This document shows, piece after piece, positions 1 to 31,284 of a stretch of 31,284 bases of DNA. Within the stretch, counting starts at the first letter, position 1. Each line of letters starts with the position of its first letter. Source of the stretch: a virus; IMG/VR virus record IMGVR_UViG_3300031963_000629, positions 1 through 31,284 of that record. One strand, 5' to 3'. The notes below the pieces were generated by a model. It had not been told where the DNA came from, made no database searches, and saw only the letters and a program-made list of their open reading frames with translations. The position numbers were made by a program, and so were the translations under genes.

Positions 1-2512
1 CAGAAGAAGTGACTTGCAAGTTACCATTTGTAATGGATGCACCGAGTGCGTTATCAAGAGGATTAACAACACAGTAGTTTGCCGCTGTCGCACTTGTCAA
101 TGTAGGTACATCGGTCATGCTGTCGTAGGTTGCGCCAGCGGTCAACGAGATGTTGTTGGTTGTCCAGTTGTTTCCATTTGGACTGAAGTCATACCCCAGT
201 GTGGTTGTGCTGGCATTGTTGGTGAAAGGCAAATAGAAGCCGTTAGTACCATACGAACCACCATAGGTTATGGGTTGCCATACTCCGTATGAGTTGAATG
301 TTCCAAAACTGTTTGGTGTCAGGGCTTGACCGTCAATGAAGTTGATTTCGGTTAAGTAGCCGTCGAAGTATGAAGAACCGCCATTATCTTTTCCAATATC
401 ATGCACAACAGCAGCATTAACCTGCGTATCTAAATTTTGCGTCATATAAGATGCAGATGAAAATGCAGTAACCTGCACACCATTTACATAAATTAACACT
501 CTATTTGATGCAGTTGCTTGTGTTGTGTCAACAGAAATAACAATGTGATACCAAGCCGCAGGGTCACGAAATACTTGCGTTGTTGCAATATAAGCCAAGT
601 TTGCAACAGTTAAATTAACATCGTTGTATGCTAAGTTGTCACCTGCAAAATAGATTTGTGTTGCAAGACCTGCTCCTGTACTAACGACTCCAGCATAAAA
701 TAACCGTTGATTGCCGCCCAAACTTCCACGCTTAACCCACCCACTCCAAGTCCAAGTCTTGCGGTTGGATGCACTCGCAGGAGTCCGATTCAAATATGCA
801 GATGCACTTGAACGGAAACGCAAAGAGTTGTTAACCAACTTCAATGGAGTCAAGTATCCACTTGATGTGAATGTGTGGATGACATTACCACCAGAGATGG
901 TTACAGTGCCACCAGCCATGAGTTGGGTAGCACCAGCGTAGCTAATGATGACAATACCTGAGCCGCCGTTACCGCCACCGCCAACACCTTGTCCACCAGC
1001 GCCGCCACCGCCACCAGTATTGACAGTTCCAGCAGTTCCAGCAGCGCCAGTTCCGCCACCCGCACCACCACCTCCAGAGCCTCCAGCACCTGCGACAAGA
1101 CTGACAGCACCATATCCACCAGCGCCACCACCACCTGCGTATGTAACAGAAGAACCGCTAATAGATGATGTTGAACCAGCACCACCAGCGCCAGCTTGTA
1201 AAGCTGTTCCAGTTGCACCAACAGCTCCAGCGCCTCCACCACCACCACCGCCTATGCCTCCTCCAGCATTACCACCAGCATTACCTTGTCCTGAAGTTCC
1301 AGCGCCTCCAGTACCCGTAATAGCGCCACCACCTCCAGAGCCACCAGATGAGCCGTTGTATGTACCGCCGTTAGACGCACCGCCGCCGCCTCCGACTGCC
1401 GCAGTCGAGATTGCACTAAAAACAGAATTTGTACCATTTGAACCAACAACGGCACTTGTTGCCCTAGCTCCACCGCTTCCGACAGTAACTGTGTAAATTG
1501 AGTTGGCATCAAGTGTCAATCCAGAGCCAGATAACAAACCTCCAGCACCTGCACCTGCACCAATGTCGTAACCACCACCACCACCACCAGCAACAACCAA
1601 ATAGGATGCGCTTATAGGTGTAACTGGAACAAGAGTGCCAGAAGTTGTAAATGTGTGAATGGTGTTGCCGCCAGATGAAGTGACGACACCGCCACCAAAT
1701 TTTTGTGCGCCAGCATAGGAAATGATGACGATGCCTGAGCCGCCTCTGCCTCCACCTCCAGCGTTAGCGCCACCACCACCACCACCGCCTAAATTTGCAG
1801 TACCAGCCGCACCAACTTCTGTGCCTGTTCCGGGAGATGGCCCACCACCTGCACCGCCGCCACCAGCGCCACCAGCACCACCAGCGCCGGGGGTCGCTAC
1901 TGTTCTATTTCCACCGCCACCGCCACCAGCGTAAGTTACGGAAGAGCCGCTAATGCTGTTTGCAGTTCCAGCCCCACCCGCACCTGCTGTTCCATAAGTT
2001 GTAGAAACATTACCATTAACACCAACGGCAGAAGCGCCGCCGCCACCGCCACCAGCACGATTAAGCGAACCTCCAGTTGGGCCAGTTCCGCCGTTGTTTC
2101 CCTGAGATGGGGATGTGGATGGGGTGTTTCCTGCTCCACCTGCTCCACCGCTTCCATTCGTACTACCGCCACCGCCACCGCTACCGCCTGAACTACCAGT
2201 TATTGTTCCAGTTCCACTACCACCACCACCACCGCCAGTAGATGTAATTGTGTTGAATACGGAGTTATTTCCATTGCCGCCAGCAGAAGCGCTACCGCCA
2301 GTACCACCAGCGCCCACAGTAACTGTGTAGGATAAAGTGGGGTTCAAAGATTCTGTACCTGCTCGATACCCACCAGCACCGCCACCGCCAGCATGGTCAC
2401 TACCACCACCACCCCCACCAGCAACCACAAGGTATGTTGCCGTGACAGACGACAAGCCAGTCCACCCAAAGGCGGCTAGTGCAGCAGCTCCAACTTTTGA
2501 TAAACGTGGCAT
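1..2512 (-). CDS. Glycine-rich and LamG-like tail adhesin (3' end outside window)
   Basis: The minus-strand frame opening at the ATG at 2512 stays open to the left edge, giving 837 codons without a stop. An AAGGA Shine-Dalgarno lies 7 nt before this ATG. Residues about 20-555 form two tandem glycine-rich modules. Each begins with YLVVAGGGG, carries YTVTVG and SISGSSVTYAGGGG, and ends with GSGIVIISYAGA followed by an IHTFT strand. From about residue 560 the chain turns into a LamG/concanavalin-like domain with WTWSGWVKRG, AWYHIVISVD and FDGYLTEINFIDGQ, followed by YDSMTDVPT, a motif seen at the end of such domains in many aquatic phage proteins. Known for the family: such proteins are distal tail or fibre components that contact the host surface. 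The receptor role here is inferred. The strongly proline-coding opposite strand is a by-product of the glycine codons. Confidence 0.85.
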   Translation of the reverse strand, partial: MPRLSKVGAAALAAFGWTGLSSVTATYLVVAGGGGGGSDHAGGGGAGGYRAGTESLNPTLSYTVTVGAGGTGGSASAGGNGNNSVFNTITSTGGGGGGSGTGTITGSSGGSGGGGGSTNGSGGAGGAGNTPSTSPSQGNNGGTGPTGGSLNRAGGGGGGASAVGVNGNVSTTYGTAGAGGAGTANSISGSSVTYAGGGGGGNRTVATPGAGGAGGAGGGGAGGGPSPGTGTEVGAAGTANLGGGGGGGANAGGGGRGGSGIVIISYAGAQKFGGGVVTSSGGNTIHTFTTSGTLVPVTPISASYLVVAGGGGGGYDIGAGAGAGGLLSGSGLTLDANSIYTVTVGSGGARATSAVVGSNGTNSVFSAISTAAVGGGGGASNGGTYNGSSGGSGGGGAITGTGGAGTSGQGNAGGNAGGGIGGGGGGGAGAVGATGTALQAGAGGAGSTSSISGSSVTYAGGGGAGGYGAVSLVAGAGGSGGGGAGGGTGAAGTAGTVNTGGGGGAGGQGVGGGGNGGSGIVIISYAGATQLMAGGTVTISGGNVIHTFTSSGYLTPLKLVNNSLRFRSSASAYLNRTPASASNRKTWTWSGWVKRGSLGGNQRLFYAGVVSTGAGLATQIYFAGDNLAYNDVNLTVANLAYIATTQVFRDPAAWYHIVISVDTTQATASNRVLIYVNGVQVTAFSSASYMTQNLDTQVNAAVVHDIGKDNGGSSYFDGYLTEINFIDGQALTPNSFGTFNSYGVWQPITYGGSYGTNGFYLPFTNNASTTTLGYDFSPNGNNWTTNNISLTAGATYDSMTDVPTLTSATAANYCVVNPLDNALGASITNGNLQVTSS

Positions 2513-2522
2513 CTGCGTGTCC

Positions 2523-4400
2523 TTATGCGAACTTGGTTTGTGATGCCAACACGGTAAAAGCGGCGCTTCCTGTTTTGATGATTACATAGGTGTAACTATC
2601 AATTGAGCTTGCATTGCCTGATGTCGGTGCAGTGCCGCCTTGCCACTTGGGAGTGACAGACGAGCCATCTACTTGCACAGCAGAGTTGTAATAAGCCGTA
2701 GCACCATTGGTCACCAAGAAAGTCACAGACAAGGATTCGCCTGTTGCCATGATGGTGTTCAACGATGTGCCAACTGAGCCTCTAAAGTTGACCGTGAAGT
2801 TGCCAGATGCATTGGTGGTGTAGTACAAGACTGACTGGGTTGTAACATCATAGGCAATCGTGCCTGTTGCCGCAGTCGCAGAGATGGTGTTCACCTCAGC
2901 AATGTTTGGAGTCTTGAATGCAGACTTAGAAGAAGAGCCAGCGGTCTGCAAACCAGAGGTTGGTGAAGTAGTACCTATACCCACATTACCGCTGGAGTCG
3001 ATACGCATACGTTCTGTGTTAGCGGTATCAAATGCCATGTGATCGCCGCTGTTGTTGTAAAGAACTTTACCTTGAGTGTCTGATGCTGTATCACCAAACA
3101 ATAACTGACAGTTTCCGTCTGTTGCAGAAACCAAAGACACCAAAGTGCTTCCGCCAGCATTGGAGGTGGCAATATCCAAAAGACGACTAGGACTGCTCGT
3201 ACCAATACCCACGTTGCCAGCGGAGTCGATACGCATACGCTCATTAGCGTCTATGCCACCACCAGAGCCGTCCCGTGTACCAAATACAAGTGATGTGTCG
3301 GGTGCGCTGCTTTCAGCAACGCCAGCAACGTATGCACCTACACCAGCGGTTGGAGTGGAATTATCAGACGTATAGAATTGCAAACCACCTGTTGGTTGAC
3401 CAGTTGTTACAGCAGTGTCTGTTTCGGTTATTCGGATAAGCGTGTCACCGTATGTTGGCGAGCCTACTACCGTTCCTGAAGCAAGTGTTTGTGAAACGCT
3501 TACGGTGTATGTGCCAATACCACCAGTACCAGTGCCAAGAGCAGTGACCCTAGTGTATGGCTGAACACCTGAGCCATGAACTAAATCACCAACAGCAACG
3601 CCACTTGTGGTGACAGCAGACACAGTCATCGTTGTGCCAGTAATAGATGCCGTCACTGACCAAGCAGTGTTATTAGTCCCAGCAATTTCAAGTTTGGTTA
3701 CGGGGGTGGTTGTGCCAATACCTACGTCACCAGCAGAGTCAATCCTCATACGTTCAGTAGGCGAACTCGCACCGTCAGCAGTGGTGCTGAATATCAATCG
3801 ACCGGGCATATCGTTTGTGCCGGGTGTGCCGTCTACAGCGGCGGCTATTTGCGCCCCAATTATTCCAGTTGTGCCATCTGCGCCATAAAACTCTAATCTT
3901 CCAAGTGCGTCACCAGAAGCTAAAACAGTAAAATCACCAACCGTTGCACCTCTGCTTTTTAATATGGCGATTGCATTTGAAGTAGCATTTGCAGAAAATC
4001 TTGAAAGCCCTATTTGTGCGGCTCCTGGGGCGTTTACTTGAATGTTTGGTGTAAAACCGCCATAGTTAACAGCCGTTGTTGAGCCAGAAACTACAACACC
4101 ACTTGCATCAATCACAAACGGTGATGAGTCAGGATTCGTGCTGTCCTCAACCAACAAAGCAGCAGCGGTGCCTAGTTGCGTAATACGCAGGGCGGGATAG
4201 GTGTTGTCTGTCACTTGAATGACTTGCGGTGTGACATAAGGGCTACCACCAGCAGCCAGTAATATGACATTGCCACCACCGTCAAGTGTGTATATCTTTT
4301 TGTCTGTGACGTTGACAGCCAATTCCCCCTGCACCAGTTGCCCAGCGGAGGGAGCGGAAAGTGCAACGGATGAGTTCTTGGTGACTATGGTTGTTGCCAT
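2523..4400 (-). CDS. Tail fibre-like structural protein with GIGTT repeats
   Basis: A 625-residue protein. The N-terminal 60 residues (GQLVQGELAVNVTDKKIYTL) match the usual start of phage fibre proteins that attach to the tail. Three copies of ERMRIDSxGxVGIGTxxP occur near residues 217, 387 and 463, a beta-structured repeat common in marine and freshwater phage fibres. Between the first two lies a module with GTTMTVSAV and GTGTGGIGTYTVS, also frequent in such fibres. The C-terminal 130 residues resemble a compact beta domain ending in YTYVIIKTGSAAFTVLAS. The ATG directly abuts the stop of the upstream 75-residue gene, and GGAG lies 7 nt before it inside that gene, so translation is probably coupled. 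The adhesin gene follows 10 nt downstream. Role as a fibre or trimeric spike is inferred from repeats and position. Confidence 0.8.
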   Translation of the reverse strand: MATTIVTKNSSVALSAPSAGQLVQGELAVNVTDKKIYTLDGGGNVILLAAGGSPYVTPQVIQVTDNTYPALRITQLGTAAALLVEDSTNPDSSPFVIDASGVVVSGSTTAVNYGGFTPNIQVNAPGAAQIGLSRFSANATSNAIAILKSRGATVGDFTVLASGDALGRLEFYGADGTTGIIGAQIAAAVDGTPGTNDMPGRLIFSTTADGASSPTERMRIDSAGDVGIGTTTPVTKLEIAGTNNTAWSVTASITGTTMTVSAVTTSGVAVGDLVHGSGVQPYTRVTALGTGTGGIGTYTVSVSQTLASGTVVGSPTYGDTLIRITETDTAVTTGQPTGGLQFYTSDNSTPTAGVGAYVAGVAESSAPDTSLVFGTRDGSGGGIDANERMRIDSAGNVGIGTSSPSRLLDIATSNAGGSTLVSLVSATDGNCQLLFGDTASDTQGKVLYNNSGDHMAFDTANTERMRIDSSGNVGIGTTSPTSGLQTAGSSSKSAFKTPNIAEVNTISATAATGTIAYDVTTQSVLYYTTNASGNFTVNFRGSVGTSLNTIMATGESLSVTFLVTNGATAYYNSAVQVDGSSVTPKWQGGTAPTSGNASSIDSYTYVIIKTGSAAFTVLASQTKFA

Positions 4401-4628
4401 TTAGGGCTCCAGCGGCACATCAGGCCGAGTAAATTTAAGGGTAATGTTTTCTGTTTGTCGTGCTGGCAAACGGTAGGGGTCAAGGTCATCAAGGTCATAC
4501 CTGCAAACCATCAACCCAGGACTATTGGGATCTGGGTACAGGTCTTCCAACGACATTTTGATACTGCAACGCCCGCACAGGCCAATGCCATAGGTACTGC
4601 GTCCAGATGGGTCAAAAAAGATGCTCAT
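4401..4628 (-). CDS. Small conserved virion-cluster protein with CxxC
   Basis: A 75-residue protein with LCGRCS near residue 18 and a further cysteine in LMVCRYDLDDLDPYRLP, a pattern that could bind a metal ion. I recognise the general layout (CxxC, then DPNSPGLMVC, then DPYR) from small proteins beside tail-adaptor genes in podovirus-like phages, but I know no function. Its ATG overlaps the stop of the upstream tail-adaptor gene as ATGA (4 nt), and its own stop abuts the start of the fibre gene. This places it in a tightly coupled three-gene unit. A structural or assembly role is inferred from position only. Confidence 0.75.
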   Translation of the reverse strand: MSIFFDPSGRSTYGIGLCGRCSIKMSLEDLYPDPNSPGLMVCRYDLDDLDPYRLPARQTENITLKFTRPDVPLEP

Positions 4629-5611
4629 CTTGTGTAGACCCCAATATTGGGTGTAAAGTAAATGGGTGAATTGTCCCGCTCCTCCATCTCTGCCTGATTC
4701 AAGGCGCGCAACGCCTTTTGATCGAGGATTTGGATGAGGGAAGGATCCACGGTAGGGGTAATCTCAGCCAAGGCAGCTGCGAGGAGATAAACAAGGGCGT
4801 TGAACCAGCGTTGTGGCACTTCAATTTCTTCAGTCAGCGTTCCCACATCCATAATGTACCGCTTGGTGTAGGTTGTAATTTGAGAAAGGGTGAAAGCGGC
4901 ATTTGGAACAGGCCAAATGTACATAAAAGGCTGGTTGAGTTGACGGTCTAGCCAAAATTGAAGGGGCCTACCTTGGAAAGTCTTGTCGGGCAAATTGTTG
5001 TAGCTGTCTCGATTAAGGCGTGCCATTACAATTTCGTTAGGTGTATTGCCAAAATTGACCGTTGTTGCACTCAATGTGCCACTTGTCACCCGAACACGCC
5101 AATAAAGTGCAGTTACTGACCCGTCAATGTCAGTCCATGTCCATTCGCCTGCCACTAAACTTGGGTTTGCAACTGTTTCTATGGTTGTCCATGAGGAACC
5201 ATCGGCAGAATACTCAATGACAAAGGGTTGTGAGGCGGCAGACCACAGAATTCCAACGGTTGTAACGGTATTTGCAGTGGACAACTGCAAAGATGAGGTG
5301 GTCGACGTGCTTGCTGTGGTACCAGAGAGGTACTGGATGGTGCGAAGATTGGTGTTCAATAAGTCTACTGTACCCACAGGGACAGGGACTTGAGCCATGT
5401 TCTCGTACATGGGCAGAATGAGCCGCTCAATGCACCACAGTTGCAGGCCGCGGTTGGCAAGATCGGACATGATGAGGTAGAGGTTTTCCTGCGCCACCTC
5501 CAACAACTCAGCACCCACACCTTGTGGCGGCACACGGCAACGACGAAAGGCGTGGTCAATCACCTTTCGTGTGTTAAAAACTGTCTGCGATACGGTTCCT
5601 GAAACTGCCAC
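4625..5611 (-). CDS. Head-tail adaptor / tail accessory factor (P22 gp4-like)
   Basis: A 328-residue protein. The N-terminus (VIDHAFRRCRVPPQ, then ENLYLIMSDLANRGLQLWCIE) and the C-terminus (VPQRWFNALVYLLAAALA) match the helical frame of gp4-type tail accessory factors that sit below the portal and close the filled head. An insertion at about residues 110-190 looks like a beta-sandwich (FVIEYSADGSSWTTIE, TALYWRVRVTSG), reminiscent of a discoidin/fibronectin-like carbohydrate-binding fold. The start codon is GTG: a GGAG motif 8 nt upstream supports it, and no better ATG exists. It overlaps the next gene by ATGA. The beta-sandwich insert in an adaptor is unusual but I have seen it in aquatic phages. 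Function is assigned by family resemblance, not by a catalytic motif. Confidence 0.65.
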   Translation of the reverse strand: MAVSGTVSQTVFNTRKVIDHAFRRCRVPPQGVGAELLEVAQENLYLIMSDLANRGLQLWCIERLILPMYENMAQVPVPVGTVDLLNTNLRTIQYLSGTTASTSTTSSLQLSTANTVTTVGILWSAASQPFVIEYSADGSSWTTIETVANPSLVAGEWTWTDIDGSVTALYWRVRVTSGTLSATTVNFGNTPNEIVMARLNRDSYNNLPDKTFQGRPLQFWLDRQLNQPFMYIWPVPNAAFTLSQITTYTKRYIMDVGTLTEEIEVPQRWFNALVYLLAAALAEITPTVDPSLIQILDQKALRALNQAEMEERDNSPIYFTPNIGVYTR

Positions 5612-5661
5612 TTTTGTTCTCCGTTAAGCCGCAGTTCGCTGGACCAGCGACCTCGTTGACC

Positions 5662-5677
5662 AATTATAAGGATAATT
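5662..5677. repeat. Perfect 6-bp inverted repeat between virion genes
   Basis: AATTAT-AAGG-ATAATT is a perfect inverted repeat with a 4-nt loop, in the 72-nt gap between the KKGG protein and the tail-adaptor gene. A second short hairpin (CGCTGG/CCAGCG) follows at about 5639-5651. On the minus strand the right arm contains TATAAT, but I find no convincing -35 at the proper distance. It could be an operator, a processing site or a weak promoter. No T-tract follows, so it is not a classical terminator. Confidence 0.3.
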
Positions 5678-5683
5678 CCGGTT

Positions 5684-6106
5684 TTAGCACACCTTGGGTG
5701 AGCGATTAAATGCGGGCACTCCACCTTTTTTCAATTTAGTCATAGGCTTGCCTGGGTGCATGTGTGATTCATGCTTATGAACGGCTTTTTTCATCGCTGC
5801 CTTGTCCATTTTCACATCTTCATGCACTTTGCCGCCTTTTTTCATCATGCCGGGAGGTGCCATGGGGGCTGCTGCGGCAAGAGGCGACATAGGCGCTGCC
5901 ATGGTTTCAGGCATCTCAACTTTTCGAAGCATGGCAACTTCTTTTTTCATCACACCTTTGGGTGCTGCCTTGGCTTTTGCCTTTGCCTTGCCACCTTTTT
6001 TCATTGGTGTAGGCGCATCAACTTTGCCACCATGCGCGTAACCTGGCATGCTTGCCCGCTCTGTTGGTTTATTAAAAGTGTATTCACCGTATGCTGTCTT
6101 TCCCAT
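5684..6106 (-). CDS. Lys/Met/Ala-rich basic KKGG-repeat protein, function unknown
   Basis: A 140-residue low-complexity basic protein. It has several KKGG units (PMKKGGKAKAKAKA, MMKKGGKVHED, LKKGGVPAFN), a YAHGGKV segment, a methionine/proline/alanine-rich middle (MSPLAAAAPMAPPGM) and a histidine-rich stretch (HKHESHMHPGK). GGAG lies 7-8 nt before the ATG. I do not recognise a catalytic domain. KKGG/YAxGGxV proteins occur among virion genes of environmental phages. The charge pattern would suit nucleic-acid or membrane contact, but that is inference. It sits between two structural genes, so a virion-associated role is likely. Confidence 0.7.
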   Translation of the reverse strand: MGKTAYGEYTFNKPTERASMPGYAHGGKVDAPTPMKKGGKAKAKAKAAPKGVMKKEVAMLRKVEMPETMAAPMSPLAAAAPMAPPGMMKKGGKVHEDVKMDKAAMKKAVHKHESHMHPGKPMTKLKKGGVPAFNRSPKVC

Positions 6107-6119
6107 GATGTTCTCCTAA

Positions 6120-8153
6120 TTAGGCCCAAGAGCCGATGCTTGTGTCTGTTGTGATTGCTGAAATAGGGCTCAAAGGCCACACTTGCGCGTTTGATCCTGC
6201 GATGACGGTTACCACTGTGCCTACTGCTGTCAAACCAAATTGGAAGTTGACGGTGCCCTGTCCGCCTGCCAAAATATCGAATGTTCCACGAATTCGCAAC
6301 ACAAAAGCACCCGCTGCTGCTCCTGAGGCAGCAGAGATTGACACCAAAGTGGCAAAACCAGAGGTAATCCTGTTTTGCATCAATGTGGATGCTGTCGGAG
6401 TTACTGCAGAAGCCGCAAACATGGCAATTGACTCGTAGTCGTGCGCTGCCAATGTTGCTGTACCAGCGAGTGCGTACTGAAAGGTTTTTGCTGTCGCTGC
6501 TGTGTTGGTGACAGTAAAGTTAAGCTCATAGGCGTAACGTGTTGACGCTGCCACACTTACCGCTTTGTTGAATAGCGTTTGCGTTGTAGTAATTGCACCG
6601 TTAGCGGTGTAGTCGGCACCAAGCTGATATGTCTGCATGCTTGGAATCAAACCGCGTTGCAACGCCTGAGGTGAGAAGTACATGGAGGTGCCATCAAACT
6701 CTTGCGCCCCTTGAAAGGTAGTGGTCAGTAGGGTACCTGGGTCCCAGTCAAACGGCGCCCTTGTTGCTGTACCAGCAGCAATGTGTAGCCAACCAATTGT
6801 GTCTGCAGTAGTGCCCACACCCAATGGAACGGCTGAGGTGATAAAGTCACCAACACGCAACTTTTCAGTTGCTGCTGCACCAGCACTCATAGTGGCAATG
6901 ACAAAGTCAAATGCCTCAGATGCAAGCGTTACAGCTGTTGCCACACTAGACAACACAACGCCTATTTCATTGACACCATTGGATGTCTCAGTTTCTAGTT
7001 CAATAGAATTGCCAATTCCAATTGCCGGCACACCACTGGTGGTGTGCGTCAGGCGAAGCATTGAACTGACTGTGTTTGTTGCTGTGTCATTCAGCACAGG
7101 TTGCAGGGTGACTGCAGGTGTGGTTGTATTGATACCCACACGCGCGGTTTCTGTCGCTGTGCCACTTTTCAAGCGCATGACCTCTGTACTCGCCACGCCT
7201 TGTTGCATAACAGCAAGGCCCATGTCAAAGTTTTCAGAGCCAAGGGTAACAGCGGTTGCAGTAGTGTAAATGGCACCGCCTAATTTATTGGTGCCACTGG
7301 TTGTTTCTGTTTGAAAATCAATTGCTGTGCCAATGCCTACAGCAGGTGTTCCACTGGTTGTGTGCGAAAAGCGGCCTGCAGAACTAATGGCGTTGGTTGA
7401 AGCATCATCAACCACTGCTTCAATAGCAGCACCGGGTGTGCTTGTGCCAATGCCCAACTTCTTGTCTTGTGTAAACCTTGCAACCTCAGCTACCGCTGCC
7501 CCACTGCTCATCAAGTTGACTGCTAGTTGGAAGTCTTCCGCACCTGAACTCACACTGGTTGTGACTGCAGAAAGTGTAGCACCCAATTCATTGTTGCCAG
7601 CTGCTGTCTCTGTTTGAAACCCAATTGCTGTGCCAATGCCAGCACCTGGGACACCTGATGTGGTGTGCGTTGCCCTGATAACCTCAGTTACTGTGTTGTT
7701 GTTTGCGTCATCTGTGACTGCTTGCACCGCTGTTGCAGGACTTGCTGTGCCCACACCCAACCGCTTGGTTGAAGTTATGCGGGCTACCTCAGTAAGTGTG
7801 CCCCCAAGCGTCCGGACCACTACATCGAACGCCTCATTGGGCGCAGTAAGGTCGGTAGACACAGATTGAATGACAGAGCTTGTCTGTACACCCGACAACG
7901 ATTCAGTTGCAAATGCAAGCCCGGTACCAATACCAATTGCAGGCGTGCCAGTTGTTGAATGGGTAATGGTCACCACATTGGTGACGCCATTGGTGACGCC
8001 ATCATCAACGGTGAAGTTGGGTTGTGTGCTTGTAAAAGTCTTGATCTGCGTCGCTGTCAATTTGACAGAGGTTGCTGACTGCACTGCCTCAAATTGCTCA
8101 AGCCCTGTTAAGGCTGTGCCTGAAGGTAAACTGGGTATCGTTACGTATGCCAT
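6120..8153 (-). CDS. Repeat-rich fibre or virion structural protein
   Basis: A 677-residue protein. After an N-terminal 50 residues (MAYVTIPSLPSGTALTGLEQ) typical of phage fibre attachment regions, four tandem units of about 95-105 residues fill residues about 50-450. Each unit shows THTTSGxPAxGIG, FxTET, a segment ending in ExFD, ExxR and GIGTxTP or a variant. The last unit ends in LHIAAGTATRAPFDWDPG. The C-terminal 220 residues form a separate domain (YFSPQALQRGLIPSMQTYQLG, FNKAVSVAASTRYAYELNFT) that I have seen at the end of other phage virion proteins. It starts 2 nt after the stop of the 132-residue gene with only a weak Shine-Dalgarno, so coupling is likely. The exact virion location is not visible from the sequence. 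Confidence 0.75.
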   Translation of the reverse strand: MAYVTIPSLPSGTALTGLEQFEAVQSATSVKLTATQIKTFTSTQPNFTVDDGVTNGVTNVVTITHSTTGTPAIGIGTGLAFATESLSGVQTSSVIQSVSTDLTAPNEAFDVVVRTLGGTLTEVARITSTKRLGVGTASPATAVQAVTDDANNNTVTEVIRATHTTSGVPGAGIGTAIGFQTETAAGNNELGATLSAVTTSVSSGAEDFQLAVNLMSSGAAVAEVARFTQDKKLGIGTSTPGAAIEAVVDDASTNAISSAGRFSHTTSGTPAVGIGTAIDFQTETTSGTNKLGGAIYTTATAVTLGSENFDMGLAVMQQGVASTEVMRLKSGTATETARVGINTTTPAVTLQPVLNDTATNTVSSMLRLTHTTSGVPAIGIGNSIELETETSNGVNEIGVVLSSVATAVTLASEAFDFVIATMSAGAAATEKLRVGDFITSAVPLGVGTTADTIGWLHIAAGTATRAPFDWDPGTLLTTTFQGAQEFDGTSMYFSPQALQRGLIPSMQTYQLGADYTANGAITTTQTLFNKAVSVAASTRYAYELNFTVTNTAATAKTFQYALAGTATLAAHDYESIAMFAASAVTPTASTLMQNRITSGFATLVSISAASGAAAGAFVLRIRGTFDILAGGQGTVNFQFGLTAVGTVVTVIAGSNAQVWPLSPISAITTDTSIGSWA

Positions 8154-8155
8154 GG

Positions 8156-8554
8156 TCAGCTGTAAGTCTTAATGACTTCCATCACAACTGAATAGGTGTC
8201 ACCGGCACCAACATCCATGGTGGTAAACGAAATATCTCCTGTTTTACCTGTGCCTGAGTTATTGGGTATCCCACCAAACATACTGTAGTCCATGAAGTAG
8301 TTAGTGTTTTGGGGCAAAGTAATAATCATCAAAGGTGTAGTAGCAGCCCAAAGCATTTGTACTTCACAACCATGAGTTTGTGCCCAAACTCGATTGAGTT
8401 TACAACCGGTGCAGGCTAACGCGCCTTGTGGGTTTAGTGTAGATACATCAACTTTGACTACGGCTGTTTCTGTTGTATCAACGAAACCTGTGACCTTGAT
8501 AATGGCAAGACGCTCGCCATCAAGGATTGTCTGAGTTGTCAGTGTGTTTGCCAT
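8156..8554 (-). CDS. Conserved virion protein, unknown function
   Basis: A 132-residue protein of mainly beta-strand character, starting MANTLTTQTILDGERLAIIK and containing CTGCKLNRVWAQTHGCEV (three cysteines) followed by a WAATTPLMIITLPQNT stretch. Proteins with this start and middle occur among head/tail genes of phages with similar capsid operons, but I know no specific role. AGGAG lies 7 nt before the ATG. It is the first gene after an intrinsic terminator at 8565-8593, so its expression depends on read-through or a nearby promoter that I cannot identify. Confidence 0.7.
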   Translation of the reverse strand: MANTLTTQTILDGERLAIIKVTGFVDTTETAVVKVDVSTLNPQGALACTGCKLNRVWAQTHGCEVQMLWAATTPLMIITLPQNTNYFMDYSMFGGIPNNSGTGKTGDISFTTMDVGAGDTYSVVMEVIKTYS

Positions 8555-8564
8555 CTATAGCTCC

Positions 8565-8593
8565 TAAAAGAAAAGGGGCATGGTTAGCCCCTT
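8565..8593 (-). terminator. Rho-independent terminator (minus strand)
   Basis: On the minus strand AAGGGGC (8593-8587), a 7-nt loop and GCCCCTT (8579-8573) form a perfect stem. It is followed by TTTTCTTTT, a proper T-tract. It lies just after the stop of the gene at 8598 and directly before the Shine-Dalgarno of the next gene. It should end or attenuate transcripts from the capsid genes before the fibre genes, which would set a high capsid to fibre ratio. Confidence 0.75.
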
Positions 8594-8597
8594 CCCA

Positions 8598-9056
8598 TTA
8601 CTTCATTGCGTAAACAACAGTCACTAGCCACACACCTTGTGTAGTCACAATTGTTCCGTTGGGATCAACAGTTGCAAATACTGAGGTGTTGGTGCTGACA
8701 TTTGACATTGCTGTCACTTGTGCTGCTGTGAAAGCCAAAGCTGTACGACCTGCAGTAAAGCAGTTGGTGCTAGACAGATACTGTGTGCCAGCTGCTGCTG
8801 TACCAATTGTGATTGGCGCAGTAGTTGCTGTACCAGCACCTGCCACTGGTGCAGTCAATGTGTCAACAAAAAAGTTAACGATTTGAGAGCCAGCGGGAAT
8901 CGAAATTGACCCACTAACTGCCAAACCGTCAGCTGTACTTGTCAACGAAATTGTCTGCATTAGCGTAGCATAACCACCATTGGCGGCTTCTGTCAACGCA
9001 TCTCCGGCCACCAAAGTGGAACCGAAGTAAGTGTGAGTCAAACTTGGTGTAGACAT
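8598..9056 (-). CDS. Small virion structural protein, possibly head decoration
   Basis: A 152-residue Ala/Thr/Ser-rich protein (MSTPSLTHTYFGSTLVAGDA, VSGSISIPAGSQIVNFFVD, APVAGAGTATTAPITIG) with the look of an all-beta decoration or stabilising protein. AAGGAG precedes the ATG by 7-8 nt. It lies immediately after the major capsid gene, separated by a strong UUCG hairpin, and is followed by an intrinsic terminator, so it probably shares the high expression of the capsid gene. The decoration role is an inference from size, composition and position; no diagnostic motif is visible. Confidence 0.65.
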   Translation of the reverse strand: MSTPSLTHTYFGSTLVAGDALTEAANGGYATLMQTISLTSTADGLAVSGSISIPAGSQIVNFFVDTLTAPVAGAGTATTAPITIGTAAAGTQYLSSTNCFTAGRTALAFTAAQVTAMSNVSTNTSVFATVDPNGTIVTTQGVWLVTVVYAMK

Positions 9057-9076
9057 TGCGTTTCTCCTTGTTGGGA

Positions 9077-9098
9077 GCTAGGGGCCGAAGCCCCTAGC
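9077..9098 (-). promoter_or_regulatory. Perfect 9-bp hairpin with UUCG loop after the capsid gene
   Basis: The minus strand reads GCTAGGGGC-TTCG-GCCCCTAGC, a 9-bp perfect stem closed by C(UUCG)G, an exceptionally stable tetraloop. It lies 7 nt after the capsid stop and is followed by CTCCCAAC rather than a T-run, so it is not a standard terminator. A 3' mRNA stabiliser or processing block is more likely. It shares its GGGGC/GCCCC core with the terminator at 8565-8593. Confidence 0.6.
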
Positions 9099-9105
9099 AA
9101 TTTAA

Positions 9106-10149
9106 TTACAGACCGGAGGTACCGTAAACGGTACGAGGATCTGTCCAACCTGGAATGTAACGCTCTGTTGCTTTGTAACGCATGGAGTCGGTTTCGAAAT
9201 CGCCTTCCATAGATTTTTCCAAAGCACGGCGCATCATCAATTGCAGGCCAACCTTTGCGTCTGTCTGCACCCACCATGCGGTGGTTGAAGTCAGACGAGA
9301 CAGGTTTGCTTGACCGCCATTCAACATGCCCATTGACTTAATTGGGTTGATGTCGTTGTTTGCGTTACCTGTACGCAACACCGATTTCAACAACACTTCA
9401 GCTTGGAAGACGTTGGAGGGGCTCACAACCAGCTTCTCAGGGTTCAAACGAATACGCTTGCCGTTGTTGTCAACTGCGTTGCGGATTTGAATGAGCATCT
9501 GTTCAAGTGAGGTTTGTGATAAAGCAGCAGCGCTTGTCAGCAAATTGCTGAAGGTACCAGCTGCAATGGGGTGGTTGTTAGCAACCAATGCAACACCGTC
9601 ACCACCAACATAAGCACCGCCGGTGAAGGAACGGTTCAAAATGTTGGCGCAAAGAGTTTCTTTGGTTTCAATCAACGATTGTGCCAAGTGTTTGGCGTAG
9701 GTTTGACCGATGGAAATGTGATCGCCATCTTCAACCAAGACTTTGGTCAAGGCAAAAGCCAAGCCGTAGACTTTGTAGACATAGCGAGCATTGAACAGCA
9801 CACCACCTGCTTGATAGGTGACAGGCATGCCATCGGGCAACTCAGGAGCTGCACCAAAGCCGTACAGGACGGGTTCTTCATGGTAATTACGGGGAATACC
9901 GCGACGCTCTGAGAAGACTTGCTTCCACTCATCGGCGCGTTGGTCGTAAATGCCATCAAACTCTTCATTCAGAATTGGTTCAACAATTGAGCGGAAATCC
10001 GTGGAACGCATTGGAACAGCGCACAGGATCATGCCACTTCGGACCATGTGTCCAAAGAGCATGTCGCTCAGTTTTTGGCCTAAACTCCAAAGGAAGTTTT
10101 TGGTGCTAGTACTAACCGTGTTAAACACGGACAAAAGTTTTTGTTTCAT
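9106..10149 (-). CDS. Major capsid protein
   Basis: A 347-residue protein. From residue about 47 onward (MRSTDFRSIVEPILNEEF, then DGIYDQRADEWKQVF) it looks like the main body of a capsid protein. It continues with a P-domain-like helix region (HISIGQTYAKHLAQSLIETK), NHPIAAGTFSN, LVVSPSNVFQAEVLL and a C-terminal WWVQTDAKVGLQL/ERYIPGWTDPRTVYG. Position between scaffold/decoration genes and tail genes agrees. An HK97-type fold is expected for tailed phages but not proven here. The start at 10149 is chosen because AAGGAG precedes it by 8 nt; the inner ATG at 10011 has no Shine-Dalgarno. The resulting first 46 residues are basic then hydrophobic (HMVRSGMILCAVP) and could be a scaffold-contact or cleaved segment. 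Confidence 0.85.
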   Translation of the reverse strand: MKQKLLSVFNTVSTSTKNFLWSLGQKLSDMLFGHMVRSGMILCAVPMRSTDFRSIVEPILNEEFDGIYDQRADEWKQVFSERRGIPRNYHEEPVLYGFGAAPELPDGMPVTYQAGGVLFNARYVYKVYGLAFALTKVLVEDGDHISIGQTYAKHLAQSLIETKETLCANILNRSFTGGAYVGGDGVALVANNHPIAAGTFSNLLTSAAALSQTSLEQMLIQIRNAVDNNGKRIRLNPEKLVVSPSNVFQAEVLLKSVLRTGNANNDINPIKSMGMLNGGQANLSRLTSTTAWWVQTDAKVGLQLMMRRALEKSMEGDFETDSMRYKATERYIPGWTDPRTVYGTSGL

Positions 10150-10161
10150 GTCTGTTACTCC

Positions 10162-10725
10162 TTAGAACGCGACTTTATCAGCAACATATTGATGCTCGGA
10201 GATCTCGACTTGACAGATCACATAAGTATCACCGAATGCGTTATCTGGGCCGGGTGTAATGCCGATCAGACGCATTTGCGCGCTAGCTGACGTAGTGACA
10301 GTGCTAACATCCAAAACAACTGCACTCAAACCAGTGGTTGTTGAACCAGCGGTAATTGTACCTGTGTTGAATTGGTTGCTTATGTTGGTTACGTCGATAG
10401 CAGCGTTTGACTGAATCTCATAAACAATCATTGGGTCAGTAGTTGCATAAGCAACAATTTGAGTGCCAGTTGTGCTAGCAATCCACTTGTTCGATACGCG
10501 ACGACGACCGTCAGAGTCGGTGAACTCAACACCTTGGAATGTTCCAATGAAGGGGTCACCAATTGCTGCGGGAGCCAGTGTTCCATCGGCTGCAAGTTTC
10601 ACAGGCTGATTCTGTAGCAATGTGGCGCTATAGTTATCAGTCAATGTGAAAGCCTGTGGACGCACAGAACCACTGGGGTGGTAAGCGGGACGAAGCCCGA
10701 AAGGTGCATTTACAGTATTCGACAT
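10162..10725 (-). CDS. Capsid-associated structural protein (cement/decoration type)
   Basis: A 187-residue protein starting MSNTVNAPFGLRPAYHPSGS, an opening I know from capsid-adjacent structural proteins of many environmental phages. It is followed by a beta-rich body (FIGTFQGVEFTDSDGRRRVS, IVAYATTDPMIVYEIQ). The NAPFGLRP start and the position 12 nt before the capsid gene fit a head cement or decoration protein. No enzyme motif is visible. AAAGGA lies about 8 nt before the ATG. Assignment as cement protein is by resemblance and context. Confidence 0.7.
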   Translation of the reverse strand: MSNTVNAPFGLRPAYHPSGSVRPQAFTLTDNYSATLLQNQPVKLAADGTLAPAAIGDPFIGTFQGVEFTDSDGRRRVSNKWIASTTGTQIVAYATTDPMIVYEIQSNAAIDVTNISNQFNTGTITAGSTTTGLSAVVLDVSTVTTSASAQMRLIGITPGPDNAFGDTYVICQVEISEHQYVADKVAF

Positions 10726-10764
10726 GTTTGTTTCCTTTAAGAGAATGTCGTTCGAGGTTTTGAG

Positions 10765-11295
10765 TTAGTCAGTAAAAACTGGCTTACCCGGTGCTTTACG
10801 CAAGTCCTGCATACCATCACCCTCGATAATGCTTCCACCAGCAGCCATAATGCCATCCTTCATCTGGTCCACCATGGCTTGAAGTTTCTCATCTTCGCGC
10901 AGGGGTGCGCTGTAATGTGCTTCAGTCATGTAGGTCTCATAGAGACGCAACGGGAGTTTAAAGGCTAGCATTTCGTTGACACCTACCATACCCGAGTATT
11001 CGCCAGTCTTGATCGTGGCGTATTCCCAGCCCGGAACATCTTCAGGCTTGATTGGTTCGTAGCCGAGACGCATACGACCTTGAATGGAATCACGTGGGTT
11101 TGTAGTGGTCAGCCAGCAACTGTGGTAACCGGGGATTTTTGGTAAATCAGGCAATGCGCTCTGGAAGAACTGCTGCCTAAACATTTCGACTCTATCGTCG
11201 TCCGACAATTCCCTTGCCTCTTTGGCTGCGCGGTCTAACGCTGCCCTGGATTCGCGTGCGGGATCGGAAGTTTTCTTCAGTCGTTCATCGGTCAT
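10765..11295 (-). CDS. Conserved head-operon protein, unknown function
   Basis: A 176-residue protein with a charged helical N-terminus (ARESRAALDRAAKEARELSD) and a conserved-looking core, PDLPKIPGYHSCWLTTTN followed by RMRLGYEPIKPEDVPGWEY. I recognise this core from phages with the same scaffold/capsid order, but I know no tested function. I start it at the ATG at 11295, because AAGGAG lies 8 nt before it; the in-frame GTG at 11304 would sit right on that Shine-Dalgarno. It lies between scaffold and decoration genes, so a minor head or assembly role is likely. Confidence 0.7.
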   Translation of the reverse strand: MTDERLKKTSDPARESRAALDRAAKEARELSDDDRVEMFRQQFFQSALPDLPKIPGYHSCWLTTTNPRDSIQGRMRLGYEPIKPEDVPGWEYATIKTGEYSGMVGVNEMLAFKLPLRLYETYMTEAHYSAPLREDEKLQAMVDQMKDGIMAAGGSIIEGDGMQDLRKAPGKPVFTD

Positions 11296-11313
11296 GGTGC
11301 TCACTCCTTAGTT

Positions 11314-12252
11314 TCAGCGAGTTGAATTTTCTTTATCCCACTTGGCATACTGCTTGAGGTAGCGTTGCCTTGCGGTAGGATCGTCCCAGACGCCAGCATC
11401 AATCATTGCTTGCTTCCGTTCTGGAGACACGTATACTTCGTTGCGAGTACTGCGTGGGGCATGTTCACGGCTAGAGCCAAGGGGTGGACCTCTTCTGCCT
11501 GACCGTTGCATGTTGTCATCATTTAATGCTTCCACTCGTTTATCCAGCTCTCGCCAGTACTCCAATGTGTTGGGATTATATCCTTCGTTCGCCATGCCTT
11601 GGTCAATTTTCAAAACTTTGTCTGACTTTTCATCACCAGAGTTTGGCTTATACCAAGGGTTCATTTTCATCCAGTCCTGTGCCAACTGAGTGGCTAAGGC
11701 CTGTGGCTGGGTGTTTTGAGTTGGCTGAGTGGTTGGATTTTTGAAGTTGCTTTTGGCATGTTCAAGTTGACGAAGCTTGTCCTTTGTCTCATCTCGAATG
11801 CGCATTGCCTTGGCAACGTCATCACCATTACCAGCTTCTACCGCTCTTGCAATGATGTGCTCAACTGCCTTCGCCTCCTCCTGCACCTGTTTCAACTGCT
11901 GATCCAATGAAAGATACTCAGAAGTTGCGCTCTTGTGCTCAATGCTTTGCATTCGGCGCATGAGTTCTTCATTCTGCTGTTTTAGGTATTGAAGTTCCGC
12001 TTTGTCCCGCTCAATGGCGAGTTTGCGCCTTTGGGCACGGTCAGCTTTTTCTTCACGCCTGCGCCTACGCAGGTCTTCCCGATCCTCATTGTCAGGTGCT
12101 AAGCGACGATCTTCCTCATCATCATCTACTTCTGGCTTTTCATCAACCGGAATTAACTCTTGTTCCTTTGTCTTCGATGCCTGCTGCTCCTGCTCATCCA
12201 GGTCATCATCATCAATCTCTTCTAACACATCGTCTTGTGCTTTCTTATTCAT
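11314..12252 (-). CDS. Scaffolding protein
   Basis: A 312-residue highly charged protein. The first 50 residues are very acidic (EEIDDDDLDEQEQQ, DDDEEDRRLAPDNEDRED). Residues about 65-165 are a long predicted coiled coil (RAQRRKLAIERDKAELQYL, LKQQNEELMRRMQ). A C-terminal region follows with WMKMNPWYKPNSGDEKSDKV and a basic end. This build (acidic head, coiled coil, basic C-terminus that binds the capsid) is typical of phage scaffolding proteins, and the gene sits between portal and capsid genes as expected. AAGGAG precedes the ATG by 8 nt. The function is inferred from architecture and synteny rather than sequence identity. Confidence 0.75.
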   Translation of the reverse strand: MNKKAQDDVLEEIDDDDLDEQEQQASKTKEQELIPVDEKPEVDDDEEDRRLAPDNEDREDLRRRRREEKADRAQRRKLAIERDKAELQYLKQQNEELMRRMQSIEHKSATSEYLSLDQQLKQVQEEAKAVEHIIARAVEAGNGDDVAKAMRIRDETKDKLRQLEHAKSNFKNPTTQPTQNTQPQALATQLAQDWMKMNPWYKPNSGDEKSDKVLKIDQGMANEGYNPNTLEYWRELDKRVEALNDDNMQRSGRRGPPLGSSREHAPRSTRNEVYVSPERKQAMIDAGVWDDPTARQRYLKQYAKWDKENSTR

Positions 12253-12271
12253 TTCAAGCTCCTTTCAGCTT

Positions 12272-12691
12272 TTAGATAAACGCACGGATTTTGGTGGGGT
12301 CACCAGTGACTTTGCCGATGATGTCGAGGTCGTTGAAAATCACAAACTCAATTTCTTCATCGCCATTCTTCACTGTCCACCTGTCACCGCCATACTTGGG
12401 TGTACGCACAAAATCGCCTGGGTTGCACCAAGCGCCTTCAGGCCACATGTCCATGGTGTTGCGGTTCTTAAAAGCCAATGGACCTACAAGCGCAACTTTG
12501 GACACTTGCGTGTTGCTGGCTTCGGTCTTGCGGGCTTCTTCTGGGATGTAGATCCCACCACTTGTTTGCGACTTGGCACGGCGAACTTGCACCATGACCC
12601 GTGAACCAAATGGGATGATGCCAGGATCCACAGTGGGGAAGGCATCTTCTAGAGAGTCATACGACATTGACAAAGGTACTTCAAGTAGCAT
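12272..12691 (-). CDS. GroES-like co-chaperonin (Cpn10)
   Basis: A 139-residue protein whose body matches the Cpn10 fold. It has DPGIIPFGSRVMVQVRRAKS (first strands), the mobile-loop-like QTSGGIYIPEEARKTE, VSKVALVGPLAF, GDFVRTPKYGGDRWTV and a final FVIFNDLDIIGKV, in the usual GroES order. TSGGIYIP stands where GroES has its GroEL-binding GGI hydrophobic loop. It is longer than bacterial GroES (about 97 residues) because of a 20-residue N-terminal extension and an insert near NRNTMDMWPEGAWC. CGGAG lies 7-8 nt before the ATG. By analogy with T4 gp31 it would partner host GroEL to fold the capsid protein; its place inside the head operon supports this. Confidence 0.8.
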   Translation of the reverse strand: MLLEVPLSMSYDSLEDAFPTVDPGIIPFGSRVMVQVRRAKSQTSGGIYIPEEARKTEASNTQVSKVALVGPLAFKNRNTMDMWPEGAWCNPGDFVRTPKYGGDRWTVKNGDEEIEFVIFNDLDIIGKVTGDPTKIRAFI

Positions 12692-12711
12692 TCGCTTCTC
12701 CGATTGCTGGG

Positions 12712-12906
12712 TTAAAAATCACGCTCGTCTTGATCTTTCAAGACTTGCTCCACTTTTGAGAGGGCAGCTTCAAGGCCTTGGTAGTAACCTATTGACTTCC
12801 CGTACTCAAACTCTACGCTCTTGTCCGGCCCCGGTGGAACTTTCAGGGCACGATGAGCAACACTGTTCTGCTCTTCTTTCAGCAGACCGATGAGCCTAGC
12901 AAACAT
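12712..12906 (-). CDS. Small helical protein, unknown function
   Basis: A 64-residue protein (MFARLIGLLKEEQNSVAHRA ... YYQGLEAALSKVEQVLKDQD) predicted to be mostly helical with a coiled-coil C-terminus. I do not recognise a family. It lies 3 nt downstream of the 60-residue gene and about 20 nt upstream of the GroES-like gene, inside the head operon. Start by position and a GGCGG-like Shine-Dalgarno. Confidence 0.6.
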   Translation of the reverse strand: MFARLIGLLKEEQNSVAHRALKVPPGPDKSVEFEYGKSIGYYQGLEAALSKVEQVLKDQDERDF

Positions 12907-12909
12907 GTA

Positions 12910-13092
12910 TCAACCGCCGCTTGTTGCGCGCTTGGCTGGCATTGCTGCTTGACTCTTCGACATTTTAGGAAATTGTTTTGCTGTGCCTGTAGGCTTGGCA
13001 GGTGTAGGTGCTGGGTCTTTGCCTGATCCTGACATACTTGTTGGGTAGCTTTTACCCATTGCCATTTGTTTGTGTAAGTTGACTGCTTCCAT
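12910..13092 (-). CDS. Small Lys/Ala/Pro-rich protein, unknown function
   Basis: A 60-residue protein (MEAVNLHKQMAMGKSYPTSM, then a Pro/Ala/Lys-rich tail ending RATSGG). An AAGGAG Shine-Dalgarno 5 nt before the ATG and close spacing to both neighbours argue that this frame, and not the longer overlapping frame at 12879-13166, is real. The KQMAMGKSYPTSM opening recurs next to portal genes in related phages as I recall, but no function is known to me. Confidence 0.65.
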   Translation of the reverse strand: MEAVNLHKQMAMGKSYPTSMSGSGKDPAPTPAKPTGTAKQFPKMSKSQAAMPAKRATSGG

Positions 13093-13101
13093 GATAGCTC
13101 C

Positions 13102-15612
13102 TTAAGGATTGGGGTTGATGCCTGTGCCGGTTGAGTAGCCAATTTTCTCGCCACTCTGAACTTCAAGTGCCGCCAATTGCTTGGCAGTTTGGTTGTCTTC
13201 TGAGTTTGTGAAGATGCGGGTTTGGTTGTCTACATCGTTGCGTGCATCTTCTGCCTGTTGGCGCATTTGTTCGCGTGCCAATTCTGCTTGTTGACGCTGC
13301 TGTTCCATGGCAAGCAACGCTTGGCGCTCTTCTTGCTTGTCTGCCATTTCTGCCTGCTTGATTGCCATGTTGGCCTGATCTGCTGCCTGTTTGCGTTCCA
13401 CTTCCTGTTTGGCAATGTCCGCTTTGGGATCGCCCATGTTGGGAGGTGCCATGGATTGCAAAACCTGCACTGCCTGTTCGATGATGGGCGGCAATGCTTG
13501 CAATGATTCGTTGACTTCCTTCACCACTGATTGACTTGCCGCTGCCATGACTTGGTCGAAAGCTTTCTTCTCCTCTGTGCTTGCCTTGACCAGCAGCTTC
13601 TCAATGGGTTGACCAGCAGCTTCTGATGCCACATCCACCATTCTACTGACATACCACAGCACCATGTGCTCCCGCAAATGCTCAAGTAGGATGGGAATGG
13701 CTGTGGGTGCTGCTACTCTGCTTGCCCCGAGCACAGGGCTGGTCAAGAAGTCAAGGTGCACTTGGATGTGGGCAAGGTGATCTTGTTCTGGGAATGCTGC
13801 AACAGGTCTACTCATACTAGCTGCCACATTTTCATTGACTGCATTCATTTCTTTTACTTCAGGCTGTGGCAGGAGCAAAGATTCACCGTCAGGCACTTTG
13901 AGTTGCTTCAGCAACATCTTTTCAACTTCACGCGCGTTGTACAAGCCTGGGTGAGTATCTGAACGCTGAACTATCGTTTGCACCTGAGCAAAGCGCTGAG
14001 TGTCACTGTAAATGTTGGGATCAGATACGGGCACCACATTCATTGGGCCTTCAAAGTCCTTGCGATACGCCAGCAGCTCACCCGCGTCATCATAGATTTC
14101 TTGCTCATCCATGTAGAAGCGGTTGATGCGGTAGAGGACATTTAACAAGCGACCCATCGCGTCATGCACTCGCATGTGGATGGCAGAGAACACAGTCATG
14201 CCCTGTTCCATGCGCGCAAGTGTAGTGCCAACAGGTGTGTTGGCGTTGCTGTCCGCTAAGTCCTCAAATGTCGTTCTGACTACGCCTTTGCCTGCGTCAA
14301 TCAAAAAGCCCATCAACTGAAATAGTACAGCAGAGGGTGGGTTGAATGGCATGGGCATCATTACTTTGCGAATGTCATCCTGCCCAAACGAGCCCTCTAT
14401 CTCATGCACCTCAGTTGGGTCAATCCGGTCTGTCTGCCCACCAGAGCCACCTTTGAGTTTGAGTAGGCCTGGGAAGTTGTTGATATGGGCTGAGTCAAGC
14501 AAAGAGCGCAAAGCGCCAGTGGATGCTGCTGACAAACCACCAATCATGTGAGTCAGGCCAATGGGGTAAGCTCCGCGCCATGGAACAAATGGGAATTCGA
14601 TGATGTGCATCAGCTCATCCATCAACTTATCTTCCTCTTCCCAATTGCGGTAGATGGCTAGCACCTTTTGTGTGCTCTTGTCTACTGAAATGATGTATGG
14701 GGCTGGACCATCTGTGTCATCTTCCACATCGTAGTAAACAGCAATCTCGAAAATGGTTCGCAAGCCATCGGTGTTATACCCATCTGACTGGCGTCCTTCT
14801 ATTTTGTCATTTGCTGTCTCTGCCTTAGATACTTCTGGGGTATGGGGCTCAGGAGTCAGCTCGATGTCTCGGTACATGCCTGACTTCACCCGTTGACCAT
14901 ACTCCAACTTGGTGATGTACTGCACATGCGTCTTGCGTTCTGCTGTGTAGAAGTTGGTAGCAGCAAATGGCAGCAAAATGTCGTCTGATGAGACGAACAT
15001 GGGCAATGGGCGTTTGCGTTTTTGGTCCCATGTGAGTTTGATGTACTGCACACCAGACAACGGCATTTGGGTGGACATCTGCTCAAGCTCTGCTCTAAAC
15101 TCTGGCATCTGTTTGGTCATTTGCCAGTTGAGGAACTTGGTGATGCGTTCTGCCTTCTTGTACTTGTCTTTAGTCACACTGCCAATGATGTCTTGGCGAG
15201 CTGGACCTGTGGGTGGAAAGATCTCTTTCATCACCCGAGCAGAAAAGTCAACGCATGCCTCTGTCAGCATGGGATGCACTACTTTGGATGCACCGGTGAA
15301 TGAGGCGCCACCTGGGGCGTCATCACCTAAACCTGTTCGCCTAATGCCTTCCTCATACTGCTCATCCCGACGCTTCCGCGCCTCTTTATCCTTCTCAACC
15401 AACTCACACAAGTCAGCACCTATGATGGCAAGTTCGCCCTCTGGCATGTCCTCTGCTATGTTGGCATAAAACTCTGACTCACCAAGCAATGGTGCTTGGC
15501 TAATCTTAACCATTGCACCACCATCTTCTGTGTCCTTCACATCTTCATCATCGTTCTCAATGGGCATCATCTCGCCCAGTTGGTCTTCCATTGTGTCGTC
15601 TGTGTCAGCCAT
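13102..15612 (-). CDS. Portal protein (P22-like)
   Basis: An 836-residue portal. Residues about 90-330 hold the wing/stem opening (GDDAPGGASFTGASKVVHPM, then SARVMKEIFPPTGPARQ, FLNWQMTKQMPEF, MPLSGVQYIKLTW). The stem region PFNPPSAVLFQLMGFLIDAG is followed by VVRTTFEDLADSNANTPVGT and LARMEQGMTVFSAIHMRVHD. The C-terminal 130 residues are a Gln/Glu/Ala-rich coiled coil (EMADKQEERQALLAMEQQRQ), comparable to the barrel of P22-type portals. Length exceeds P22 gp1 (725 residues). AAAGGA precedes the ATG. The gene lies 12 nt downstream of the terminase large subunit, as expected for a packaging operon. It forms the dodecameric DNA channel at the head vertex. Confidence 0.9.
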   Translation of the reverse strand: MADTDDTMEDQLGEMMPIENDDEDVKDTEDGGAMVKISQAPLLGESEFYANIAEDMPEGELAIIGADLCELVEKDKEARKRRDEQYEEGIRRTGLGDDAPGGASFTGASKVVHPMLTEACVDFSARVMKEIFPPTGPARQDIIGSVTKDKYKKAERITKFLNWQMTKQMPEFRAELEQMSTQMPLSGVQYIKLTWDQKRKRPLPMFVSSDDILLPFAATNFYTAERKTHVQYITKLEYGQRVKSGMYRDIELTPEPHTPEVSKAETANDKIEGRQSDGYNTDGLRTIFEIAVYYDVEDDTDGPAPYIISVDKSTQKVLAIYRNWEEEDKLMDELMHIIEFPFVPWRGAYPIGLTHMIGGLSAASTGALRSLLDSAHINNFPGLLKLKGGSGGQTDRIDPTEVHEIEGSFGQDDIRKVMMPMPFNPPSAVLFQLMGFLIDAGKGVVRTTFEDLADSNANTPVGTTLARMEQGMTVFSAIHMRVHDAMGRLLNVLYRINRFYMDEQEIYDDAGELLAYRKDFEGPMNVVPVSDPNIYSDTQRFAQVQTIVQRSDTHPGLYNAREVEKMLLKQLKVPDGESLLLPQPEVKEMNAVNENVAASMSRPVAAFPEQDHLAHIQVHLDFLTSPVLGASRVAAPTAIPILLEHLREHMVLWYVSRMVDVASEAAGQPIEKLLVKASTEEKKAFDQVMAAASQSVVKEVNESLQALPPIIEQAVQVLQSMAPPNMGDPKADIAKQEVERKQAADQANMAIKQAEMADKQEERQALLAMEQQRQQAELAREQMRQQAEDARNDVDNQTRIFTNSEDNQTAKQLAALEVQSGEKIGYSTGTGINPNP

Positions 15613-15624
15613 TTGCTGTGTCCT

Positions 15625-17097
15625 TTATGCGGCGTATGGGTTATGGCGGGCGATCACTGGCTTGCGAGGTCTAGCTTCTTTGACGGGCAAGGTGACAGCC
15701 ATTTGGTTGCGGTCAGCAAGTAGGCGGAGGGCTTGAGTAGTAGCATCAACAAAGTCATCATGCTTGATTGAACCTTCACCATGGAAACTGCAAACCTGAG
15801 TGATTAAAGGATCTGCCCAGGAGCGTGGCATGCCAGGACGCTTTTCCGATTCCACTACCCAGACATGTCCATGAGCAAAAAGGTGAGATACGGCATGCAG
15901 TCGCTGAAGTTTGTCTGCCCTGCCTGGATTATAAGGGTATGCCAAGATATCTTCACGCGCAAGCATCTGTCTCAAAGAAATCCCTGACCCTTTGTCCTCA
16001 ATCACCAGCAGGTCAACTGACTTGCCACCTAGGAGTGATTGCTTAGGACCAACCAATGGTTGAATCATGGGCCTTAAATCCTCATCTCCGTATTTGACTT
16101 TATACTCTTTCTTTACCCGTTCAATGAGGTCTGGCAACCCAAGGTGATCTTGCCAGCAGTCAAGTAACAGGAAGTTCGGTCGCTTGTCATGCCGGAACAA
16201 TCCCCAGACAGAGCATGCTGTTGGGTCTGAGTCATGTGTCTTTTTGTCCGTTGTCTTTTCAGTGAACGCTGTGTCCAACGACATGACTATGTACTCGAAG
16301 CCTGGCAATGGCTTGTCTGCAGGCCATAACTTGAACTGGCTTCTCTTCACTATGCCTGACTCTTCTGGGTCTATGACCTCAGCATAGATCTCTTGTCTTC
16401 CCAACTGTGTGCCCTCATACTGCGACAGCTGGTCAATGAATGACTTGGCTAAGTTGTCTTTGTTCTCATAGGTTGACCCGCGAGTCACATAGACAGAGCC
16501 TTTCTTCTTCTCTCCATCCTTAATAAGTTTCCTTACCAACTCAATAGGCCTTGGAGTGGTTGTGACTACTACCTGTGGGTGTTCGCCCAGGCGCAATCCA
16601 AACTTCATCATGTCCCATGTCTCATCTGCATATTGCCATGCTGCCAACTCATCGCACCACACACGGTGATGCTGTGGGCCACGAAGTCGATCTGGTTCCT
16701 GTGCTGAAAAACCTTTGATGACTGATCCATTCTCTAAAATGATTTCTGATATCGTTCGGTTGTAGGACCTGATGATGGTTTCAGGTAGCACAGACAGCAT
16801 GCCTGATTCACCCTCAATGCAGGTGTCTCGAATGTCACCAGAGGTTGGTGCAATGATGGAACAACGGGAACCTGGGTGTTGGGTAGCATACCAAGCGGTG
16901 TCCTCCGCCCCTGTCCTTGTCTTCCCAAACCCTCGGCCTGCCAAGATCAACCAGACATCCCAATCACCAGCAGGTGTTCGTTGATTGTCCCTTGCTGTTG
17001 CTAGCCATCTCATGCGCCATGCCAACAGCGTCAGATCAAACACCGACAACTCAGCAAGTGAGCTGTCTAAGTTGTTTGGGTCAATGGCTACTGTCAC
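15625..17097 (-). CDS. terL: Terminase large subunit
   Basis: A 490-residue packaging motor. The Walker A segment LAGRGFGKTRTGAE lies at residues about 52-65, Walker B RVWCDE at 145-150 with its catalytic Glu, and the coupling motif VVTTTPRP near 178. The RNase H-like nuclease follows: SLDTAF (D275), the DSDPTACSVWG segment (D291) and the C-terminal HDDFVDATTQALRLL with the third acidic cluster. It starts inside the stop of the small subunit as ATGA, so the two are translationally coupled. It pumps DNA into the prohead through the portal and cuts concatemers. Confidence 0.93.
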   Translation of the reverse strand: MTVAIDPNNLDSSLAELSVFDLTLLAWRMRWLATARDNQRTPAGDWDVWLILAGRGFGKTRTGAEDTAWYATQHPGSRCSIIAPTSGDIRDTCIEGESGMLSVLPETIIRSYNRTISEIILENGSVIKGFSAQEPDRLRGPQHHRVWCDELAAWQYADETWDMMKFGLRLGEHPQVVVTTTPRPIELVRKLIKDGEKKKGSVYVTRGSTYENKDNLAKSFIDQLSQYEGTQLGRQEIYAEVIDPEESGIVKRSQFKLWPADKPLPGFEYIVMSLDTAFTEKTTDKKTHDSDPTACSVWGLFRHDKRPNFLLLDCWQDHLGLPDLIERVKKEYKVKYGDEDLRPMIQPLVGPKQSLLGGKSVDLLVIEDKGSGISLRQMLAREDILAYPYNPGRADKLQRLHAVSHLFAHGHVWVVESEKRPGMPRSWADPLITQVCSFHGEGSIKHDDFVDATTQALRLLADRNQMAVTLPVKEARPRKPVIARHNPYAA

Positions 17098-17435
17098 TTG
17101 CCGCTCAGTTTGCTCATTGCTTGGGAGATCTCATCTATCAGCTTTAGGCGAACCTCAATTGGGTTTCCATCAGCACCTGTGACCTCTATCGACCTGCGCT
17201 TGGAGTGCCCATACTGGACAACCTCTTTCAGCGCATCTTTCCTAACAGCAACAGGAAGGTTTTTGTCAAAAGCGATTTCGGCAAGCTCAGTCAATGGATC
17301 ACCAAACTTGTCAATGATGGATTCCCAAGTGTCTTGCTGTGTCTTGCGCTTGGATGTGCGCGCAGCTGGGATGCCAGGAGTAGCAGCAGATAGTAGTGAA
17401 GCAGCTGGCTTCAAGTCAGGTGGCATTTTATCCAT
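17094..17435 (-). CDS. Probable terminase small subunit
   Basis: A 113-residue protein directly upstream of and overlapping TerL by ATGA. It has a Pro/Ala-rich start (GIPAARTSKRKTQQDTWE), a helical core (DKFGDPLTELAEIAFDKN, VRKDALKEVVQYGHSKRR) and a C-terminus with SIEVTGADGNPIEVRLKL and a final amphipathic helix. This matches the layout of many phage small terminase subunits that recognise packaging sites, though no clear helix-turn-helix can be named. No good Shine-Dalgarno precedes either ATG (17435 or 17426). The assignment rests mainly on context. Confidence 0.65.
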   Translation of the reverse strand: MDKMPPDLKPAASLLSAATPGIPAARTSKRKTQQDTWESIIDKFGDPLTELAEIAFDKNLPVAVRKDALKEVVQYGHSKRRSIEVTGADGNPIEVRLKLIDEISQAMSKLSGK

Positions 17436-17466
17436 ACGACAAAAGGTGTGAAGTTAATTTCGTGCC

Positions 17467-17472
17467 ATTATA
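17467..17472 (-). promoter_or_regulatory. Candidate late promoter -10 box upstream of terS
   Basis: The minus strand reads TATAAT at 17472-17467, 32 nt before the terS ATG. It is a perfect -10 hexamer, but I find no sigma70-like -35 at 15-18 nt. If it is used it probably needs an activator; the Ogr-like zinc finger at 21882-22277 and the repeats just upstream are natural candidates. This is inference. Confidence 0.3.
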
Positions 17473-17501
17473 ACTACAACTTCAAACAAATTGCTACCAC
17501 C

Positions 17502-17511
17502 TTATACACGT
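17502..17511 (+). promoter_or_regulatory. DnaA-box-like TTATACACGT (left arm of distant inverted pair)
   Basis: TTATACACG matches the DnaA box consensus TTATCCACA at 7 of 9 positions. An identical 10-mer in opposite orientation lies at 17719-17728, so the two bracket the iteron-like array. The last bases also belong to a palindrome CACGTACGTG at 17507-17516, which could be a separate operator. Confidence 0.4.
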
Positions 17512-17573
17512 ACGTGAACCAAACCATAAAATTTTTTATATCACCACAAGAAAAAGCGTTGCAGCTAAGCCAT

Positions 17574-17671
17574 TGTTAGCAATCAGTAACATATTAGTAC
17601 TTATTAGCATTTATTAGTACTGCTATTAGCAAATAATCTTTGTTTCCGTGCATATTATTAGCATATTAGCA
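17574..17671. repeat. Iteron-like array of TATTAGYA octamers (candidate origin/operator)
   Basis: Six copies of TATTAG(C/T)A begin at 17592, 17602, 17612, 17624, 17656 and 17664, and a variant TGTTAGCA begins at 17574. The first four are spaced 10, 10 and 12 bp, about one helical turn, so bound proteins would lie on one face. The array sits in the only long gene-free stretch of the window (17436-17756, 321 bp), which is AT-rich and includes an A-tract near 17690. This arrangement is typical of replication origins with iterons or of multi-site operators. All genes on both sides run the same way, and the site separates early from late genes. Confidence 0.6.
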
Positions 17672-17718
17672 TTTTCAACTTTTTTCTGAAAAAAAAATAA
17701 TTGGTGTTCTCTTTCTTC

Positions 17719-17728
17719 ACGTGTATAA
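17719..17728 (-). promoter_or_regulatory. DnaA-box-like TTATACACGT (right arm of distant inverted pair)
   Basis: On the minus strand this reads TTATACACGT, identical to 17502-17511 in opposite orientation, 207 bp apart, with the iteron-like octamers between. It overlaps CACGTG at 17718-17723. Possible initiator or repressor binding site. Confidence 0.4.
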
Positions 17729-17756
17729 ACCACTAAAAAACTTTCCCCACCCATCA

Positions 17757-18191
17757 CTAAATGCTTGATTTATATGAAACGGCCTCAAACCCCTCACAAA
17801 GACTTAACATAAATGCCCTCAATTCCACCTCCCAATTCACCATCTCAACCATGGAATATTGATTGATTTCGCCTGCCAAACTGCCAGGAATTGCAAAAAA
17901 ACGGGTATCCAACTGCACTAAAACCCAACTTTTGCCGCCATTTTTGGTCTGATTGAAGTGCCAATTGACCTGTTCCTGTGTCAATCCACGCTGACTTTTG
18001 AACACTATAGTTTCCTTTTTGGCGGGCACCTTACCATGTTTAAGCTCTATCCATCCCTCCATCCCTTTCACACAAAAGTTGGCATCTGGCATACCATCAA
18101 TCACCCCGTTCTCCACCCTCTCCCATCTTCCCGGCAAATCTTGTTTGCGGACGATATCCCTCAAACGGTTCCACAATAACTTTTCTGACAT
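17757..18191 (-). CDS. PD-(D/E)XK nuclease, VRR-NUC / resolvase-like
   Basis: A 144-residue protein with the PD-(D/E)XK core: GVIDGMPDANFCV (Asp36), WIELKHGKVP (Glu49-x-Lys51), then the helix RGLTQEQVNWHFNQ and SWVLVQLDTRFFAIPG. These are the hallmarks of small VRR-NUC or Holliday-junction-resolvase-like phage nucleases. AAGGA about 9 nt before the ATG at 18191 supports the start, even though it lies inside the upstream membrane-protein gene. It likely resolves branched DNA before packaging or acts in recombination. It is the last gene before the iteron region and the late operon. Confidence 0.75.
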   Translation of the reverse strand: MSEKLLWNRLRDIVRKQDLPGRWERVENGVIDGMPDANFCVKGMEGWIELKHGKVPAKKETIVFKSQRGLTQEQVNWHFNQTKNGGKSWVLVQLDTRFFAIPGSLAGEINQYSMVEMVNWEVELRAFMLSLCEGFEAVSYKSSI

Positions 18192-18306
18192 CTGGCTTTT
18201 CCTTATTCATTGCCAACAAAATAGCCACCAAGCACACCCAAAAGGCAACCCCTGACACCATGAGTACAAAGATGCCAACTGATGCCACTGCTTCTATAAG
18301 TGTCAT
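18097..18306 (-). CDS. Small single-pass membrane protein overlapping the nuclease gene
   Basis: A 69-residue protein starting at the ATG at 18306, which follows a strong GGAGGGGAAGG ribosome site and overlaps the stop of the upstream zinc-finger gene as ATGA. Residues about 10-32 form one strong membrane helix (SGVAFWVCLVAILLAM is its second half), followed by a charged cytoplasmic-like tail. The final 95 nt overlap the nuclease start in another frame. A holin-like or membrane-regulator role is possible but nothing proves it. The membrane segment lies upstream of the overlap, which argues for a real gene; the tail is constrained by the nuclease frame. Confidence 0.5.
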   Translation of the reverse strand: MTLIEAVASVGIFVLMVSGVAFWVCLVAILLAMNKEKPDVRKVIVEPFEGYRPQTRFAGKMGEGGERGD

Positions 18307-18467
18307 ACCTTCCCCTCCATACATGGATGCTCATCTGCCGCTCTTTTGTTGAGAAAGATCATTTTGCATTGAGTACAGCGCCACAACTGCCCCTCCTCTA
18401 TTACTGTGCGCCTTGCCCCATGCTGCCCTCTCACCTTGCCAAAGAATGTTTTGATTGTCTCAATCAT
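18303..18467 (-). CDS. 54-residue zinc-finger-like protein
   Basis: A short frame: MIETIKTFFGKVRGQHGARR, then a finger-like segment WRCTQCKMIFLNKRAADEHP followed by C. CxxC, then H and C 15-17 residues later, suits a C2HC-type zinc finger. Its ATG overlaps the end of the lipoprotein gene by 8 nt, and its stop overlaps the next ATG as ATGA, so it fits the coupled chain of this operon. The Shine-Dalgarno is weak (GAG), consistent with coupling. Function unknown; DNA- or protein-binding is inferred. Confidence 0.6.
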   Translation of the reverse strand: MIETIKTFFGKVRGQHGARRTVIEEGQLWRCTQCKMIFLNKRAADEHPCMEGKV

Positions 18468-18756
18468 TTTTTCTAATCTCAACTGCTGAACAAATCACAT
18501 CTATGACCACTGGCACTCGTTGACCATTGAGCATGGTGTGGCTGTAGATCATGCGGGGGCGCATGTTGCTGTTCCTGCACTCCTGCACTGCCTCTATCGA
18601 CGCTGACCTGTCCATCGGATGCACCTCTCTCTGCACCACCATTTCTTGGAAATGTGATGGCTTGGGTGGTGGCTCCCGGTACACCACAGGCGCAGGGGCA
18701 GGTGGTGTGGACGAACATGCGCTCACAAAGGCGCAAAGCAATATAACTGTTCTCAT
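18460..18756 (-). CDS. Predicted phage lipoprotein
   Basis: A 98-residue protein with a signal peptide and lipobox: MRTVILLCAFVSACSS, with Cys14 as the lipidated residue (VSAC). A Pro-rich linker follows (TPPAPAPVVYREPPPKP), then a small domain with ASIEAVQECRNSNMRPRM and VPVVIDVICSAVEI. The lipobox plus proline-rich linker recalls outer-membrane spanins (Rz1), but the folded C-terminal domain is longer than usual for those, and no i-spanin partner is evident. Surface exclusion is another option. AAAGGAG lies 11 nt before the ATG. Confidence 0.65.
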   Translation of the reverse strand: MRTVILLCAFVSACSSTPPAPAPVVYREPPPKPSHFQEMVVQREVHPMDRSASIEAVQECRNSNMRPRMIYSHTMLNGQRVPVVIDVICSAVEIRKND

Positions 18757-18758
18757 CT

Positions 18759-18935
18759 CTACTGTACTCCTTTAATCTCTAACCCAACCTGCAACCCATC
18801 GGCATACCCCTTTGAATACGCCGCCTCCAACGCCTGTTGCAACACCACAATCTGCGTCCGCATCATCGTCTGTTCCTGCAACACTTTATCTATCTGCGCA
18901 TCCAAATCGTCCATTACTTTTGTCATTTCACTCAT
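18759..18935 (-). CDS. Small coiled-coil protein, unknown function
   Basis: A 58-residue protein (MSEMTKVMDDLDAQIDKVLQ ... YADGLQVGLEIKGVQ), fully helical and coiled-coil-like. I start it at 18935, where AGGAG lies 7-8 nt upstream and ATGA overlaps the stop of the 213-residue gene, rather than at the upstream in-frame start at 18965. It stops 2 nt before the lipoprotein start. No family recognised. Confidence 0.6.
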   Translation of the reverse strand: MSEMTKVMDDLDAQIDKVLQEQTMMRTQIVVLQQALEAAYSKGYADGLQVGLEIKGVQ

Positions 18936-19573
18936 ATGCTTTTCTCCTGTATATCGTAGAACCAATCATCGCCTGCCGCCCATTTCCGTGTCCCATCTAC
19001 CGACCAAAAAACCTGTGCTGCCTGAAAATCTGGAAACTTGGTTTCCGCTGCTATCAATGATTGGTCATACCAAAGGCAACGGTTGTTGGGTTGGCAGGCA
19101 AACTGTCCATTGTCCAGCTTAATCCAGTTGAACGACTTATGCTCCTCTGCCTGCTCTGTAAACCCTGTGTCCAAATCCATGCCATCAGCGCAGAAATCAA
19201 CTGTAAACATGTACTGCCCAAAGTGCCATTGCTTGTCTTTGCCCAAGAACTTCACACCCAGATTGCGCAAACCAATCTTCTCAATGATGGTGAACCTGTA
19301 TCCCATACAGTCCCACAGTTGTAAGGTGTCAATGGGCAAGTAAGGACCCTGCGAATCCTCTGTGTGCCAAACATAGGCATGGATAGGCAACTTGTCGTAC
19401 AGCGCACCATACGCTGGCAGCAACGATTCAATGCGAAACACCTGCCCCCTCAACGCCTTAAGGCTCACCCAAATGGCTGGCTCCAATTCACCATGCCCCT
19501 TTTGAAAGTTGTAAAGGAATTCCCGCTTCACAAAGCATTTGATGGGCGGCAATGCTGCCACTATGTAACTCAT
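18932..19573 (-). CDS. Conserved phage protein, unknown function
   Basis: A 213-residue protein starting MSYIVAALPPIKCFVKREFL with YNFQKGHGELEPAIWVSLKA, LLPAYGALYDKLPIHAYVW and a C-terminal FWSVDGTRKWAAGDDWFYD. I recognise this as a conserved protein of phages from related hosts, always of unknown role. It looks globular and soluble and rich in aromatic residues. AAGGAG lies 8-9 nt before the ATG, which overlaps the upstream stop as ATGA (19570-19573). It lies in the small-gene operon between replication and nuclease genes. Confidence 0.7.
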   Translation of the reverse strand: MSYIVAALPPIKCFVKREFLYNFQKGHGELEPAIWVSLKALRGQVFRIESLLPAYGALYDKLPIHAYVWHTEDSQGPYLPIDTLQLWDCMGYRFTIIEKIGLRNLGVKFLGKDKQWHFGQYMFTVDFCADGMDLDTGFTEQAEEHKSFNWIKLDNGQFACQPNNRCLWYDQSLIAAETKFPDFQAAQVFWSVDGTRKWAAGDDWFYDIQEKSI

Positions 19574-20046
19574 GTATTCTTCTCCTTTGTAGTGCGCATT
19601 GCTTCTTTGAAAGCGGCAATTCTGGCTTGATGCTCAGGCGTATATTGCGGTTCTGTAGAAGGCGGCAGGTCTAAGATTTCACTCATCAAATGCACCCCAC
19701 CATCCGGTCTTTCAATGCAGGCAACCACGCCGATGCGTCCGTCTTTTTCCCAATACGCCTTGAACGAATACTTGGGTGGCTCTTGCTCTGTGCGCTGTGC
19801 TGGCGCTTGCATTGAGTATTGACACATACACCCTTGCAATATGCTTGAGTGAAGACCTGCTACCTTTCCGCAGTTTGGACAAGTGTTCATGTGTTCTTCT
19901 CCTTGAAGCTGTTCAATGTACTCACGCAGTTCGTCAATTTCTTCATGCAACCTCTGTTGAATCATTGAGTTGCTAATCATTCCGCTTTGATGGTCAGGGT
20001 GTTCTTCACAGCGTTGAGAGAAGTATTTGATGTCTTCGTATTTCAT
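19570..20046 (-). CDS. Two-part protein: helical N-terminus plus zinc-ribbon C-terminus
   Basis: A 158-residue protein starting at 20046, where GGAG lies 8 nt upstream and the ATG overlaps the preceding stop as ATGA. Residues 1-52 are helical (SMIQQRLHEEIDELREYIEQ). The remainder begins MNTCPNCGKVAGLHS and is a zinc-ribbon-like head followed by a small alpha/beta domain (YWEKDGRIGVVACIERPDGG). The inner ATG at 19890 has its own AAGGAG site, nearly identical to those of neighbouring genes, so a second, 106-residue product may also be made. QRTEQEP resembles a motif in the next upstream protein. No function known. Confidence 0.65.
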   Translation of the reverse strand: MKYEDIKYFSQRCEEHPDHQSGMISNSMIQQRLHEEIDELREYIEQLQGEEHMNTCPNCGKVAGLHSSILQGCMCQYSMQAPAQRTEQEPPKYSFKAYWEKDGRIGVVACIERPDGGVHLMSEILDLPPSTEPQYTPEHQARIAAFKEAMRTTKEKNT

Positions 20047-20396
20047 GTGTTCATCTCCATTGGTGGTGTGCAAGTATGAATGCTGTCTATGCCACCCACT
20101 CGCTTCCCGCATCGTGAGCAAAAGTTCTGCTCTGTGCGCTGTGGTGCAACGACACCATGCACTGATTCAAACTTCATTGTTCTGCCGCAAGTGCAGTTGT
20201 ATTGAAATATCTTTAGAGGCTCTTGCTCAGTCTGTGCCAAGGCTTCTTTAATGGCGGTGATGGCTTTGTCTGCTTTGTCTTCAACCTTGTGATATTTCCA
20301 CGCATCTTGTGGCGGATCGGACATAAACATGATGCCGTGATATCTAACAGCGTTTTCCAACGCATCAAGTGCCAGCTTCAATGCTTCTTGTGTCAT
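20043..20396 (-). CDS. Zinc-ribbon protein, unknown function
   Basis: A 117-residue protein with a helical start (MTQEALKLALDALENAVRYH, then KADKAITAIKEALAQTEQEP) and a cysteine-rich end (YNCTCGRTMKFESVHG ... NFCSRCGKRVGGIDSIHTC), which could hold one zinc ion. The MTQEALKLAL opening is familiar to me from phages of Burkholderiales. ATGA overlaps bind it to both neighbours. Function unknown. Confidence 0.7.
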   Translation of the reverse strand: MTQEALKLALDALENAVRYHGIMFMSDPPQDAWKYHKVEDKADKAITAIKEALAQTEQEPLKIFQYNCTCGRTMKFESVHGVVAPQRTEQNFCSRCGKRVGGIDSIHTCTPPMEMNT

Positions 20397-20614
20397 GTGT
20401 AGTCTCCCTCCTCTGTGTGCTCAGTCAGTCTTGCCATCAGCCGTGCAATGCGTTGTTCGTTGTACTGTATTGCCGCATTCGCATACTCAGCCGCAGTCTC
20501 AGCTTCCAGCTTGCGTAGGTGTGCTTCACGCAGTTCGGCGGCAATGACTTCGTGAATCGTCCTAGCCCTCAACACCTCTTTGATGTATTTGACGGTTGTT
20601 GATCTGAAGCTCAT
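20393..20614 (-). CDS. Small helical protein, unknown function
   Basis: A 73-residue basic helical protein (MSFRSTTVKYIKEVLRARTI, LRKLEAETAAEYANAAIQYN, EQRIARLMARLTEH). Predicted coiled coil in the second half. ATGA overlaps with the upstream and downstream genes show translational coupling. I do not recognise a family. Confidence 0.65.
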   Translation of the reverse strand: MSFRSTTVKYIKEVLRARTIHEVIAAELREAHLRKLEAETAAEYANAAIQYNEQRIARLMARLTEHTEEGDYT

Positions 20615-20865
20615 TTTTTCATTTCTCTGATATAGATTGCAAAACTGCTGATGGTGTCGTTGCCAAACGCCTTGAACTTTTCTATCTCTCTGGCTACCTC
20701 CTCAATCACTGCGTTCCGCAACTCATCGTAAAACTCCTGCTGTGTCTTGACTTCAAGCTCTGTTGACTGCCCAATGTCATCCAACACCTCATAGGCCTTT
20801 TCAATGTACCCATCGCGCAACAATTCTTTGGCGGCCAACACCGCCATTATCTGCCGCTTCCTCAT
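20611..20865 (-). CDS. Small helical protein, unknown function
   Basis: An 84-residue protein (MRKRQIMAVLAAKELLRDGY, IEKAYEVLDDIGQSTELEVK, IEEVAREIEKFKAFGND). All-helical by eye, with no recognisable domain. Part of the ATGA-linked chain 21113-20043. Confidence 0.65.
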   Translation of the reverse strand: MRKRQIMAVLAAKELLRDGYIEKAYEVLDDIGQSTELEVKTQQEFYDELRNAVIEEVAREIEKFKAFGNDTISSFAIYIREMKK

Positions 20866-21113
20866 TTGAGTGTGCTCTTGATGTAGTCACCCGCTAAATC
20901 AATCAGACCATACCAATCAATGCCTGCCGCCTCTACCACCTTCTCCCCCGCCTCAAGCAGCTCTGCAATTTCATTCGCACTCAAATCGTCCAAGTCATAC
21001 TCAACGCCGTTGACTAAAAACACATTACTGTCTTCTGTCCGCGGGTCATTGGGATGCCCGGTGCATGGTCCCCATGTTGCCTCATCGCCTGGTCCTGCTG
21101 TAATTCTGCTCAT
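20862..21113 (-). CDS. Small acidic protein, unknown function
   Basis: An 83-residue acidic protein with VFLVNGVEYDLDDLSANEIA and LLEAGEKVVEAAGIDWYGLI. Acidic phage proteins of this size sometimes mimic DNA or inhibit host enzymes, but nothing specific supports that here. GAGGAG before the ATG lies in the tail of the upstream gene. First of the ATGA-coupled run to 20043. Confidence 0.6.
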   Translation of the reverse strand: MSRITAGPGDEATWGPCTGHPNDPRTEDSNVFLVNGVEYDLDDLSANEIAELLEAGEKVVEAAGIDWYGLIDLAGDYIKSTLK

Positions 21114-21119
21114 ATCTTT

Positions 21120-21374
21120 TTACTCCTCTTTCTGTGGTTTTGGACAATTCTCTGGCACCTTTACCAGAACGTAAACAGCGGCATACCCACCACCCCTTTT
21201 CAATGGCTGTTGCCACCTATCAATGTAGACATCAGGCATCTGGCGAATGATGTTGGAGATGCTTGCATACGCCCTCCCCGTCACCCCCTCCAACTCCCTA
21301 ATGGTCATCCCATCCTCTGTCTTCCTAAGCGCACGCCTAATGGCTTTAATGGTTGCAGGTGAATCAGGATTCAT
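21120..21374 (-). CDS. Small winged-helix DNA-binding-like protein
   Basis: An 84-residue protein starting at the ATG at 21374: ATIKAIRRALRKTEDGMTIR, ELEGVTGRAYASISNIIRQM, then a wing-like RWQQPLKRGGGYAAVYVLVK. The ELEGVTGRAYASISNIIRQM segment reads as a helix-turn-helix. I prefer 21374 over the in-frame upstream start at 21464, because the latter would overlap two other tiny coupled frames and 21374 gives the ATGA overlap seen throughout this operon. A transcriptional regulator is likely but the target is unknown. Confidence 0.65.
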   Translation of the reverse strand: MNPDSPATIKAIRRALRKTEDGMTIRELEGVTGRAYASISNIIRQMPDVYIDRWQQPLKRGGGYAAVYVLVKVPENCPKPQKEE

Positions 21375-21448
21375 TTGTAGACATCCCAAAGCAAAAACAC
21401 ACAGCCCAATAGGCCAACAATGGTCAACAAGGTGTCTAAGGTATCCAA
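21371..21448 (-). CDS. 25-residue TTG-started membrane peptide (candidate)
   Basis: A 25-residue frame beginning with TTG and reading MDTLDTLLTIVGLLGCVFLL followed by WDVYK. It has a strong GAGGAGG ribosome site 7 nt before the TTG, and its TGA overlaps the next ATG as ATGA. It would be a single short membrane helix. Evidence is the ribosome site, the coupling and the hydrophobicity; its small size leaves doubt. Confidence 0.4.
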   Translation of the reverse strand: MDTLDTLLTIVGLLGCVFLLWDVYK

Positions 21449-21543
21449 ACTGGCGCCTCCTCATAATTGTCTGGGTTAAAGGGGACAGGGCGGTTGCCTT
21501 TGTCCTTCGGGTTGGGAAATGGGGGGAAAGGCCAAGTGTTCAT
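21436..21543 (-). CDS. 35-residue proline-rich peptide (candidate)
   Basis: A 35-residue frame, MNTWPFPPFPNPKDKGNRPV then PFNPDNYEEAPVWIP. Its ATG overlaps the upstream stop as ATGA (21540-21543), matching the coupling pattern of the operon, and its end overlaps the TTG peptide. The proline-rich composition is non-random and the frame explains an otherwise empty gap. Function unknown. Confidence 0.5.
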   Translation of the reverse strand: MNTWPFPPFPNPKDKGNRPVPFNPDNYEEAPVWIP

Positions 21544-21833
21544 ATTGTCACCATCAGCACATGGGTTTCAATACGGTCAACCACTGATGCATCCTTACCA
21601 CCAATGTGCCACATGTACTTGCCCAGGGGTGTTCTTGGCATCTTCCAGTCATAGATCGTTGCCACCTGACCATCGCCAAATGTGAGAACCCATTCGCATG
21701 TCGTCTTGTCCCCATTGCGCTCATACGGCAAACCAAAAGCCTCAATGAGGTCCTCATACGTTGTCTCCACATACCCCACAAGGCCTGTGCCATTGCGTTG
21801 ACCACCGCGTGTGAATTGCATTGACTTTTTCAT
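21540..21833 (-). CDS. Conserved phage protein, unknown function
   Basis: A 97-residue protein: MKKSMQFTRGGQRNGTGLVG, YVETTYEDLIEAFGLPYERN, TTCEWVLTFGDGQVATIYDW, WHIGGKDASVVDRIETHVLM. I recognise this TTYEDLIEAFG...ATIYDWK pattern from many phage and prophage accessory proteins of unknown role. It is the first gene after the promoter-like leader at 21835-21895, which carries AAAGGA before the ATG. Possibly an early host-takeover gene. Confidence 0.75.
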   Translation of the reverse strand: MKKSMQFTRGGQRNGTGLVGYVETTYEDLIEAFGLPYERNGDKTTCEWVLTFGDGQVATIYDWKMPRTPLGKYMWHIGGKDASVVDRIETHVLMVTI

Positions 21834-21834
21834 T

Positions 21835-21851
21835 TCTTTCTATCCTTTCTG
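21835..21851 (-). repeat. Leader 17-mer, copy 1 (shared with 30854-30870)
   Basis: The minus strand reads CAGAAAGGATAGAAAGA immediately upstream of the ATG at 21833. The identical 17-mer lies at 30854-30870 upstream of another operon. Both contain the AAGGA ribosome site and lie downstream of a CCATACAAT promoter-like box. The sharing extends beyond a minimal Shine-Dalgarno and suggests a common early leader. Confidence 0.6.
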
Positions 21852-21866
21852 TTGATGTGAGATTTA

Positions 21867-21895
21867 ATTGTATGGTATTTTTCATTTGTCAACAA
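21867..21895 (-). promoter_or_regulatory. Sigma70-like promoter for the small-gene operon
   Basis: Minus strand: -35 TTGTTG (21895-21890), 17-nt spacer, -10 TACAAT (21872-21867) inside CCATACAAT. An overlapping TTGACA (21892-21887) is a better -35 but only 14 nt from this -10. The same CCATACAAT occurs in the second leader at 30902-30910. It overlaps the end of the Ogr-like gene. Confidence 0.5.
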
Positions 21896-22277
21896 GTGTT
21901 TTTGTTTTTTCTTGTAAAAGTTTTTTTGCCTCTCTTGCGCTCATTCTTACATGCGTCTTTCTATTTTCTTTCTGTGTTTTTCTTTTTTCCTCTGCAGCAG
22001 CAAACTTTGCGTGCCTTTTATGTGCCTTTTCTGCATCCTTGGGCAGCATCAATTCTGGGTCTTCCATTCGCAACACAAACTGTCCCTCATCCACATACCT
22101 TATGGATGCGCGCTTGATGAGTTTGCGCAGGAATGTTGCCTCCACTTCATAGGTAGAGAAGCGGTCAAGGCAATCGTCACTCAAACAATACCTGCGCCTC
22201 CATTGCAAATTGTCTTTGGGCGCGGAAAAAGCAACCCTTGTCAACCCACCGCATGTGATGCATTTGATTCCAGCCAT
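21882..22277 (-). CDS. Ogr/Delta-like zinc-finger transcription activator (putative)
   Basis: A 131-residue protein. The first 45 residues form a four-cysteine finger: CITCGG (CxxC), RRRYCLSDDC (C-x4-C) and RFSTYEVEATFLRK. C-x2-C ... C-x4-C followed by F-x-TYE matches the Ogr/Delta family of P2-like phages, whose members activate late promoters; NrdR-type fingers are a second relative. The C-terminal 60 residues are strongly basic (EKAHKRHAKFAAAEEKRKTQ, KENRKTHVRMSAREAKKLLQ) and could contact DNA or RNA polymerase. It starts 2 nt after the polymerase stop with GAGGT upstream. A late-switch role is inferred from the family; the target site is unknown. Confidence 0.55.
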   Translation of the reverse strand: MAGIKCITCGGLTRVAFSAPKDNLQWRRRYCLSDDCLDRFSTYEVEATFLRKLIKRASIRYVDEGQFVLRMEDPELMLPKDAEKAHKRHAKFAAAEEKRKTQKENRKTHVRMSAREAKKLLQEKTKTLVDK

Positions 22278-22279
22278 TG

Positions 22280-24220
22280 TCAGTTCACCTCACCCCATGA
22301 AGGACCAAACTCTGCATCCACCAACAACGGCACCCTCAGCCCTTCAATGGATTGAGTCATAATGCGTTCTATTTCTTCCACCTCTTGCTCCTTGCCCTCA
22401 GGAATGGAGAAGCACAACTCATCATGCACTGTCAACAGCATGGGAATGTCATTCAACACATCCGATGCCTGCAGTTTGACCATTGCCATTTTGATGAGGT
22501 CAGCGGCAGAACCTTGAAGGAGGCGGTTAAGTGCTTTGTGGGTAAATGAACGCCTGATCTTGTTGCCCCATTTCTCTTTGGCGGCCTCATACGGCAGCGC
22601 CTCAAACTCATCCTTCGCACTCGTTGGTTCCCACATGTCAAACCTTGAATACCTACCTGCAAACGTCCTGATGAATCCCCTTTGTGACGCCCGTTGGCTT
22701 GCGAGGTTGTAGATGTCTTTGACAAAGGGAAAAGTGCTGTGGTATTGATTGAAGAGTGGTTTTACATCAGCAAGCTCTCGCCCCAAGTTAGCAGCCAGCG
22801 CCTTTTCGCCCATCCCATACACCAAGCCAAAGTTGATTGACTTGGCTTCCTTTCGTGGCACCCCTGTCAACTCACTCACAAACGCATGGAAATCTGTGTC
22901 TGGATTCGTTCTGTACTGACTGCGGGCAAGGTCTGCTGTTTCCCCTGCTCCGTAGTGTACGAGCATCCGGTATTCGATCTGACTGTAGTCGAAGGATCCC
23001 CATCGAGGATGATGAAGATCAGGAACAAACAGAGAGCGTATAAGCGGACCCAGTTCGGGGTCGCGCGCTGGAATATTTTGTAGGTTAGGAGTGCTACTAG
23101 AGAAGCGACCAGAAACAGTCCCAGACTCATCAGAGCGAAGTGGATGAAATTGTCCATGTATGCGTCCATTTATGTGTGAATTGGTGATGTAAGAGCGGAG
23201 GAAGGTGTCACGCGCTTTGGTGAGTTTGCGGCATTCAGCAATTTCTGGTATGTTCTTCTCCAACCAGTCAGACCTGAATGAGGGGGCGCCTTTGGCAGTT
23301 TTGGGATAAGACAAATGGCGGCTCTTGGCAAGCCGTTCCACATCTTGAGCAGCGTAGATGTTCAACCCACCTAGCGACTTCTCAATGGTTTCAATTCGTG
23401 CACTGAGCCCGTCATCAATCGCCTGCAACTTGTCAAGGTCAACCCTTACCCCATGCCGCCTCATCTGCAACAGCAATGGGATTAAAGCAGTTTCTAGGTT
23501 GAACAGTTCAACCAAGTCATCACGTTGCAAGATTTCTTTTTGTGCATTCCAAATGCGGATAGGCAATGAGGCATCAGCTTCTGCATATGGGCCCACAAGT
23601 ACAGGTGGGCAGCGGTAGATGTTGGCTGCTTGTTTCCGGTCTGCATTGCCACCATACGCCCTGCTTGACCAGTCGTACAAAGCGCTCTCAAGTTTTGTTT
23701 CGCCCAAGTACTTCTTTGCCAATGCATTGAGTGAGTAGCTCTGCGCGTTCTCATCAATGAGGGGCTCTGCCAACTGAACATCACAAATGGGCCCAGCCAC
23801 ATGCACATCTAAAGTGGACAACCAACCCAGGTCATACTGGGAGTTGGCGAAGATGTATTCACGCGCTCTGTCAGACAAGACATCTTGCAAGAAATTGATA
23901 ACCTGTTCCTTGTTCTGATTCTCACCCATCGTGTGAGCAATTGGGAAGTACCAAGCGGCATCAATAGTTGCAATGGAAATGCCTGCCACATACCCATGCC
24001 CCGTTGCCCACCCAGGACCCAAGTCAATCAATTTGGGGTCATAGGTTTCTGTATCTACACCCAGCTGAACCACACTGTCTAAATTCGGGAATTCTCGCAG
24101 TTGCCAGCCCGTGTCCGGTATGGAAGGTAGTGCGCGGTTAGTTTGTTGCTTCGCGCCGCCTTTGGCTGGTTTGACGACCTCAATATCTTCCCAGAACAAT
24201 CCAACTGAATCATGTCTCAT
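22280..24220 (-). CDS. polA: Family A DNA polymerase with 3'-5' exonuclease
   Basis: A 646-residue replicative polymerase. The proofreading domain shows VQLGVDTETYDP (D56, E58), FANSQYDLGWLS (D130) and YAEAD (Exo III). The polymerase domain has motif A SFDYSQIEYRMLVHYG near residue 410, motif B RKEAKSINFGLVYGMGE near 465 and motif C LLTVHDELCF near 598. The residue equivalent to E. coli Phe762 is Phe, as in Pol I and unlike T7 (Tyr). No 5'-3' exonuclease domain is present, as usual for phage enzymes. Its ATG overlaps the clamp-like gene as ATGA, so the two are made together. Confidence 0.95.
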   Translation of the reverse strand: MRHDSVGLFWEDIEVVKPAKGGAKQQTNRALPSIPDTGWQLREFPNLDSVVQLGVDTETYDPKLIDLGPGWATGHGYVAGISIATIDAAWYFPIAHTMGENQNKEQVINFLQDVLSDRAREYIFANSQYDLGWLSTLDVHVAGPICDVQLAEPLIDENAQSYSLNALAKKYLGETKLESALYDWSSRAYGGNADRKQAANIYRCPPVLVGPYAEADASLPIRIWNAQKEILQRDDLVELFNLETALIPLLLQMRRHGVRVDLDKLQAIDDGLSARIETIEKSLGGLNIYAAQDVERLAKSRHLSYPKTAKGAPSFRSDWLEKNIPEIAECRKLTKARDTFLRSYITNSHINGRIHGQFHPLRSDESGTVSGRFSSSTPNLQNIPARDPELGPLIRSLFVPDLHHPRWGSFDYSQIEYRMLVHYGAGETADLARSQYRTNPDTDFHAFVSELTGVPRKEAKSINFGLVYGMGEKALAANLGRELADVKPLFNQYHSTFPFVKDIYNLASQRASQRGFIRTFAGRYSRFDMWEPTSAKDEFEALPYEAAKEKWGNKIRRSFTHKALNRLLQGSAADLIKMAMVKLQASDVLNDIPMLLTVHDELCFSIPEGKEQEVEEIERIMTQSIEGLRVPLLVDAEFGPSWGEVN

Positions 24221-25185
24221 TGACGGACCCCCACAATCATCCCCCGCATCCCCTCCGGGCCTGTGAAAGGACTCGGCGCTGGATAAGTGCTCAGATCCAT
24301 CTTGGTTGCCTCATTGAGCACCTTGCAGATCATCTCTGCCCTAAACCTAGCCTCTGGCAACTCCATGCCTTCAACCGACGCTTTGTGTTCCCCATCCATT
24401 GTGTGTACCCCATCTGCATTGAACACCACCACTGGGAACTTAGGATCTGGATGAAAGTGAGATATCTTGTCTACTGCATCCCGCAACTGTCCGGGAATGG
24501 CTGGCAAGGCGTTGTAGTCATACTTGGCAAGCATCTTTTCAATGTCAGGCCAAGGCAGGCTCATGGGCAACACCCGGCACCAGAAGCCATCGTAGATGAA
24601 ATAGGTGTTCTGATCTTTCTGCACCATGTGCTTGGGATCTTGATTGATGCGCAACAACTCATCCACAGAGGCAGTGGGCAAGGAAAAAGTGTAAGGAGAC
24701 ACAAAAGGCACAGACACCACAACCACATTGTTGGTTGCATACATATGCGTCTTGTCCACAAGAATGGAGCAGGACCAGGGCCTACTCGCATCCTCTGAAA
24801 TAAATGGTGCAATCCGTTTGAGTGCTTTGATGAACCCAGGTGCTACGGGCGTTGGCTCAACTCCCTCTGGTGGCCCGCCAACCTTTGGGTAGTCAGCATT
24901 TGCCATGAGGGGCAAGACAGCTTTAAAGCCAGCTCGTTTGATGGTCAGTTTGTTGTTCTTCTCTGTAATGACTGGTTCCCCATCGCAGGCGTTGACAGCA
25001 CGCAGAAAGCGGGATGCAGGCACAGTTGCATTGACGCCTTTCAACTTCTCACAAAAAGCATCAATAGCAGTGCACCGCCCATCATTGCCCTGGATGTGAC
25101 CATCGTAGATGTGGATGTGGCTGAAGGCAGGCACCAAGGTCTTGTCTGCCACCGTTCCCGCTACCAATTTGATTGTTTCTAGCAT
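24217..25185 (-). CDS. Sliding-clamp-like DNA polymerase processivity factor
   Basis: A 322-residue protein resembling DnaN-type clamps: TLVPAFSHIHIYDGHIQGND and VPASRFLRAVNACDG in the first third, ATNNVVVVSVPF and VDELLRINQDPKH in the middle, and WPDIEKMLAKYDYN with VVFNADGVHTMDGEH in the last third. It is shorter than bacterial DnaN (about 366). I start it at 25185 (MLETIK), 1 nt after the upstream TAA, with GAG upstream; the in-frame start at 25260 would overlap the neighbour by 74 nt. It would ring DNA and tether the polymerase, with which it is translationally coupled. Family assignment is by pattern only. Confidence 0.6.
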   Translation of the reverse strand: MLETIKLVAGTVADKTLVPAFSHIHIYDGHIQGNDGRCTAIDAFCEKLKGVNATVPASRFLRAVNACDGEPVITEKNNKLTIKRAGFKAVLPLMANADYPKVGGPPEGVEPTPVAPGFIKALKRIAPFISEDASRPWSCSILVDKTHMYATNNVVVVSVPFVSPYTFSLPTASVDELLRINQDPKHMVQKDQNTYFIYDGFWCRVLPMSLPWPDIEKMLAKYDYNALPAIPGQLRDAVDKISHFHPDPKFPVVVFNADGVHTMDGEHKASVEGMELPEARFRAEMICKVLNEATKMDLSTYPAPSPFTGPEGMRGMIVGVRQ

Positions 25186-25186
25186 C

Positions 25187-26125
25187 TTATAACTCGAAAA
25201 GTGAATCTTGGAACATGTGATTAGGCTCTGGTAAGGAGTTGTGCCAAGACACAAACTCAAGCCCCGACATCAATCGTCGTGCGTTTTGATCGGTCACAAT
25301 CTGTTCGAGTGTCAGACCGTAACTTGCTGCCCTGTCAATGATTGCTTGTGCTGTGCCTGGGGGCATGTTGCAGATGTGCATTCCTGCATTGTGCCTGTCT
25401 GGGCTCTGGTCAGAGGTTGCAATAGCAGTCAGTCGGCCGTTGTCGTTGAAGTTGACGCGACCCATCACAGCAGTGTAAAGCCAAGTAGCAGAATCTACTG
25501 AATACCAAGGCACTTGTTTCAACATGGTGCCACCAGTAGCAGCCAAGCCGTGGCATTTCTTCCCAGGCAACTTCCGGTGCACGTAGTTTGACCAATTGAC
25601 ACGAGTCCATTCAGGCAAATCGTTCCTAGGTGAGACACAGATGTAGTCAGCCATTTCTGCAACCTCAAACATCCGTTCCTCTGACTCATTCTGGTGAAAC
25701 ACCGGCAACACAATGTCCCCAAACTCCTCCTTCAATATTTTGAAGTTCTCATCTGACGTTTTGATCGCTTGCGCTATTTCCTCAGGCCCCGCTGTCACCC
25801 CAGGCGATCCTGGAATCACATCTAAGTTGATGAGCCACACCTGCACATGCTTGGGAATGAGGGACATGATGTTCTTGTAGACAGAAATCAAATGCTTCAA
25901 GTCAACCCGTTTACCCTTTGACCAAGCGGTGAAGGCGCCACTATCCAACATCATTTCTTGAATAGCAGCGCCATCTATCTTGCACAGGTCTGCCCAGATC
26001 TTCGCCTCCTTCACATAAGCATCGTGGCAGGAGCAGAGGCGATGGGTGAACGCCCTTGCAAGGCGCTGCTTCATCTCATCTGAGCCACCGGTGGTGCCGG
26101 AGAAGAAAAGTTTGACCTTGGACAT
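25187..26125 (-). CDS. dpdA: DpdA-like 7-deazaguanine DNA transglycosylase (TGT family)
   Basis: A 312-residue TGT-like enzyme. Key segments: MMLDSGAFTAWSKGK (D61-S62-G63, equivalent to the DSGG substrate pocket of TGT), VFHQNESEE, CVSPRND, HGLAATGG and WYSVDSATWL (D211, the likely nucleophile position). Phage DpdA proteins exchange guanine in DNA for a 7-deazaguanine base, unlike cellular TGT which acts on tRNA. Six neighbouring genes for the precursor pathway support this reading. It starts 5 nt after the QueF stop with GAG upstream. Specificity (preQ0 or preQ1) cannot be read from the sequence; the presence of QueF favours preQ1. Confidence 0.8.
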   Translation of the reverse strand: MSKVKLFFSGTTGGSDEMKQRLARAFTHRLCSCHDAYVKEAKIWADLCKIDGAAIQEMMLDSGAFTAWSKGKRVDLKHLISVYKNIMSLIPKHVQVWLINLDVIPGSPGVTAGPEEIAQAIKTSDENFKILKEEFGDIVLPVFHQNESEERMFEVAEMADYICVSPRNDLPEWTRVNWSNYVHRKLPGKKCHGLAATGGTMLKQVPWYSVDSATWLYTAVMGRVNFNDNGRLTAIATSDQSPDRHNAGMHICNMPPGTAQAIIDRAASYGLTLEQIVTDQNARRLMSGLEFVSWHNSLPEPNHMFQDSLFEL

Positions 26126-26130
26126 CTCTC

Positions 26131-26832
26131 TTACTCGCCTTCGTGCCAGTATTCAAAGGTGGGCCAGAAGGGAATGCCACCTCTGGGTGTGAACTGCCCC
26201 TCTACCTTCAAATAATTTGGTTGCAACAAGTCAACCAAGGCCTGAGCAATATGTGTCACGCAGGCTTCGTGAAACTCACCTGTCTGACGAAACGAGCCCA
26301 AATACAATTTCCATGCCTTTGACTCCACACACCATTCGCGTGGCTGATACTCCACCACAATGGTTGCAAAATCGGGTTGCCCAGTCAAGGGGCAGAGCGA
26401 TGTGAATTCAGGCGACACAATTTTGATTCGTGTTTCGGCATGTGCGCCTGGGTGGGAAACTGTCAACTTCATTGGGTTGGGAAAGCGTTCAAGCAAAGAT
26501 GCATCTGCACCTTCATACTTGTACCCCGTTTCCTTGCCCAGCGACTGCAGGTGGTCAGCTTTTGAAAGCTGGATTGCGCTATGTGTTGCCATAGGTTCAA
26601 AGTCCTTAAAAAGTGGAATATCAATAGGCCCAGGCACTGCCTCAAGCCCCTCTTTATGCCAAATCCACAAACAGTGCTTGCCTGCTTTGTATTTTTTGAC
26701 ATACCCTTTCTCACCCAGTGCCCAAAGTGACTTGGACACAAGATCTGATGACAATTGCAGTCTTGCTGCTATGTCTTGATTGGTTAGCCAGCCGTGGGGT
26801 CCATGGGATAGGAACCAACGGATGCGGTTCAT
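26131..26832 (-). CDS. queF: Winged-helix / QueF fusion (preQ0 reductase)
   Basis: A 233-residue protein starting at the ATG at 26832, which overlaps the FolE stop as ATGA. Residues 1-80 form a winged-helix domain (WLTNQDIAARLQLSSDLVSK, LWALGEKGYVKKY). Residues 81-233 are a complete unimodular QueF: PEFTSLCPLTGQPDFATI with catalytic Cys147 and Asp154, the family motif ESKAWKLYL, and GEFHEACV (H188, E189) and GQFTPRGGIPF. It reduces preQ0 to preQ1 with NADPH. An inner ATG at 26592 with AAGGA 10 nt upstream could give QueF alone (153 residues, the normal size). A DNA-binding domain on QueF is unusual. Confidence 0.85.
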   Translation of the reverse strand: MNRIRWFLSHGPHGWLTNQDIAARLQLSSDLVSKSLWALGEKGYVKKYKAGKHCLWIWHKEGLEAVPGPIDIPLFKDFEPMATHSAIQLSKADHLQSLGKETGYKYEGADASLLERFPNPMKLTVSHPGAHAETRIKIVSPEFTSLCPLTGQPDFATIVVEYQPREWCVESKAWKLYLGSFRQTGEFHEACVTHIAQALVDLLQPNYLKVEGQFTPRGGIPFWPTFEYWHEGE

Positions 26833-27386
26833 CGACGAACCAGGTCTAACAGTTCTTCTTTGGCGGATCTGTCCCATTCGAAGAGCCCTTTCATTGCTGA
26901 GGTTACAGTGGAGGCACCTTGTCGTTGGATGCCACGAGATTCCATGCACATGTGGCGGCACTCAATAATGACCCCAACCGCTTTGGGTTGGAGTGCATCT
27001 TGAATGGCATTTGCCACCTGACTGGTAAGGCGCTCTTGCACCTGTAGGCGTCTAGCAAACACATCCACTACACGCGATAGTTTGGAGAGACCTACAATCT
27101 TTCCATCTGGGATGTAAGCAACATGAGCCACACCAAAGAAAGGCGCTAGGTGGTGCTCACAATGACTGTAGATGGGAATATCCTTCACCAAAATAATCTG
27201 GTTATAGTCCTCCGCCCCATCCTCAAACGTCTTGAGTATCTCCGCTGGGTCCTCCTTGTACCCGCCCGCCCAATGCTGCCACGCTTTAGCAACACGGATA
27301 GGTGTCTCAATCAAACCGCCCCTGTTCGGGTCTTCCCCAATGACCACTTTTAACAGGTCAGCAACAACAGTTAACTTATCAGGCAT
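26829..27386 (-). CDS. folE: GTP cyclohydrolase I
   Basis: A 185-residue enzyme with the classic signature: [20 protein letters not shown] (zinc ligands C76 and H79), [29 protein letters not shown] and [18 protein letters not shown] (zinc ligand C147). It converts GTP to dihydroneopterin triphosphate, the first step of the 7-deazaguanine pathway. AAGGAG lies 8 nt before the ATG inside the QueC end (8-nt overlap), and its own stop overlaps the QueF start as ATGA. Slightly shorter than the E. coli protein (222). Here it supplies DNA modification rather than folate. Confidence 0.93.
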
Positions 27387-28173
27387 GCCGCATCTCCTTA
27401 ATTTCGTAGATCAACTGACTGTAAAAGTCTTCGTTCTGCAAATAGTTGTCGGTGCCTGGCAACTGCATCAACCCATCCATCCATGCGCGGATGACCAAGG
27501 GGTCTGGCAACTCCGCCTCCTCAAACCCCTTTGCCCGCAACACATTGGCATGGTTCATGTCCGTTGGTGGGTACTTGCCGTCATAAGATGTGTGGGTGTA
27601 AGCAAGAGCGGCGTAGCCTCCTGCCTCTCTCATCATCCTGATGCTGTCCGCTTTTGTGCTGTCAATCAACGGGGCGATAAGGTGCAGGTGAGCAATGCCC
27701 AGCGACTCGTTAGCCATTTGCTCGTACGAAAGTCTAAAATCGTCAGTGCAATCGGGGTAGTTCGCGTTGTCAGCTTGGCATATGCCAGTAACAAGGGTGA
27801 AGCAATCAGCAACAATGGCACGATTGGCAGCAACGGTAAAGAAGAGTGTATTTCGCATCGGTACGAAGGTGAGTTCCACCCGGTTGCCAATAATTTTGTC
27901 CATAGTTTCGTAGTCATCATATTGCTCCAAAAGTTGAGAAGAATCGGTCAGTGGTGAACGCCCTTTGAGGATGGGACCGAGTTCCACTACCTCATGGGAT
28001 GCACAGCCAGCGATTCGGGCAACCTTGCGTGCTGCCTCTATCTCCAAACTGTGGCGTTGGTTGTAGTCAAAGGTGACAGCATGCACTTCCTTGTAGTTTT
28101 GCTTTGCAAGGAATAAGCAGGTTGTCGAATCTTGTCCGCCAGACAAGATGACCATCGCTTTTTGTTTCAACAT
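27379..28173 (-). CDS. queC: 7-cyano-7-deazaguanine (preQ0) synthase without zinc cysteines
   Basis: A 264-residue QueC. The PP-loop SGGQDSTTC (residues 11-19), [46 protein letters not shown] and the STKADSI segment all fit. It turns CDG into preQ0 with ATP and ammonia. The usual four-cysteine zinc cluster near the C-terminus (C...CGxCxxC) is replaced by [20 protein letters not shown] followed by [13 protein letters not shown], so none of the four cysteines remains although the flanking residues are kept. AAGGA about 10 nt before the ATG supports the start. It lies between QueD and FolE in the cassette. Confidence 0.9.
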
Positions 28174-28177
28174 ATCT

Positions 28178-28633
28178 TCAGTTTCCTTTTCCTAAGTAAA
28201 TTGCTGAATTCGCACCGTGTTCTCTCACCTCTGCACTCACCACTCGGCAACGTGGCTCATACCCCGCCTCTCTCAACCACTCATAGGCCAAGCCGTAGGC
28301 AAACTCTGCAAACTTCTCACACCCAATCTCATCCATGACGATGATATCTGCAATGCCCCTTTTCTGAGCCTCCACATACCAATCCATATTGGGGTCATCT
28401 TTGGCAACCAGTGTCCGGTGGTCAAAGTAGTGCTCAAGCTTGGCACGCAACTTTTTCAAGCTACCAAAGTCAACCACCCAATGGTTCTCATCTAGCTCTG
28501 TTGCCTCAAACTCAAACTTAATGGACAAGGCGTAGCCATGCAGTTTGTTGCAATGGCTTTTCGCCCGCCATTGACGGAAACAAGCGCTGAGGCCAATCTC
28601 ATGCCCGTAGGTCTTTGTGGATCTGAAAGTCAT
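28178..28633 (-). CDS. queD: 6-carboxytetrahydropterin synthase
   Basis: A 151-residue QueD. It contains [20 protein letters not shown] with catalytic Cys28 and His32, [16 protein letters not shown], the HYFDHRTL segment with D71-H72, and [14 protein letters not shown] with Glu138. It makes 6-carboxytetrahydropterin from dihydroneopterin triphosphate. The zinc site is altered from the E. coli pattern: the expected HGH is HGY, and Cys18 stands where the first His would be. I recognise this HGY form from other phages and proteobacteria. The ATG at 28633 overlaps the QueE stop as ATGA; the upstream in-frame start at 28690 would overlap QueE by 61 nt and is less likely. Confidence 0.88.
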
Positions 28634-29334
28634 GGTAGTCCAATCATTTTGTGAAGTTGTAAAGTTAGGCGGTGCCCATGGGTCATGCAAAGGGCAGCCG
28701 CGTATTCAGTGTTCTCTTTCGTCTTATCCCAATCAACAGTTTTGTCTTCATGGTACTCCATCATCGGTTGCAACCACACAGTGCCTTTGCGTGCTCTGTA
28801 AAGCATCAACTCTTTGTGATCTTGTGTAGACATGTTGGGCAACCCATCTGCCTCACTGCATTCGCCTTTTCGCACAATGTACTTCCAATCAAAGCAGTAA
28901 CGAACAAAGCCAGAATGGACAGTGCCCGTTTTTGGAGAACAGACAATGCTCACAAGTTTTGCCTCCACCAAGTCCTCCATCCCATCTTGCCACAAAGTGC
29001 CCGCTGTCTCAATCTGAATCTTCACATTGTTTGCCGCTATCAACACATTGCAAAGGTCGAGAAGGTTTTGACGGAAGGGCTCACCACCTGTGATGACCAC
29101 GAGATCGCACTTGTAAGCGGCGCACGCCTCGGCAATTTCCTGCGCTGTCATGTAGGTAGTGGAACTCTCAAAATCGGTATCACAGAAGTGGCACCGGAGG
29201 TTGCAACCACCCAGTCGGACAAACACCGCTGGCATTCCCGCCAATGGTCCCTCTCCCTGAATGGTGTAGAAGATTTCTTGCACCCAGAAGGTGTCTTTAA
29301 TCTCCCTTTTCATAATCTTATTCTTCCCGAACAT
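28630..29334 (-). CDS. queE: 7-carboxy-7-deazaguanine synthase (radical SAM)
   Basis: A 234-residue radical SAM enzyme with CNLRCHFC (C44, C48, C51), GGEP at 83-86, and the QueE opening EIFYTIQGEGPLAGMPAVFV. It converts carboxytetrahydropterin to CDG. The start at 29334 has AAGGA 7 nt upstream and overlaps the winged-helix gene by 17 nt; an alternative ATG at 29313 (MKREIKD) would avoid the overlap. First gene of the 7-deazaguanine run. The C-terminal portion (TVWLQPMMEYHEDKTVDWDK) is somewhat longer than in small QueE proteins. Confidence 0.92.
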   Translation of the reverse strand: MFGKNKIMKREIKDTFWVQEIFYTIQGEGPLAGMPAVFVRLGGCNLRCHFCDTDFESSTTYMTAQEIAEACAAYKCDLVVITGGEPFRQNLLDLCNVLIAANNVKIQIETAGTLWQDGMEDLVEAKLVSIVCSPKTGTVHSGFVRYCFDWKYIVRKGECSEADGLPNMSTQDHKELMLYRARKGTVWLQPMMEYHEDKTVDWDKTKENTEYAAALCMTHGHRLTLQLHKMIGLP

Positions 29335-29530
29335 GGATGAATCCTTTTCTTAATAAAACTGAGAGGTGCCGGTTGATGTCTTTCTCCTCCATTCCAAATC
29401 CAACCCGCGCATATCTTACCAAATCTTTCTGGTCAATGCCAGCAGCTCCTGCCGCCTGTACCTTGTCCAACACTATCCTTGAATCACCGTTGCCAGCACG
29501 GATAGGTGGACGGGAGAGATAATACCTCAT
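29318..29530 (-). CDS. Small winged-helix-like protein, unknown function
   Basis: A 70-residue protein from the ATG at 29530 (an in-frame GTG lies one codon upstream). IVLDKVQAAGAAGIDQKDLV and MEEKDINRHLSVLLRKGFIH read as a winged helix with a RKGFIHVREE wing. It lies between DUF932 and the queE-dpdA block and overlaps queE by 17 nt, so it is probably co-transcribed. A cassette regulator is a plausible but untested role. Confidence 0.6.
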   Translation of the reverse strand: MRYYLSRPPIRAGNGDSRIVLDKVQAAGAAGIDQKDLVRYARVGFGMEEKDINRHLSVLLRKGFIHVREE

Positions 29531-29546
29531 CACCCCCGCCCTTTCC

Positions 29547-30524
29547 TTACGCTGCTACCAATTGGTTGGCAAGGTTGACTGCCAACTCCTTAGTTGTCTG
29601 ACCGTCACCAAACCATGCACGGTCGATGCGAACATCATCAGTGCGACCACGGTGGTGATCTACATGCTCAGTCACAGCATTGATGAGGCCCCAAACTGTC
29701 TTGCGTGCTGCCTCCAAATCTGAACCCATGCCGCGACCTTGATACAAGTCAAACAGTGCGTCAACTGTCTTGGGGCTAACTACCTCATCACCTTTCTCAT
29801 TGGTGTAGGTGGAAACTGCGCTGAAGAAATTGTGCGCCTGGTCATTGTCAACTTTTGTCTTGCTCCACACATCCACTGACTTGATGAATGAATCCCATGA
29901 GGTAGCAGCCAGACCCAACTGCGCCTTGACCTTGGTCTCGTTGAAGTTGCTTCTGTGGTTGATGCGGACAATGCGTTGGCCTTTGTTTGCACCGGTACCC
30001 TCAACTGCGAAAGTCAATGTGTTGTTGCACACCACACGGATGCTTGTGAACATAGCGACAGTTGACATTGAACCGTCACAGGCTGTGCCCAACAACAAGT
30101 AGCCCTTGATTGTGTCGTCCAACACCTTTGCCTCTTGACCCATATTGGCAAGTGCCCAGTATTTGCGACCATCGCGCAGGACACCAGCAGTCTCCATTTG
30201 AAAACCAGCGCTCTCAGTCAAGTCGCGATAAAACTCCAACACCTCACCTGGTTGCACAACTTTGTAGTTGCGTGAAACCACACCAAGTGCTTTCTGGTTG
30301 TCAGAGCGGACCAGCACCTTGCGGTCAGGCACTGTCAAGATGTTGCCATCATTTGTTTCGAAGAGCACATCTTTGCTCTCCAAGCTGAAGTTCATGCCAG
30401 CAGCATACTTCCATTCGTCAATTGTCTTGCCAGCTTCCATTTTCTGACCCAGGCCATGCCAAGGTGTTTCGCCTACATAGGCCATTGCTGCTTTGCCAGT
30501 GGTGAAGTCGATTTCGTGTGCCAT
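29547..30524 (-). CDS. DUF932 / TIGR03299-type phage protein
   Basis: A 325-residue protein: AAMAYVGETPWHGLGQKMEA, VLVRSDNQKALGVVSRNYKV, VQPGEVLEFYRDLTESAGFQ, then SIRVVCNNTLTFAV. This is the standard profile of the DUF932 (phage/plasmid-like, TIGR03299) family, of unknown function, common in phages and plasmids with their own replication genes. AAGGA lies about 9 nt before the ATG. It follows the coiled-coil gene in the first operon of the window. Confidence 0.88.
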   Translation of the reverse strand: MAHEIDFTTGKAAMAYVGETPWHGLGQKMEAGKTIDEWKYAAGMNFSLESKDVLFETNDGNILTVPDRKVLVRSDNQKALGVVSRNYKVVQPGEVLEFYRDLTESAGFQMETAGVLRDGRKYWALANMGQEAKVLDDTIKGYLLLGTACDGSMSTVAMFTSIRVVCNNTLTFAVEGTGANKGQRIVRINHRSNFNETKVKAQLGLAATSWDSFIKSVDVWSKTKVDNDQAHNFFSAVSTYTNEKGDEVVSPKTVDALFDLYQGRGMGSDLEAARKTVWGLINAVTEHVDHHRGRTDDVRIDRAWFGDGQTTKELAVNLANQLVAA

Positions 30525-30542
30525 GATGATTTTCCTTAAAGA

Positions 30543-30854
30543 TTAGTAAACAATTTGAACATTTGCGCGAGGGGTAGTTTCTGCAGACATAATGTCTTTA
30601 GTCACTGTGGTGTACTTGGTGACAAGTTCTTCTGGAGCGTTGAGCTCTTTGGCAACCTTTGCCCATGCAACAGATTTGCGCTCCGCTGTGTGCTTAACAG
30701 TAGTAGTGAACAGGTCACCCACATATGTACCTGCACCCAACAACTTGATCTGGTTTTTCAAATCTTCTTGCTGTTCGCGTAATTGCTCAATTTGGTCCTC
30801 AATGAGGCCCAGGCGATCTACTAATTCCAAAGTGTTGCTTACTGCGTGTGACAT
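30543..30854 (-). CDS. Coiled-coil protein, unknown function
   Basis: A 103-residue protein starting at 30854, where AAAGGATAGAAAG precedes the ATG (part of the shared leader 17-mer). Residues about 8-40 are a coiled coil (LVDRLGLIEDQIEQLREQQE); then come a TVKHTAERKSVAWAKVAKEL segment and a C-terminal strand (PRANVQIVY). The in-frame upstream ATG at 30881 lacks a ribosome site. It resembles small phage proteins often annotated only as hypothetical. First gene of the transcript that leads to the queE-dpdA cassette. Confidence 0.7.
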   Translation of the reverse strand: MSHAVSNTLELVDRLGLIEDQIEQLREQQEDLKNQIKLLGAGTYVGDLFTTTVKHTAERKSVAWAKVAKELNAPEELVTKYTTVTKDIMSAETTPRANVQIVY

Positions 30855-30870
30855 CTTTCTATCCTTTCTG
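30854..30870 (-). repeat. Leader 17-mer, copy 2 (shared with 21835-21851)
   Basis: Minus strand CAGAAAGGATAGAAAGA, identical to the copy before the gene at 21833. Its last base is the A of the start codon of the coiled-coil gene, and it carries the ribosome site. Confidence 0.6.
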
Positions 30871-30901
30871 GTTTCTGACATTTACTTTGTCATTGCTGTC
30901 C

Positions 30902-30929
30902 ATTGTATGGCAAAAAAGGTATACATCAA
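30902..30929 (-). promoter_or_regulatory. Sigma70-like promoter for the modification/replication operon
   Basis: Minus strand: -35 TTGATG (30929-30924), 16-nt spacer, -10 TACAAT (30907-30902) within CCATACAAT. The surrounding 88-nt gap is AT-rich. Transcription would begin near 30895 and lead through the coiled-coil, DUF932, queE-dpdA, clamp and polymerase genes. Confidence 0.55.
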
Positions 30930-30969
30930 TAACTTTTTTGATTATTTTCAACAATTGTTTTTATCGTCT

Positions 30970-31284
30970 CTAGATTGGCAATTGGAAAAACCTATTGGTC
31001 TGGGGCTGGACAATGTGCAAGCACCTCCGTGCACGGGTAACTCCCACATACATCACCCGCCTCTCTGCATCTGGATTTGCCAGGTATTCGAGGTTGGTTT
31101 TTCTTGCCTGATCTAAATGCAACACCACATTCTCCGCCTCCCCTCCCTTCACCCCGTGAATGGTGTTCACATGCACCTCTGGTTTGCTTGTAAATGCCTC
31201 CGATCCGTAGATGCGAAGTATGGACAAATAGTACTCAATGTCATCCGATGAGATGGCCTTGAATGCATCATGCCAAATGGCATC
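30970..31284 (-). CDS. UvrD/Rep-like helicase, C-terminal end (5' end outside window)
   Basis: An open frame from the right edge to the stop at 30970, 104 residues: DAIWHDAFKAISSDDIEYYL, then VNTIHGVKGGEAENVVLHLD and RRVMYVGVTRARRCLHIV, ending QTNRFFQLPI. These are helicase motifs V (TIHGVKGGEA) and VI (YVGVTRAR) of superfamily 1 UvrD/Rep/PcrA-type helicases. The N-terminal ATPase motifs must lie beyond the window. The TTG at 31227 is not the start; the frame continues upstream to the edge. It likely unwinds DNA for replication or recombination. Confidence 0.85.
   Translation of the reverse strand, partial: DAIWHDAFKAISSDDIEYYLSILRIYGSEAFTSKPEVHVNTIHGVKGGEAENVVLHLDQARKTNLEYLANPDAERRVMYVGVTRARRCLHIVQPQTNRFFQLPI

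Follow-up and report, generated by a model that had tools for sequence, protein, structure and literature searches.

A phage GTP-to-preQ1 cassette and a DpdA with a conserved xxLF tail that may tether it to the sliding clamp

IMGVR_UViG_3300031963_000629 is a virus of bacteria known from environmental sequence only. The whole 31,284-nt stretch analysed here (the window) carries six genes that an earlier, sequence-only reading had assigned to QueE, QueD, QueC, FolE, QueF and DpdA, directly followed by clamp and polymerase genes. Coordinates, Pfam and PHROGs families and the tight packing of the genes bore out this arrangement (Table 1). All six cassette genes are intact, lack internal stops and lie on the minus strand, and neighbours from QueE to the polymerase either overlap by 4-8 nt or are separated by gaps of 1-5 nt. 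The listed TTG start of QueD at 28690 is probably wrong; we preferred the ATG at 28633 because it gives a 4-nt overlap with the queE stop. Because related IMG/VR contigs, among them L010 and L011, repeat this gene order, a chance reading can be dismissed; the L010 and L011 proteins from QueE to the polymerase show 56-82% identity over their aligned parts. Three features had not appeared in the earlier reading: an extension of ~80 residues on QueF, a conserved C-terminal tail on DpdA, and a small ORF overlapping the queE start. The Pfam matches of this ORF were below cut-off (Rpc34 6.5e-4, z-alpha 0.035). Six close relatives were found to carry it, at 83-99% identity, and none was detected in L010/L011 at E 1e-4.

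Table 1. Coordinates of the cassette genes, the replication genes and candidate short motifs in the window.
Feature	Coordinates	Strand	Basis or remark
Small ORF, 71 aa, winged-helix-like	29318..29533	-	First gene of the run; 17-nt overlap with queE
QueE	28630..29334	-	phrog_2076 8e-46, PF04055 4e-13; sequence reads CNLRCHFC
QueD, 6-carboxytetrahydropterin synthase, 151 aa	28178..28633	-	PF01242 4.5e-16, phrog_2389 8e-41
QueC, preQ0 synthase, 264 aa	27379..28173	-	PF06508 1.1e-46, phrog_1550 3.6e-52
FolE, GTP cyclohydrolase I	26829..27386	-	PF01227 1.1e-70, phrog_2197 5e-75
QueF, 233 aa, N-terminal winged-helix-like extension	26131..26832 (QueF part 26131-26592)	-	PF14489 2e-28
AAGGA, candidate internal ribosome binding site	26603..26607	-	10 nt before internal ATG 26590-26592
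DpdA, TGT-like DNA transglycosylase, 312 aa	25187..26125	-	phrog_887 9e-42
DpdA tail QDSLFEL, candidate clamp-binding motif	25190..25210	-	Conservation; low model confidence
Sliding clamp / DNA polymerase processivity factor	24217..25185	-	phrog_947 1.5e-49
Family A DNA polymerase	22280..24220	-	PF00476 6e-61, phrog_17 2e-106
Polymerase N-terminal DSVGLFWED, second candidate clamp-binding peptide	24185..24211	-	Pattern match

FolE, QueD, QueE and QueC, all present by their Pfam/PHROGs families, make up the preQ0 set and would convert GTP to preQ0. The QueC protein was ruled out as a Gat-QueC: its QueC match spans residues 5-220 of 264 and an amidotransferase domain is absent. Other Pfam matches to E 0.1 (Asn_synthase, ThiI, NAD_synthase etc.) fall on the part already covered by QueC. 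When compared with solved structures, QueF matched the QueF reductase 4f8b at 1.2e-30 and the archaeosine synthase QueF-L 5jyx at 0.027. Residues C147, D154, E170, S171, K172, K175, H188 and E189 are invariant (9/9), and we take them to represent the NADPH motif ESKxxK and the catalytic Cys/Asp and His/Glu. A QueF-L identity was rejected on the two E values and the presence of the NADPH motif; by its catalytic and NADPH-motif residues, QueF is a predicted nitrile reductase that would convert preQ0 to preQ1.

DpdA had no Pfam family above its own cut-off, and a sequence search of the PDB gave no relatives, only one chance-level kinase match; fold comparison alone returned relatives. For this 312-residue protein the sequence-only reading had called for a structural comparison. 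The AlphaFold2 model (pLDDT 88.6, pTM 0.86) had a tRNA-guanine transglycosylase (TGT) as its best solved fold (7nq4, Z 20.0 over 272 residues, rmsd 3.3). D61, D102 and D211 are invariant in 30/30 aligned sequences and presumably include the counterparts of the TGT catalytic residues. Seeding a search with L188, in order to reach another DpdA group, listed mainly the same phage groups. The bacterial DpdA of Salmonella Montevideo, whose structure has been solved (PDB 7UI4; PMC12137116), is another DNA 7-deazaguanine transglycosylase; 7UI4 was not among the matches listed for the window DpdA, by sequence or by fold.

Because the protein families and the confident DpdA model agree, exchange of guanine for preQ1 in phage DNA would be the expected chemistry. 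The TGT fold, the reductase features of QueF and a QueC lacking an amidotransferase domain make preQ1 the best prediction for the base and support the earlier interpretation of the locus as a 7-deazaguanine DNA modification cassette. DpdA, as a DNA-acting relative of TGT, would swap selected guanines of the phage DNA for preQ1, and the modified DNA would be cut poorly by host restriction enzymes. The TGT fold is common to DpdA and would also suit a cassette whose substrate is host tRNA (queuosine) and not phage DNA. We consider this highly improbable, as the experimentally studied relatives CAjan, 9g and Dp-1 modify DNA (PMC6884629) and the DpdA profiles left the TGT sequences of the PDB unmatched.

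The presence of FolE and QueF alongside DpdA had been treated as special in the sequence-only reading, but such GTP-to-preQ1 and DpdA gene sets are already known from Dp-1 and R5C (PMC6884629), and also from R26L and Pan1. Streptococcus phage Dp-1 likewise carries QueF, QueC, QueD, QueE, FolE and DpdA together, with a DnaN-type clamp as the third gene after dpdA, and dPreQ1 has been measured in its DNA (PMC6884629); it differs in its gene order, a QueF without the extension, the presence of QueT and its Gram-positive host. The Dinoroseobacter phages R5C and R26L and Pseudanabaena phage Pan1 share the order QueC, FolE, QueF, DpdA, have QueD, QueE, clamp and PolA close by and show QueF matches at 50-55% identity, whereas their DpdAs have 430-433 aa, genes are interposed and the clamp lies 2.3-3.3 kb after dpdA. 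Enterobacteria phages CAjan and 9g also combine DpdA with preQ0 genes, the clamp being directly downstream of dpdA or one small gene on. Their modifications differ, however, with dPreQ0 in CAjan, where dpdA is essential for modification, and dG+ in 9g (PMC6884629). No queF was annotated in the CAjan stretch examined. A 2023 NAR paper reportedly describes four further phage deazaguanines.

The QueF extension gave a MarR_2 match of 0.0039 (17.8 bits, below the cut-off of 27), and the AlphaFold2 model of the extended protein was set aside (pLDDT 45.7). All eight close relatives whose QueF is complete (L002-L009, which include near-identical ones) carry the extension in frame, and the dN/dS of 0.10-0.39 over residues 2-64 indicates purifying selection. 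This conservation would fit a QueF that acts after insertion, with DpdA placing preQ0 in the DNA and a DNA-targeted, winged-helix QueF reducing it there to preQ1; Hutinet et al. leave undecided whether the free or the DNA-bound base is reduced (PMC6884629). However, the extension is missing from the sister phages L010/L011 and from Dp-1, R5C and Pan1, the winged-helix match is weak and the model poor. In addition, a candidate internal start would make a plain QueF too: 29/30 nt before the internal ATG are identical in 5/5 compared sequences, and in L007/L008 ATA replaces the first QueF ATG. We regard reduction on the DNA as rather unlikely. A role of the extension as a transcription regulator of the operon, not a targeting domain, appears to us about equally doubtful; its weak Pfam/PHROG matches include MarR-type and other regulators, but promoter-like sites in 21500-31284 numbered 6 compared to 9.1 in shuffles. 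In the main reading QueF would supply preQ1, which DpdA would insert, and the extended QueF offers a natural test case for free versus DNA-bound preQ0 reduction. We discounted DIPLF, in the linker of QueF, as another clamp motif: the DNA around the candidate ribosome binding site is near-invariant, and this accounts equally well for the conservation of DIPLF.

At the sequence level, phage DpdAs end in a conserved, apparently floppy xxLF tail that resembles sliding-clamp-binding motifs. In the window DpdA, model pLDDT falls to 52 over residues 301-310 and to 40 at residues 311-312. L309 and F310 are kept in 27/30 alignment rows; columns 295-308 reach at most 10/30. The corresponding tails are VMELF in CAjan, LQDLFDE in 9g, QRRLF in Dp-1, and QVSLF, QQYLLGDL and QQYLFGGL in R5C, R26L and Pan1, respectively. 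LF was present in the last eight residues of 80/94 distinct DpdA C-termini compared to 5/411 other cassette and replication proteins (QueE 0/75, QueD 1/58, QueC 2/69, FolE 0/93, QueF 0/7, clamp 2/85, PolA 0/24). Crude ORF calling of DpdA loci, which recovered 29/40 DpdAs, revealed the LF tail in 19 of the 29 called DpdAs versus 16 of 784 other ORFs. When 438 ORFs of six phage genomes were scanned, eight had LF in the last seven residues and four of these were DpdA; the scan missed the PaMx25 and PSASB_03 DpdAs, probably because the crude caller favoured overlapping frames.

Across 131 DpdA rows, 117 ended in LF, eight were LY/LL-like and six had neither, after the weak, tail-less matches L064-L067 and three cut-off DpdAs had been dropped. 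Because repeated contigs stayed among these rows, we used the distinct-tail counts and the clusters, 12 of 19 of which have the LF tail at 50% identity. The six without a tail are L055, L061 (SLF ten residues before the end), L063, Hilltopfarm, Mufasa8 and phi38:2, and deviating tails were recorded for R26L, L049, L055, L058, L059, L061, L062, L063, L103, L117 and L139. Thirteen loci from bacterial or archaeal genomes, prophage and chromosome taken together, included five with LF within the last six residues (L179, which appears to be the L042 contig, L180, L182, L185 and L186) and eight without. Loosened to [LMF][FYL], the motif fits the last eight residues of 87/94 DpdAs, but also of 59/93 FolE proteins. 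The clamp-binding consensus is Q-phi-x-[L/M]-[F/L], with Q not an absolute requirement (PMC13254535). R5C QVSLF matches it at every position and the window QDSLF at Q1, L4 and F5, the D at position 2 not being aliphatic. Q at the consensus place together with [LM]F occurs in only 16/94 distinct tails, and many others are of VQELF type.

Presence of the tail was associated with presence of a clamp gene. Among 23 cultured phages, hand-picked from at least 165 records and including three added after the pattern was seen, the tail was found in 17/19 with a phrog_947 clamp and 0/4 without (p 0.0017). The four clamp-less phages represent few independent events, as their hosts are only Mycobacterium or Arthrobacter, and phi38:2 has a clamp and lacks the tail. 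Of 25 measured IMG/VR loci, which include near-duplicates, 17 had a clamp match no more than 500 nt beyond dpdA. We consider it probable that the cassette is a self-sufficient GTP-to-preQ1 pathway whose DpdA is tethered by its xxLF tail to the phage clamp at newly made DNA. The flexible tail would dock in the peptide pocket of the clamp encoded after dpdA, and docking would hold DpdA at newly made DNA; we infer that exchange occurs at or just behind the fork. The sequence-only reading had suggested, from gene order, that bases are exchanged soon after synthesis, and the tail lends this independent support that falls short of proof.

A related arrangement exists in T4, where the alpha-glucosyltransferase, also a phage DNA-modifying enzyme, binds the sliding clamp gp45 (PMC13216743) and C-terminal clamp epitopes sit on a divergent linker (PMC2988020). 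That enzyme and its chemistry are unrelated to DpdA, and the clamp interaction was measured in T4 whereas it is predicted for DpdA. With an unchanged cassette, DpdA might instead act on double-stranded phage DNA of any kind, uncoupled from replication, and the LF tail might have another function, for example in dimer contact, as a protease signal or in binding the host clamp. As clamp-less phages retain tail-less DpdAs, the enzyme has no general requirement for the tail. Moreover, the amount of modification in T4 does not depend mainly on the alpha-GT/gp45 contact (PMC13216743), and the reported GrwAB-escape mutations of Bas24 DpdA all map to the active site or to the DNA-binding surface, with none described in the tail (PMC12137116). 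Nevertheless, the modelled tail is floppy, it resembles known clamp peptides and is missing in all four clamp-less cultured phages, and the clamp gene usually lies close behind dpdA. Uncoupled action is, in our view, unlikely, and clamp tethering remains the preferred reading.

No DpdA-clamp link was found in the open-access literature searched, phage and defence papers included, nor was a description of the conserved xxLF tail or of the clade's QueF extension. For phage MED16, modification during or after replication is stated to be unknown (PMC8306585); in an E. coli laboratory phage, a short and removable tail would make the timing of modification directly testable. If the tethering is real, phage base exchange would share a toolbelt logic with the contact between glucosyltransferase and clamp in T4, and clamp-coupled DpdAs could be told from others by a simple sequence mark. 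A wider and doubtful extension is that DpdA is generally clamp-tethered in phages of Streptococcus, enteric, Vibrio, Rhizobium and marine hosts, with the tail missing where there is no clamp, and that the QueF of the window's clade has also acquired a domain directing it to DNA, where the modification would be completed. The polymerase may carry a clamp-binding peptide of its own near the N-terminus, as the pattern [DN]xx[GN][LMFVI][FWA]W[EQDT] was present in 20/28 distinct polymerases, several of them near-identical.

The window, a linear virus record of 31,284 bases, carries genes for terminase, portal, head and tail, which mark its source as a tailed phage. Pfam and PHROGs identified every gene of a minus-strand run that reads, in order, a small winged-helix-like ORF (matched weakly), QueE, QueD, QueC, FolE, QueF, DpdA, clamp and family-A polymerase, with junctions from QueE to the polymerase that overlap by 4-8 nt or leave gaps of 1-5 nt. 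These matches bore out the coordinates and gene names that the sequence-only reading had assigned to the six-gene cassette, and its placing of the clamp and polymerase genes directly behind it. The 7-deazaguanine cassette itself is of an already known type. The DpdA tail, a C-terminal xxLF, sets this cassette apart as a variant whose proposed mechanism can be tested. In the open-access literature, covered mostly at the level of titles, no work joining DpdA with a sliding clamp, processivity factor or clamp-binding motif was found; the word "clamp" is absent from Hutinet et al. and from the MED16 and MMDA13 papers.

Positions of the gene run and of other features in the window and in two cultured phages
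Feature	Position	Strand	Remark
QueE	28630-29334	minus	
QueD	28178-28633	minus	
QueC	27379-28173	minus	
FolE	26829-27386	minus	
QueF	26131-26832	minus	
DpdA	25187-26125	minus	phrog_887
Clamp	24217-25185	minus	
Family-A polymerase	22280-24220	minus	
Polymerase N-terminal peptide	24185-24211	minus	D-x-x-G-[L/M]-F-W-[E/Q]-like
Zinc-ribbon ORF	21882-22277		directly behind polymerase; NrdR N-terminus likeness 2.8e-5, below cut-off
Ferredoxin-like gene	18932-19573		phrog_3704 ("ferredoxin"), 3.6e-74
ORF	2-2512	minus	hits PHROGs of virion structure and of unknown function
Long run of short direct repeats	945-2440		within ORF 2-2512; ACC/GCC-rich on plus strand
phi38:2 gp53	L070:5338-5991		cysteine-rich; between QueF and short tail-less DpdA
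R5C GrpE-like protein	L025:6491-7036		DDLSLF in C-terminal region, clamp-motif-like

Comparison of the window QueF with solved structures gave 1e-30 for QueF reductases and 0.027 for the archaeosine synthase QueF-L. Its catalytic residues and NADPH motif were invariant in 9/9 aligned sequences. Together with the lack of a separate amidotransferase domain in QueC in the Pfam scan, and the detection of dPreQ1 in Dp-1 and HVTV-1, which both carry QueF-family genes (Hutinet et al., PMC6884629, in part), this makes preQ1 the best prediction for the base in the phage DNA.

Eight IMG/VR contigs (L002-L009), several nearly duplicating one another or the window, encode a QueF 91-100% identical to that of the window over its full length, with the N-terminal extension in frame in all eight. 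Contigs L010 and L011 share the gene order, with QueE-to-polymerase proteins 56-82% identical, and their QueF begins at the QueF part, without the extension. Of cultured phages, Pan1, R26L and R5C come closest in QueF and DpdA. Among five relatives, dN/dS was 0.10-0.39 at residues 2-64 of the extension and 0.03-0.05 in the QueF part, which makes it very probable that the extension is translated and retained. Within the gene, AAGGA and an internal ATG sit in nearly invariant DNA, which suggests that plain QueF may additionally be produced from this start. In L007 and L008 ATA takes the place of the first ATG, leaving it uncertain where the long form begins. The first ~64 residues gave weak winged-helix matches, below the Pfam cut-off; that the extension is a DNA-targeting part of the reductase and that it is a regulator are possibilities of about equal weight. 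Elsewhere in the pathway, most phage QueDs listed, including that of the window, have F/Y at the first zinc histidine of E. coli QueD and HGY for HGH, so that two of the three zinc ligands seem replaced; HGH is retained in L039, L083, L092 and L151. The ferredoxin-like product could possibly be an electron source for the radical-SAM QueE.

The window DpdA (312 residues) matched phrog_887 at 9e-42 and no Pfam family above its cut-off. A model built from an alignment of 30 phage sequences (pLDDT 88.6, pTM 0.86) was compared with the PDB using Foldseek. The top 19 matches were all tRNA-guanine transglycosylases (TGTs), including archaeosine and mouse enzymes, rather than an unrelated barrel, the match that the sequence-only reading had named as counting against its DpdA assignment. 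A closer structural alignment superposed 272 residues on human TGT with RNA (Z 20.0, 3.3 A), and D61 (in DSGAF), D102 and D211 were invariant in 30/30 sequences. The solved bacterial DpdA structure 7UI4 (PMC12137116, in part) was absent among the PDB fold matches listed.

The window DpdA ends in QDSLFEL, those of L010 and L011 (67-68% identical overall) in QDSLFDL, and that of R5C in QVSLF. A profile search found 40 loci; among the C-termini that recur there, in proteins 36-47% identical to the window DpdA, are QEGLFEL, TMTLFDL, EVGLFDL, EQSLFGL and QTSLFD. In a second DpdA group, LF lay within the last seven residues of 73/77 complete proteins, the other four having QELY in two cases, DLYGMLQ in one and DLF at a shifted position in one. 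Experimentally studied DpdAs also carry the tail (CAjan VMELF, 9g LQDLFDE, Dp-1 QRRLF). The L-F pair is conserved alone (27/30 alignment rows), the 14 preceding columns reaching at most 10/30 each, and the C-terminal end of the model is floppy, as would fit a short docking motif carried by a linker.

How often LF falls among the last eight residues was counted over the distinct C-termini of DpdA and of other proteins from the same loci. DpdA scored 80/94, compared with QueE 0/75, QueD 1/58, QueC 2/69, FolE 0/93, QueF 0/7, clamp 2/85 and PolA 0/24 (pooled 5/411; Fisher p 1e-71, inflated by kinship). With one DpdA per 50%-identity cluster the tail was found in 12/19 versus 16/784 other ORFs (p 1e-14), and at 40% identity in 4/10 clusters. 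A looser pattern was less telling because it also fits 59/93 FolE ends.

The β-clamp consensus is Q-phi-x-[L/M]-[F/L], in which Q helps and is not essential (PMC13254535, in part). The likeness of the DpdA tail to it is partial, since Q stands at the consensus place in only 16/94 distinct tails. T4 clamp partners have hydrophobic-acidic C-terminal epitopes, in gp55 on a divergent linker (PMC2988020, in part). Among 23 cultured DpdA phages, picked by us for spread, 19 have a phrog_947 clamp, and the tail occurs in 17/19 of these; Mufasa8, Hilltopfarm, Funsized and Sonali, in which no clamp was matched, lack it (0/4). This association (p 0.0017) reflects few independent events, as the clamp-less four infect Mycobacterium or Arthrobacter; EC151, Funsized and Sonali joined once the pattern was known, and all three fit. 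The clamp-carrying exceptions are R26L (LL, not LF) and Cellulophaga phage phi38:2, whose DpdA has no tail. The C-terminus of phi38:2 gp53, QVNLF, reads as a near-perfect clamp motif; in Pan1 a YkgJ-family gene adjoins dpdA, and its product has no such end. A clamp was located in 26/31 IMG/VR records (four of the 31 being weak matches); L059 (the same contig as L013) has one by tblastn, and none was found in L061. In 17/25 measured loci no more than 500 nt separate dpdA from the start of the clamp match downstream, and in the other eight no more than 3.3 kb.

A DNA-modifying enzyme bound to the clamp has a precedent in T4 alpha-glucosyltransferase, whereas the DpdA-clamp contact is predicted; the T4 contact is described as not the main determinant of modification level (PMC13216743, in part). 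For Bas24, GrwAB-escape changes in DpdA are placed in the active site or DNA-binding surface, with no tail change reported (PMC12137116, in part), which is neutral to mildly against clamp binding by the tail. A related N-terminal peptide, in 20/28 distinct phage polymerase sequences, is perhaps the clamp hook of the polymerase itself; phage family-A polymerases share it, that of CAjan included (MRTDAIGFFWQD). R5C, with its GrpE-like protein, has a clamp. The zinc-ribbon ORF recurs in relatives whose stretch extends that far.
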